DNA of 45,656 nucleotides, from positions 1 to 45,656 of the forward strand of contig JABDCC010000013.1 in assembly GCA_013288335.1 (NCBI GenBank), in the 5' to 3' direction. Positions 1-45,656 of the stretch are shown in pieces. The notes beneath the pieces are model-generated. The model searched no databases, was not told the origin of the DNA, and saw only the letters and a program-made list of their open reading frames with translations. The position numbers and the translations under genes were made by a program. How positions within the stretch are numbered: the stretch's first letter is position 1; each line of letters starts with the position of its first letter. Origin of the DNA: Alphaproteobacteria bacterium (lineage in GTDB: Bacteria > Pseudomonadota > Alphaproteobacteria > Rickettsiales > JABCZZ01).

Positions 1-235
1 TTTTTTCCAGGGCGGTTTGCCAGGCGCTGGTGCATTCGTCCGTTAAGAACGTAAGCGTTTCCAGCATCATTTTTTCTTTGGAGGTGAAGTAGAAATTCAC
101 AATCCCGCGCGACATATTCGCGCCTTTGGAGACATGCTCAATGGTAGTTTCGGTCAGCCCTCGTTTGGCAATGGAGGCCAAGTTTGCTTCCATCAGTTGC
201 TGCTTGCGTTTATCCTTAACATTGGCACGTGGCAT
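1..235 (-). CDS. TetR family transcriptional regulator (N-terminal part, truncated by window edge)
   Basis: The reading frame starts with ATG at 235 and runs off the left edge, giving 78 residues beginning MPRANVKDKRKQQL. Residues 10-60 form a TetR-type helix-turn-helix: a helix with LMEANLASIAKRG, then TTIEHVSKGANMSRGIVNFYF, then the characteristic FTSKEKMML segment. The MSRGIVNFYF wording resembles BetI-like repressors. The ligand-binding C-terminal domain is outside the window, so the effector is unknown. It lies on the same strand as the downstream Nfu gene region but is transcribed away from it. The assignment to TetR is firm; the BetI subtype is only a resemblance. Confidence 0.85.
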   Translation of the reverse strand, partial: MPRANVKDKRKQQLMEANLASIAKRGLTETTIEHVSKGANMSRGIVNFYFTSKEKMMLETLTFLTDECTSAWQTALEK

Positions 236-279
236 AAGCTACCTCATTGAATGATAAGTTAGATTTGAATTTTAGAACC

Positions 280-825
280 CTAAGCGACCGCCTCCACCGC
301 AATTACTTCCGGTATATAATGTTTAAGCATAGTCTCAATTCCGTTTTTGAGTGTCATGGTGGAGCTTGGGCAACCTGAACATGAGCCGTGCAGTTCCAGC
401 TTTACAATGCCGTCTTCAAAGCTGCGGTAAATAATATCGCCGCCGTCCATAGCAACGGCAGGGCGCACGCGTGAATCAATGAGCTCACGGATTTGTTTTT
501 CAATTTCGGTATCGTGGGTACCCACTGCTTTTGTCTCAGTAGCATTGCTTACTTTTCTGCCAGCAACAAAATGCTCCATTATGGTAGTGAGCAGGGCTGG
601 CTTCAAGGTTTCCCATTTTGAATCTTCAGAACGTGTGACGGTGATAAAGTCGCCACCTAGAAACACGGCGCGTACTTCGGGAATTTCAAATAGCGCTAAT
701 GCAAGCGGTGAGCCAGTGGCAGCAGATGCGTCTGTGAAGAACGCGGTGCCATCTGCGAGCACAGGTACACCGGGAATGAACTTCAGCGTGAGCGGGTTGG
801 GCGTGGATTCTGTTTGAATGAACAT
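280..825 (-). CDS. NifU-like Fe-S cluster scaffold/carrier protein (Nfu family)
   Basis: This 181-residue protein has an N-terminal Nfu_N domain beginning MFIQTESTPNPLTLKFIPG and a C-terminal NifU-like domain with the cluster-binding motif GSCSGCPSS (a CxxC pair) at about residues 150-158. Members of this family receive and pass on 4Fe-4S clusters to apo-proteins. The frame is open further upstream to 915, but the ATG at 825 is chosen because family members start at this MFIQTE sequence and an AAGGA ribosome-binding site precedes it. It is divergent from nuoA, whose complex needs many Fe-S clusters; the functional link is inferred only from position. Confidence 0.93.
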   Translation of the reverse strand: MFIQTESTPNPLTLKFIPGVPVLADGTAFFTDASAATGSPLALALFEIPEVRAVFLGGDFITVTRSEDSKWETLKPALLTTIMEHFVAGRKVSNATETKAVGTHDTEIEKQIRELIDSRVRPAVAMDGGDIIYRSFEDGIVKLELHGSCSGCPSSTMTLKNGIETMLKHYIPEVIAVEAVA

Positions 826-940
826 ATAATTAATCCTTGCTATAATTTGCAATATAGTTTTGAAACATGATTGATGCAAGCACTTGTCTATGATATGGGG
901 TGAATATCTTACCAAAACAATAGTTGGACTGATTATTTTT

Positions 941-1306
941 ATGGAATCTTTGCTAGTAAATTACCTGCCAATCCTTATTTTTCTGGGTGTTGCCGTCGCA
1001 ATTGCAATCGCAATGGTGGTTCTGCCACTTTTGGTTGCGCCGAATAACCCGGATGCCGAAAAACTTTCTTCCTATGAATGCGGATTCGATACATTCGGCG
1101 ATGCGCGCGGAAAATTCGATATACGTTTTTACCTCGTTTCCATATTATTCATCATATTCGACCTTGAAATAGCGTTTCTTTTTCCATGGGCGGTTTCGCT
1201 GGGAAAAATAGGGGTATATGGTTTCTGGTCAATGATGGTGTTTCTTGGTGTGCTCACCATTGGCTTTATATATGAGTGGAAAAAAGGCGCCCTTGACTGG
1301 GAATAG
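941..1306 (+). CDS. nuoA: NADH-quinone oxidoreductase subunit A
   Basis: A 121-residue membrane subunit of complex I with three hydrophobic segments (about residues 8-32, 62-85, 92-113). The conserved loop after the first segment is present, including [20 protein letters not shown], whose Cys lies in the conformationally sensitive ND3 loop near the quinone site. The frame is open back to 884, but [11 protein letters not shown] is the usual alphaproteobacterial NuoA start, so 941 is preferred. It is the first gene of the nuo cluster. nuoB follows only after an antisense lipoprotein gene, so nuoA may be transcribed separately from nuoB-I. Confidence 0.95.
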
Positions 1307-1307
1307 A

Positions 1308-2552
1308 TTAGTACAAGGCTCTGTTTTTGCTTAGTCCAAAAGTGCGCTGCTCTGCTTCTTCGAGTTTAATTACATAAGGGTGCGTTTTATTCAGCAGCCC
1401 TTTTTTCGTTGCTTTGCCAACAAGCCCTTTCATGGCTTTTTCATCTACAACGTCTTCAATGTTACCATGCCGATCTTTTTGATGCATAGTGCAGAGTTTA
1501 TTTCCAACCGTTATAAAAGACTTCTGAATACTCTCAAATTCTTTGTGAGAATAAATAGATTCATCGGCGATTTTTTGTGAAATTTTAAGTAGTTGAGCAT
1601 CAGACAAATCTTTAAAACCATCTTCTGCTTGATTGTAAGCTTGCTTTATGTTGTCAAATAATTTGTGATTAAAGTAAGCAATGGAAGAAAAACTAATCGT
1701 GTTGGCATCATATAAGCCAGATAGCATCCTCAGATCACAATGTAATTGTGTTTGTTTTAAATCGCCGGTTAACTGGAGGAGCTTTATTTCTGCAAAAGCA
1801 CATCCATGCATCTCCTCTACGTGACGTAGGTAAAGAGGATCTTTAACGTATTCCGCTTTATAACGTAGTGAATCAGACTTTACATCAAATGCATGCCCCA
1901 GTTCGTGATATTTTACAGCAAGGTCATAATATTTCAGAACATCAATATTCGTATTTTTATTGGCTATATCCGATAAATCAGCGTCTCCTTGCAGATAAAA
2001 ATCGAAAAATTCTTTACGTGTTTGGTGAGTGGAGCCAATAATAACCACTTCATATCTTTTTCCATCACTGTCATAAGCTGTCGCCGTAGTCGAGTTATTC
2101 ATTTCTTTTGTTTTTTCCATAATAGAAATTAGTGCGCTGTCTAGTTTTTTATCCTGATTTGCCTCAGGAAAATAATATCTCATTCTCTTCAGGGCTGCTT
2201 CGGGGATTTGCTTGCCCAAATCTTCATAATATGCGGTATTAAATTCAGTCTTATGCGTAATAATATTTGCCCATTCACCCTGGGGAATAACACAAATCCT
2301 GATGTTGGGGTCAATGTCTTTGGCAATTTTTTCTAACGAATCTGGTGCATTAATATTTTTATCGGATAATCTGCCGGCAATATTTTCTAACTTGGCAGGA
2401 TCAATTTTTGTAATAGTTTTGGAAATTGGACGAATGCCAATAGTGTCGTATTGGTAAACAGGGCGATAATCAACCCTGTTTGAATTATTGCACGCATTCA
2501 AAGTGAGTGCAGAACTTGTGGCAAGTAATATGGTTTTAAGCCCGCGCTTCAT
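1308..2552 (-). CDS. putative lipoprotein with HExxH zinc-peptidase-like motif
   Basis: This 414-residue protein has a basic N-terminus and hydrophobic stretch ending in a lipobox-like LNAC, placing the lipidated Cys at residue 21. The mature protein would therefore be anchored to an envelope membrane. The motif HELGH at residues 216-220 matches the HExxH zinc-binding/catalytic signature. A downstream HVEEMHGCAFAE segment (244-255) could supply the third, glutamate ligand of a gluzincin-like site. No known family is otherwise recognised. The gene is antisense within the nuo cluster: its stop abuts the nuoA stop with one base between, and it is divergent from nuoB across about 160 bp. Peptidase activity is inference from the motif. 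Confidence 0.8.
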   Translation of the reverse strand: MKRGLKTILLATSSALTLNACNNSNRVDYRPVYQYDTIGIRPISKTITKIDPAKLENIAGRLSDKNINAPDSLEKIAKDIDPNIRICVIPQGEWANIITHKTEFNTAYYEDLGKQIPEAALKRMRYYFPEANQDKKLDSALISIMEKTKEMNNSTTATAYDSDGKRYEVVIIGSTHQTRKEFFDFYLQGDADLSDIANKNTNIDVLKYYDLAVKYHELGHAFDVKSDSLRYKAEYVKDPLYLRHVEEMHGCAFAEIKLLQLTGDLKQTQLHCDLRMLSGLYDANTISFSSIAYFNHKLFDNIKQAYNQAEDGFKDLSDAQLLKISQKIADESIYSHKEFESIQKSFITVGNKLCTMHQKDRHGNIEDVVDEKAMKGLVGKATKKGLLNKTHPYVIKLEEAEQRTFGLSKNRALY

Positions 2553-2601
2553 GTAGAACTCTATAAGTTATTGATACCTGCAAAATTGTACATAAAATGT
2601 C

Positions 2602-2616
2602 TTAATTTATGGTTAA
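2602..2616. promoter_or_regulatory. candidate CtrA binding site (TTAA-N7-TTAA)
   Basis: A perfect TTAA-N7-TTAA pattern lies between the lipoprotein gene (starts at 2552, minus) and nuoB (starts at 2714, plus). This is the consensus of the alphaproteobacterial cell-cycle regulator CtrA, which is encoded in this window. Such AT-rich motifs can arise by chance in intergenic DNA, so the site is a hypothesis. Confidence 0.35.
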
Positions 2617-2713
2617 TATTAGGATGTTTAATTTCATGATTGCATAAATGTGAGTATTGGGCATAAATACGGCATTAAATAATGATATTTAACGCTAATA
2701 GTCATAGGGTCTC

Positions 2714-3247
2714 ATGCAAACACATATTATAACCAGTAATGTTCAGCCCAATCAGGATGCTCTGCTCGGCGATGTGATGGAAAGTTTTAACGATAAAGGC
2801 TATGTCGTTGCTCAGCTTGATAAACTGGTCAACTGGGCGCGTACTGGCTCACTCTGGCCGATGACCTTTGGTCTTGCCTGTTGTGCAGTGGAAATGATGC
2901 AGGCGGCAGCCTCACGCTATGATATGGATCGTTTCGGTGTGGTGTTCCGCCCCAGTCCACGTCAAGCAGATGTGATGATCGTGGCTGGCACGTTATGCAA
3001 TAAAATGGCACCGGCTCTGCGCAAAGTATACGACCAGATGGCTGAACCGCGTTACGTGATTTCCATGGGTTCGTGTGCCAATGGCGGTGGCTATTACCAT
3101 TATTCTTATTCTGTTGTACGTGGTTGTGATCGCATTGTGCCGGTAGATGTGTATGTGCCGGGCTGCCCACCAACCGCAGAAGCGCTCATTTATGGCGTAT
3201 TGCAATTGCAGAAAAAAATCAGAAGAACCGGAACATTTAAGAGATAG
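2714..3247 (+). CDS. nuoB: NADH-quinone oxidoreductase subunit B (cluster N2 subunit)
   Basis: A 177-residue peripheral-arm subunit of complex I that carries the terminal 4Fe-4S cluster N2, which reduces quinone. The conserved cysteines are in GLACCAVEM (adjacent pair), [12 protein letters not shown] and [11 protein letters not shown]. Length and the C-terminal ending IRRTGTFKR are typical. It follows the divergent lipoprotein gene and starts a run of plus-strand nuo genes; nuoC begins 9 bp downstream. Confidence 0.97.
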
Positions 3248-3256
3248 CATATCAAT

Positions 3257-3886
3257 ATGGCAAAAACACTTTCAGAACTGGCAGAGTACATCAAACAAAG
3301 CCAAGCGGTGGAAACCCAGATCAAGCTTGACGAATTAATGCTACTTGCGCCTTCGGATAATATAGTTGGGTTGCTTACTTTTCTACGTGATGACCCGGAA
3401 TGTAAATTCACGCAGCTTATGGATATTTGTGGAGTGGATTTTCCAGAACGTGCCAAACGTTTTGATGTCGTGTATAATCTTTTATCGCCGAAAATGAATA
3501 AACGCATTCGTGTAAAAGTGCAGACTAATGAAGCTACACCTGTACCATCAGTGGTGTATGTGTTTTCGTCAGCAGGCTGGTTTGAGCGCGAAACCTGGGA
3601 TATGTACGGCGTATATTTTTCCGGCAATCCTGACTTACGCAGAATTCTTACGGATTATGGTTTTGACGGGCATCCCTTACGCAAAGATTTTCCGCTTACC
3701 GGTTTTGTAGAGTTACGTTATGACGAAGAACAAAAAGCCGTTGTGTATTCTCCGGTCAAGCTTCCACAAGCTTACCGCACGTTTGATTTCTTAAGTCCGT
3801 GGGAAGGTGCAAAATATGCCTTGGCTCCAACTGTGGCGCCCACTGCATCGACTGAAAAACCGGCAGAAAAAGCGAAGGCAAACTAA
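3257..3886 (+). CDS. nuoC: NADH-quinone oxidoreductase subunit C
   Basis: A 209-residue 30-kDa-type subunit of the complex I hydrophilic arm. Signature segments include [12 protein letters not shown], the [27 protein letters not shown] block and [12 protein letters not shown]. The C-terminal tail is rich in Ala, Pro and Lys, as is common in alphaproteobacteria. It is a free-standing NuoC, not the NuoCD fusion of enterics. Its TAA stop overlaps the ATG of the following acetyltransferase by one base (TAATG), suggesting translational coupling with a gene that is not a complex I subunit. Confidence 0.96.
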
Positions 3887-4389
3887 TGACAAACGAATGG
3901 AGCATATCGCCTGCGACCGATGCTGACTGGCCGGGTATCTGGGCAATATTTCGTGATGTGATAAGTCGCGGTGACACTTATACCTATGCGCCGGATATGA
4001 CCGAACAGCAGGCAAAGAATATCTGGGTACTCAATGGCTGTCGTGGCTTTGTGGTAAAACATGGAGACAATATTGTCGGTACATTTACACTGCGCACGAA
4101 TAAACCAGGTTTTGGTGATCACGTAGCCAATGCAGGGTACATGGTGCATAAGGATTATCGCGGGCGCGGCATTGCACAAGCCATGTGCCAATATTCGCTG
4201 AAAGCTGCAAAGGATCTTGGCTATAATGCGATGCAGTTTAATTTTGTGGTCGCAAGCAATAAACCTGCCGTGCAGTTATGGCAGAAAATGGGTTTTAAAA
4301 TTGTTGGCACCGTGCCCAAAGCATTCAGGCACGCCACACAAGGATTAACCGATGTATATATAATGTACCGCTCTTTGGATGATATTTAA
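3886..4389 (+). CDS. GNAT family N-acetyltransferase
   Basis: A 167-residue single-domain GNAT protein. The acetyl-CoA pyrophosphate-binding motif A is visible as [19 protein letters not shown] (RGRGIA, about residues 86-104), followed by motif B features [20 protein letters not shown]. The substrate cannot be read from sequence. It overlaps nuoC by one base and ends one base before nuoD, so it is embedded in the operon. Whether it acetylates a complex I component or is simply carried along is unknown. Confidence 0.9.
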
Positions 4390-4390
4390 T

Positions 4391-5566
4391 ATGGCAACTG
4401 AAACAAAAAACATGACTATCAATTTCGGCCCTCAACATCCGGCAGCGCACGGCGTTTTGCGCCTCGTGCTGGAAATGGATGGGGAGGTGGTAGAACGCGC
4501 TGATCCCCATATTGGCTTGCTTCACCGCGGTACCGAAAAACTTATCGAACATAAAACCTATCTGCAGGCACTACCTTATTTTGATCGCTTGGATTATGTG
4601 TCGCCAATGGCGCAAGAGCATGGTTTTGCGCTTGCAGTTGAAAAATTACTTGGTTGTGAAATTCCCCCGCGCGCAAAATATCTCCGCGTATTATTCTGCG
4701 AAATAACCCGTATATTAAATCACATTTTAAACGTCACCACACAAGCCTTAGACGTAGGTGCTATGACACCGCTTTTATGGCTCTTTGAAGAACGCGAAAA
4801 ACTCATCACCTTTTATGAGCGTGCCTCCGGTGCGCGTTTTCACTCAGCCTATATTCGCCCGGGTGGTGTGCATCAGGATATTCCCGCTGGCATGGAAGAC
4901 GATATATTAAAATGGGCAAACGGCTTTGGTAAATATCTGGATGATGTAGACAACCTGCTTACCGAAAACCGCATCTGGAAACAGCGCACGGTAGATATTG
5001 GCGTAGTCACCGAACAGCAAGCTTTGGACTGGGGTTTTTCAGGGCCGATGCTACGTGGTTCGGGTGTGGCGTGGGATATACGCAAAGCACAGCCATACGA
5101 AATATATGATCAGTTGGACTTTGATATTCCAGTTGGTAAAAATGGCGATTGCTGGGATCGGTATCTGGTGCGTATGGAAGAAATGCGTCAGTCACTAAAA
5201 ATTATCAGGCAATGCATTGAAAAAATGCCCAAGGGCGAGGTGGTAACAAACGATCCAAAAATTGCCCCGCCAAAACGCGCGCTCATGAAACAATCCATGG
5301 AAGCGATGATCAATCATTTTAAACTCTATACTGAAGGGTATCGCGTGCCTGCAGGTGAGACTTATACTGCGGTGGAAACTCCGAAAGGCGAATTTGGTGT
5401 GTATCTGGTGGCAGACGGCAGCAACCAGCCTTATCGCTGCAAGGTTCGTGCACCAGGCTTTGCGCATTTACAGGCGCTCGATTTTATGTGCAAAGGACAT
5501 ATGCTTGCTGACGTAGTGACCATTATTGGTACGCAGGATATTGTATTTGGTGAAATTGATCGATGA
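4391..5566 (+). CDS. nuoD: NADH-quinone oxidoreductase subunit D (49-kDa, quinone site)
   Basis: A 391-residue subunit that forms the quinone-binding cavity with NuoB. It contains the typical [14 protein letters not shown] start, [14 protein letters not shown], the [12 protein letters not shown] segment, [21 protein letters not shown] and the terminal [15 protein letters not shown]. The ATG at 4391 is chosen over the in-frame ATG at 4379, since the latter overlaps the acetyltransferase and family members begin just before [14 protein letters not shown]. The stop overlaps the next start (ATGA). Confidence 0.97.
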
Positions 5567-6102
5567 AATCATGGGCAAAGATAATTTTTGTTATTTGCGC
5601 CGTAATAATTTTTTATGTAGCGGCGTCACCCGGAATTGCGGCGGCGCAGAACAAGGGGGGTACGAAACCAAGTAATGGTGATTATAGTTTATGCAGGGAC
5701 GAAAATTTAATCGGAAACTACTACAAAATGGTGCTGTTTACCGAGACTCCCGAGCGTGGTGAGAGTGCGTGGATTCATAATATACCATACCATTATCTCG
5801 CATTCTTTCCTGATCGTTATTATTCCTATCTTGCTTCCGACAAGGAGATAACAACGCCTGCTAAACTGGAAGAACTTTTGCAATGGCCAAGAAAGAGCAG
5901 TCACTTAATGCTGTATACACTGGGCAGTAAGGGTGATTTGAATCTTTATAATGGCAAAGTCATTAACTACCGATACCGTTGTTTTGTGATTAAAGCAGAT
6001 AGTGGTGTGTATAAAAAAGGCGACCTGATACTCACGGGGTATAATAGGGAAGCCAAAAGTGAATTATATAAAATATATCGTCTATGGTATAAGAGAGGTT
6101 AG
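5563..6102 (+). CDS. secreted protein of unknown function inside the nuo operon
   Basis: A 179-residue protein with a clear N-terminal signal: MKSW, a hydrophobic helix (residues 6-22) and an ASPGIAAAQ stretch that offers a signal-peptidase I site near residue 29. The mature part contains Cys39 and a second Cys near residue 142, which could form a periplasmic disulfide, and is rich in Tyr. No family is recognised. Its ATG overlaps the nuoD stop (ATGA), and nuoE follows after 5 bp, so it is probably co-translated with complex I subunits. The function is unknown; an envelope role is inferred only from the signal peptide. Confidence 0.78.
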
Positions 6103-6107
6103 AAAAT

Positions 6108-6719
6108 ATGAGTACAAGTACATCCGTAGAATTCGAGCAGCCAACGAGTTTTTCCTTTACGGCAGAGAATGCTGCAGAGGCAAAAAAGATTATTACAAAA
6201 TACCCCGCTGGCCGCCAGGCTTCAGCGGTTATGCCGCTATTAGCTCTTGCACAGAAGCAACATAATAATTGGCTCCCAAAAGTAGCGATGGATGTGGTGG
6301 CAGACATGCTTGATATGGCGCCAATGCGTGTATATGAAGTGGCCACGTTTTATACCATGTATAATCTGGCGCCCGTGGGTAAACATCTGGTTGAGCTTTG
6401 TACGACCACACCGTGCTGGCTTCGTGGTTCTGCAGATGTAGTAAAAGCATGTGAAAAGCATTTAGGTGTTGCTGTGGGTGAAACTACTGCTGACAAACAA
6501 TTTACTTTAAAAGAAGCAGAATGTTTGGGCGCGTGTGTGAATGCGCCTATGGGTTCCATTAATGGTATTTTCTATGAAGATTTAACACCGGACAATGTAG
6601 TTAAACTACTTGGTGAATTAAAATCGGGCAAAACTCCGAAACCCGGATCACAGGCAGGACGTGTAAGCTCCGAGCCACAAGGCGGCGCAACTACCCTAAA
6701 AGGCAAAAAATCGGCATGA
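6108..6719 (+). CDS. nuoE: NADH-quinone oxidoreductase subunit E (24-kDa, 2Fe-2S)
   Basis: A 203-residue thioredoxin-fold subunit of the NADH dehydrogenase module, binding cluster N1a. Ligand cysteines are in CTTTPCWLRG and AECLGACVNAPMG. The helical N-terminus with PAGRQASAVMPLL and the VYEVATFYTMYN segment are typical. A 30-residue basic, glycine-rich tail follows the domain, as in other alphaproteobacteria. A strong AGAGAGG ribosome-binding site precedes the ATG. The stop overlaps the next gene's start (ATGA). Confidence 0.96.
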   Translation: MSTSTSVEFEQPTSFSFTAENAAEAKKIITKYPAGRQASAVMPLLALAQKQHNNWLPKVAMDVVADMLDMAPMRVYEVATFYTMYNLAPVGKHLVELCTTTPCWLRGSADVVKACEKHLGVAVGETTADKQFTLKEAECLGACVNAPMGSINGIFYEDLTPDNVVKLLGELKSGKTPKPGSQAGRVSSEPQGGATTLKGKKSA

Positions 6720-7441
6720 AATACGTAATGGTATTATGGTGTGCGTTATTGTTTTTTGCATCTACTGCAAGCGCCGCAGTGACTGTGAATGAACAGGTGT
6801 TGCAGAAAGGATTGTTCTTTGATTCCGCGTGCAAGGGTGAAAATCAATGTATGTGCGAAGCGGATATCAAATATCCTGTGATAAATGGCATGGCAGATGC
6901 GCACGCTCAGGAAGTGCTCAATAAAAGTTTTAAAGATGCGGCTACGCAAGTGCAGTGCAAAGGTGAGGCGTCTAAAGAAGCTCCAAAGGACACTGATTCC
7001 TCGATAAAATATAGTTACGAAGTCACTTTTCAATCTCCGCAAATTATGGGTTTAGAGTTTACTAACTGGGCATATGAAGGTGGTGCGCACGGTAACGGAA
7101 TCATTGAGGGAATGATTTTTGATTTGGAAAAAAACAAGTATCTTACGGCTGATGATATATTTGGTGCCAATATGGCTGCGGTCAATCAAGCAATATACGA
7201 TGCGCTTGCACCAAATTCCGAAGGTATTTTTCATGATGAAATAGAAAGCCGCAAAGGTGCGTTTATCAAAGATGGCAAATGTAACGGGTGTACATTGGTG
7301 TTAAAACCGGAAGGAATAAATGTAATATTTCAGCTATATGAAATTGCCTCTTTTGCGGATGGCAATAAATCGGTATCTATACCTGATAAACTCATTGCTT
7401 ACCCTGCTATCCTTAAGGCGTTATCTCAAACTAAATCATAG
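6716..7441 (+). CDS. secreted DUF3298/DUF4163-like protein
   Basis: A 241-residue protein with a signal peptide (MKYVMVLWCALLFFASTASA, cleavage near residue 20). The central part has the PxInG strand, a long insertion, and the diagnostic WAYEGGAHGNG segment followed by FDLEKNKYLTADDIF. These are hallmarks of the DUF4163/DUF3298 pair found in RsiV-like and YxxB-type periplasmic proteins. It has several cysteines, including Cys-x-Cys in QCMCEAD and CNGC. It sits between nuoE (4-bp overlap) and nuoF (6-bp gap). The molecular role is not known; family assignment rests on the GGAH motif and domain order. Confidence 0.8.
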   Translation: MKYVMVLWCALLFFASTASAAVTVNEQVLQKGLFFDSACKGENQCMCEADIKYPVINGMADAHAQEVLNKSFKDAATQVQCKGEASKEAPKDTDSSIKYSYEVTFQSPQIMGLEFTNWAYEGGAHGNGIIEGMIFDLEKNKYLTADDIFGANMAAVNQAIYDALAPNSEGIFHDEIESRKGAFIKDGKCNGCTLVLKPEGINVIFQLYEIASFADGNKSVSIPDKLIAYPAILKALSQTKS

Positions 7442-7447
7442 GTTCAT

Positions 7448-8728
7448 ATGTTAAAAGATGAAGATAGAATATTTACCAATCTCTACGGTTTTGAAGATTG
7501 GAAACTTGCCGGTGCAAAAAAGCGCGGCGACTGGTCTACGACTAAGGAAATTCTTGCCAAAGGACCCGAGGCCATCATTGAAGAAGTAAAAGCTTCAGGC
7601 TTACGTGGACGCGGTGGTGCAGGTTTTTCTACTGGTATGAAATGGTCGTTTATGCCCAAGAAATCTGACGGTAGGCCGTCTTATCTTGTGGTGAATGCCG
7701 ATGAAGGTGAACCGGGCACCTGCAAAGATCGTGACATGATGCGTCACGATCCGCATAAGCTGATTGAAGGCTGTCTCATTGGTGGCTTTGCTATTAGAGC
7801 GGTTGCTGCATATATTTATATTCGTGGTGAATTTTCTCAGGAAGCCGACAATCTCGAATACGCGATCAATGAAGCCTACGAAGCAGGGTTGCTTGGTAAA
7901 AACGCCTGCGGTTCCGGTTATGATTTTGATGTGTTTTTACATCGCGGTGCTGGTGCTTATATCTGTGGTGAAGAAACTGCGCTTATTGAATCACTGGAAG
8001 GTAAAAAAGGCCAGCCACGTTTGAAGCCGCCATTTCCTGCAGCGATGGGTGTGTGGGGTTGTCCGACTACGGTCAATAATGTCGAAAGTATTGCTGTGGT
8101 TCCCGAAATTTTGCGTCGTGGACCTTCATGGTTTGCAGGAATTGGCCGCGCCAATAACACAGGCACGAAAGTGTTCTGCATTTCAGGTCACGTAAATAAC
8201 CCATGCAATGTGGAAGAAGCGATGGGAATTCCGATGAAGGAACTCATTGAAAAACACGCAGGCGGTGTGCGCGGCGGTTGGGATAATTTACTTGCCGTAA
8301 TCCCCGGTGGCTCTTCCGTTCCACTCATTCCAAAATCTATCTGTGATACCGTACTCATGGATTTTGATGCGCTTCGCGATGTAAAATCAGGACTTGGTAC
8401 AGCGGCGGTGATTGTGATGGATAAATCCACCGATTTGGTAAAAGCCATCGCACGGCTTTCCAAATTCTATATGCATGAATCTTGCGGCCAATGCACACCA
8501 TGCCGCGAAGGCACTGGTTGGATGTGGCGCGTGATGGAACGCATGGTGACCGGTAATGCGGACTTGGAAGAAATAGATCACTTGCTCGATGTTAGCACTC
8601 GTATTGAAGGCCATACTATCTGTGCGCTTGGTGATGCTGCTGCTTGGCCGATTCAGGGGCTATTCCGCCATTTCCGCCCGGAAGTGGAAAGACGCATTTC
8701 GGAATTTCATAGCAAGAAAGCTGCTTAA
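7448..8728 (+). CDS. nuoF: NADH-quinone oxidoreductase subunit F (51-kDa, NADH/FMN site)
   Basis: A 426-residue subunit carrying the NADH site, FMN and cluster N3. The glycine-rich NADH loop [16 protein letters not shown] (about residues 50-65), the FMN region [34 protein letters not shown], and the 4Fe-4S ligands in [12 protein letters not shown] plus a distal Cys in [13 protein letters not shown] are all visible. It is full length and intact. An unknown gene separates it from nuoG. Confidence 0.97.
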
Positions 8729-8813
8729 TACAATGTTTTTGAATAAAATTTTAGGCATTTTATGGCACAAGACTTGAATAGATAGGTTTAGACATAACCA
8801 ATGAGAGAGTTTT

Positions 8814-9332
8814 ATGACTAAACATCCATTACTGCCCAAAGATTATACGGATTCTATTACCCATGCGAACATCATTTATGCGCTCAATATTTATGCAAAT
8901 GAGGGAAGCGAAGGAGTTGCTAATCCCCGTCTGAAGTGGGATTTACATAGTGCATGGGAAGATGCCCAGGAATTACTCGCAAAAAGCCACTGGCGTTATA
9001 ATACCGGCGAGGATTTGGATAAAAACTATGCTGATTACGTGCTTGCGGCATATACGGAGGATGAGATAGAAGATTTGAACAAGATTATCGCAGGGATTGT
9101 CGGCCATCAGATACTGGAACCGGATACTCAAATTGCCTTTCGACGCATTGAGCATAAAAAAGGTGGTGAAATGAGTTTAATTATTTCCAACTCTGTGGCA
9201 GAAGTACTGAATAAAAGATTTCCTTCTCTAACCAGCAAAGGAGAAGGGCAGGCAGGAAGCAATACATTAAAGGCAATTAAAGATACGTTATGCAAAATAT
9301 TTCATTGGAAAAAGAATAAAAACACTGGATAA
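8814..9332 (+). CDS. conserved-looking hypothetical protein between nuoF and nuoG
   Basis: A 172-residue, mainly helical, soluble protein with no signal peptide or membrane segment. It has a tryptophan-containing central part (HSAWEDAQELLAKSHW), an acidic stretch AAYTEDEIEDLNK and a basic C-terminus ending HWKKNKN. I do not recognise a family. A GAGAG ribosome-binding site precedes the ATG, and the gene starts 85 bp after nuoF and ends 8 bp before nuoG, which supports it being a real operon member. The function is unknown. Confidence 0.65.
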   Translation: MTKHPLLPKDYTDSITHANIIYALNIYANEGSEGVANPRLKWDLHSAWEDAQELLAKSHWRYNTGEDLDKNYADYVLAAYTEDEIEDLNKIIAGIVGHQILEPDTQIAFRRIEHKKGGEMSLIISNSVAEVLNKRFPSLTSKGEGQAGSNTLKAIKDTLCKIFHWKKNKNTG

Positions 9333-9340
9333 ATAGCTCT

Positions 9341-11371
9341 ATGACAAAACTCACCATCGACGGAAAAGAAATCGAAGTACCAGCGGGCGCAAGCGTCATT
9401 CAGGCGTGCGATTTGGCAGGCGTGGAAATCCCACGTTTTTGCTATCATGATCGCCTTAAGATTGCTGGTAACTGCCGCATGTGTCTGGTGGAAGTTTCTC
9501 CAGGCCCACCAAAGCCGCAAGCTTCTTGCGCATTGCCCGTGGCTGAAGGCATGGTGGTAAAAACCAATACGCCAATGGTAAAAAAAGCCCGCGAAGGGGT
9601 TATGGAGTTCCTGCTCATTAACCATCCGCTTGATTGCCCGATCTGCGATCAGGGTGGCGAATGTGATTTACAGGATCAGGCGATATATTATGGTCGTGGC
9701 ACAAGCCGATTCGACGAAAATAAGCGCGCTGTACAAGATAAATATATGGGACCCCTGATTAAAACCCAGATGACGCGTTGCATCCATTGCACGCGCTGCA
9801 TTCGTTTTTCCTCTGACGTTGCGGGTGTGCCTGAGCTCGGAGCTACTGGCCGCGGTGAGCATATGGAAGTCGGAACCTATATTGAAAAAGCACTTACTTC
9901 TGAGCTTTCGGGAAACATGGTGGATATTTGCCCGGTGGGCGCACTTACCTCTAAACCCTATGCATTTACGGCACGCCCTTGGGAATTAAAAAAAACCGAA
10001 TCAATTGACGTCATGGACGCCGTGGGAAGCGCTATTCGTGTGGATTCGCGCCAAAATACCGTGCTGCGGGTATTGCCACGTTTAAATGAAGAAATTAACG
10101 AAGAATGGATATCGGATAAAACCCGCCATGCTTGCGATGGACTCAAAACCCAGCGTCTTGATCGCCCCTATATTCGCCGCGATGGTAAGTTACAGGAAGC
10201 AACATGGCCGCAGGCTTTTGCTGCTGTAGCAGAAAAACTTAAAGCCACTGCCGGAAATAAAATTGCCGCTATTGCCGGCGATATGGCATGTATCGAAAGT
10301 ATGTATGCTCTGAAAGAATTGATGAAATCTGTTGGCTCACCCCATATGGATTGCCGTCAGGACGGTGCAAAGCTCGATGTCACCGATCAGGCATCATGGC
10401 TATTTAACACGACTATTGCAGGCATTGAAAATGCTGATGTGTTGCTACTCATTGGAACCAATCCACGCCATGAAGCGGCAATTATCAATGCGCGTATTCG
10501 CAAGACCTATCTGAAGGGTAAGCTCAAGATTTATGCTATCGGTGATAAGGTGGATCTCACTTACAAAACCGAGTGGCTTGAGAATAATCCGCAGTTCTTA
10601 AATGAAATCGCTTCTGGCAAACATGCACTTTCCGAAGTGTTGAAGAAAGCCGAACGCCCGATGATTATTATAGGGCAGGGTGCGCTTACTCGCGCTGATG
10701 GCGAAGAAATATTAAAATCAGCAAGAGCGATTGCTGATAATTGCGGTTTAATCAAAGATGGCTGGAACGGCTTTAACGTATTACACACAGCCGCTGCGCG
10801 TGCTGGCGGTCTTGGTATTGGTTTTGTACCGCAGAAAGACGGACTGGATGTAAGCGGCATATTAGAGGCGACCCGTAAATGGGATATCGAAGTAGTGTAT
10901 CTTCTCGGCGCGGACGAAATAAATACCAATGAGTTTGGCCAGGCGTTTGTCATTTATCAGGGACATCATGGTGATAAAGGCGCGCACCGTGCCGATGTTA
11001 TTCTGCCAGGGTTTGCCTACACCGAAAAAAGTGCAAGTTATGTAAACACAGAAGGTGTTTCACAGCGGACAGTGCAAGCGGTTTCCGGACCGGGTGAAGC
11101 AAAAGAAGATTGGAAAATAATTCGCGCATTGTCAGAAGCAATTGGTAAATCTTTGCCGTTTGATAGCTTAGAACAACTACGCGCAAATCTTCAGCATGCT
11201 AAGCCAGCTGTATGGAAATCTGGAAAGGGTAATGCAAATGCAAAAATTGCAGCACAGCCTTTTGCCTACGTAGTACAGAATTTTTATATGACCGACCCAA
11301 TCAGCCGTGCTTCCAAAACGATGGCTGAATGCGTTACAGTCCTGCTGGAAGGCAAAAAGGAGGCGGCGTAA
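9341..11371 (+). CDS. nuoG: NADH-quinone oxidoreductase subunit G (75-kDa)
   Basis: A 676-residue subunit with an N-terminal ferredoxin-like 2Fe-2S domain (ligands in [16 protein letters not shown] and the later SCAL), a His-Cys 4Fe-4S segment ([18 protein letters not shown]), a further 4Fe-4S domain ([10 protein letters not shown] and DICPVGAL) and a C-terminal molybdopterin-oxidoreductase-like domain without cofactor function. Length is normal for alphaproteobacteria. Its TAA shares one base with the nuoH ATG, and the nuoH ribosome-binding site AAGGAGG lies inside the nuoG coding end. Confidence 0.97.
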
Positions 11372-12381
11372 TGCAGGAAATACTGAATACATACATTATT
11401 CCGGTACTGTTTATTCTCGGAAAAATCCTGCTAGTGGTCGTGCCGCTTATAGTGTGTGTAGCGTTACTCACCCTAATGGAGCGCAAAGTAATTGCTGCTA
11501 TGCAATTGCGCAAAGGCCCAAACGTAGTTGGATTATTTGGCTTTTTGCAGCCATTTGCTGACGGGTTGAAATTGCTTTTAAAAGAAACAGTGTTGCCTAC
11601 CAAATCCAACAAAGTAATTTTTATTTTAGCACCTATGCTAACCTTTGGCTTGGCATTACTTGGCTGGGCAGTGATTCCGGTCTCGCAAAATTTTGTTATC
11701 GCAAATATTAATGTAGGGGTCTTATATTTATTTGCGATTTCTTCGCTCGGAGTATACGGCATCATCATGGCGGGCTGGGCGAGTAACTCAAAGTATGCGT
11801 TCTTAGGCGCAATCCGCAGTGCCGCACAAATGGTTTCTTACGAAGTTTCCATCGGTTTTGTTATCGTGACGGTGATGATTATGGTGGGCTCACTTAATTT
11901 AACCGACATCGTGAACGCGCAAAAGGGTGGCATTGCTCATTGGCATGCCTCAGGTATTCTTTTTCCGATGCTTATCATTTTCTTTATTTCGGCGCTTGCG
12001 GAAACGAATCGTCATCCGTTTGACTTGCCAGAGGCAGAGGGCGAACTGGTTGCAGGTTACAATGTGGAGTATTCTTCCATGACGTTCGCGTTATTCTTTC
12101 TTGGTGAATATGCCAACATGATTCTGATGAGCGGTATGACCAGCGTGCTTTTCTTGGGTGGCTGGTGGTCGCCGATTAATACTCCGTTCTTTAATGCTAT
12201 CCCTGGTGTACTCTGGTTTGTAGTAAAAATTCTTCTTTTGCTTTTTGTGTTTATCTGGGTACGCGCAACCTTGCCACGTTATCGTTATGATCAGTTGATG
12301 CGGTTGGGCTGGAAAATTTTCCTGCCAGTATCATTGTTATGGGTGGTAATTATTTCGGGTTATGTAGTGTACTACCGATAA
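11371..12381 (+). CDS. nuoH: NADH-quinone oxidoreductase subunit H
   Basis: A 336-residue, eight-helix membrane subunit that joins the hydrophilic and membrane arms and forms part of the quinone tunnel. Diagnostic segments are [42 protein letters not shown]-like text (here [20 protein letters not shown]) and the acidic loop [20 protein letters not shown]. The ATG at 11371 is preferred to the upstream in-frame ATG at 11329 because it has an ideal AAGGAGG site and overlaps the nuoG stop. Confidence 0.96.
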
Positions 12382-12423
12382 TAATCCGATATTAAACCAA
12401 GAAAATTTAAAAGGCAAAATAAA

Positions 12424-13029
12424 GTGGAAGCAATTTCAGAGTGGCTTGTTAACTGTATCGAGGGTGTCGGGTATATCGGTATTTTTGTTGCGATGTTTTT
12501 GGGCAATGTGCTGGTGCCGATTCCGGTTGAGCTTATCATGATTCCTGCGGGCTATCTTGTACAGCAGGGCAATATGAATCTGTTTGTTCTGCTGAGTTTT
12601 GCGATTGCCGGTGATGTGTGCGGTTCACTTTTTTCTTACTATATTGCCTTTCATTTCGGGCGCTTTGTTATATTGAAATATGCTAAATACCTATTTTTTA
12701 ATCAGGAAAGAATGGAAAAGCTGGAGCATTTCTTTGCCAGTCATGGTGAAATTTCAATTATTACTGGGCGCTTAACTCCTGGTTTGCGCCATTTTATGGC
12801 ATTTCCCGCAGGCCTTTCTCACATGAATGCCAAAAGATTTGCCGTATATACAGGCGTTGGCGGTGGGATATGGATGGGGGTCCTGATATTTGTTGGCCAT
12901 ATCATTGGCGGAAATAAGGCGCTCATCAGGCATTACCTGCCTTATTTATCGGGTGCCGCGTTTATGTTGGTATTTTTGATGATTTTATTCTATATAATGC
13001 ATCATAATAAGAAAAAGAAATTGTCTTGA
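12424..13029 (+). CDS. DedA/SNARE-associated family membrane protein
   Basis: A 201-residue polytopic protein starting at GTG. DedA features include the early re-entrant loop with VPIPVELIMIPAGYL, the GDVCGSLFSYYIAFHFGR segment and the ITGRLTPGLRHFMAFPAGLSHM block with conserved Arg, Gly and Pro. DedA proteins are inner-membrane lipid (undecaprenyl-phosphate or phospholipid) transporters or scramblases; the substrate here is not determinable. It lies between nuoH and nuoI (42 bp and 12 bp gaps), another non-complex-I insertion in the operon. Confidence 0.9.
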   Translation: MEAISEWLVNCIEGVGYIGIFVAMFLGNVLVPIPVELIMIPAGYLVQQGNMNLFVLLSFAIAGDVCGSLFSYYIAFHFGRFVILKYAKYLFFNQERMEKLEHFFASHGEISIITGRLTPGLRHFMAFPAGLSHMNAKRFAVYTGVGGGIWMGVLIFVGHIIGGNKALIRHYLPYLSGAAFMLVFLMILFYIMHHNKKKKLS

Positions 13030-13041
13030 GATAGGTAAATT

Positions 13042-13530
13042 ATGTCGGCTGTATACAAAACGATACGTAGTTTCTTTCTTTTTGAAATGGTTTCAGGTCT
13101 TGCAATGACTCTGAAATATTTTTTCAGAAAGCCAGTGACTATTAATTATCCTTATGAAAAAGGTGCGCTTAGCCCACGTTTTCGCGGTGAGCACGCGCTG
13201 CGCCGCTACCCTAACGGTGAAGAACGCTGCATCGCCTGCAAGCTTTGCGAAGCAATTTGCCCGGCTCAGGCAATCACCATTGAAGCGGAAGTTCGCGAAG
13301 ACGGTTCACGGCGTACGACCCGTTACGACATTGATATGACCAAATGCATCTATTGCGGCTTCTGTCAGGAAGCTTGTCCGGTGGATGCAATTGTGGAAGG
13401 GCCTAATTTTGAATTTACGACAGAAACTCGTGAAGAATTATTTTATAATAAAGAAAAATTGCTGGCTAATGGCGATCGCTGGGAACCGGCTATTGCAGCT
13501 AATCTGGCAGCAGATGCAGCGTATCGCTAG
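13042..13530 (+). CDS. nuoI: NADH-quinone oxidoreductase subunit I (two 4Fe-4S clusters)
   Basis: A 162-residue ferredoxin-like subunit carrying clusters N6a and N6b. The two motifs [12 protein letters not shown] and [12 protein letters not shown] each supply four cysteines. The N-terminal amphipathic helix and [18 protein letters not shown] segment are typical. It is the last nuo gene here; nuoJ to nuoN are absent from the window and must lie elsewhere if the complex is complete. RNase D follows 19 bp downstream. Confidence 0.97.
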
Positions 13531-13549
13531 AACTTAGAGGAGGGTTTTT

Positions 13550-14164
13550 ATTACTATTTATCTTCATAACGGTGATTTACCAGCGGACGTGAAACTTAAA
13601 GGCGACATCGCAATCGATACTGAAGCGATGGGGCTCATCAATCGCCGTGATCGTTTGTGCCTTGTACAACTTTCTACAGGTGATGGCGATGTGCATTTGG
13701 TAAAGTTTGCGCGCAATGCATATGACGCGCCAAATCTCAAAAAATTATTATCGGATCCAAGCACAACCAAGCTATTTCACTTTGCGCGTTTTGACGTTGC
13801 CATTATTCGTTTTTATCTCGGAATATTAGTGCAGCCCATTTATTGCACGCGTACTGCTTCTAAGCTCGTTCGTACATTTACTGATCGCCATGGGCTTAAG
13901 GAATTATGCAAAGAGTTGCTTGGCAAAGAAATTTCGAAACAACAACAATCTTCGGATTGGGGCGCTAATGAATTATCGCAGGAGCAGAAAGAATATGCTG
14001 CAAGCGATGTTTTATACCTGCATCAGCTGCGTGATATTTTAAATGCGATGTTAATCCGTGAAGGTCGCGAGGAACTTGCTCAGGCCTGCTTTAACTTCCT
14101 TCCCGCCCGCGCCATGCTCGATCTTTCCGGCTGGGAAGAAATCGATATTTTCGCGCATCAGTAG
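13550..14164 (+). CDS. ribonuclease D-like 3'-5' exonuclease, probable ATT start codon
   Basis: A compact DEDDy exonuclease of about 204 residues without the HRDC domains of full-length RNase D. ExoI has IAIDTEAMGL (Asp and Glu), ExoII has LFHFARFDVAII, and ExoIII has YAASDVLYLHQL (Tyr-x3-Asp). No ATG, GTG or TTG fits the expected N-terminus. GTG at 13589 would cut into the conserved sequence before the first strand. The frame reads ITIYLHNGDLPADV from 13550, matching the usual MTIYLH-type start, and AGAGGAGGG at 13536-13544 is ideally spaced from the ATT. An ATT start is therefore inferred. The stop abuts the convergent deaminase-like gene. Confidence 0.88.
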   Translation: MTIYLHNGDLPADVKLKGDIAIDTEAMGLINRRDRLCLVQLSTGDGDVHLVKFARNAYDAPNLKKLLSDPSTTKLFHFARFDVAIIRFYLGILVQPIYCTRTASKLVRTFTDRHGLKELCKELLGKEISKQQQSSDWGANELSQEQKEYAASDVLYLHQLRDILNAMLIREGREELAQACFNFLPARAMLDLSGWEEIDIFAHQ

Positions 14165-15832
14165 TTAGCCCACTCCTTGCACTTCTAATTCTCTTTTGGG
14201 ATTTCTAAATGGCGGTCCGATAATTTCGCGCACATTTTTTCGGACTGATACGCTTTCCAACATTTCTTTTGTGAGATTTCCGCTATTGGGGGGAAAGATG
14301 GTTACAAATGGATCATCAGTATCTTTGAGTTTCTTGTCGAGTCTTCCTAAACTCGAAGAATTTGGCATCTCCAGTGGGTACAAAACTTTAACTTCTGGCT
14401 CTGGATCACCAGGCTTATGATTGGCGTTTGCTGTCCTCAAAGCTGTTTTGCACTCACGTAATATTTTGTTGGGATTAAATGTTGTTTCATAAGCAGCCTT
14501 ATATCCTTTTATATTGCCAGCAACGGCTGCCGCTGCAGCAAATCCCCCTGGTACAGCGGTAATCTTTGTGCCGCTGATTTCTGGGTAGCCAAAAAATTTA
14601 TTATCATGTGTTTGTAATACAGAAAGTTTTATTTTGATATTTTCTATATCAGGGGTACCTGCTAATATGTGTGCTTCATACAGGGTTTTTATATAATCAG
14701 TCATTGCGGCATTTATTTCTACTATGGTAGAATCTTTTCCAAGTGTAGGAAAAGACATATCAAACTTCTTAGCTTTCTTTACTATTTCTTGAGATCTTTC
14801 ATAATCTTTTACGAGTGTAGTAACATATTTCCCATCATCTGAAAATATTACCTCGGTTACTGGCTCGGGAACTTTAATAATTTCTGCTTCTTTACCTTTA
14901 AATGTCTTGCCGATTATATATTCGTACCCCTTTTCCAATACATCATAAGGGATTTTTGTGTTGATACGTCTTTTCAGCGGAAACATTTGTCGATGACTTA
15001 TTTCGATGGCGGTCAGGGAATCGCCGCGTTTTTGGTCTCTTATTATGCCAGAGGCTAACAGATCTTCGGGGCCTTCATATTCTTTAATGTTATATTCTCT
15101 GATATTTTCTCCATTATTGGTGGGTACCATTATAAATTTTGTGCCCTCTTTTATAACCTTACCTTTTTTGATTTCTTTTTCGTGCGTATGTTGGAGCAAA
15201 TCTCTTCTACACTCACCACATAAGCAACTGAAACTTCCATAATTTTTAGGAACTAATTTTCCATCTTTAGTTTTATCTGCTTGGCCGGCCATCAGGTAAA
15301 TAGAGTCAAATATCACGTCTTTGTCGTTAAGGCTTACAGGTTTGTCACTACCATCGGGCCTTTTCCGAAGCCCTTTTTGACATTTGTTTAGCATATTGGT
15401 TTCAGCGCAACCTCTGCCGTAAAAAGAATCTTTGTATATCTTTTCATTATTAGATGCGACGAAGAGATTACCGCTGCTTGTAACCCCAGCAGCTACTGTA
15501 TAATATTTATTTATATCGGTTATGCCAGTGGGGCGGTAATGAACAATTATGTTATTGAGGACAGCAAGTTGCTCCGTTTCAGTCAATCTTTTTTCTTTAC
15601 ATTGTCCAAATGTAAAATAATCGTTATTTTCGCTTTTCTCAATAGAATCACGGTAAATTTTTGTAGCTGTAAGGCGGATTTCCCCTCCCTCAGTTTCCAC
15701 CCATTTCACAGTTTGGCCTTTTTCTTCTCCAGTTCTGGGAGGAAGTGTTATTTCGCCGCTATTACTATAAATAGAATATTTATTTTTATGATAAACTTCT
15801 TCATGTCCGTTACCATTCCCATTCTTTGCCAT
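14165..15832 (-). CDS. two-domain cytidine-deaminase-fold protein with inactive C-terminal copy
   Basis: A 555-residue protein that I cannot match to a named family. Residues 82-215 carry a cytidine-deaminase-like zinc site: NNE at 128-130 (the NxE substrate motif), CAE at 142-144 and CGEC at 205-208 followed by RRDLLQ, equivalent to the PCGxCRQ motif with Leu for Pro. About 40 extra residues separate the two zinc motifs. Residues 375-505 repeat the layout in the same order (LSVLQTHDNKFFGYPE, then PGGFAAAAAV where CAE should be, then PNSSSLGRLDKKL where CxxC should be), but every zinc ligand is lost. This resembles the active plus inactive domain architecture of E. coli Cdd. No signal peptide is seen. 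ATG at 15832 is preferred to TTG at 15844. The substrate is unknown. Confidence 0.8.
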   Translation of the reverse strand: MAKNGNGNGHEEVYHKNKYSIYSNSGEITLPPRTGEEKGQTVKWVETEGGEIRLTATKIYRDSIEKSENNDYFTFGQCKEKRLTETEQLAVLNNIIVHYRPTGITDINKYYTVAAGVTSSGNLFVASNNEKIYKDSFYGRGCAETNMLNKCQKGLRKRPDGSDKPVSLNDKDVIFDSIYLMAGQADKTKDGKLVPKNYGSFSCLCGECRRDLLQHTHEKEIKKGKVIKEGTKFIMVPTNNGENIREYNIKEYEGPEDLLASGIIRDQKRGDSLTAIEISHRQMFPLKRRINTKIPYDVLEKGYEYIIGKTFKGKEAEIIKVPEPVTEVIFSDDGKYVTTLVKDYERSQEIVKKAKKFDMSFPTLGKDSTIVEINAAMTDYIKTLYEAHILAGTPDIENIKIKLSVLQTHDNKFFGYPEISGTKITAVPGGFAAAAAVAGNIKGYKAAYETTFNPNKILRECKTALRTANANHKPGDPEPEVKVLYPLEMPNSSSLGRLDKKLKDTDDPFVTIFPPNSGNLTKEMLESVSVRKNVREIIGPPFRNPKRELEVQGVG

Positions 15833-15982
15833 AATTCTTACCAATCATTTTCATAAATTTTCCCCCCAAGGCATGCAATCTAACATATAATTGTTAAGAA
15901 TTTATTACGAAAATTTATTTTTTATTAATTATTTTCCAAGCAAATGCTTGTAATTAGCCATTTCATGAATAAAATGGTGTTT

Positions 15983-16993
15983 ATGAAACAATCTGCAAAA
16001 AAGTCAGAAAATATGCCAAATAAGGGCGAAACCTCGTCAGCCTCCGAGATAGGCCAGCGCGTTATTAATTGTGAAATTGAGGGACTTAACGCGCTTACCT
16101 CCACCTTAGGTAAGGAATTTGACTCCATAGTCGCGCGAATATTGCGTCTGCGTGGTCGCCTTATAGTAAGTGGCATGGGCAAAAGCGGCCATGTTGCGCG
16201 TAAAATAGCCGCAACTTTTGCATCCACCGGCACGCCCGCCTATTTTGTCCACCCCGGCGAAGCGAGTCATGGTGATTTAGGCATGATTACCGAGCAGGAT
16301 GGCTTACTGCTACTTTCCAATTCCGGTGAAACCGAAGAACTACGCGATATTATCGCCTATGCAAAACGGTTTAATATTCCGCTGATGGCGATGGTGCGCC
16401 GTAAAACTTCTATGTTGGTAACAGCCGCTGATGATGCGCTTGTGTTGCCGGATAGTCCTGAAGCCTCACCTGTAAATGCGCCGACCACCTCTTCTACCAT
16501 GATGATGACACTCGGTGATGCGCTTGCGGTTGCTGTTTTGGAAAAGCGCGGATTTACCGCCGAAGAATTTCATGTGCTGCATCCCGGTGGCAAGCTTGGT
16601 AAGGCATTTATCCGGGTAGAAAATCTCATGCACCCACGCGAAGATACACCCATTGTGTTCAAAGACGATGTCATGTCGCGTGTATTGCTCGTGATGACTG
16701 CAAAATCTTTTGGCTGTGCAGGTGTTGTTGACGATAAAGGTGTGTTAGTAGGTGTTATTACCGATGGCGATTTACGCCGCCATATGTCACCTGAACTACT
16801 CAAGAAAACCGCCCTGGAAGTGATGGCAAAAGACCCGATTACGGTGAATCGCGACACACTTGCAGCTGAGGCTTTGCGTGTTATGAATATCAACGCCAAA
16901 GGCAAACCCATCACTAGCCTTTTTGTGGTAAATGGCGGCAAGCCAGTGGGAATACTGCATATCCATGATTGCCTCCGCGCTGGGGTAATATAA
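15983..16993 (+). CDS. kdsD: arabinose-5-phosphate isomerase (KdsD/KpsF family)
   Basis: This protein interconverts ribulose-5-phosphate and arabinose-5-phosphate, the first step of Kdo synthesis for lipopolysaccharide. An N-terminal SIS sugar-isomerase domain is shown by LIVSGMGKSGHVARKIAATFASTGTPA, HGDLGMI and LLSNSGETEEL, and two CBS domains follow (LMHPREDTP..., VMAKDPITVNRDTL...). Several in-frame ATGs exist (15944, 15965, 15974, 15983, 16013) and none has a strong ribosome-binding site; 15983 is a compromise. It implies a Kdo-containing outer membrane. It is convergent with mfd, 16 bp apart. Confidence 0.92.
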   Translation: MKQSAKKSENMPNKGETSSASEIGQRVINCEIEGLNALTSTLGKEFDSIVARILRLRGRLIVSGMGKSGHVARKIAATFASTGTPAYFVHPGEASHGDLGMITEQDGLLLLSNSGETEELRDIIAYAKRFNIPLMAMVRRKTSMLVTAADDALVLPDSPEASPVNAPTTSSTMMMTLGDALAVAVLEKRGFTAEEFHVLHPGGKLGKAFIRVENLMHPREDTPIVFKDDVMSRVLLVMTAKSFGCAGVVDDKGVLVGVITDGDLRRHMSPELLKKTALEVMAKDPITVNRDTLAAEALRVMNINAKGKPITSLFVVNGGKPVGILHIHDCLRAGVI

Positions 16994-17009
16994 AACTACG
17001 CTGCTATTA

Positions 17010-20000
17010 TCAAGCAGCCAACCCTGCAATTTCCGAAATAGCATTATGCACACCGCGCAATTTTGCTGTGTGGTCATTCCATTCGCGCATCATTACCAGT
17101 TTATGATCGGGTCGAAGTTTTGCGCTGGCTGAATTTTTTGCAATGTAGGAAATAAGTTTTTCCGGTGCGGCAAATCTATTTTTGCGGAAACTCAGCACAA
17201 GGCCTTTGGGTCCTGCGTCTATGCGCTCAACACCTGCTTGGCGGCAAAGTTGCTTGATGCGCATCACTGCAAGTAAATGATCCACTTCCTGTGGGAGCTT
17301 CCCAAAACGATCAATAAGCTCTGCGGCGAAGGAATGAATATCTTCTTCGGTTTGAAGTGCTGCTGCGCGGCGGTAAAGGCCGAGACGAAGTTCCAAATCC
17401 TGCACATAAAATTCGGGAATGAGCACCGTCATACCGAGGTTAATCTGCGGACTCCATTCATCGGTAATCTCTGCGGCAGTTTCACCTTTCTGACGAGATT
17501 TTGCAACCGCAACCGCTTCTTCAAGCATATGTTGATAAAGCTCAATACCCACTTCGCGAATATGACCGGATTGTTCTTCGCCGAGCAGATTTCCTGACCC
17601 TCTAATATCCATATCGTGACTGGCAAGCGTAAACCCGGCACCGAGATTATCAAGTGTTTGCATGACCTCCAGGCGCCGCGTTGCTGCGCGCGAAAGTTTT
17701 TTCTGGTGAGGCAAGGTGTAATATGCATATGCGCGGGTTTTGCTACGTCCGACACGGCCTCGTAACTGGTATAGTTGCGAAAGCCCGAACATTTCTGCGC
17801 GATCAATAATAATGGTATTTGCAGTGGGTATATCAAGACCGGATTCTACAATCGTAGTGGAGAGCAGCAAATCAAATGCGCCATCATAAAACTTATTCAT
17901 AATGTCATCGAGTTCGCTGGCTGGCATCTGACCGGTTGCAGTGGCGATGCGTATTTCCGGCACCAGCTCATGCAGCATATGCTGCAATTCTGCCATGTGT
18001 TTTATGCGTGGGGTGACATAAAATATCTTTCCGCCACGATGGTATTCACGCAAGATCGCCTCACGCAATACTACCGGATCAAACGGCATAACAAATGTGC
18101 GAACAGCAAGCCTGTCGACTGGTGGGGTGGCGATGATACTGAGTTCACGCACGCCGGAAAGCGCCAATTGCAAAGTGCGCGGAATCGGTGTTGCCGATAG
18201 GGTAATCACATGAATATCGCCCTTGAGGGATTTGAGTTTTTCTTTTTGTGCGACGCCAAAATGCTGTTCTTCGTCAATAATCAGCATGCCTATATTTTTA
18301 AACTTTATAGTCTTTCCAAGCAGCGCATGCGTGCCGATGACGATATCAACACTGCCATTTTCAAGACCTTCGAGGGTTTTTTTATTTTCTTTTGCGGTGG
18401 TGAGTCGCGATAGTTGTTTTATGGTAAATGGCAATCCAGAGAAGCGCTCACTAAAGGTATGGAAATGTTGACGACAGAGTAGAGTCGTGGGGCAAATGAT
18501 GGCAATCTGAATGCGGCCATTTTCTGTTCGCGCGCTTGCTGCAACAAAAGCGGCACGCATGGCAACTTCGGTTTTTCCAAAGCCTACATCTCCGCAAACG
18601 AGCCTATCGGTTGGCTTTCCTGAAGCTATATCACCCAGTACATCTTCAATAGCTTTAGCCTGATCTTCAGTTTCCGCATAAGGGAAACGGGCGCAGAATT
18701 CTTCGTATAAGCCTTCAGGGGTATTAAGCGGACTGGCAACTTTAAGTTCACGCTCAGCAGCAATCGCAAGTAATTCTTCGGCGGCGATGGTGATGCGTTC
18801 CTTAAGGCGGGCTTTGCGTGACTGCCAGGAGGCACTACCGAGCTTATCGAGTTTTGCACCGTCTTCTTCACTGCCGTAGCGTGAAACTACATCTATATTT
18901 TCTACCGGCAGAAATAATTTATCATCACCTTCATAGACAATTTTGAGACAATCATGTTGTGCGCCTAATACTTCCAGCGTCACGAGTCCGTCGAAGCGTC
19001 CAATACCATGTTCGCTATGTACAACCAGCTCACCCGGCATAAAGTTGGCGGCTTCGAGGAGGAATTGCTCAGGTTTTTTGCGTTTCGCGGTGGCACGAAT
19101 GATGCGTTCACCGAATAAATCTTGTTCACTGATAAGCGATATTTTATCAGCCTCAAAACCGCGTTCCACTGCAATGACCGCAAGGCCCACGGTTTTACCA
19201 CTGACGTTTTTTGCATCGGCGTAGGTTTCCAAACGCAAGGGATGAAACTGATGCTCATGAAGCATGGTGGCGATGCGTTCACGACTGCCCACCGAATAAC
19301 AGGCGATTAGGGTGCTTGAGCCCCGAGAGCGTTGCGTAACAACATAATCACGCAAATCATCAAACAATGCTTCGCCGGTTAACTTACCCGCAGCAAAGTT
19401 ACGCGCCGGATGGTAATTAAGGTTATATGCTTCTCCTGCCGCTATGAATTGTTTTAAGGTAATAACAATACGATCGCGAGTGCGTGCCTCCCAATCATAT
19501 TGCGTTAAATACAAACTATCTGGTGGCAAAGCAGGGTAGGGCGTTACCCCGTATTGCTTGGTTTTAGTGCTGTTTTTGCGTGCTTCATAATATTCAGCTA
19601 TTTGCTCAAGCCGCTCAGCTTTAGCCATCTCTGCCTGAGAATCGAGTATAATAGTTGCATTCTGCGCATAATCAAAAACAGTGGTTAGGGATTCATAAAA
19701 TAATGGCAAAAGATGTTCCATGCCCACATTGCCACGTCCTTCTGAGACGGCTTCATAGACGGGATCATCACGAGTGATTGCGCCAAAAGTAAGGCGGTAT
19801 TTTTCACGGAAACATTCAATAGTGGTTTTGTTAAGAATAACCTCACTTGCAGGGCGCAAGGTAATTTCCGAAAGATTCTCAGTGCTGCGTTGCGATATGG
19901 GCTCGAACAAACGAATTGTCTCAAGATTATCGCCGAAAGTATCAAGCCTTATGCCATTCTCCTGACCGGTGGGAATGATATCAATAATACTGCCGCGTAC

Positions 20001-20486
20001 CGCAAATTCCCCTGCATCCATAGCTTTTGAGGTGCGCCGGTAGCCATTCTCACTTAAGAAATGAATAAGCGAATCATGCGACAGGGTTGCACCACTTTTT
20101 AAAGCAAAGCGGGCATTTTGCATGAGTGATTTTTCCGGTAATCTTTGCAATACTGCATTGACTGTAGTGAGTATGATGCGCGGGTTTTTAGCAAGTTCTG
20201 ACATCTTTGATAATGCAGTAATGCGTGCAGATAGTGACGCAGCATTAGGGGATGCGCGATCGTAAGGAAGACAATCCCACGCCGGGAGTGTTATTATTTC
20301 TGCATCATGCACAAAAAATGCGAGTCCTGCGCGCACGGTTTCCATTTCGCGGTCGCTGGAGGCAATGTAAATTATATCCCGCTTTTGAATCTCAAGAATT
20401 TGGGCAAGCACATAGCTTTCCGAGCCGCGTGCGACTCCGGCAAGCTCATGAGAACCATTGTTAAAAATATCAGTTGGAAACGTCAT
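17010..20486 (-). CDS. mfd: transcription-repair coupling factor
   Basis: A 1158-residue Mfd that removes stalled RNA polymerase from DNA lesions and recruits UvrA. It shows the N-terminal UvrB-homology modules, the CarD-like RNA polymerase-interaction domain (GELVVHSEHGIGRFDGL ... LFLPVENIDVVSRYG), and the RecG-like translocase with Walker A GDVGFGKTEVAMR (about residue 630), DEEQHFGV (about 740), TATPIPRTLQ and QLRGRVGRS, then the C-terminal TRCF domain. The ATG at 20486 (MTFPTD) is chosen; an upstream frame extension to 20507 lies deeper in sdhE. It overlaps the end of sdhE by 17 bp, a common alphaproteobacterial pairing. Confidence 0.96.
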   Translation of the reverse strand: MTFPTDIFNNGSHELAGVARGSESYVLAQILEIQKRDIIYIASSDREMETVRAGLAFFVHDAEIITLPAWDCLPYDRASPNAASLSARITALSKMSELAKNPRIILTTVNAVLQRLPEKSLMQNARFALKSGATLSHDSLIHFLSENGYRRTSKAMDAGEFAVRGSIIDIIPTGQENGIRLDTFGDNLETIRLFEPISQRSTENLSEITLRPASEVILNKTTIECFREKYRLTFGAITRDDPVYEAVSEGRGNVGMEHLLPLFYESLTTVFDYAQNATIILDSQAEMAKAERLEQIAEYYEARKNSTKTKQYGVTPYPALPPDSLYLTQYDWEARTRDRIVITLKQFIAAGEAYNLNYHPARNFAAGKLTGEALFDDLRDYVVTQRSRGSSTLIACYSVGSRERIATMLHEHQFHPLRLETYADAKNVSGKTVGLAVIAVERGFEADKISLISEQDLFGERIIRATAKRKKPEQFLLEAANFMPGELVVHSEHGIGRFDGLVTLEVLGAQHDCLKIVYEGDDKLFLPVENIDVVSRYGSEEDGAKLDKLGSASWQSRKARLKERITIAAEELLAIAAERELKVASPLNTPEGLYEEFCARFPYAETEDQAKAIEDVLGDIASGKPTDRLVCGDVGFGKTEVAMRAAFVAASARTENGRIQIAIICPTTLLCRQHFHTFSERFSGLPFTIKQLSRLTTAKENKKTLEGLENGSVDIVIGTHALLGKTIKFKNIGMLIIDEEQHFGVAQKEKLKSLKGDIHVITLSATPIPRTLQLALSGVRELSIIATPPVDRLAVRTFVMPFDPVVLREAILREYHRGGKIFYVTPRIKHMAELQHMLHELVPEIRIATATGQMPASELDDIMNKFYDGAFDLLLSTTIVESGLDIPTANTIIIDRAEMFGLSQLYQLRGRVGRSKTRAYAYYTLPHQKKLSRAATRRLEVMQTLDNLGAGFTLASHDMDIRGSGNLLGEEQSGHIREVGIELYQHMLEEAVAVAKSRQKGETAAEITDEWSPQINLGMTVLIPEFYVQDLELRLGLYRRAAALQTEEDIHSFAAELIDRFGKLPQEVDHLLAVMRIKQLCRQAGVERIDAGPKGLVLSFRKNRFAAPEKLISYIAKNSASAKLRPDHKLVMMREWNDHTAKLRGVHNAISEIAGLAA

Positions 20487-20730
20487 ATAATTTTCTAAGA
20501 TCGTCAATCAGTGTTATGTAGAGGTTTTCCGGCGGCATATATTTACCTATGACCCAGTTCCATATATCTGTGTCGCTTTCAGCCAAAAAAGCCTCAAATT
20601 CATCAATTTGTACTTCGGACATGTCTTTGAGTCGCGCTGCAGCATAGGGGCCAAGTATCAGATCGGTTTCCTTGGAGCCGCGGTGGGCGCTCCTGAAATA
20701 TAATCTTTTTAGGCGGGTTTCTTTTTCCAT
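20470..20730 (-). CDS. sdhE: succinate dehydrogenase flavinylation factor SdhE (DUF339)
   Basis: An 86-residue helical protein that promotes covalent FAD attachment to SdhA. The diagnostic segment is KRLYFRSAHRGSKETDLILGPY, a variant of the RGxxE motif needed for activity, followed by EFEAFLAESDTDIWNWVIGK. Size and layout match the family. It is transcribed with mfd, whose start lies inside its last codons. Confidence 0.93.
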   Translation of the reverse strand: MEKETRLKRLYFRSAHRGSKETDLILGPYAAARLKDMSEVQIDEFEAFLAESDTDIWNWVIGKYMPPENLYITLIDDLRKLYDVSN

Positions 20731-20817
20731 ATGATCCAGCTATATTCTTTAGAAATATCTTGCATGGTGTTAGTACAAGCAATAGATTTTGTCACTAGAT
20801 GAATAGAGATAAGTATT

Positions 20818-21849
20818 ATGGTCGCATTGATAAATCCATCTAAGGCTCTTAACACTTACCGCAAATCCGATGCGGTTTTCATCGTTTGTCAGAATAATTC
20901 CCGCAAGATAGTTGAAATAGCTGCATTAAATGATGAAGCAATGCGGGTCACCGGCTATACAAATGAGGAATTGGTGGGGCAGCCACTTTCCATTATCCTG
21001 CCGGAGCGCATTGCCAGTATTATTAACGAATTTGTTGAATTTCAAGAAGATGAAAAAGATCTCTTTGCGGTACTGAGCAAGATTCGGGAATTTGCTATAA
21101 AAACCTCGGATTCCAGGGAAGTTGAATTCAAACTTCGTATTATCCCTGGCGAGGCTATAGACAAAAATCCGTGGTTCCATCTGGTGCTGGTAGATGAAGA
21201 AAAATTGCGCAAAGAGAGTATTTTTCGCGATATGCTCAAAGAGAATTTTAAAGGGCATGAAGTTATTAATGAAACGACAGGATTGCCCAATCGTCTGTCA
21301 CTTATAAAAGATGTCGAGCTCATCATATATTACGTGCAGAATAAAAATATTTCTGCCTCCTTTGCAGTACTTGATATCAATCACTACGAGGGGCTCAAGG
21401 CGGAGTATGGCGAGAAAGTGTGTACCGAAATCCATAAACATATAAGCACTATATGCAAACAGAAGCTCCGCTCAGAAGATACTATTGGCACTTTGTCGGA
21501 GCGTTCAATAGGCATAATTCTTGTGGATGCTTCGCAGGAAGCGGCGCGTATGGTGTTGAACCGTTTGCGCTGGGCGATTAGTATCACGGCACTGAAGGTA
21601 AAAAGTGAAGAACTCCTAACGCAGGTCAATGTCTGTTTTACTGAAATTGATGGAAAAATAAGTAATACGGAACTTATAGAAAAATGCGAAGGCTATATGG
21701 CAGGACAACGTGCCAAGATTAATAATTCCATCCAATTAGTGGTTACTCATGAACGTCGTGCGGAGCCTGCAGATCGTCGCAAGGTTTCAATACCTGTAGA
21801 AAAAGAGCGGCGACGCATGGGTGATCGTCGCGGTAAAAGGAAGAAGTAA
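20818..21849 (+). CDS. PAS domain protein with degenerate GGDEF domain
   Basis: A 343-residue protein. Residues 16-125 resemble a PAS sensor (NDEAMRVTGYTNEELVGQPLSIILP, then a HLVLVDEEKLR exit). Residues 150-290 have a GGDEF-domain scaffold starting with the typical TGLPNRLSL (154-162) and FAVLDINHY, but the catalytic GGDEF position reads LSERS (about 226-230). Diguanylate cyclase activity is therefore unlikely. The C-terminus (308-343) is strongly basic with two RRxxxxDRR-like units. It may act as a signal receptor or nucleotide-binding adaptor; this is inference. It is followed 10 bp later by recR. Confidence 0.8.
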   Translation: MVALINPSKALNTYRKSDAVFIVCQNNSRKIVEIAALNDEAMRVTGYTNEELVGQPLSIILPERIASIINEFVEFQEDEKDLFAVLSKIREFAIKTSDSREVEFKLRIIPGEAIDKNPWFHLVLVDEEKLRKESIFRDMLKENFKGHEVINETTGLPNRLSLIKDVELIIYYVQNKNISASFAVLDINHYEGLKAEYGEKVCTEIHKHISTICKQKLRSEDTIGTLSERSIGIILVDASQEAARMVLNRLRWAISITALKVKSEELLTQVNVCFTEIDGKISNTELIEKCEGYMAGQRAKINNSIQLVVTHERRAEPADRRKVSIPVEKERRRMGDRRGKRKK

Positions 21850-21859
21850 TTAATTTACC

Positions 21860-22450
21860 ATGACAACTTCTCTTGATTCGCTGATTGCTTTATTTGCAAA
21901 ATTGCCAGGGCTTGGGCCACGTTCGGCAAGGCGTCTTGTGCTGCATTTGATAAGAAACAAAGAAAAGTTGCTTAATCCTTTGGTGAATACCTTATTACAA
22001 ACGAGTGAGACCATACGCACCTGTCATGTGTGTGGTAATCTTGATATTGTTGACCCTTGCAACATTTGTAGTGATACAAGACGTGACCACTCGCAAATTT
22101 GCGTAGTAGAGGAAATTGCTGATTTATGGGCGATTGAGCGCAGCAAAATGTTTCGCGGGTTTTATCATGTATTGGGTGGAGTGTTGTCGGCGCTTGATGG
22201 CAGAGGGCCCGAGCAATTGAACATTGAAAGTTTAGTAACCCGCGCGAGCGCGCCGGAAGTTGCCGAGGTGATTCTTGCAACCAATGCCACAGTGGAAGGC
22301 CAGACCACTGCTTATTACATCAGTGATCGCTTGGTGGATTGCAACGTAAAGATATCCCGTTTAGCACATGGAATTCCCATGGGTGGCGAGCTTGATTATC
22401 TGGATGATGGAACATTAGGCGCGGCGCTCAAAGCACGGGTGAACTATTAG
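21860..22450 (+). CDS. recR: recombination protein RecR
   Basis: A 196-residue RecR used in RecFOR gap repair. The helix-hairpin-helix [17 protein letters not shown] (about residues 14-30), a zinc finger ([16 protein letters not shown]), the Toprim domain with [14 protein letters not shown] and [19 protein letters not shown], and the C-terminal [22 protein letters not shown] are all present. Its TAG overlaps the stop of the convergent 834-residue gene by three bases, with no room for a terminator. Confidence 0.97.
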
Positions 22451-24951
22451 GCGCCTTGCGCCATTACAGAGTCATTAGAAGCAACCTTATCCGTAAATGG
22501 GACTATTTTCGCTTCCTGCGGTTTTATGGATTTTTTCTTATCTTCGGTTGCAAAAGTTCTTGCTGGCTTTTCTGCATCCGGTGGATTGATAGCATTATGC
22601 ACCACTTTCAAGTTTGTTTCCGGCTCTTCTTTTGCAGATTCTTCCTTGTTCCAGTCTTTGCGCCAGCCATTTACTAAGGCGTGATACGCTTCCTGCTCCT
22701 TCTCAATCTTCTTTTTTGCACCACAGAATTTTGCAAATTTACCAATCAACCCACCCACTTCGGTGAATTTTATTTTTAAGGTATCGACGCCACACTCATA
22801 GAGAGTTTTATCAAGGCCTTTGCCTTTGAAATGCTCAACCATTTCTTTTTTGAGTGCATCTTGTTTTTCTTTTGGCACGCCGCCTTCTTCCCAGTATTTA
22901 TCGCGAACTTCATGAATCTTTTCGACGAATTTGGCAATATGCTCTCCGGTGAGTGGCATGCCGGAACTTTTAGTGAGTGGCTCTAATATGGTACGCGCCA
23001 GATATTCAAACTCCGTTGGGTTTTTGTCAGGGTTATGAACCGCGTATTTGCAGATATATTCAGTACCTTCACGCAAGCTGAAATAAGAATTGGTAGCGCC
23101 ACCACTAATGGACTTCAGTCCTGGTGTCATGACGTGGCGATCCTGCATAGAGACAGTGCGGTAAGAGAGTGATGCGCCGTAGTTTATGAAGGGAATAAAC
23201 TCGAGAAGAAATGTACCGGCAGCTGATCCAAAAATACTGGAAAGTGCCACCGGAAGAATCATCTTGTCACCGTGAATCTGGCGGACGCGTGCAATAGAAT
23301 CTTCCAGCGACTCCATTTTTTCATTTTTCTTATAGGCGGGTTTATAGGCATGGTGACTACCCCATGCAACGCCTGCAAAACAGAAGGCTGCAAAGGTATA
23401 TAGCCCACCAAATTTCTTCATGCGGTTTGCAAAAGAGGTATTGTTGGGATCGTATTTAAGCAAACCATAGAGTGGTTGTAATATTTTTGAATAGGCGGTT
23501 TTAGCAATTTCTGCATCATTGCTTAAACGACGACCAGTCAGTAACTCACCTGCTTTAAGTCCTAAAAACCCACCGCCGCTTAAACCGATCGCCGACCAGA
23601 AGCGATGTACGGGAACTACGGCAAGTGCGGCATCACCCATCCATTTTGCAAATCCGAGCAACCCACCATTTACAAAACTTCTTTTGGCGGATTGCTGATT
23701 TTCAAGACGCTTTACATATTCCTCAGCAGAAATAGCCGATAAGTTATCTTTGTCAATTTTAGTGGCACCTGTAGAAGCCATTGCGGCAGTGGCTAAGCCA
23801 ACACCTGCTGCGCCCGCCGCGATACCCCAGCTTTTTGCGGCACTGCTTGCGGCTTTTTCTGCTGCGGTATTCAGAGCGGGAATCTTCAAGCGAATAGCAT
23901 CAATCTTTTTGCCAAAATCCATAGACTCAGCAATCCGGCCAAGCCAACCATTATTTCCGGTGAGCATGCCACCACCGAGTTTCTGCAAATTATTGCTCTT
24001 AAGGTAGGTATTGATACCTTCACTAATTTCTTTCTGGATTACGGCGGTTTCTTTTCCTTTGTGCGTGTTATATGCTTCCTCAAAAATATTTTGAATTTTT
24101 GTAACGATAGTTTTCTTCTCGTCATCATTTAGTTTGCGAAACAACGGAGAAAATACGGAGTTGGCCATTTCCTTGCCAAAGTTTTCTGAGGCAACAGTAG
24201 TATTCCCTTTGGCCTGGTTTAAGAAATTAGAAGTTCTGCTGAGTATATTATTAAATGCTTTTTCCGGTCCCATCGCGAGTTTGGATTGGGTATTAGAAAA
24301 TTTACGCAGGAATGGAAGGCCGAAAGCTTCTGCGGCGCCCACCATGGTTTTGGCATTGTTATTCAGAAAGAATGCAGAGTTCAGTGAAGTACCATAAAGC
24401 AAACCAGTAAGACCTGAAACGCTTGCAAGCCATGCAGTACCGCCGGCTATATTGCGCCATATCAAACCTTGTTTGTAGCTAGCGAGTGTATCGGATTCTA
24501 ATGGACTTAAAATTTCTTTCTTCAGCACTTTTTCATTGAGAGCTTTTATGTGAGGTCCCATCGCACTTGTCTTGAAGAAGTACGAACTGCCCTGCACGGC
24601 ACCAATTGCACCACCGGCAGCAGGTAACATCTGATGCAGCACTTTAAGCCATTGGTCACGTGGGTGATCGGAGAAGGGGTTATATTTTATGGCGCCATGT
24701 AAGAAACGCAAAGGACGAGGAACGTCTTGTCTTCGGATTTCTTCATACTGGCTGCCGTTAATTTTATGACCGAACAAAATGTCCGACATATATTTCATCA
24801 CGGAAAAGCCAATAACCATTCCAAGCACGTTGTACAAACGGTGCATACTGGGGAAGTTTTTTTGCGGAGTTGCAGAATTATGCGGAGGCACAGCATGGAA
24901 GCCGCCCGACAAATATCCTAACGCGTTGGTAATTTTTCCTTCAAACCGCAT
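22447..24951 (-). CDS. large internally duplicated membrane-associated protein of unknown function
   Basis: An 834-residue protein that I do not recognise. It has many glycine/alanine-rich hydrophobic segments (for example near residues 41-60, 108-125, 168-190, 375-392, 453-468, 515-532, 566-590) separated by charged stretches, and a Lys/Glu-rich tail from about 740. Two regions align by eye: residues 34-128 ([10 protein letters not shown] ... [18 protein letters not shown] ... [15 protein letters not shown]) and 447-537 ([10 protein letters not shown] ... [16 protein letters not shown] ... [13 protein letters not shown]). This shows an internal duplication. No signal peptide is obvious. It stands alone upstream of the ELM1 gene on the same strand, and its stop overlaps recR. 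Confidence 0.75.
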
Positions 24952-24988
24952 CGCATAAATCCTGGTTATTATGCGTTTATGATATCAT

Positions 24989-25073
24989 TTTTGAGGGTTT
25001 TTCCCAACCTAATACTATGATTGTACTCAAAAATTCACACAATTGTCACAATTGGAAAAATGTTGGGAAAACC
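24989..25073. repeat. intergenic inverted repeats (possible terminator structures)
   Basis: The 124-bp gap between the 834-residue gene and the ELM1-family gene contains nested inverted repeats. GGTTTTTCCCAAC (24996-25008) pairs with GTTGGGAAAACC (25062-25073) with one bulged T. TTTTTGAG near 24989 pairs with CTCAAAAA near 25027, and ACAATTGTCACAATTG is self-complementary. The outer and inner pairings compete. A transcription terminator for the minus-strand ELM1 gene is possible but lacks a clean U-run. Confidence 0.4.
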
Positions 25074-25075
25074 GC

Positions 25076-26083
25076 CTAAAAGGCTGGCTTTGCAAGCCTT
25101 TTGAGTATCTCTGCGGCAATGGCGGAGGAGTCATCGAGTCGGAATGGAGGGGTAAAAAGGGAATTTCCTTGTTCCAGCAATGGCTTTGCAAGTTTATGAC
25201 GAATCAGGTCGTTATTGAATTCCTGAAGTTTAGAAGGAACAAATTCCGGGGTTGAAAATATAAATACCGGTTTTCCTGATCCACATGCTTCTGAACACAT
25301 GGAAGTAGATTCACCGGTGGCAATCACTGCGTCGGCGAGTCCTAGAAATCCATAAAATGGATTATCTTTTGGGGCATCCGCATCACTCCAGTAATGGATA
25401 TAATGAGGTGCTGTGATAAACTCTCTTAGCATCGGCGGCACTTCTGCACTGGTGCGCCTACTTGTTGTTATAAGTAGCGATCCACCCAGGGAATTAGCCA
25501 GATTCGAGGCTGATATGGCGAGCTGTTTTGCAAGTGGCGCGTTAAATTTTCGTGAGCGTGAATCACCACCGATGAGCACTGCTATTCTTAGAGATGGCAA
25601 CGCAGATATTTTTGAACGCCAATGTTCTGCTTCGCTCTTTAAAAAACTTTCTGTAACACGATTAGGTGCGCCGATGGTGACAAAAACATTTTTGGCGGGT
25701 TTTGCATTATCGTGTTTAGGTGCTGCAATCAGATCAAACTGCGAACTCGGAAAACCCGGCCACTGAATCTGTACTACAAAGGTAGATGGGTTTTGTGATT
25801 TAATATAAGAGGCTACAATACCAAGCCGCCTTGCGCAGCAAATTACTATATCTGGCCAAGGTGGTGCAAGCTGTGCTCGGCTTGCTTTCTTAATGTATAT
25901 AGTGTTGTTATTTATAAGGAAATTAGGTAGCCTTGTCAGTTCGTTAAACTCAATTTTCTTGGTTTCAAACGGCGCGCCAAGGGCTTCCGTCACCCCTACG
26001 GTCTGGCTGGTATTACCCTGACGCTCATCGAGTAGCGCCCAGATTTTTTTGCCGGATAATATTTTTTTTGCAGATGAATCCAT
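25076..26083 (-). CDS. ELM1/DUF1022 family protein (mitochondrial fission ELM1-like)
   Basis: A 335-residue protein of the alphaproteobacterial and plant ELM1 family, predicted to have a GT-B glycosyltransferase-like fold. Segments typical of the family are KIWALLDERQGNTSQTVGV (about residues 13-31), PPWPDIVICCARRLGIVA, VQIQWPG, FDLIAAPKHD, VLIGGDSRSRKF, LITTSRRT and the late DAVIATGESTSMCSEACGSGKPVFIF block, which resembles a nucleotide-sugar site. Plant ELM1 recruits dynamin for mitochondrial fission; the bacterial role is not established and may be envelope glycan or lipid related. Confidence 0.88.
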   Translation of the reverse strand: MDSSAKKILSGKKIWALLDERQGNTSQTVGVTEALGAPFETKKIEFNELTRLPNFLINNNTIYIKKASRAQLAPPWPDIVICCARRLGIVASYIKSQNPSTFVVQIQWPGFPSSQFDLIAAPKHDNAKPAKNVFVTIGAPNRVTESFLKSEAEHWRSKISALPSLRIAVLIGGDSRSRKFNAPLAKQLAISASNLANSLGGSLLITTSRRTSAEVPPMLREFITAPHYIHYWSDADAPKDNPFYGFLGLADAVIATGESTSMCSEACGSGKPVFIFSTPEFVPSKLQEFNNDLIRHKLAKPLLEQGNSLFTPPFRLDDSSAIAAEILKRLAKPAF

Positions 26084-26145
26084 ACACTATCTATAATTGG
26101 TTATAGATAGTTTTGAAAGATAAAGTAGAGTGGCCCTAAGAGAAA

Positions 26146-26643
26146 TTAATGCGCGTGTTGCAACAGCAACGTGTTTACCAATTTTTCATTCGCACGTTTG
26201 AATTCATCCATCTCATGTTTGCGCATAACGCGATCAAGCGACATCTGAATCAAATGCATGAAGATAATGGTAATTTTTTCTGCCTGTTTATGAATTTTAT
26301 CGGCGATAATATCCGCGATATTGGCGAGCGCCCCTAAGGTATTCACGCCAGTATCCTTAAGACGTGCACGGTAATCTTCAAGCGCCATAAAAATCTTGCG
26401 CAATGCACCTTCGACACGATTCTTTGCTGATTTTTTATTCGAGGGGTTTTCCAGAAGATTAAGATATTCCTCTGTCAGAATATCAGTTGCATCTGCCACT
26501 TCATTGATGAGCGGTTCCACCAGTGCTAACTGCTTTTCTGAATCCTTCACAAACTCACTCTCAATGGTAGAGGCAAGCTCTTCAGCCAAATCATAGAGGA
26601 ACGTAATGTCCTCGTATTGTTTTCTGAAATCTTCTTTTTTCAT
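26146..26643 (-). CDS. helical protein of unknown function with candidate CtrA-box promoter
   Basis: A 165-residue, almost wholly alpha-helical acidic protein (MKKEDFRKQYEDITFLYDLAEELAS...), with no signal peptide and no family that I recognise. The ATG at 26643 is preferred to the frame start at 26658, as CAGGAG sits at an ideal distance before it. Heptad-like patterns suggest coiled-coil or bundle packing. The upstream intergenic region holds two perfect TTAA-N7-TTAA sequences, so it may be expressed under cell-cycle control. It stands alone between the ELM1 gene and gpsA on the minus strand. Confidence 0.75.
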   Translation of the reverse strand: MKKEDFRKQYEDITFLYDLAEELASTIESEFVKDSEKQLALVEPLINEVADATDILTEEYLNLLENPSNKKSAKNRVEGALRKIFMALEDYRARLKDTGVNTLGALANIADIIADKIHKQAEKITIIFMHLIQMSLDRVMRKHEMDEFKRANEKLVNTLLLQHAH

Positions 26644-26713
26644 AACCCACTCCTGCAAACGTCGAATGATATAAAGAATCGCTCTTATTATTGTTTATAG
26701 TAACCCATAATTA

Positions 26714-26728
26714 TTAAGATTAGATTAA
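26714..26728. promoter_or_regulatory. candidate CtrA binding site 1 upstream of the helical unknown
   Basis: Perfect TTAA-N7-TTAA, 71-85 bp upstream of the ATG at 26643. It lies in the same intergenic region as a second perfect site, which makes a chance match less likely than for a single copy. Binding is inferred. Confidence 0.45.
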
Positions 26729-26806
26729 CACAAAACAAAGAATCTCTCTAATTATTGTTTCAGTATACGCTTGAAGTGTGAATAAATTATGACAATTATG
26801 TTAATA

Positions 26807-26821
26807 TTAAATGAATATTAA
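26807..26821. promoter_or_regulatory. candidate CtrA binding site 2 upstream of the helical unknown
   Basis: Second perfect TTAA-N7-TTAA, about 165-180 bp upstream of the helical protein gene and just after the gpsA stop codon (gpsA also reads minus). The flanks are very AT-rich (repeated TTAATATTAA text), so chance is a real alternative. Confidence 0.35.
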
Positions 26822-26836
26822 TAATAATTAGGTAAA

Positions 26837-27859
26837 TCAGAAGCTTGTTTGAATAACTTCCGATACAAACTGCCGTTCCAGCAGATTTGTGATAGCTTCG
26901 TCGATGCCAATCTCTTCGCTCAGAATATCGCGCACAGTTTTACAAATAGGCATTGAAATACCTATCTTTTTGGCAAGTTCTGTTACGGAATCAGCGGTCG
27001 CGATACCTTCGGCCAGTTTTTGCTGTCTTTTCTCTATAATCGTCTTCACGGACTGTTTTTGTTCACCCAATTCTATCCCTAGTGACATATTGCGTGATAT
27101 TTCGCTGCTGCAGGTCAACACCAGATCGCCGACACCCGAAAGTCCCATCAATGTTTCCTGCCTTCCGCCTTTGGCAACACAGAGGCGATTCATCTCGGTG
27201 ATGCCACGGGTGATGAGTGCTGCCCGTGCGTTCTCTCCGAATCCGCGCCCGATAGCGATACCGCAAGCAATCGCGATCACATTTTTTACTGCGCCGCCGA
27301 TTTGAGTTCCGATGATGTCGTCTGTTTGATAAGGCCTGAAATATTTTCCGCCTAAACTGAAAATGATTTGGTCGCCGATTGCCGAATCCGTGCAAGCAAT
27401 TGTGGTTGCAGTTGGTAATCCTTTTGCGGCTTCGCTGGCAAAGTTGGGACCGGTTAGAATGGCAATGGGGTTTTTAGGCAATATGGCAGATACCACATCG
27501 CTCATCAGTGCGAGGCTTCCGCGCTCAATGCCTTTGGTGGCAATGACGATGGGTATGCTGGAATCCAGCTGATCGGAAAGCCATATGCAGGTAGAGCGCA
27601 CATGCTGTGAGGGAACTGCCAGAATAATAATGTCGGACGCGCACATGGTAGCTAAATTATCGGTTACCGTAATGCGTGGATCGAGAAAGATGCCCGGAAG
27701 ATATGCATCGTTGGTGCGTTTGGTGCGGATGGATTCCAGCACATTGGGGTTGAGCGAATAGAGCGTGACCTTGCTTCCGGCGCGGTTAGCAATGACTGCT
27801 AGGGCAGTACCCCATGCGCCTGCACTTATGATTCCAACTGTGGGTGATTCCATGTTCAT
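26837..27859 (-). CDS. gpsA: NAD(P)-dependent glycerol-3-phosphate dehydrogenase
   Basis: A 340-residue enzyme that reduces dihydroxyacetone phosphate to sn-glycerol-3-phosphate for phospholipid synthesis. The N-terminal Rossmann motif reads GIISAGAWGTALA (Ser replaces the first Gly of GxGxWG). IVIATKGIE, LTGPNFASEAAKGLPTA, the catalytic-lysine region GGAVKNVIAIACGIA, and GLSGVGDLVLTCSS are all present. Its ATG overlaps the ileS stop (ATGA), so the two are co-transcribed from the ileS side. Confidence 0.96.
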   Translation of the reverse strand: MNMESPTVGIISAGAWGTALAVIANRAGSKVTLYSLNPNVLESIRTKRTNDAYLPGIFLDPRITVTDNLATMCASDIIILAVPSQHVRSTCIWLSDQLDSSIPIVIATKGIERGSLALMSDVVSAILPKNPIAILTGPNFASEAAKGLPTATTIACTDSAIGDQIIFSLGGKYFRPYQTDDIIGTQIGGAVKNVIAIACGIAIGRGFGENARAALITRGITEMNRLCVAKGGRQETLMGLSGVGDLVLTCSSEISRNMSLGIELGEQKQSVKTIIEKRQQKLAEGIATADSVTELAKKIGISMPICKTVRDILSEEIGIDEAITNLLERQFVSEVIQTSF

Positions 27860-30800
27860 AATTTTACAGTCGTAAATCCGATTGAAATTTGTTCCGTGTC
27901 TATGGTCTCGTTGATGATGAAATCACAATCCACCATATCACCTTCTACGAAAGCTTCTGCAAGTACCTGTTGCCCAATATAATCCTTATGCACATGCAAA
28001 GCATCTGCAATTTTTGGCGAGACGCGGAGGCGTAAGTGAATGCGATCGGTGACATGCAGGCCTGCATCTTTGCGTGCCTGCTGGATGAGTCGCACCAGAT
28101 CGCGTGCGTAGCCTTCTGCCTCCAGTTCCGGGGTGATGGTGGTATCGAGAATTACCAGCGCGTCATTAGTGGAAAGTGGCTGCGCTCTGTTTTTATATTC
28201 TGGCTTGGGTTCCAGCAGAATTGCAAATTCGGTTTTTTCCAAAACCTCATCGGCGATTTCAATGCGACCATCTGGCAACTGTTTCCAACTACCTTTTTTA
28301 GAGGCGGGGATGATTTGCTTTATTTTATCTGGCAGACGTTTTCCGAGAACAGGGAAATGAATTTGGAGTTTGTAGTCGGCATAACGCTTAAGATCTTCTA
28401 GTTTGCCATCGACCTTCACACTTTTGACATTCACCTCTTCCTCAATAATTTTATACAGCGATGTGTCCTTAATTACTTCCAGATTCGCACAGATAAATAA
28501 CTCTTTTAGTGGCTGACGCACACGAATATTTATTTTGTTGCGAATAGCCAGAGCGGCATTACAGATGTCGCGCGCTGTATCCATGTGTTTCACCGTGTCT
28601 GCTTCTTCTCCGGCTTGCAATGACGGGAATTCTGCCAGATGAACACTCTTTTCGCCTGTCAGGCTAGTGTATATTTCTTCTGTGGTAAGCGGCAGAAGCG
28701 GAGCGCTTACACGGCACATAATAGTAAGAACTGTATAAAGCGTGTTGTAAGCTGTTTGTTTATCAGCGTCATGTTCACTCTTCCAGAAACGTTCTTTGCT
28801 GCGACGGATGTACCAATTATTCAGTGCATCAAAAAACTGCATCACTGCTTCTGTTGCAGTGGGCGTATCATAACTATCGAGTGCTGCTTTTACCGTTTCT
28901 ACAGCCTGTTTGCATTTTGCGAGTATGTAGCGATCCATAATATCTTTTGAATCTAGGCTATACTCCGCCTTCACCCCATCCGCATTAGCGTAGAGGCAGA
29001 AGAAGTTATAGGCGTTCCAGATCGGTTTTATGGCAAGGCGCACTACGTCACGGATGAATTTGCCTTCTGGGTCAACAGAGATATCCAGCCCGCGCATGAC
29101 TGGCGAAGAAATCATCAGCCAGCGCAGTGCGTCGGCACCGAATTTATCCATAACTTCGGTCGGATCTTTATAATTCTTGAGACGTTTGGAATATTTAAGC
29201 CCGGTTTCAGAATCGAGCACCACGCCGTGGCAGATGCAGTTTTTAAAGGGTGGTTTGTCGAACAAAACAGTGGAAAGCATGATGAGCGTGTTGAACCAGC
29301 CGCGTGTTTGCCCCACATACTCGGTGATAAAATCGGCAGGGAAGTGGGTGTCGAACCATTCCTTATTCTCAAACGGATAATGTACCTGTGCAAACGGCAT
29401 GGAGCCGGATTCGAACCAGCAATCAAACACATCTTCAACGCGCCTGAATTCCTCGCCGCCTTCGTGGATGATGACTTCATCAATATACGGGCGGTGGAGA
29501 TTATCAATTTTGCGGCCACTTGCTTTTTCAAGCTCTGCGATACTTCCAAATACTTTCATCTTTCCGGATTTGCTTTTCCATATGGGGATCGGCGTACCCC
29601 AAAAACGGTTGCGTGAGATTGACCAGTCGGGAGCGGTCGCAAGCATATGCCCCATCTGCCCGTCGCGGATATGTTCAGGAATCCAGTTAATTTCTTTATT
29701 TAACTCCACTGCGCGGTCACGGAATTTGGTGACTTCCACATACCAGCTCGGCACGGCTCTATATATAAGCGGTTTATCAGTGCGCCAGCAATGCGGATAG
29801 GAGTGGATAATTTGTTCCTGCTTAATTAGCTGGCCATGCTCTTTCAGCCATTTGGTAATTACTTCGTTGGCTTCACCGAATTTATATTTTTCGACGTTTT
29901 CTTCGATGACATTCATGCCCTTGAGCGATAAATCCGGCAGATCATAAATTTCATCGGTGAATCTGCCTGCGCCATCTACCGGGCAGACGAGTTCGATGCC
30001 ATTTGCTTCGCAGACTTTTTGATCTTCTTCACCAAACCCCGGCGCCATATGCACGATGCCTGTGCCGTCCGTATCAGTAACGAAATTTGATCCATCAAGG
30101 ATTTTGAAAGCATGTTTATGATTAGCGAAGTAAGGGAAGAGAGGATGGTAGGAGAGGCCAAGTAAATCAGAACCGATAACGCGCATTACTAAAGGGCCAT
30201 CGTATAGCATCTTTTTAGTATCGTCTTTTGTTTCTACGGGCTTAGTTGTGTATGGGTAAAAGCCTAATGATTCTAATCCAAACCTGGCTTTAGAACCGAC
30301 TATATAGCATGAATTAGGCTCGCCATCTTTACCGCAATAGACGTATTCCAACTCTTTATTCACCGCCAACGCGAGGTTGCTTGGCAATGTCCAGGGCGTC
30401 GTTGTCCAGGCAAGCACATAATATTTCTCTGCGGGTGGTGCACCGTGCGGCGGAGTGTTGAGTTCAAACGCCACCGTTACCGCTTTATCGTCACGGTTAC
30501 GGTAGGAATTATCGAGTTTGGTTTCGAAGTTGGAAAGCGGAGTTTCGGCTGCCCAGCTATAAGGCATCACGCGGTAGGCTTCGTAGGCAAGTCCTTTGTC
30601 GTAAATCTGCTTAAACGCCCAAATGACGGACTCCATATAATTGGTATCCATCGTCCTGTAGTTATTTTCAAAATCGACCCAGCGCGCCTGACGGGTGACG
30701 TAATGCTCCCATTCCAGGGTGTATTTCATCACCGAGCTTTCGCAATAATCGTTAAATTTGCCGATACCGTATTGGATAATTGCCTGACGGCCTGAAATGC

Positions 30801-31134
30801 CCAAGTCTTTTTCTGCACCCATTTCTGCGGGCAAGCCATGGCAATCCCAACCAAAACGGCGCTCTACGCGCTTTCCGCGCATGGTCTGGTAACGTGCGAA
30901 CAAGTCTTTTACAAAGCCGGTGAGTAAATGCCCGTAATGCGGCAGACCGTTGGCAAAAGGCGGGCCATCATAGAATATGAATTCGTTATTATGCCCGTTC
31001 AGCAAGGCAGGGCGGTCATTTACCGAAGTTTTAAAGGTGTTTTCACTTTTCCATTTTGCCAGTATGCGTTCCTCGATTTTGGAAAAATCAGGATTTGCCT
31101 CGACATCGGGGTAATATTTGGGTGCGTCAGTCAT
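27856..31134 (-). CDS. ileS: isoleucine--tRNA ligase (eukaryote-like/IleS2 type)
   Basis: A class I synthetase of about 1092 residues. The HIGH motif is in PPFANGLPHYGHLLTG and the KMSKS loop reads KYSKRLKNY. Editing-domain text (WTTTPWTLPSNLALAV, TDTDGTGIVHMAPGFGEED) and DWSISRNRFWGTPIP are present. The KxSKR loop, length and the PDFSKIEERILAKWK start match the eukaryote-like IleS lineage seen in Rickettsia and in mupirocin-resistant enzymes, rather than the E. coli type. The ATG at 31134 (MTDAPKYYPDV) is chosen over 31164; no strong ribosome-binding site distinguishes them. It is coupled to gpsA. Confidence 0.95.
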   Translation of the reverse strand: MTDAPKYYPDVEANPDFSKIEERILAKWKSENTFKTSVNDRPALLNGHNNEFIFYDGPPFANGLPHYGHLLTGFVKDLFARYQTMRGKRVERRFGWDCHGLPAEMGAEKDLGISGRQAIIQYGIGKFNDYCESSVMKYTLEWEHYVTRQARWVDFENNYRTMDTNYMESVIWAFKQIYDKGLAYEAYRVMPYSWAAETPLSNFETKLDNSYRNRDDKAVTVAFELNTPPHGAPPAEKYYVLAWTTTPWTLPSNLALAVNKELEYVYCGKDGEPNSCYIVGSKARFGLESLGFYPYTTKPVETKDDTKKMLYDGPLVMRVIGSDLLGLSYHPLFPYFANHKHAFKILDGSNFVTDTDGTGIVHMAPGFGEEDQKVCEANGIELVCPVDGAGRFTDEIYDLPDLSLKGMNVIEENVEKYKFGEANEVITKWLKEHGQLIKQEQIIHSYPHCWRTDKPLIYRAVPSWYVEVTKFRDRAVELNKEINWIPEHIRDGQMGHMLATAPDWSISRNRFWGTPIPIWKSKSGKMKVFGSIAELEKASGRKIDNLHRPYIDEVIIHEGGEEFRRVEDVFDCWFESGSMPFAQVHYPFENKEWFDTHFPADFITEYVGQTRGWFNTLIMLSTVLFDKPPFKNCICHGVVLDSETGLKYSKRLKNYKDPTEVMDKFGADALRWLMISSPVMRGLDISVDPEGKFIRDVVRLAIKPIWNAYNFFCLYANADGVKAEYSLDSKDIMDRYILAKCKQAVETVKAALDSYDTPTATEAVMQFFDALNNWYIRRSKERFWKSEHDADKQTAYNTLYTVLTIMCRVSAPLLPLTTEEIYTSLTGEKSVHLAEFPSLQAGEEADTVKHMDTARDICNAALAIRNKINIRVRQPLKELFICANLEVIKDTSLYKIIEEEVNVKSVKVDGKLEDLKRYADYKLQIHFPVLGKRLPDKIKQIIPASKKGSWKQLPDGRIEIADEVLEKTEFAILLEPKPEYKNRAQPLSTNDALVILDTTITPELEAEGYARDLVRLIQQARKDAGLHVTDRIHLRLRVSPKIADALHVHKDYIGQQVLAEAFVEGDMVDCDFIINETIDTEQISIGFTTVKL

Positions 31135-31244
31135 GATAGGGCGCAACATAGACGAAAACGGCAAGCTTATTCAATGAAAAACTTGACCTGATCCCGCTAA
31201 TAATGAAGTTATAGGGCATCAGCACTTTAACGACGGAGATACTT

Positions 31245-32051
31245 CTGAAGCCATTTCTTAAATGGGCGGGCAATAAATACGCTATTATAGAGCGTATCAA
31301 AAACCTATTGCCGCAAGGAAACCGCATGATTGAGCCATTTGCAGGCTCAGCTGCGGTGTTCATGAATACCGAATATAAAAGGGTACTACTTGCTGATACT
31401 AACGCGGATTTAATTCATCTTTATCGTTTATTGAAGGAAGAAAGCGCGGAATTCATCAATTACGCAAGCAAGCTGTTTACGCCAGAATATAACGAAGCGG
31501 AGCAGTATTATGCTTTTCGTGCGGAGTTTAATGCGAGCAAAAATCCACGGCGCAAAAGCGCATTGTTTATTTACTTAAATCGTCACGGGTATAACGGCCT
31601 TTGCCGCTATAATGCCAAGGGCGGCTATAATGTCCCGTTCGGGCGCTATAAAAAACCATATTTCCCGGCGATTGAAATGCAGGAATTTTCTCGCAAGAGC
31701 AAAAATGCAGAGTTCAAAATTGCTGACTTTCGTGAGGTGATGCGTGCAGCAAAAGTGGGTGATGTTGTGTATTGCGATCCACCCTATGTTCCGCTTTCCA
31801 AAACCTCTAACTTCACCAGCTACGGCGCTAAATTATTTGGTGAGGCTGAACAAAAAGAGTTAGCAGAATTAGCGAAAGAACTTTCTGCACGTGGTGTGCC
31901 AGTCATTATTTCCAATCACGATACGGATTTTACCCGTGCTATTTATGCAGACGCCAAACTCACGCATTTTGATGTACAACGTTTTATTAGCAGTAATGGA
32001 AAAAATCGCGGAAGAGCAAGGGAGTTGTTGGCGGTTTTTAAAGCAAATTAA
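31245..32051 (+). CDS. Dam-type DNA adenine methylase (D12 class), probable CTG start codon
   Basis: A roughly 268-residue N6-adenine methyltransferase. The frame upstream of the first standard start (TTG at 31308) encodes the indispensable N-terminus KPFLKWAGNKYAIIERIKNLL, which matches the FLKWAGGK SAM-binding motif of Dam. The EPFAGSAAVF motif, RHGYNGLCRYN and the catalytic DPPY (about residue 178) follow. No ATG, GTG or TTG lies between the in-frame stop at 31212 and this motif. CTG at 31245 is six bases after CGGAG (31234-31238) and gives a start of (M)KPFLKWAG. Recognition of GATC is likely from the family but not proven. The stop overlaps the convergent sulfurtransferase stop in a shared TTAA. 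Confidence 0.88.
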   Translation: MKPFLKWAGNKYAIIERIKNLLPQGNRMIEPFAGSAAVFMNTEYKRVLLADTNADLIHLYRLLKEESAEFINYASKLFTPEYNEAEQYYAFRAEFNASKNPRRKSALFIYLNRHGYNGLCRYNAKGGYNVPFGRYKKPYFPAIEMQEFSRKSKNAEFKIADFREVMRAAKVGDVVYCDPPYVPLSKTSNFTSYGAKLFGEAEQKELAELAKELSARGVPVIISNHDTDFTRAIYADAKLTHFDVQRFISSNGKNRGRARELLAVFKAN

Positions 32052-32875
32052 GAAGCTTTCAAACTTCCCCATTCTGCCCAGGAGCCATCATAGACAGCGG
32101 CGTTAATGCCAAGTTCATAAAGTGCTGCAGCGAGGATGCAAGCGGTAATGCCGGAGCCGCAACTGGTGGTGATGGGTTTGTTTAAATCAATATTTTTACT
32201 TGCGAATAATGCACGCAACTCTTCTGCTGGCTTTATTGTATTAGAAGGCGCTGCTATACACTCTTTATAATGTACGTTTACACTATGGGGGATATGTCCA
32301 CTGAGCAAGCCTGCACGCGGTTCAGGTTCTGTGCCAGCAAAACGGGCAGGCAAGCGCGCATCAATCACTTGTTCATTATTTGTGATCAGGTTGTGCTGCA
32401 TTTGTTTAATATCTCGTAACAACTCTGGCTTAAAATGTGCTGTGAATATTGACGGGGCAGTTGCAACGTCACCCGCTTCCATCAATCTATTTTCTGCCAA
32501 CCATTTCGGTAATCCGCCGTTTAATATTTTTACATTATCGTGACCAAATACACGAAACATCCACCACACACGCGGCGCGCTGAACAGGCCATTGCTGTCA
32601 TAGATGATAACTTCATCCTGATTAGCAATACCAAGATCACTCGTTACTTTGGCAAAAGTCTCCGGTGTTGGCAGCATGTGAGGGTAGGGGCTTTGCTTGT
32701 CGCAGGCTTCATCGATATCAAAAAACACTGCCCCCGGAATATGGGAGGTTTTATATTCAGTAAATGCATCACGTTTTTCGGAAGCCATATGCCATGACGC
32801 ATCCACAATCTTTACATTGGGTGCTACAAGCTTATTTTGTAATTCATCAGTAGAAATAAATGCGCTGGCTACCAT
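32048..32875 (-). CDS. 3-mercaptopyruvate/thiosulfate sulfurtransferase (tandem rhodanese)
   Basis: A 275-residue SseA-like protein with an inactive N-terminal rhodanese domain (VDASWHM, SHIPGAVFFDID) and an active C-terminal one. The catalytic loop is CGSGITA with Cys239, the CGSGVTA type of mercaptopyruvate sulfurtransferases, and GSWAEWG follows as usual. The ATG at 32875 is chosen because the family begins here; the frame extends to 32968 but would invade the upstream gene. It follows the intradiol-dioxygenase-like gene by 8 bp. Confidence 0.92.
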   Translation of the reverse strand: MVASAFISTDELQNKLVAPNVKIVDASWHMASEKRDAFTEYKTSHIPGAVFFDIDEACDKQSPYPHMLPTPETFAKVTSDLGIANQDEVIIYDSNGLFSAPRVWWMFRVFGHDNVKILNGGLPKWLAENRLMEAGDVATAPSIFTAHFKPELLRDIKQMQHNLITNNEQVIDARLPARFAGTEPEPRAGLLSGHIPHSVNVHYKECIAAPSNTIKPAEELRALFASKNIDLNKPITTSCGSGITACILAAALYELGINAAVYDGSWAEWGSLKAS

Positions 32876-32883
32876 GACACCCA

Positions 32884-33567
32884 CTAGAACTTTCTGTATT
32901 CGTTCTTTCCGCGGAGAGTAATATCCCACTGCACTGCAACGCCATCTTCGGGGGTTGCACGTTTCCACACGTGAGCTGCAAGCAAATCCTGCTTTTCCGA
33001 GGGGAGTTTCATAAATATTTTATCGGTGTCATTACGCCTGTCGCCGCCAAAAAACATCTCCGTGGTAAGGGGAGAGAATTTTTCATGCATCACGCGCACA
33101 TGAATAAAGGGCGCGCGTATAGCCACGTCTTCATGTTTATGTTTGCGGGTTTCCTGACCGGGGAATAATGTCACGAAATCAAAGCGCCCGAGATTGTCGG
33201 TAATCGCACGACCTGAACCCGTAAAATACGCAGCGGAGCTCATGCGTCCGCTCAGCGTTGTTTTTACATATTTTCCATCAGGCCCTGTTTGCCATATTTC
33301 TACGATGGCGTCGCTCACCGGTACGCAGTTTTCGTCAAACACTCTGCCTGAAATAGTCACCAGTTCGCCGTCTGCATAATGCGATTTACCTGCAGGAAGC
33401 GCTAGTTTATTGGATGGTACTATCGCGTTTCTGCCCGGATAATGCTCAGTATTGTTAATAGCGGGGGTTATATGGCAATTGGTGATGTATTGATCTTTGG
33501 GCTCATAAGGAGCGGCGAGCGCCATTGTGGGCAGAAGCGACAAAACTAGTAGTGCACTTATTCTCAT
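32884..33567 (-). CDS. secreted intradiol-dioxygenase-fold protein with missing iron ligands
   Basis: A 227-residue protein with a signal peptide (MRISALLVLSLLPTMALA, cleavage near residue 18-19). The core resembles protocatechuate 3,4-dioxygenase beta: GRVFDENCVPVSDAIVEIWQ, PDGKY (Tyr100), GRFDFVTLFPG and LTTEMFFGGD. Of the four iron ligands (Tyr, Tyr, His, His), the first Tyr and the last His (His156 in FIHVRV) are kept. The HIH motif reads FIH, and the PGxYP tyrosine is replaced by PGQETRK. Ordinary ring-cleavage activity is therefore doubtful. It may be a binding protein or an enzyme with a different metal site. It shares an operon with the sulfurtransferase. Confidence 0.83.
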   Translation of the reverse strand: MRISALLVLSLLPTMALAAPYEPKDQYITNCHITPAINNTEHYPGRNAIVPSNKLALPAGKSHYADGELVTISGRVFDENCVPVSDAIVEIWQTGPDGKYVKTTLSGRMSSAAYFTGSGRAITDNLGRFDFVTLFPGQETRKHKHEDVAIRAPFIHVRVMHEKFSPLTTEMFFGGDRRNDTDKIFMKLPSEKQDLLAAHVWKRATPEDGVAVQWDITLRGKNEYRKF

Positions 33568-33608
33568 TTACATACCTTGAGTTTATACAACTTTATAGCA
33601 AATCCATT

Positions 33609-34478
33609 TTAGCCAAGCCAGTCTTTTATTACAGTGATCTGATTCTCATCGAGCAAAGCGGGCGCGTGACCGACTCCTGCAAATTCGATAAGTTTGGTTG
33701 AAATTTGTCGCTCGCACATTTTATTCGCTGTTTCACGCGTGAGAATATCAGAGATTGCCCCGCGTAAGATAAGCACCGGACATTGCACGGCGTTCCATAT
33801 AGCGGAGAGATCAACATCGGTTATTGCGTCTCCCTTCAATGCTGTTTCCCGGAAGGGCTTGTTTATTTCCGGATCGTAAGCGAAGGCAACACGCCCATCC
33901 GGTAATTTGACAAAACTCGCACGGAACATTTGCTGCCATTGTTCTTCAGAAGAGATGCCAAAGAATGTAATGATTGATTTAAGGGTGGTCATCGCTTCTG
34001 CTTCATTAGCAAAAACGGTTTGTTTGCCGACATACCCTAAAATTCGGTTAAGCCCTTTCGCAGATACCACCGAGCCAACATCATTTAAGACCATCTTTTT
34101 AAAAAACTGGGGATATTGCGCAGCGAGCATCATGCCAATGATGCCGCCCATGGAGGTTCCAACCCAATCAAACTTGGTAATTTTTAGCTGGTTTATGAGG
34201 AGTAAAATATCGGCTAAATAGGTATAATAATTGTAACCATCTTTATTTGTGAGCCAGTTACTTTTGCCGCGGCCCGCCATATCGGGGCAAATAACCCGGT
34301 ATTTGGGAGCAAGTGACTGAGCCAGTACCTCAAAATCAAGCCCATTGCGTGAAAGCCCATGAACACAAAGGACAATATTAGCGTTATTTGCCTCCCCAAT
34401 CTCATAATATGCCATGTGGCGAGGCTCGGCAGGATTAGAAGGTTCGCTCAGAGTTATATATTTGGGCTCAGTAAACAT
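33609..34478 (-). CDS. alpha/beta hydrolase
   Basis: A 289-residue cytoplasmic alpha/beta hydrolase. The oxyanion-hole region HGLSRNGLDF (40-49), CPDMAGRGKS, the nucleophile elbow GTSMGG (Ser109) and a late GVGHAP with the catalytic His are seen; PVLILRG precedes the expected acid. The substrate cannot be read. A GAGG ribosome-binding site precedes the ATG. It is divergent from ctrA and shares the promoter region that holds the CtrA-box cluster. Confidence 0.9.
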   Translation of the reverse strand: MFTEPKYITLSEPSNPAEPRHMAYYEIGEANNANIVLCVHGLSRNGLDFEVLAQSLAPKYRVICPDMAGRGKSNWLTNKDGYNYYTYLADILLLINQLKITKFDWVGTSMGGIIGMMLAAQYPQFFKKMVLNDVGSVVSAKGLNRILGYVGKQTVFANEAEAMTTLKSIITFFGISSEEQWQQMFRASFVKLPDGRVAFAYDPEINKPFRETALKGDAITDVDLSAIWNAVQCPVLILRGAISDILTRETANKMCERQISTKLIEFAGVGHAPALLDENQITVIKDWLG

Positions 34479-34583
34479 TTTTACCTCATTTAACTAATTT
34501 ATATAGTAATATTAAGGGATTGGCAAACTGCTTTCGCGGATAATTAGCTATATAAAAACAAATATTGCTCAAATTCCTAAAGA

Positions 34584-34645
34584 TTAACAGTTGTTTAATA
34601 ATTGAAAATATGATTATATTAACATTCGTTAACATTCTAGCTTAA
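34584..34645. promoter_or_regulatory. CtrA-box cluster upstream of ctrA
   Basis: A perfect TTAA-N7-TTAA lies at 34584-34598. Three more TTAA half-sites follow at 34619, 34629 and 34642, the first two forming a 10-bp tandem repeat (TTAACATTC twice). CtrA autoregulates in Caulobacter through such sites, so autoregulation is likely here. The region also serves the divergent hydrolase gene. Confidence 0.6.
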
Positions 34646-34660
34646 CAATTGAGGGATAAA

Positions 34661-35395
34661 ATGCGCGTTTTACTCGTAGAAGATGACTCATCAACCGCCA
34701 AAGCAATAGAACTTTCACTTGCTTCCGAGGGTATTATTTGTGATACCACCGAGCTTGGCGAAGAGGGCTTGGAGATCGGAAAAATTTACGATTACGATAT
34801 CATAATACTTGATTTAATGCTTCCCGATATTGACGGCTACGAGGTTTTACGCAGATTCCGCGCTGCAAGAATCACCACTCCAATTCTAATTCTTTCCGGT
34901 CTTTCTGGTCCCGATCAGAAAATTAAAGGATTGGGTTATGGCGCTGATGATTATCTTACCAAACCTTTCAATAAGGGTGAGCTGATTGCCCGCATACAGG
35001 CTATTGTACGCCGCTCCAAAGGCCATTCTGAGTCCATCATCCGTACCGGAAAATTATCGGTCAATTTGGATACACGTTCAGTGGATGTAGATAGCAAAGC
35101 GCTTCATCTTACCAGTAAGGAATACGGCATTATTGAGCTTTTGAGCTTACGCAAAGGCTCGACGCTCACCAAGGAGATGTTTTTAAACCATCTTTATGGT
35201 GGCGTGGATGAACCAGAATTAAAAATCATCGACGTGTTCGTTTGCAAACTTCGTAAAAAACTTACTATTGCGGCAGGCGGCGAAAATTACATCGAAACAG
35301 TCTGGGGACGCGGATATGTGCTGAAGGAACCTGATGGCACTGGCGGCAGATTCATTGAATCCGATGATACGGATATTGAACAAGAAGCTGTATAA
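34661..35395 (+). CDS. ctrA: cell cycle response regulator CtrA
   Basis: A 244-residue OmpR-type regulator. The receiver has VEDD near the N-terminus, the phosphoacceptor Asp51 in [12 protein letters not shown], and [30 protein letters not shown], text very close to known CtrA. The winged-helix C-terminal domain includes [32 protein letters not shown] and [10 protein letters not shown] ... [10 protein letters not shown]. The ATG at 34661 (GAGGG upstream) is preferred to 34649. A short acidic tail follows the DNA-binding domain. It ends at a strong terminator and is convergent with cpaF. Confidence 0.96.
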
Positions 35396-35416
35396 CTAAG
35401 TATATTGCCAAATATT

Positions 35417-35449
35417 AAGAGGGTTATGTTTTCATAACCCTCTTTTTTA
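35417..35449 (+). terminator. intrinsic terminator of ctrA
   Basis: A perfect 12-bp stem, AAGAGGGTTATG at 35417-35428 with CATAACCCTCTT at 35433-35444, closes a TTTT loop and runs into a T-tract. It lies 22 bp after the ctrA stop. In the reverse direction it may also help stop cpaF transcription. Confidence 0.92.
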
Positions 35450-35453
35450 TTGC

Positions 35454-37067
35454 TCAATTTATTGAAGCGCTTATTTCACTATTAAGCGCATTTTTGGGGA
35501 ATTTAATGCCAAGCGCTTTTTCCAACCTTGGAATTTCACCAAAATATTCAATACGGCGGGTGAAGCGTGGCATGATGCCAGACCATTTGAATTTGCCAAG
35601 CAATTTTCCATCCGGTGTTTCACTTTCCGATTTATAAGTGAACAGATCATGCATAGTAATCATGTCGCCTTCCATACCAACCACTTCTGAGATGAAGGTG
35701 ATACGGCGGTGTCCGTCGCGCATACGGCTGATCTGGATTATGAGATGGAGTGCGGAGGCGATCTGATAACGCAGTGATTTAATTGGAATCTGCAAATCCG
35801 CCATGCTGATCATGTTTTCTAAGCGCGATAATGCATCACGCGGGTGGTTGGAGTGAATGGTGGTAAGAGAGCCTTCGTGACCACTGTTCATCGCCTGTAA
35901 CATGTCAAACGCTTCAGGACCGCGCACCTCACCGACAATAATACGATCCGGGCGCATACGCAGGGAATTCTTCACCAGATCACGCATGGAGACTTCATCT
36001 TCCATTTTCATTCCCGGGTGATACGGTCTTGTTTCCAAGCGTACAACATGGGGTTGCTGCAATTGCAATTCGGCAGCATCTTCGATGGTGACAATGCGTT
36101 CGTCTTTATCGATATAGTGGGAAATGGCATTCAGCAGTGTGGTCTTACCCGAACCTGTACCGCCCGAAATAATAACGTTGAGGCGGCATCTTCCGACTAC
36201 TTTCAGGAATTCTGAAATCTGTTCACTTATATTATTATTCTCCACCATTTTATCGAGGGTAATACCCTTCTTCGAGAATTTGCGAATGGAGATATTCGTC
36301 CCGTCAACGGCCAGAGGCGGGGCGATAATGTTCACGCGGCTTCCGTCAGCAAGGCGGGCATCCACCAGCGGACGATTGATATCAATTTTGCGGCCCAGTG
36401 CTTTTACAATGCTTTCGGCAACGTCAAAAACTTCATTATCGTCATTAAAAGTGACATCGGTTTTTTCCAGAAGCCCTGCGCGCTCAATAAAGACCTTGTT
36501 ATGACCATTTATTAACACATCGTTTATAGTTTCATCGTTAATGAGCGGAAGAATAGGACCAAGCTCGGACATATGCTTTGCCATTTCTTTATTGCGTTCC
36601 CTGAATTTTTGTCCGGATGATTGAGCAGTTTCTTCTGGAGTTGAAGAAGAATGATTTAATTTGCGTTCAATAGTATCACAGCGCTTGTCCAGCAGATTGG
36701 TGATACGTTCCAAAGACTCTGCAACTTTTGCCAGGCTGTCAAGGGGGGCTGTATGGTTAGCATTACCAGATTGCCTGTCTGTAAAAATTTTTCGGACAGT
36801 TTTTTGGAGTCCAGCAGGAGTTTGAGCCACTAGTCGCTCTATATGCTCTTCTGAAAGAGGCTCGAGCTTTATCGCAGATTTTGCAATGGCGGTTTCGGTA
36901 TGATGAGCATGCTTGGCAAGGCTGGGCTCACCTATTACTTCTCCTTCGACCGCAATATAGTTTACAGATTTACCGGTAATTTCCACTTCACCAGATACTA
37001 TGATGAACAGTGAATCACATGGCTCGCCTTCGTGGTATATAACATCACCTTTAGTAAATGAACGCAT
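35454..37067 (-). CDS. CpaF/TadA-type secretion ATPase with N-terminal cyclic-nucleotide-binding domain
   Basis: A 537-residue fusion. Residues 1-95 form a cNMP-binding/Crp-like beta-roll ([45 protein letters not shown]). Residues 100-165 are a polar linker, and 165-500 are a CpaF-type ATPase: [24 protein letters not shown] (Walker A, 301-310), RIIVGEVRG (Walker B), [11 protein letters not shown] and RLENMISM. CpaF powers Flp/Tad pilus assembly or type II/IV-like secretion. The sensory domain suggests gating of the ATPase by a cyclic nucleotide or a related signal. Phosphate-cassette residues of classical cAMP binders are not clearly present, so the ligand is uncertain. Confidence 0.92.
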
Positions 37068-37163
37068 ATTTTAATTTACCATTTATGTTGTCTGTAATGG
37101 GGCAGTGGCTGCCCCTGATCTTAGGTATATTATTTTTGGTATTTATTGCAAGCAATTAACCCA

Positions 37164-38591
37164 TCACTTAAACCAATAATAATCAAAGCTTAATATGGAC
37201 AGTAAATTTTGTACCAGCAGTGCAATTACCAATAAAATAAGGCAAGGGATGAAGTAGCGATGTGCTTTATGTGAAAAAGCCTTATGCGGAAGTGCAAGGA
37301 ACAATAAAGGCAGCAGGGGAGTGAAATAGCGTCCCTGCAAGCCGTGAACTGTCTCTAGCATCACCGAACGGTTAAACGTGATATAGAATATGAAAAAGAT
37401 AATTCCACAGGAGGCGCAAAAAATACCACCGAGCAATGCACGGTTTTTGTCAGAAATGGCATGATGTTTTTCGGGAGAATGAAATGGCAGAAAAAATAAC
37501 AATAGAAATAGGGGGGTTGTTATAATTTGGGGCAGGGATACGGAAAATTCAGGAAAACTGCCATTAATAGCAATGGCTTGTTCAATGAGAAAAAGCCCGC
37601 GTGTATAGCAGGTGTTTGCAATTACCCAGATAAAGTTGAATGGATTATTTAAGAAAAATAGCAGTTGTTCATGCTCGGTTGCTCGTTCTTCGAGCATCGC
37701 GTGCGCATCTGCAATGGGGAAGTTATAAAACGTGTGTGAAGTGAGTATAAGCCATAGTACATCCAGCACGATGGGTGCAACGCATACACTAAATAAAAAT
37801 ATGATGTATTGTTTGCGTGAGGAGAATTTTTCTTGTGGCAATATTATAGCCATACAAGGAAGTAGAAAATAAGCAGTTTTAGAAAGACAGATAAGCAATG
37901 CGAGTAAGCTCAGAAACGTGGTTTTTTTGAGTACAATCTGTGATTCGGAATAAAATTCGCTTAACACAAGTGCGGTAAAAAGAAATATGTAGCCAAGGGT
38001 AAGTGGATCCGCACTAATGCTGCTGCGTATGAATACCGTCGTTGGCCAGAGTGCGATGAAAAATAACGGCCATTTTAAAACCGGCGTGATTTTAAGGGCA
38101 TAATATATGAGAATGGTACTTCCCAAGAAAATACTTAGGCGGCTTATATATAGAGTTACGATTGGCGATACATTGATGTGCATCGCCAGAAACACAAAAG
38201 GTATGGCGCTTATATATGCAGCGGGGAAATAGATAATAGCCCTGTTGTAATTAAGGGTAGTTATCTGGCTGTTTTTTGTATCGGGTTTTTCCAAAAGCGC
38301 ATGGTAAGTTTCCCGAAAACTATAGGGGGTGTTTCTATCTTTTGGATCAGGGACCTTGTCTGCACCCTTGGAAATGAACTCGTTGAAGGCAATGGGCGCT
38401 TCAGCAGGGCTCAGTAGGTGTCCTTCCGATAATCCAATGATACGGGTTAAATGATGATCTTCATCCAGTGGAATAAACGGCGGCGATATTGCAATATAAA
38501 TAAAACCAAACAACAGGGCAATGCAAAGAAATGCTCTATGGGGCTGGTTCAGGCACACTGCTTTGCTTATAATATTATCAAAAGACATCAT
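37164..38591 (-). CDS. DUF2142 family polytopic membrane protein
   Basis: A 475-residue protein with about ten to twelve hydrophobic helices. The early ISPPFIPLDEDHHLTRI (an acidic DExxH-like extracytoplasmic motif) and the late VHGLQGRYFTPLLPL are DUF2142 signatures, related to GT-C-type glycosyltransferases using polyprenyl-linked sugars. Glycosyltransferase activity is inferred from the family. It is divergent from the first prepilin gene, which allows a role in pilin or surface glycan decoration. Confidence 0.85.
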   Translation of the reverse strand: MMSFDNIISKAVCLNQPHRAFLCIALLFGFIYIAISPPFIPLDEDHHLTRIIGLSEGHLLSPAEAPIAFNEFISKGADKVPDPKDRNTPYSFRETYHALLEKPDTKNSQITTLNYNRAIIYFPAAYISAIPFVFLAMHINVSPIVTLYISRLSIFLGSTILIYYALKITPVLKWPLFFIALWPTTVFIRSSISADPLTLGYIFLFTALVLSEFYSESQIVLKKTTFLSLLALLICLSKTAYFLLPCMAIILPQEKFSSRKQYIIFLFSVCVAPIVLDVLWLILTSHTFYNFPIADAHAMLEERATEHEQLLFFLNNPFNFIWVIANTCYTRGLFLIEQAIAINGSFPEFSVSLPQIITTPLFLLLFFLPFHSPEKHHAISDKNRALLGGIFCASCGIIFFIFYITFNRSVMLETVHGLQGRYFTPLLPLLFLALPHKAFSHKAHRYFIPCLILLVIALLVQNLLSILSFDYYWFK

Positions 38592-38884
38592 TAAAGGCCT
38601 GTGTTAAATGAGGCGTCAAATATTTCGGGGTAAACTAGGAGTCCCGACATGAGCTTTTTTACAACATAAAGTATAATAAAGACCTTAATATACATATCTT
38701 TGGTTTTAAAATTAACTATTTTTTAATATAGTATTATTGTTGTGCATAATTACGCATGCTCAAAAGAATTATTTATACTCAAGATATTTTGGGAAGTGTT
38801 TTGTTTAATGATGATAAGTATAAATACATGATATAGAATAGTTTTTAAGGTATATTATGATTTATAAGTTATAAAGAAAAACGT
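38592..38884. promoter_or_regulatory. AT-rich divergent intergenic region with candidate CtrA box (38712-38726)
   Basis: This 293-bp gap between the DUF2142 gene and the first prepilin gene is very AT-rich. It holds a perfect TTAA-N7-TTAA at 38712-38726, about 160 bp upstream of the prepilin start, plus isolated TTAA half-sites. CtrA activates pilin transcription in Caulobacter, so a role is plausible. I see no coding potential here. Confidence 0.4.
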
Positions 38885-39814
38885 ATGTTAAAGCAAAATA
38901 TAAAATTTACTTATGAACAAAAAGCTGAGTCGGGCTTCACGCTTATCGAACTTTCCATTGTATTGGTTATTATAGGTCTGATTGTTGGTGGAGTGCTTGT
39001 AGGGCAGGATTTAATTGCAGCGGCGGCCATGCGTGCTCAAATCTCGCAGATAGAAAAATACAATACCGCAGTACATACCTTTCAGGGTAAATATGGCTAT
39101 TTACCGGGTGATATGCCTGATCCGCAAGCTAGTTCATTTGGATTTATAGCCAGAGGAACGGGTCTGGGACAGGGAGATGGTAATGGGCTACTGGCAGGTG
39201 GCAATGCTGATTGCTGCGCTGAAGTGTACGGAGAAATAGCCGTATTCTGGGTAGATTTGAGTCAAGCCGGGTATATCGATGGAAGTTTTACCACGGCCAC
39301 TTCTAGTACACATGGTGGTTCTATGATAACAGGAACTGCAATAGCAAACTACATGCCTGCCGCCAAAATAGGTCAGGGGAATTATGTGTATGTATGGGCA
39401 GGGGGTTCGGGTTCAGTTGATCTTCCCGGTATGACATTTTCCGGGATCAATTATTTTGGACTCTCAGGTATAGCGGATCTTCAAGTTGGAATTATAGGTT
39501 TTCCTGATGCCACTAAGAACTTGACGCAAGCGCAAGCCTATAACATCGACCAAAAAATAGATGATGGCTACCCGACGACTGGAAGTGTGTTAGCTGTTTA
39601 TCCCAGTAGTTCTTCAATATATTGGGCGGCAGGTGGCAATATTGATTCTACAGGTACCGCACCCGGTCAGGTATTTGGCAGTGGTTATCAAATATCTGCA
39701 GTGAAAACGACCTGTTTTGACAATAATAACGTATCAGGAGCTCAGATGCGCTATACGATGTCTATCAGCAATGGCAGCAACATGAGTTGTGTTCTTGCAT
39801 TTAAGTTTCAGTAA
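38885..39814 (+). CDS. type IV prepilin-like protein
   Basis: A 309-residue protein with a prepilin signal: a 17-residue basic leader, cleavage after Gly17 in ESGFTLIELSIV, Phe18 as the methylated residue, and the conserved Glu at mature position 5. A hydrophobic alpha-helix follows to about residue 50 (GLIVGGVLVGQDLIAAAAM), then YNTAVHTFQGKYGYLPGDMP, the usual pseudopilin neck text. The C-terminal domain is rich in Gly, Ser and Thr with paired cysteines (DCCAE; CFDNNN ... SCVLAF). It may be a minor pilin or pseudopilin. The gene has a candidate CtrA box upstream. Confidence 0.88.
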   Translation: MLKQNIKFTYEQKAESGFTLIELSIVLVIIGLIVGGVLVGQDLIAAAAMRAQISQIEKYNTAVHTFQGKYGYLPGDMPDPQASSFGFIARGTGLGQGDGNGLLAGGNADCCAEVYGEIAVFWVDLSQAGYIDGSFTTATSSTHGGSMITGTAIANYMPAAKIGQGNYVYVWAGGSGSVDLPGMTFSGINYFGLSGIADLQVGIIGFPDATKNLTQAQAYNIDQKIDDGYPTTGSVLAVYPSSSSIYWAAGGNIDSTGTAPGQVFGSGYQISAVKTTCFDNNNVSGAQMRYTMSISNGSNMSCVLAFKFQ

Positions 39815-39844
39815 ATAGTTTTTTCAGGAAACCCTGATTTAGTA

Positions 39845-39921
39845 TGGTGCACCCGGCGAGATTCGAACTCACGACCTTTGCCTTCGGAGGGCAACACTCT
39901 ATCCAGCTGAGCTACGGGTGC
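39845..39921 (-). tRNA. tRNA-Arg (anticodon CCG)
   Basis: The reverse strand folds into a complete cloverleaf of 77 nt. The acceptor GCACCCG pairs with CGGGTGC, the anticodon stem TTGCC/GGCAA closes the loop CTCCGAA with anticodon CCG (codon CGG), and the T-loop is TTCGAAT. The discriminator A is followed by an encoded CCA. It lies antisense between two prepilin genes. Confidence 0.97.
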
Positions 39922-40030
39922 TTTAAAAGAGCCATAAGCTTATTAGAACAAGAAGGCTTGATTATCCAGTGTATTATTCGGTATTCTGGTATATAATGAA
40001 CGAATTATATAATTCATTATTTGCATAAAT

Positions 40031-41695
40031 ATGCGTCGTGGCTTTACCCTTCTAGAACTTTCCATAGTACTTGCAATTATTGCTGTAGTAATAGGTGGTG
40101 GCATCGTCATGTTCACGGCAAGCATCCAGAAAAGTCAATCCGATGCAACGGTTGCTAAAATGGATGCTATAGAGGGGGCATTGCTTAATTATACTAATAT
40201 TTACGGACGTCTACCCTGTCCGGGCGATTTAACTCAAACCGCCACTAGTAGCCCTAACTATTATGGCCTTGAATCAGATCCCACAGCGAATCCGGGTTCA
40301 TGCAGGGGAGGAAATCCTGCTCCTAATCTCGTATCGGGTACAGTAAATGCCGTTGAAGGTTCCGTGCCGGTTCGCGCATTGCAGCTTCCCGACAGTTATA
40401 TGTATGATGGTTGGGGAAGGCATTTCGGCTATGCAGTTGATGCTAGTATGACAATTACAGGGTCGTTTCCACCGGCTTTGGGGCCAGCTTGTTATCCCTC
40501 TCTCGGGATTACCGTAAACGATGCTACCGGAGCAGCCCGCACTACGACTGCCGTATATGCAATTATTAGTCATGGTGCAAATGGACATGGCGGTTATACG
40601 CTCAATGGAAGTATGTATAATGCTTCAAACGGCGACGCCAGCAAGGACGAAAATTGTCATTGTAATAGCAACGGCTTTCCGAGCGGTACTTCCAACGGAC
40701 CTAACCAAACTGTTTTTGACGGAACCTATATACAAAAAGCACCTGCACTGACACCTGGTACGCCAAAGAATGTGTTTGATGATATTGTCACCTTTAAGGA
40801 AGCATGGCAGATGCGTTCTCCATCAACAAGTTTTGTATCCCTTCCGGCCTGCATGTGGGCTACGGATGCAACTACGAATATTTTTAATTACGGTAACGCC
40901 CCCGCATTACTGAATACTACTGGAACATGGTCTGGAGAGGGCATGAGTTTTACCAGTACCAATGGTATTGCCACAGATAATAACGGAAATGTTTATATAA
41001 CGGATCCTGCAGATTCTGAAATCTGGAAATTTAATCCCACTATCAATAGATCAATATTTGTCTCTGGTTTAAGCGCACCTGTGGGAGTAGCCGTCGATAA
41101 TAGCGGTAATGTCTGGATCGCCAATACCGGTGCAAGCAGCATATTGGAATATACCAATGCTGCGGTGAGCGTGAATATATCTGCAATTTCGGCAGCAGCG
41201 GCGCTTTCTTTTCCGAAGGGGTTATATATCGATAATAGCGGTAACATACTAGTGGCGGATACCGGTCATCATTGTATAAAATATTATAACGGAAGCATAT
41301 GGAAAACTTTCGGAACCTCGGGTGTTTCTGGATCTGCTGCTGGTCTGTTTTATTCTCCTGCTGCGGTTTACGAAGATGCAGCAGGAAATATATGGGTGGC
41401 GGATACCGCCAATAACAGAGTTCAGAAATGCAGTTTGACAAATGATTGCACACAAACTGCTAATTGGAAAATCTATGGCACTTCTTCTGTGAGTACAGCG
41501 GCGGGGCAATTCAACGCGCCTGCTGCAATAACGGGTGATGTATTTGGCAATATATGGGTAGCGGATACGGGAAATAACCGTATTCAGGTTTACAGAAACA
41601 GTGCTTGGAGTATTTTTTCTCTTTATTATGCTGCCAACTCTCCTCCCTATGCCAGAGCTTTCCAAGGACCAAATGGTTTTGCTGTCGGTAGATAA
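40031..41695 (+). CDS. prepilin-like protein fused to a C-terminal NHL beta-propeller
   Basis: A 554-residue protein. The leader is only four residues (MRRG, then FTLLELSIVLAII), a short prepilin signal with Glu at mature position 5 and a hydrophobic helix to about residue 32. The YTNIYGRLPCPGDL neck resembles the first prepilin. A middle domain (about 60-290) has several cysteines (CRGGN, CYPSL, CHCNSN). Residues 305-554 hold five NHL repeats with the GNxWxADTxNNRIQ pattern at about 316, 356, 401, 450 and 506. The final PNGFAVGR could close a sixth blade. A beta-propeller carried on a pilin-like stem suggests an adhesin or a tip protein binding a ligand outside the cell; this is inference. 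Confidence 0.88.
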   Translation: MRRGFTLLELSIVLAIIAVVIGGGIVMFTASIQKSQSDATVAKMDAIEGALLNYTNIYGRLPCPGDLTQTATSSPNYYGLESDPTANPGSCRGGNPAPNLVSGTVNAVEGSVPVRALQLPDSYMYDGWGRHFGYAVDASMTITGSFPPALGPACYPSLGITVNDATGAARTTTAVYAIISHGANGHGGYTLNGSMYNASNGDASKDENCHCNSNGFPSGTSNGPNQTVFDGTYIQKAPALTPGTPKNVFDDIVTFKEAWQMRSPSTSFVSLPACMWATDATTNIFNYGNAPALLNTTGTWSGEGMSFTSTNGIATDNNGNVYITDPADSEIWKFNPTINRSIFVSGLSAPVGVAVDNSGNVWIANTGASSILEYTNAAVSVNISAISAAAALSFPKGLYIDNSGNILVADTGHHCIKYYNGSIWKTFGTSGVSGSAAGLFYSPAAVYEDAAGNIWVADTANNRVQKCSLTNDCTQTANWKIYGTSSVSTAAGQFNAPAAITGDVFGNIWVADTGNNRIQVYRNSAWSIFSLYYAANSPPYARAFQGPNGFAVGR

Positions 41696-41701
41696 GATTA
41701 G

Positions 41702-42637
41702 TTATTTCTTATTGATGAGCTGAGTGAACTCGTTCCATTCACCCTTACTCATACCACTTGATTCCGCAGTGACCTGAACACCATCCAGCATTTGACGAAG
41801 TGCGGCAAGACCTTTGGCGGATATTGAAACACCACCAATGCGATAATTTTTGAAAGCTTCGTAGGTGATGGGTAACCAGCGTTTCAGCACATCAATCATC
41901 ACGTCGGCATAGGCGCGAATTTCATATTGCGCGTGAGCATCAGCGCGTAGTGAAAGGAAGTGCATGAGATTATGCAAATCCACTTTCCAGTACCATTGCG
42001 TGTAATAATTCACTGTGAGATTCATGCGCGCAAGTTCACGCGCCAGACCTTTTTTATCAGGGTTTATTTCATTGCCAGCTTCGTCTTCATTGAGCATTTC
42101 AATGTAATGATCGTACACTTGCTCTGAGTCATTTTTTAGCAATTCAAATACGCGTTTGGCTTCTGCGCCTTCCACTAAACCTGCGCGTCCCTGGCGGTTG
42201 GTTTTGGATTGCGCGGCCAGATGTGCTGGCGACGGAATATAAAATTCACGGTCAAGAATAGAATAACGCGCGGAATATTCATTGACGTTGGCAGTGCGGT
42301 GGCGAATCCATTGGCGCGCCACAAATATGGGCAATTTCACATGAAATTTGATTTCGCACATTTCAAATGGGGTAGAGTGGCGGTGGCGCATCAGGTAATT
42401 GATAAGGCCGGCGTCTTCATTAACTTTTTTAGTGCCTTTACCGTAGGAAACGCGGGCGGCTTGTACGATGGCGGCATCATCACCCATATAATCAATCACC
42501 CGTACAAATCCGTGATCAAGCACAGGGAGCGGCTGGTAAAGAATTTCCTCTAATGCAGGAGATACTGCCCGGTAGGTTTTCTGTGCATCACCGCGTATTG
42601 CTTCAATTTCTTTTGCCTGTAAATCTGTAAGTGCCAT
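41702..42637 (-). CDS. thyX: FAD-dependent thymidylate synthase
   Basis: A 311-residue ThyX that makes dTMP from dUMP using FAD and methylene-tetrahydrofolate. The ThyX motif reads [14 protein letters not shown] (RHRxxxxNxxSxR, with Ala at the first Ser position). Other conserved parts are [21 protein letters not shown] and the late [21 protein letters not shown]. It replaces ThyA, as in many alphaproteobacteria and Rickettsiales. It is convergent with the NHL prepilin gene, 6 bp between stops. Confidence 0.96.
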
Positions 42638-42718
42638 TATTACTTTCCTTAAATTTTATTAATTGGTTATAACTTGCGAGGCATATAAGATGCAACTCCA
42701 ACTTTTAGAAAATTATAA

Positions 42719-43612
42719 ATGAAGATACATTACAGCAATGCCACCCAAGAGATTATTGGCGTTATCTGTGTAATTATGTCTATGGTTCTTGGTCTTACGG
42801 GAGCTTCTCTATTTGCTAAACCGCTATTTGCGCTTGTGAGTGCGCCGGGAACAACGGCCATTCGTTTAATCTTTTCCACAATTATTTTGATAATTATATG
42901 GCGGCCATGGAGAAATCTTCCATCACGCAAGGAATGGCTTACCATATTTTTGTACGGAATCTCCATAGTGGGAATGAATCTGTTTTTCTATATGTCCATA
43001 GAGCGTATTCCTTTTGGGATTTCTCTGGCATTAGAATTTAGCGGACCACTTTCGCTTGCCTTGTTTGCGTCCAGAAGCGCCAAAGATTTTCTGTGGATAT
43101 TATTTGCAGTGGTAGGAATCACATTGCTTTTACCGGTTACAAAAATCTCTGCTGATATAGATATTATGGGCGTAATCTTTGCCTTTATTGCTGGATTTTT
43201 CTGGGCTTCCTATATTGTTTTATGCAAGAAAATCGGAAGCGGTACCATACATAATGGAATTGCGGTAGCATTAGGTGTTTTAATTGCCGCGCTGCTTGCC
43301 TTGCCCATGGGGGTAATCTATGTGGGTAGCGCCTTCTTTAGTTGGAGAATTATCCTACTTGGTTCAAGCCTGGCGCTTTTCTCCAGTGCTTTGCCCTACA
43401 CACTTGAGATGATTGCCATGAAAAAACTCCCCGTCAAAACCATTGGTATTATCATGAGTCTTGACCCGGTGGTCGGTGCCTTATCAGGTTTTATTTTCCT
43501 TGGAGAAATACTGTCTTTTCCGCAATTACTGGCAATTGTGCTGGTTATATGTGCTTCCATTGGCAGCACTTGGTCTAACAGGCAAAGCCTAGCGCCTGAG
43601 ATAACGCCATAA
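42719..43612 (+). CDS. EamA/RhtA family inner-membrane exporter
   Basis: A 297-residue protein with ten hydrophobic helices in two EamA repeats. Text such as LGLTGASLFAKPLFALVSAPGTTAIRL, FYMSIERIPFGISLALEFSGPLSLAL, GFFWASYIVLCKKIG and SLDPVVGALSGFIFLGE matches the RhtA threonine/homoserine exporter branch. Transport of an amino acid is likely; the exact substrate is not known. It ends just upstream of the ssrA promoter. Confidence 0.88.
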   Translation: MKIHYSNATQEIIGVICVIMSMVLGLTGASLFAKPLFALVSAPGTTAIRLIFSTIILIIIWRPWRNLPSRKEWLTIFLYGISIVGMNLFFYMSIERIPFGISLALEFSGPLSLALFASRSAKDFLWILFAVVGITLLLPVTKISADIDIMGVIFAFIAGFFWASYIVLCKKIGSGTIHNGIAVALGVLIAALLALPMGVIYVGSAFFSWRIILLGSSLALFSSALPYTLEMIAMKKLPVKTIGIIMSLDPVVGALSGFIFLGEILSFPQLLAIVLVICASIGSTWSNRQSLAPEITP

Positions 43613-43618
43613 TCCCGC

Positions 43619-43647
43619 TTCACATTTGCACAGATTAAAGGTATAAT
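43619..43647 (+). promoter_or_regulatory. sigma-70-type promoter of ssrA
   Basis: TTCACA (43619-43624), a 17-bp spacer and a perfect TATAAT (43642-43647) lie immediately upstream of the tmRNA acceptor piece. This predicts a transcription start near 43654. Confidence 0.75.
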
Positions 43648-43653
43648 AGCTTT

Positions 43654-44068
43654 GCTGGAAACAGCTATGGCGATAAATGGTTACTTAGAATAGGCGATTC
43701 GGACCCGGGGGCAGAACCCGGCGCCTCCACCACCCTGCGTCTTCGACTTCGGGTGGCAGGCCATGCAAATGGGCTGGCAGACGAAGTCGATATAAGACGT
43801 TGGAGTGTCCTCCGAAGCTTTAGCGAAGGAGGGCTACTTCCAAGTTATGGGGGCGAATTAGGCTCGACGGGCGCAATAAAGGGGTGATTTTTGCTCGGCA
43901 TGATTCCGCCGTAATGGGTCAAAACGATAAATGCAAATGATAATTCTGCATTTGTTGCTGCTAACGACAACACTGTCGTAGAAGTTCGCGCTGCTGCCTA
44001 ATTGGGCGAGCGCGTGCTCTAGCACGTAACGCGGCCCGAGGGGTGCCGGGCAACAGAAACCCCTCACT
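43654..44068 (+). ncRNA. ssrA: circularly permuted two-piece tmRNA
   Basis: This RNA rescues stalled ribosomes. In the permuted order the acceptor piece comes first, about 43654-43732: the T-arm CCGGG GGCAGAA CCCGG, then CGCCTCC (43722-43728), A and an encoded CCA ending at 43732. A spacer (43733-43848) is removed in maturation. The coding piece starts with GGGGGCG at 43849-43855, which pairs with CGCCTCC (one G-U) to form the acceptor stem; GAATTAGGCTCGACGGG follows. The tag frame is 43957/43960-44001 and encodes (A)AANDNTVVEVRAAA then TAA. Downstream hairpins, including GAGGGGT/ACCCCTC ending at 44065, close the coding piece. The outer ends are approximate. sspB follows 36 bp later. Confidence 0.93.
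43733..43848 (+). other. intervening segment of permuted tmRNA with hairpins and a palindromic element
   Basis: This segment lies between the acceptor and coding pieces and is expected to be excised. CGACTTCG near 43747 pairs with CGAAGTCG near 43785, forming a long stem. At 43808-43832 a separate palindrome-like element, CCTCCGAAGC TTTA GCGAAGGAGG, has CCTCC/GGAGG and GC/GC stems around a GAA/GAA internal loop. It resembles small mobile intergenic palindromes seen in several bacterial genomes. No second copy was seen in this window. Confidence 0.6.
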
Positions 44069-44104
44069 GAATTTTGGTTAACGCTAATTATAAAAGAGAA
44101 TTTA

Positions 44105-44593
44105 ATGCCTGAACAACTTGATTATGCCTTATTCATAGATAATGCCATGCGTGGTGCTGTGCGCGAGATGTTGCGTCAGGTGCAGCGTTCAGGCTTGCCG
44201 GGGCAGAATCATTTCTTTATCTCTTACCGCACTGATTATCCGGGCGTTGCTATGTCGGATTCGCTGCGCGCTAAATACCCCAATGAAATCACCATAGTGT
44301 TGCAGCATCAGTTCTGGGATTTGGTGGTTGACGATGATCAGTTCCGTGTTTCACTGAGTTTCAGCAATATTCCTGAAAAACTAGTGGTGCCATTTGCCGC
44401 GCTCACCGGCTTTGCTGACCCCAGCACCAAGTTTGGTTTGCAATTTCACAGTATTGAAGTGAAGGGCGCGAACGAATCGCAGATTGTAGAAGAAGTGCCG
44501 GTTATTACTACTCCTTTTGCACAAAACAGCGAAGATGAAATTCCTCAAGAAAGCTCAAAAGTTATTGCGCTTGATGCTTTCCGCAAGAAGTAA
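44105..44593 (+). CDS. sspB: ClpXP adaptor SspB (alphaproteobacterial type)
   Basis: A 162-residue SspB-alpha, which tethers ssrA-tagged proteins to ClpXP. The dimerisation helix and tag-binding domain are shown by LDYALFIDNAMRGAVREMLRQV, GLPGQNHFFISYRTDYPGVAMSD, EITIVLQHQFWDLVVDDDQFRVSLSF and VPFAALTGFADPSTKFGLQF. A disordered acidic linker follows, and the C-terminal ClpX-binding tail reads KVIALDAFRKK. Its position just after ssrA matches its function: alphaproteobacterial SspB reads the AANDN part of the tag, which the neighbouring tmRNA encodes. Confidence 0.96.
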   Translation: MPEQLDYALFIDNAMRGAVREMLRQVQRSGLPGQNHFFISYRTDYPGVAMSDSLRAKYPNEITIVLQHQFWDLVVDDDQFRVSLSFSNIPEKLVVPFAALTGFADPSTKFGLQFHSIEVKGANESQIVEEVPVITTPFAQNSEDEIPQESSKVIALDAFRKK

Positions 44594-44607
44594 GCGATAC
44601 TAATCCC

Positions 44608-44636
44608 TTGCCAATTTTCTTCCCCTACCATATACC
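44608..44636 (+). promoter_or_regulatory. candidate sigma-70 promoter of the riboswitch-btuB unit
   Basis: TTGCCA (44608-44613), a 17-bp spacer and TATACC (44631-44636) lie just upstream of the cobalamin riboswitch and predict a start near 44643. The -35 has one mismatch to consensus and the -10 has two. Confidence 0.6.
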
Positions 44637-44642
44637 CAACTC

Positions 44643-44850
44643 CAAGCGGTTTTCCGTAAAAGGAAAATAATAGGGAATGAAGTGACAGAGCAATCTGGAG
44701 GCTTCAGCTGTGCCCGCAACTGTAAGCAGGGAGCAGATATTCGTTACACCACTGGGAAACTGGGAAGGTTGAATATCTGTTAGGATCTGTGAGTCAGGAG
44801 ACCTGCCGCCTAACGTGTCACGCTACCTTACTCTGAGCGGGAAAACTCAA
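44643..44850 (+). ncRNA. cobalamin (B12) riboswitch
   Basis: The conserved core is clear: GGGAATGAAGTGACAG (after 44670), GCTGTGCCCGCAACTG, the CCACTGGGAAACTGGGAAGG arm and the B12 box AGTCAGGAGACCTGCC at 44792-44807. It lies between sspB and a TonB-dependent receptor gene, the classic arrangement for adenosylcobalamin repression of vitamin uptake. The 5' and 3' limits are approximate. Confidence 0.95.
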
Positions 44851-44856
44851 TAGGTA

Positions 44857-44932
44857 AATCTTTCTATGTGGTGACACTGCCATATGCGCGGTTGCGTATG
44901 CGGCAGTTGTTCATTTTAATCATAGAAAGATT
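44857..44932 (+). promoter_or_regulatory. nested hairpin expression platform before the receptor start codon
   Basis: A perfect 12-bp outer stem joins AATCTTTCTATG (44857-44868) and CATAGAAAGATT (44921-44932). Inside it is a second stem, 44876-44889 with 44894-44907, of 14 pairs with two G-U and one mismatch around GGTT. The outer 3' arm holds the purine-rich AGAAAG, the only ribosome-binding-site-like text before the ATG at 44938. Folding would hide it, suggesting translational control by the riboswitch. Confidence 0.6.
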
Positions 44933-44937
44933 GTCGT

Positions 44938-45656
44938 ATGCGTCTTATACCTTTTTTAGTTACCACCCTTTTTTGTTTTTCTGCGCTTGCAGATGAGCCT
45001 CTTGAACTTGTTATAACCCCCACACGTACTGAAACACCCATTGAGCAAGTGGGTAGCAGTGTTACGGTTATCACTGAAGATGATATTAAACGCGAGCAGA
45101 AACCCTTCGTTGCCGATATGCTGGCTGAAGTGCCCGGTGTGGATGTGGTGCAGTCAGGTGGGCCGGGGCAAACGACCTCGGTATTCTTACGTGGCGCAAA
45201 TTCTGAGCATACTCTGGTTTTAATCGATGGCGTTGAGGTAAATGATCCTGGCTCCCCTAACGGTGCTTATGATTTTGCGCATTTAACGACCGACAATGTT
45301 GAACGCATTGAAGTCTTACGTGGTAATGAAAGCGTGCTCTATGGCTCCAACGACATTGGCGGTGTAAGAAGTATCACCACTAAGAAAGGCACATCTACGC
45401 CAACTGTGTGGGCAAGTGCAGAAGGTGGTTCCTATGATACTTATAAAGTTGAAAGTGGTATATCCGGTGCAGTCAATGATCTCGGTTTTAGCCTTGATGC
45501 TGCAAGACTCAGCACTGATGGTATTCCCGATTTTGACAAAAGAAAAATAGGGCCGGGCGGACCAAGCGATCCTTATGAGTCTTCCAATTTCTCAGTTCGT
45601 CTCGATGATAAGGTTAATGAGTGGCTGAATCTTAATACTACCATGCGTTACAATGA
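44938..45656 (+). CDS. btuB: TonB-dependent vitamin B12 receptor (BtuB-like), truncated by window edge
   Basis: The frame runs from ATG at 44938 off the right edge (239 complete codons). A signal peptide (MRLIPFLVTTLFCFSALA) is followed by LELVITPTRTETPIEQVGSSVTVITEDDI, a BtuB-like TonB-box and plug start, then the plug domain DMLAEVPGVDVVQSGGPGQTTSVFLRGANSEHTLVLIDGVEVNDP and VERIEVLRGNESVLYGSNDIGGV. The beta-barrel begins after about residue 150. The upstream cobalamin riboswitch supports cobalamin as substrate. The C-terminal barrel is not in the window. Confidence 0.92.
   Translation, partial: MRLIPFLVTTLFCFSALADEPLELVITPTRTETPIEQVGSSVTVITEDDIKREQKPFVADMLAEVPGVDVVQSGGPGQTTSVFLRGANSEHTLVLIDGVEVNDPGSPNGAYDFAHLTTDNVERIEVLRGNESVLYGSNDIGGVRSITTKKGTSTPTVWASAEGGSYDTYKVESGISGAVNDLGFSLDAARLSTDGIPDFDKRKIGPGGPSDPYESSNFSVRLDDKVNEWLNLNTTMRYN

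Follow-up and report, generated by a model that had tools for sequence, protein, structure and literature searches.

A family of tandem deaminases that is apparently undescribed and patchily inherited has been found within one alphaproteobacterial order, and one of its members, the protein P0001, is probably a divergent tandem cytidine deaminase (CDA) that retains its activity, as judged from its sequence and a structural model. We analysed the whole stretch of 45,656 nucleotides that carries its gene (hereafter called the window), in which P0001 is encoded on the minus strand, a detail that the initial annotation had left unstated, from an ATG at 15832 to a stop codon at 14165. The gene (14165..15832) is complete with 555 amino acids, as supported by its open reading frame (ORF) and homologues, and an in-frame TTG would be an alternative start giving 559 amino acids. 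Also, a 14-codon ORF (15854-15810, minus strand) follows a G-rich Shine-Dalgarno-like run and extends, in a different frame, across the start of the deaminase gene; this ORF is possibly a leader or an artefact of the start site. In the full text of open-licence papers, no description of such a family was found.

Motifs and fold of the two halves

P0001 starts with an N-terminal extension (residues 1-80; 15593..15832, minus strand as are all the features below), which was delimited by the alignment and the AlphaFold2 model and contains a small beta unit at residues ~25-57; an alignable segment is present also in the relatives of groups f23 and f29. The extension is followed by the deaminase domain predicted to be active (residues 81-252; 15077..15592), an interdomain linker of low model confidence (residues 253-366; 14735..15076), and a degenerate deaminase domain (residues 367-546; 14195..14734). 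In the N-terminal half, N128-x-E130, C142-A143-E144 (15401..15409; a zinc ligand and the catalytic Glu) and C205-G-E-C208 (15209..15220; the other zinc ligands) were found in this order, exactly as annotated. The C142-C205 spacing is 63 residues in P0001, 38-93 in the relatives by a simple pattern count, and 31-42 (ordinarily ~33) in CDAs. An insertion between the zinc motifs is thus real, but it is closer to 30 residues than to the 40 originally proposed. In the C-terminal half, furthermore, profile alignment confirmed that F431-A432-A433 (14534..14542) takes the position of CAE and S493-S-L-G496 (14345..14356) that of CGxC, and the zinc ligands in this second domain are absent from every family member. 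Directly after the latter motif, R497-x-x-K500 (14333..14344) is nearly invariant in the degenerate domains of the relatives (R in 17 of 18, K in all 18) and may help in substrate binding, for example of a phosphate. The C-terminal F/Y-x-N/S-P-K tail (14195..14209) is common to most relatives other than those of the f29 type.

The catalytic residues are kept among relatives of ~20-30% identity. Indeed, in our A2 alignment of 19 proteins from carrier genomes, A143, E144, C205, G206 and C208 are all invariant, and CAE is conserved in 17 of the 19 rows, C142 being replaced solely by Asp (D-A-E) in G702 and G696. Beyond this alignment, the members of a short subfamily carry CSE, CGE or HAE instead of CAE, with HAE in one relative; apart from these exceptions, the zinc residues and the catalytic Glu are conserved in the relatives. 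It might be supposed that such a protein has the deaminase fold without deaminase activity and plays a binding or scaffold role, given the extreme divergence, the degenerate second half and the Cys-to-Asp replacement in two relatives, but the retention of C142 in nearly all aligned relatives and the invariance of the other three residues make this very improbable. In the NxE motif, the Asn is conserved (within one alignment column) across relatives but the Glu is not, while P0001 has both. As this ribose-binding Glu is not conserved in the family, the substrate may differ from plain cytidine.

Profile comparisons and the structural model place both halves of P0001 in the CDA fold class, in agreement with the tandem fold of one catalytic and one degenerate domain that had been proposed. 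The two outcomes that would have counted against that proposal, a missing deaminase fold and variable zinc residues in orthologues, did not occur, save for the exceptions at C142 given above. When compared with 28 CDAs by hhalign, the family profile of the N-terminal half matched at 99.0% probability (E 2e-18) and that of the C-terminal half at 96.4% (E 1e-9), and the two halves matched each other at 96.3%. The linker segment of residues 276-365 gave 2.8%, and the reversed and column-shuffled control profiles gave at most 0.9%; the tandem layout of the motifs is therefore more than chance. The whole family profile was collinear with two-domain Cdd across the two domains (97.9%, E 4e-13), and a profile of 19 relatives hit the CDAs 2d30 (E 9e-7) and 1ux0 (E 2e-6) as well as blasticidin-S deaminase (E 2e-5) in PDB. 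With the C-terminal half of P0001 alone, or with two close relatives only, the CDA signal was absent, and it appeared with the family profile; the assignment of the C-terminal domain hence draws on that profile together with the model.

AlphaFold2 gave a pLDDT of 30 from the single sequence of P0001 and a model of moderate confidence (pLDDT 53, pTM 0.40) from five sequences, the low pTM of which makes the way the domains pack against each other uncertain. In each half of the model, the order alpha1-beta1-beta2-alpha2-beta3-alpha3-beta4 is observed, and the top matches listed by Foldseek (best E 1.5e-3) comprised nothing but CDAs and blasticidin-S deaminases. By VIA, residues 84-249 were superimposed on 1zab (Z 10.7, rmsd 2.9, 119 aligned) and residues 368-542 on 2d30 (Z 9.7). 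In terms of the division between the C-terminal beta-hairpin and Helix-4 types, the model has strands at residues 232-235 and 245-247 that are not separated by a helix, in a region of low pLDDT.

The closest architectural counterpart is the two-domain Cdd of the E. coli type (TIGR01355, PF08211; PDB 1ctt, 4eg2, 6l08), which likewise consists of an active N-terminal and a degenerate C-terminal domain in collinear order. As the initial annotation claimed, however, P0001 is much longer (555 vs ~294 amino acids), having in addition the ~30-residue insertion between the zinc motifs, the long linker and the N-terminal beta extension. The R-x-x-K signature also sets the P0001 family apart from two-domain Cdd, and the C-terminal domain of the family is closer to ordinary CDAs than to that of Cdd, although the profile depths are uneven and this comparison is not decisive. 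Tetrameric CDAs (TIGR01354, PF00383; PDB 2d30, 1jtk, 1zab) were the best profile, Foldseek and VIA matches and share with P0001 the fold and the three-Cys zinc site (CAE/CGxC), but are single-domain proteins of ~130-145 amino acids, whereas P0001 joins two such domains in one chain, one of them dead. The P0001 family is thus CDA-like in fold and motifs, yet P0001 itself fails the curated CDA cut-offs of Pfam and NCBIfam.

Distribution and history of the family

P0001 matched no family in Pfam, NCBIfam and PADLOC, where no CDA model was hit even at E 10, and it gave nothing significant against PHROGs and solved structures in PDB; it fell under the curated cut-offs of PF00383, PF08211 and TIGR01355. 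To this extent, the suggestion of a new family is supported. Direct searches with P0001 against 55 relatives and 385 genomes of the class returned nothing convincing, with one marginal match of 44 residues in a frame with a stop codon, and no relatives came from tblastn and pattern searches of plasmids and phages or of viral and genome contigs, nor from the family alignments in viral contigs. The family was instead reached by relay, in which a PF00383 scan of relatives in the order gave large ORFs with weak or odd matches, several of them with the same layout, and an alignment including P0001 then served as the profile.

Among 343 genomes of the order, the profile detected 24 carriers, the window genome included, and the nearest relatives of P0001 are those in G632 (177 bits) and G633 (174 bits) with ~31-32% identity. 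Some relatives (L069 and L070) are clearly over the PF00383 cut-off, and the short members match TIGR01354 and TIGR01355 under the cut-offs, far under in the case of TIGR01355. In 289 genomes of the class and 249 of the phylum, the profile matched only single CDA domains besides the window gene; the long tandem form was therefore seen solely in this order. Also, we noticed a signal-peptide-like segment at the start of two short relatives from f13 (L073 and L074), so that export of some members is possible. Two other ORFs of the order with weak PF00383 matches, L076:1434-4406 (rev; 990 amino acids) and L077:2589-4283 (rev; 564 amino acids), look possibly effector-like by eye.

Given the conserved catalytic site, the similarity of the short relatives to ordinary Cdd, and the fact that no Cdd of the PF08211 type was reported among the few genomes of the order searched, P0001 could be a divergent stand-in for Cdd in pyrimidine salvage. 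The family gene was, nonetheless, not found in two genomes of the same genus, G001 (53% complete) and G002 (complete), in which synteny shows the locus to be rearranged with the deaminase gene missing. Because carriers are so few and a complete genome of the same genus lacks the gene, this is not a core enzyme; the long extensions, and the fact that most relatives have lost the Glu of NxE, also suit a housekeeping Cdd badly. We thus consider the salvage role unlikely.

In a FastTree phylogeny, the members from f23 and f29 are scattered over several places; P0001 (f1) groups with the G632 and G633 proteins (f23) with a support of 1.0, and the G628 protein (f23) with that of G047 (f5) with a support of 0.97. 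This pattern fits lateral transfer, or old paralogy followed by losses. The GC content of the P0001 gene is 37.8% as compared with 44% for the window, and its GC3 is 30.6% as compared with 42-46% for the housekeeping genes rnd, kdsD, nuoG and mfd. The patchy distribution, the conflict between gene tree and taxonomy, and the low GC content would all suit an effector that deaminates nucleic acid of a host or a rival, and host-directed deaminases have precedents in Wolbachia, Orientia and Rickettsia (PMC3482391). The deaminases of polymorphic toxins and symbiont effectors described there belong to the deaminase superfamily, are fast-evolving and patchy as is the family here, and in some cases have CxE. 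P0001 differs from them, however, in its lack of a delivery or immunity context and in having CDAs rather than Helix-4 effectors as its closest matches: no delivery domain (by Pfam and NCBIfam), repeat region or adjacent immunity gene was recognised, and no export signal was seen by eye in P0001. Furthermore, the deaminase gene lies between mutS and plsX (names assigned by eye) in most f29 genomes, which is unlike a toxin cassette. An effector role therefore appears still somewhat less likely than the one in salvage.

Genomic neighbourhood and the LOG-type partner

In the window, the P0001 gene is flanked by an rnd-like gene and, on the opposite strand, a kdsD-like gene, both identified by eye. 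The lone location that had been pointed out thus holds for the window but not for the family, since a large protein is encoded directly downstream of the deaminase in four relatives (those of G632, G633, G628 and G047), which occupy two chromosomal sites unrelated to each other, and a fifth (G010) lies in a cluster of nucleotide enzymes. The large partners are found at L111:7239-10037, L114:8307-11090, L112:6986-9172 (rev) and L113:1-2181 (rev). Pfam detected LOG (PF03641) in all of the first three and a weak Ham1-like domain (PF01725) in L111 and L114 only. The last partner, that of G628, was read by eye; it resembles the others weakly by BLAST, and its assignment hence comes mainly from its position and motifs. 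The copies with both Ham1 and LOG, those of G633 and G047, are 53% identical though the genomes belong to different families. In G010, the cluster (L116:1434-9063) encodes two LOG proteins, an ADA-like enzyme (PF00962, E 1e-17; the CARF-ADA defence model matched weakly), a second deaminase of the CDA superfamily, and the tandem deaminase.

As for other ORFs in the window, no significant Pfam match was obtained for an 834-amino-acid ORF that by eye overlaps the end of recR (22447-24951, minus strand) or for a 414-amino-acid lipoprotein-like ORF with a YHELGH motif and a GC content of 36.9% (1308-2552, minus strand). The complex I genes (2714-13530; nuo by eye) are also broken up by unrelated ORFs, for example at 3886-4389, 5563-6102, 6716-7441, 8814-9332 and 12424-13029.

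These neighbours could mean that the tandem deaminase and the LOG-type, in some cases Ham1-like, protein form a conflict or sanitation module, joined in one genome by the ADA-like enzyme and the second deaminase, which destroys or detoxifies nucleotides, whether those of a phage, a host or prey or those of a damaged pool. The repeated adjacency at unrelated sites, the similarity of the Ham1-LOG copies across families and the G010 cluster speak for such a module, as does co-occurrence: a large LOG-type protein was found in 8 of the 24 carriers but in 11-13 of the 319 other genomes (p ~1e-5, on a hand-made list and uncorrected for kinship). The partner was, however, not found in 16 of the 24 carrier assemblies searched, among them the window genome, where it is absent from the window and only a LOG protein of housekeeping size (190 amino acids) was found in the rest of a 67%-complete assembly. 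Large ORFs related to these partners are present in some 20 genomes of the order, and f23 genomes without the deaminase have in most cases a LOG-type protein after miaA, which indicates that this protein is able to stand alone. The Ham1 matches are weak and missing from some of the copies, the Pfam scan having covered those other than G628, and a defence library gave no match for the deaminase family or the large partners. The module is hence a doubtful reading, albeit the least unlikely of the alternatives weighed here.

Predicted activity and its significance

In CDAs, a zinc-activated water attacks the substrate with the catalytic Glu as a proton shuttle, and a neighbouring subunit or domain completes the active site. 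We consider it fairly probable that P0001 is a zinc-dependent deaminase of the CDA clade, competent for catalysis, organised as an internal pseudo-dimer, and acting on a free cytidine-type nucleoside or nucleotide. In the N-terminal domain, zinc would be held by C142, C205 and C208, and E144 would activate a water molecule for hydrolysis of the 4-amino group of a cytidine-type, possibly modified, nucleoside or nucleotide. The C-terminal domain, with its zinc site lost, would take the part of an internal partner: it would stabilise the fold and, probably, complete the active site of the N-terminal domain. CDAs and blasticidin-S deaminase are the closest in fold, and nucleotide-hydrolase domains adjoin some of the relatives; we infer from this that free nucleosides or nucleotides are most likely the target rather than DNA or RNA. 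N4-modified pyrimidine nucleosides are known substrates of prokaryotic CDAs (PMC9897663).

Nucleic-acid editing, which the initial annotation had raised, was dropped as the leading reading for want of support, the closest matches being CDAs of free nucleosides and blasticidin-S deaminase.

A bolder and slightly less likely extension of the module is that the tandem deaminase, together with the LOG-type (at times Ham1-LOG) partner, makes up a mobile system of nucleotide processing that has gone unrecognised and serves in defence, as an effector or in the sanitation of modified nucleotides; in it, the dead R-x-x-K domain might bind a phosphorylated ligand and thereby control or complete the active one.

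With the P0001 family, a heavily studied enzyme fold, which has been the source of base editors, drug-metabolising enzymes and toxins, gains a divergent and much enlarged branch, in which a degenerate domain is retained with conserved residues of its own across great divergence. The neighbours of some relatives also lead to a specific and cheaply testable hypothesis, namely that these proteins may take part in the processing of free nucleotides.

Follow-up and report, generated by a model that had tools for sequence, protein, structure and literature searches.

A class III prepilin ending in an NHL propeller, probably an exchangeable recognition head for type IV pili in a likely basal Rickettsiales lineage

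Modular pilins have been defined as proteins that join a pilin module to a domain not specific to type IV pilus biology, with the carrier pilin presenting the grafted effector domain, probably at the pilus tip (Raynaud 2021, PMC8179133). In Streptococcus sanguinis, they include PilB (vWA) and PilC (lectin) (PMC8179133, PMC9934059). In Saccharibacteria, the RCC1-propeller minor pilin PilX2 is needed for the function of the host-binding pilus T4P-2 (PMC12206443). For Rickettsiales, type IV pili were reconstructed in the ancestor with a suggested role in host attachment, and basal members are reported to have both type IV and Tad pili (PMC9352585, PMC10847448).

Here we analyzed a window of 45,656 nucleotides, the whole stretch of DNA under study, from an alphaproteobacterial assembly of 1.5 Mb that is 67% complete. 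The lineage is probably basal Rickettsiales, a placement based on genome-size patterns and on virB4, whose duplication in the rvh type IV secretion system is a mark of that order: two or more virB4 genes were found in two members of its family (G002 and G003) and in five of five near-complete members of the order, and one in the incomplete assembly studied here. The window encodes a 554-aa protein that is a class III prepilin, followed by a pilin body of ~265 residues and then by a closed six-bladed NHL propeller. Its features are as follows:

40031..41695, + strand: modular type IV prepilin with C-terminal NHL propeller, 554 aa (ORF; Pfam N_methyl and NHL; full-length homologues in G002 and G003).
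40031..40042, + strand: leader MRRG, predicted prepilin peptidase cleavage after Gly4 (TIGR02532, N_methyl, mature-pilin alignment).
40043..40204, + strand: pilin alpha-1 helix, residues 5-58, with conserved E9, the Glu at mature position 5 (46 homologues; AlphaFold helix 7-58).
40205..40846, + strand: pilin globular body, residues 59-272, with near-invariant Cys63 and Cys91 (stem HMM, conserved columns).
40844..40912, + strand: N-terminal half of blade 6, residues 272-294 (aligns with the second half of NHL repeats in G003 and G002).
40949..41599, + strand: five complete NHL repeats, at about residues 307-338, 347-376, 388-419, 440-469, and 494-523 (Pfam NHL, AlphaFold).
41660..41692, + strand: C-terminal closing half-repeat FQGPNGFAVGR, residues 544-554 (sequence; VIA-align reaching residue 554 on six-bladed NHL structures, Z up to 28.6).

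The N_methyl region and stem (residues 1-272) and the NHL region (residues about 274-554) thus lie in one polypeptide, as in the S. sanguinis PilB and PilC proteins, where a pilin module likewise carries a C-terminal non-pilin recognition domain. The PilC lectin has a further counterpart here, since LamG/ConA-type lectins sit on relatives of the same stem. The differences are an NHL six-bladed propeller instead of a vWA domain or lectin, a 265-residue stem with conserved Cys, and a diderm alphaproteobacterial background. The nearest functional precedent is Saccharibacteria PilX2, a minor pilin that also bears a propeller and is proposed as a host-recognition adhesin; some relatives of the present stem carry RCC1 domains too. 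However, the propeller here is NHL with six blades and that of PilX2 is RCC1 with seven, and the prepilin signal is canonical here, whereas PilX2 has no predicted PilD signal peptide (PMC12206443). PilC/PilY1 tip adhesins are alike in having a propeller-bearing component proposed at the pilus tip, but PilY1 is no pilin and belongs to a separate propeller family (PF05567). Our literature search brought up no publication that names a pilin with NHL repeats; NHL may be among the 264 modular architectures of PMC8179133, which lay beyond its reach.

At the N-terminus, class III prepilins have a short basic leader, Gly at position -1, Phe or Met at +1, Glu5, and a hydrophobic helix. The ORF (start MRRGFTLLELSIVL) begins MRRGFTLLELSIVLAIIAVVI and presents MRRG/FTLLE, with Gly at -1, Phe at +1, Glu5, and the hydrophobic helix; the aligned proteins of two relatives start MKRGFTLIEL. 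A sequence-only reading of the window had proposed the four-residue leader and the FTLLE prepilin helix, and two models agree above their curated cut-offs: Pfam N_methyl over residues 2-23 (25.7 bits, cut-off 21.2) and the NCBIfam prepilin domain TIGR02532 (28.7 bits, cut-off 16.3). An in-frame stop lies a few codons 5′ of the ORF start, so the four-residue leader is no artefact of start choice. A search directly upstream of 40031 gave no sigma-70-like site, and the promoter-like sites of the region do not clearly exceed shuffles. A perfect 8-base inverted repeat (TATATAAT/ATTATATA) is located at 39990-40011, close 5′ of the start, and is possibly a regulatory site or merely AT-rich sequence.

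By its profile matches, the stem (residues 1-272) is a pilin family in its own right, occurring alone or fused to other modules. An HMM built from it matched 88 sampled proteins over nearly the whole length. Among 46 homologues, E9 is nearly invariant, PCP, C63, and Gly/Asn columns are invariant, and C91 is conserved in at least 90%. The middle part had been described as a cysteine-rich domain; the domain is real, being a homologous pilin body, but the wording overstates the five Cys in residues 24-272 (63, 91, 154, 209, and 211). The profile of the 46 stem proteins matches the mature solved pilins PilA, TCP pilin, PilE1, and GspG, in an alignment that covers profile positions 1-71 only. In it, profile position 4-5 aligns with residue 1-2 of the mature pilins, and the placement of position 4 on mature residue 1 supports cleavage after Gly4. 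In the AlphaFold model, alpha-1 is a helix at residues 7-58 and the globular head has pLDDT <50, with three usable stem sequences; because the body is modelled at such low confidence, the lack of any match for it in the VIA-align listing is uninformative. In other alphaproteobacteria with small genomes, beyond the order, the open frames that contain the stem mostly measure 230-300 aa and have no large module.

At the C-terminus, Pfam NHL matches five stretches (E 1.2e-29) and is the best Pfam match, with PF05567 absent from the Pfam matches of the protein. In PDB sequence searches, the matches were Pizza6 designs and the NHL domains of TRIM proteins and PknD (best E 1.7e-27). The five NHL repeats and the closing half-repeat that had been read from the sequence were all found, and the latter, a first half of a repeat, has a partner: the half-repeat CMWATDATTNIFNYG, at residues about 274-288, resembles the second half of an NHL repeat, and in this half-blade (residues 272-294) strands are modelled at 283-287 and 290-294. 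Joining two terminal half-repeats into one blade is the usual way of closing a propeller, so the two halves here should together form blade 6 of a closed, six-bladed propeller. The sequence-only reading had suggested looking for the same fusion in other genomes. The whole architecture, with both halves, recurs in full-length homologues of G002 and G003, which excludes chance, and their propellers have the same order of half-repeat, five repeats, half-repeat.

Structure prediction, another check proposed with that reading, also gave a six-bladed NHL propeller, with predicted pLDDT about 90 over most blades (most of residues 311-470), <50 in the loops 475-490 and 533-542, and Z about 28 to NHL structures. 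The closest match in VIA-align was a circularly permuted six-bladed Pizza6 (Z 28.6, 241 residues aligned, rmsd 2.8), and the other best matches were the six-bladed NHL structures of TRIM71, Thin, TRIM2, and PknD. The full-length model was built with a 17-row alignment. Modelled alone from a single sequence, the propeller was poor (pLDDT 46), and a good one was obtained once NHL proteins of viral contigs and two relatives of the stem had been included; with other NHL proteins in the alignment, this model does not test the sequence assignment independently. The five NHL stretches and the PDB sequence matches are by themselves decisive for an NHL propeller. The Pizza6 designs, TRIM2/3/71, Thin, and the extracellular domain of PknD share the six-bladed NHL fold (Z about 26-29), but none of these propellers sits on a pilin.

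The likeness to the extracellular sensor domain of PknD is also what speaks for a membrane-anchored sensor, in which the FTLLE helix would merely anchor a periplasmic NHL domain without polymerisation. We consider this quite improbable: Gly at -1 and Glu5 are conserved, a full pilin body follows the helix, pilD is co-encoded in relatives, and the 554-aa protein has no cytoplasmic signalling domain. Instead, we favor, with fairly good confidence, a modular (bimodular) type IV minor pilin that displays the propeller as an exchangeable recognition head.

For such a minor pilin, the genome should supply an assembly machine, and the search for PilB, PilC, and PilD genes was successful in part. By homology, the genome has a type IVa machine of the PilB/PilC/PilT kind: a PilB/GspE-type ATPase with MshEN, a PilC/GspF-type platform protein, and two tandem PilT/PilU ATPases. 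This is the machinery expected from the earlier remark that FTLxE pilins normally work with PilB. An A24 prepilin peptidase was not found in this 67%-complete assembly and is present in the relatives, where, on G002:C3 and G003:C30, a complete pilD (A24_N_bact and Peptidase_A24) has its end overlapped by the gene for the NHL pilin. The PilB-like and PilC-like proteins score slightly better on the GspE/GspF than on the PilB/PilC models, all below the equivalog cut-offs. Together with the prepilin signal that T2SS pseudopilins share and the match of the stem to GspG as well as to pilins, this would fit a pseudopilin of a T2SS-like filament, whose periplasmic propeller recognises cargo or caps a short pseudopilus. 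We regard this as unlikely, because both PilT/PilU-family retraction ATPases score above the curated cut-off and a T2SS has no such ATPases, and because multiple lectin-type and propeller modules on one stem fit outward recognition better than a single cargo path.

At the gene neighborhood level, the sequence-only reading had joined the propeller pilin, the second prepilin, and the CpaF-type ATPase into one surface system. The second prepilin (38885-39814, + strand, ~300 aa) is a member of a different family, of which the assembly has about a dozen scattered copies, and a tRNA-Arg gene separates it from the pilin at 40031. The CpaF/TadA-type ATPase, which has an N-terminal cyclic-nucleotide-binding domain, is encoded at 35454-37067 on the opposite (-) strand, and its neighbours include no TadB/TadC gene; another CpaF-type ATPase is found together with two T2SSF genes at a distinct Tad-like locus on contig C31. 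The joint system was therefore not upheld. What speaks for a Tad-like arrangement is proximity in related genomes: in G002, a stretch of about 30 kb contains homologues of CpaF, the pilin, and SspB, and in G001 one of about 10 kb contains CpaF and a LamG pilin. This suggests an orthologous region rather than an operon, and the spacing of 3-16 kb in the relatives, the opposite strands, and the membership of the 38885 prepilin in another multi-copy family leave the Tad-like reading very improbable. As a class, a Tad/Flp pilin system was rejected, given an FTLxE-type prepilin and a CpaF that lacks TadB/C alongside.

Some other observations concern the same window. The CpaF of 35454-37067 is conserved at ~60% in G001 and G002, where it adjoins an FtsH-like gene (named by eye). 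Loci of the 38885 type (L003-L005, L007-L010, and L012) often end in CALSFxFQ, and a second prepilin family of roughly a dozen copies is a large prepilin stock for a 1.5 Mb assembly. The nuo (complex I) cluster at 3886-9332 and 12424-13029 is interrupted by unrelated genes, for a GNAT-like acetyltransferase, several small secreted-type proteins, and a DedA-like membrane protein (names by eye). At 43640-44593, a permuted tmRNA of the two-piece type is directly followed by an SspB-like gene (named by eye); SspB is an adaptor for tmRNA-tagged proteins.

At the evolutionary level, the C-terminal part varies widely on the common stem. It is absent or short in 45 of the 88 stem proteins, and in the others Pfam assigned RCC1 (11), NHL (8), LamG (6, some as LamG_3 with DUF2341), WD40-like (5), PA14 (1), and S74 (1), with 11 unassigned. 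NHL was found on the stem only in the family studied here (one protein in the window genome, six in G002, one in G003), and full-profile matches to the NHL pilin in 344 genomes of the order were again confined to this family (three candidates scored per genome, E <1e-50). In G001, a member of the same genus, each of the four scanned stems bears LamG. Within the genus, the module on closely related stems is NHL in one species and LamG in another. The stem tree shows NHL and LamG proteins intermixed within two starred sets, and its starred branches require a minimum of three changes for NHL and four for LamG; this mixing inside starred clades forces several exchanges.

Pairwise identities of the two parts are also uncoupled. 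Between the G001 proteins on C8 and C9, the stem is 80% identical and the module 45%, and in the G002 tandem pair the values are 63% and 29%; conversely, G001 C3 and its paralogues share 44-47% in the stem and 49-51% in the module. Modules thus diverge more quickly than the stem that carries them, and they appear to be passed from one stem to another. Within a genome, the module type looks uniform (LamG on four of four scanned stems in G001, NHL on six of six in its congener G002; L043-L049, L050-L054). Arg is the last residue in 12 of 12 modular pilins of the family, NHL or LamG alike (among them the window pilin, last codon 41692, and L014, L015, L019, L043, L046, L047, L050, L051, L053, and L054), against a background of about 10% for the last residue in these loci (binomial 1.6e-12, relatedness ignored); a common C-terminal signal or docking strand is possible.

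At the functional level, we propose that prepilin peptidase would cleave MRRG/F, and that helix alpha-1 and the ~265-residue body would place the subunit in a pilus assembled by the PilB/PilC machine and retracted by PilT/PilU. The most likely position is at or near the tip, because a 280-residue propeller would be too bulky for the shaft. The propeller would face outward and bind a ligand (protein or glycan) on a surface, a neighbouring cell, or a host, and retraction after binding would pull the cell in. The stem would serve as a general carrier and the propeller as the exchangeable recognition head. LamG/ConA is a known carbohydrate-binding fold, and its replacement of the propeller in relatives points to recognition. 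NHL propellers elsewhere also act as sensors or enzymes, which counts against an adhesin. The idea that a beta-propeller on a pilin stem would be suited as a tip adhesin or sensor is strengthened by the predicted fold, the pilD genes beside it in two relatives, and the LamG/ConA exchange. The pilin is probably an exchangeable sticky tip for surface or host recognition by pili; we infer its tip location, its role in adhesion, and any replacement of PilY1.

Regarding that replacement, PilY1 (PF05567) was not found in the four family members, one with a 100% complete genome, and is present in 8 of 88 genomes of the order. Long modular stems occur in one of the eight genomes with PilY1 and in 18 of 42 genomes in the comparison, by open-frame counts, a difference that is not significant (Fisher p = 0.13). 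A broader proposal, which we hold only tentatively and think may well be wrong, is a dedicated tip-cassette: one stem as universal holder for unrelated propellers and lectins that are exchanged on it, in place of PilY1, and that set the host or surface range of free-living or ectosymbiotic basal Rickettsiales.

The protein differs from its precedents in the NHL type of propeller, in a common stem on which a lectin and several unrelated propellers are found, and in the lineage. On this reading, it extends the known concept of modular and RCC1-propeller pilins to the NHL type and to a lineage that is probably basal within the Rickettsiales. A conserved stem with a species-variable recognition module offers concrete candidate genes for the host attachment suggested for Rickettsiales pili, and it adds a natural example of cut-and-paste evolution at the pilus tip, with NHL, RCC1, and WD40-like propellers and LamG lectins on one carrier.
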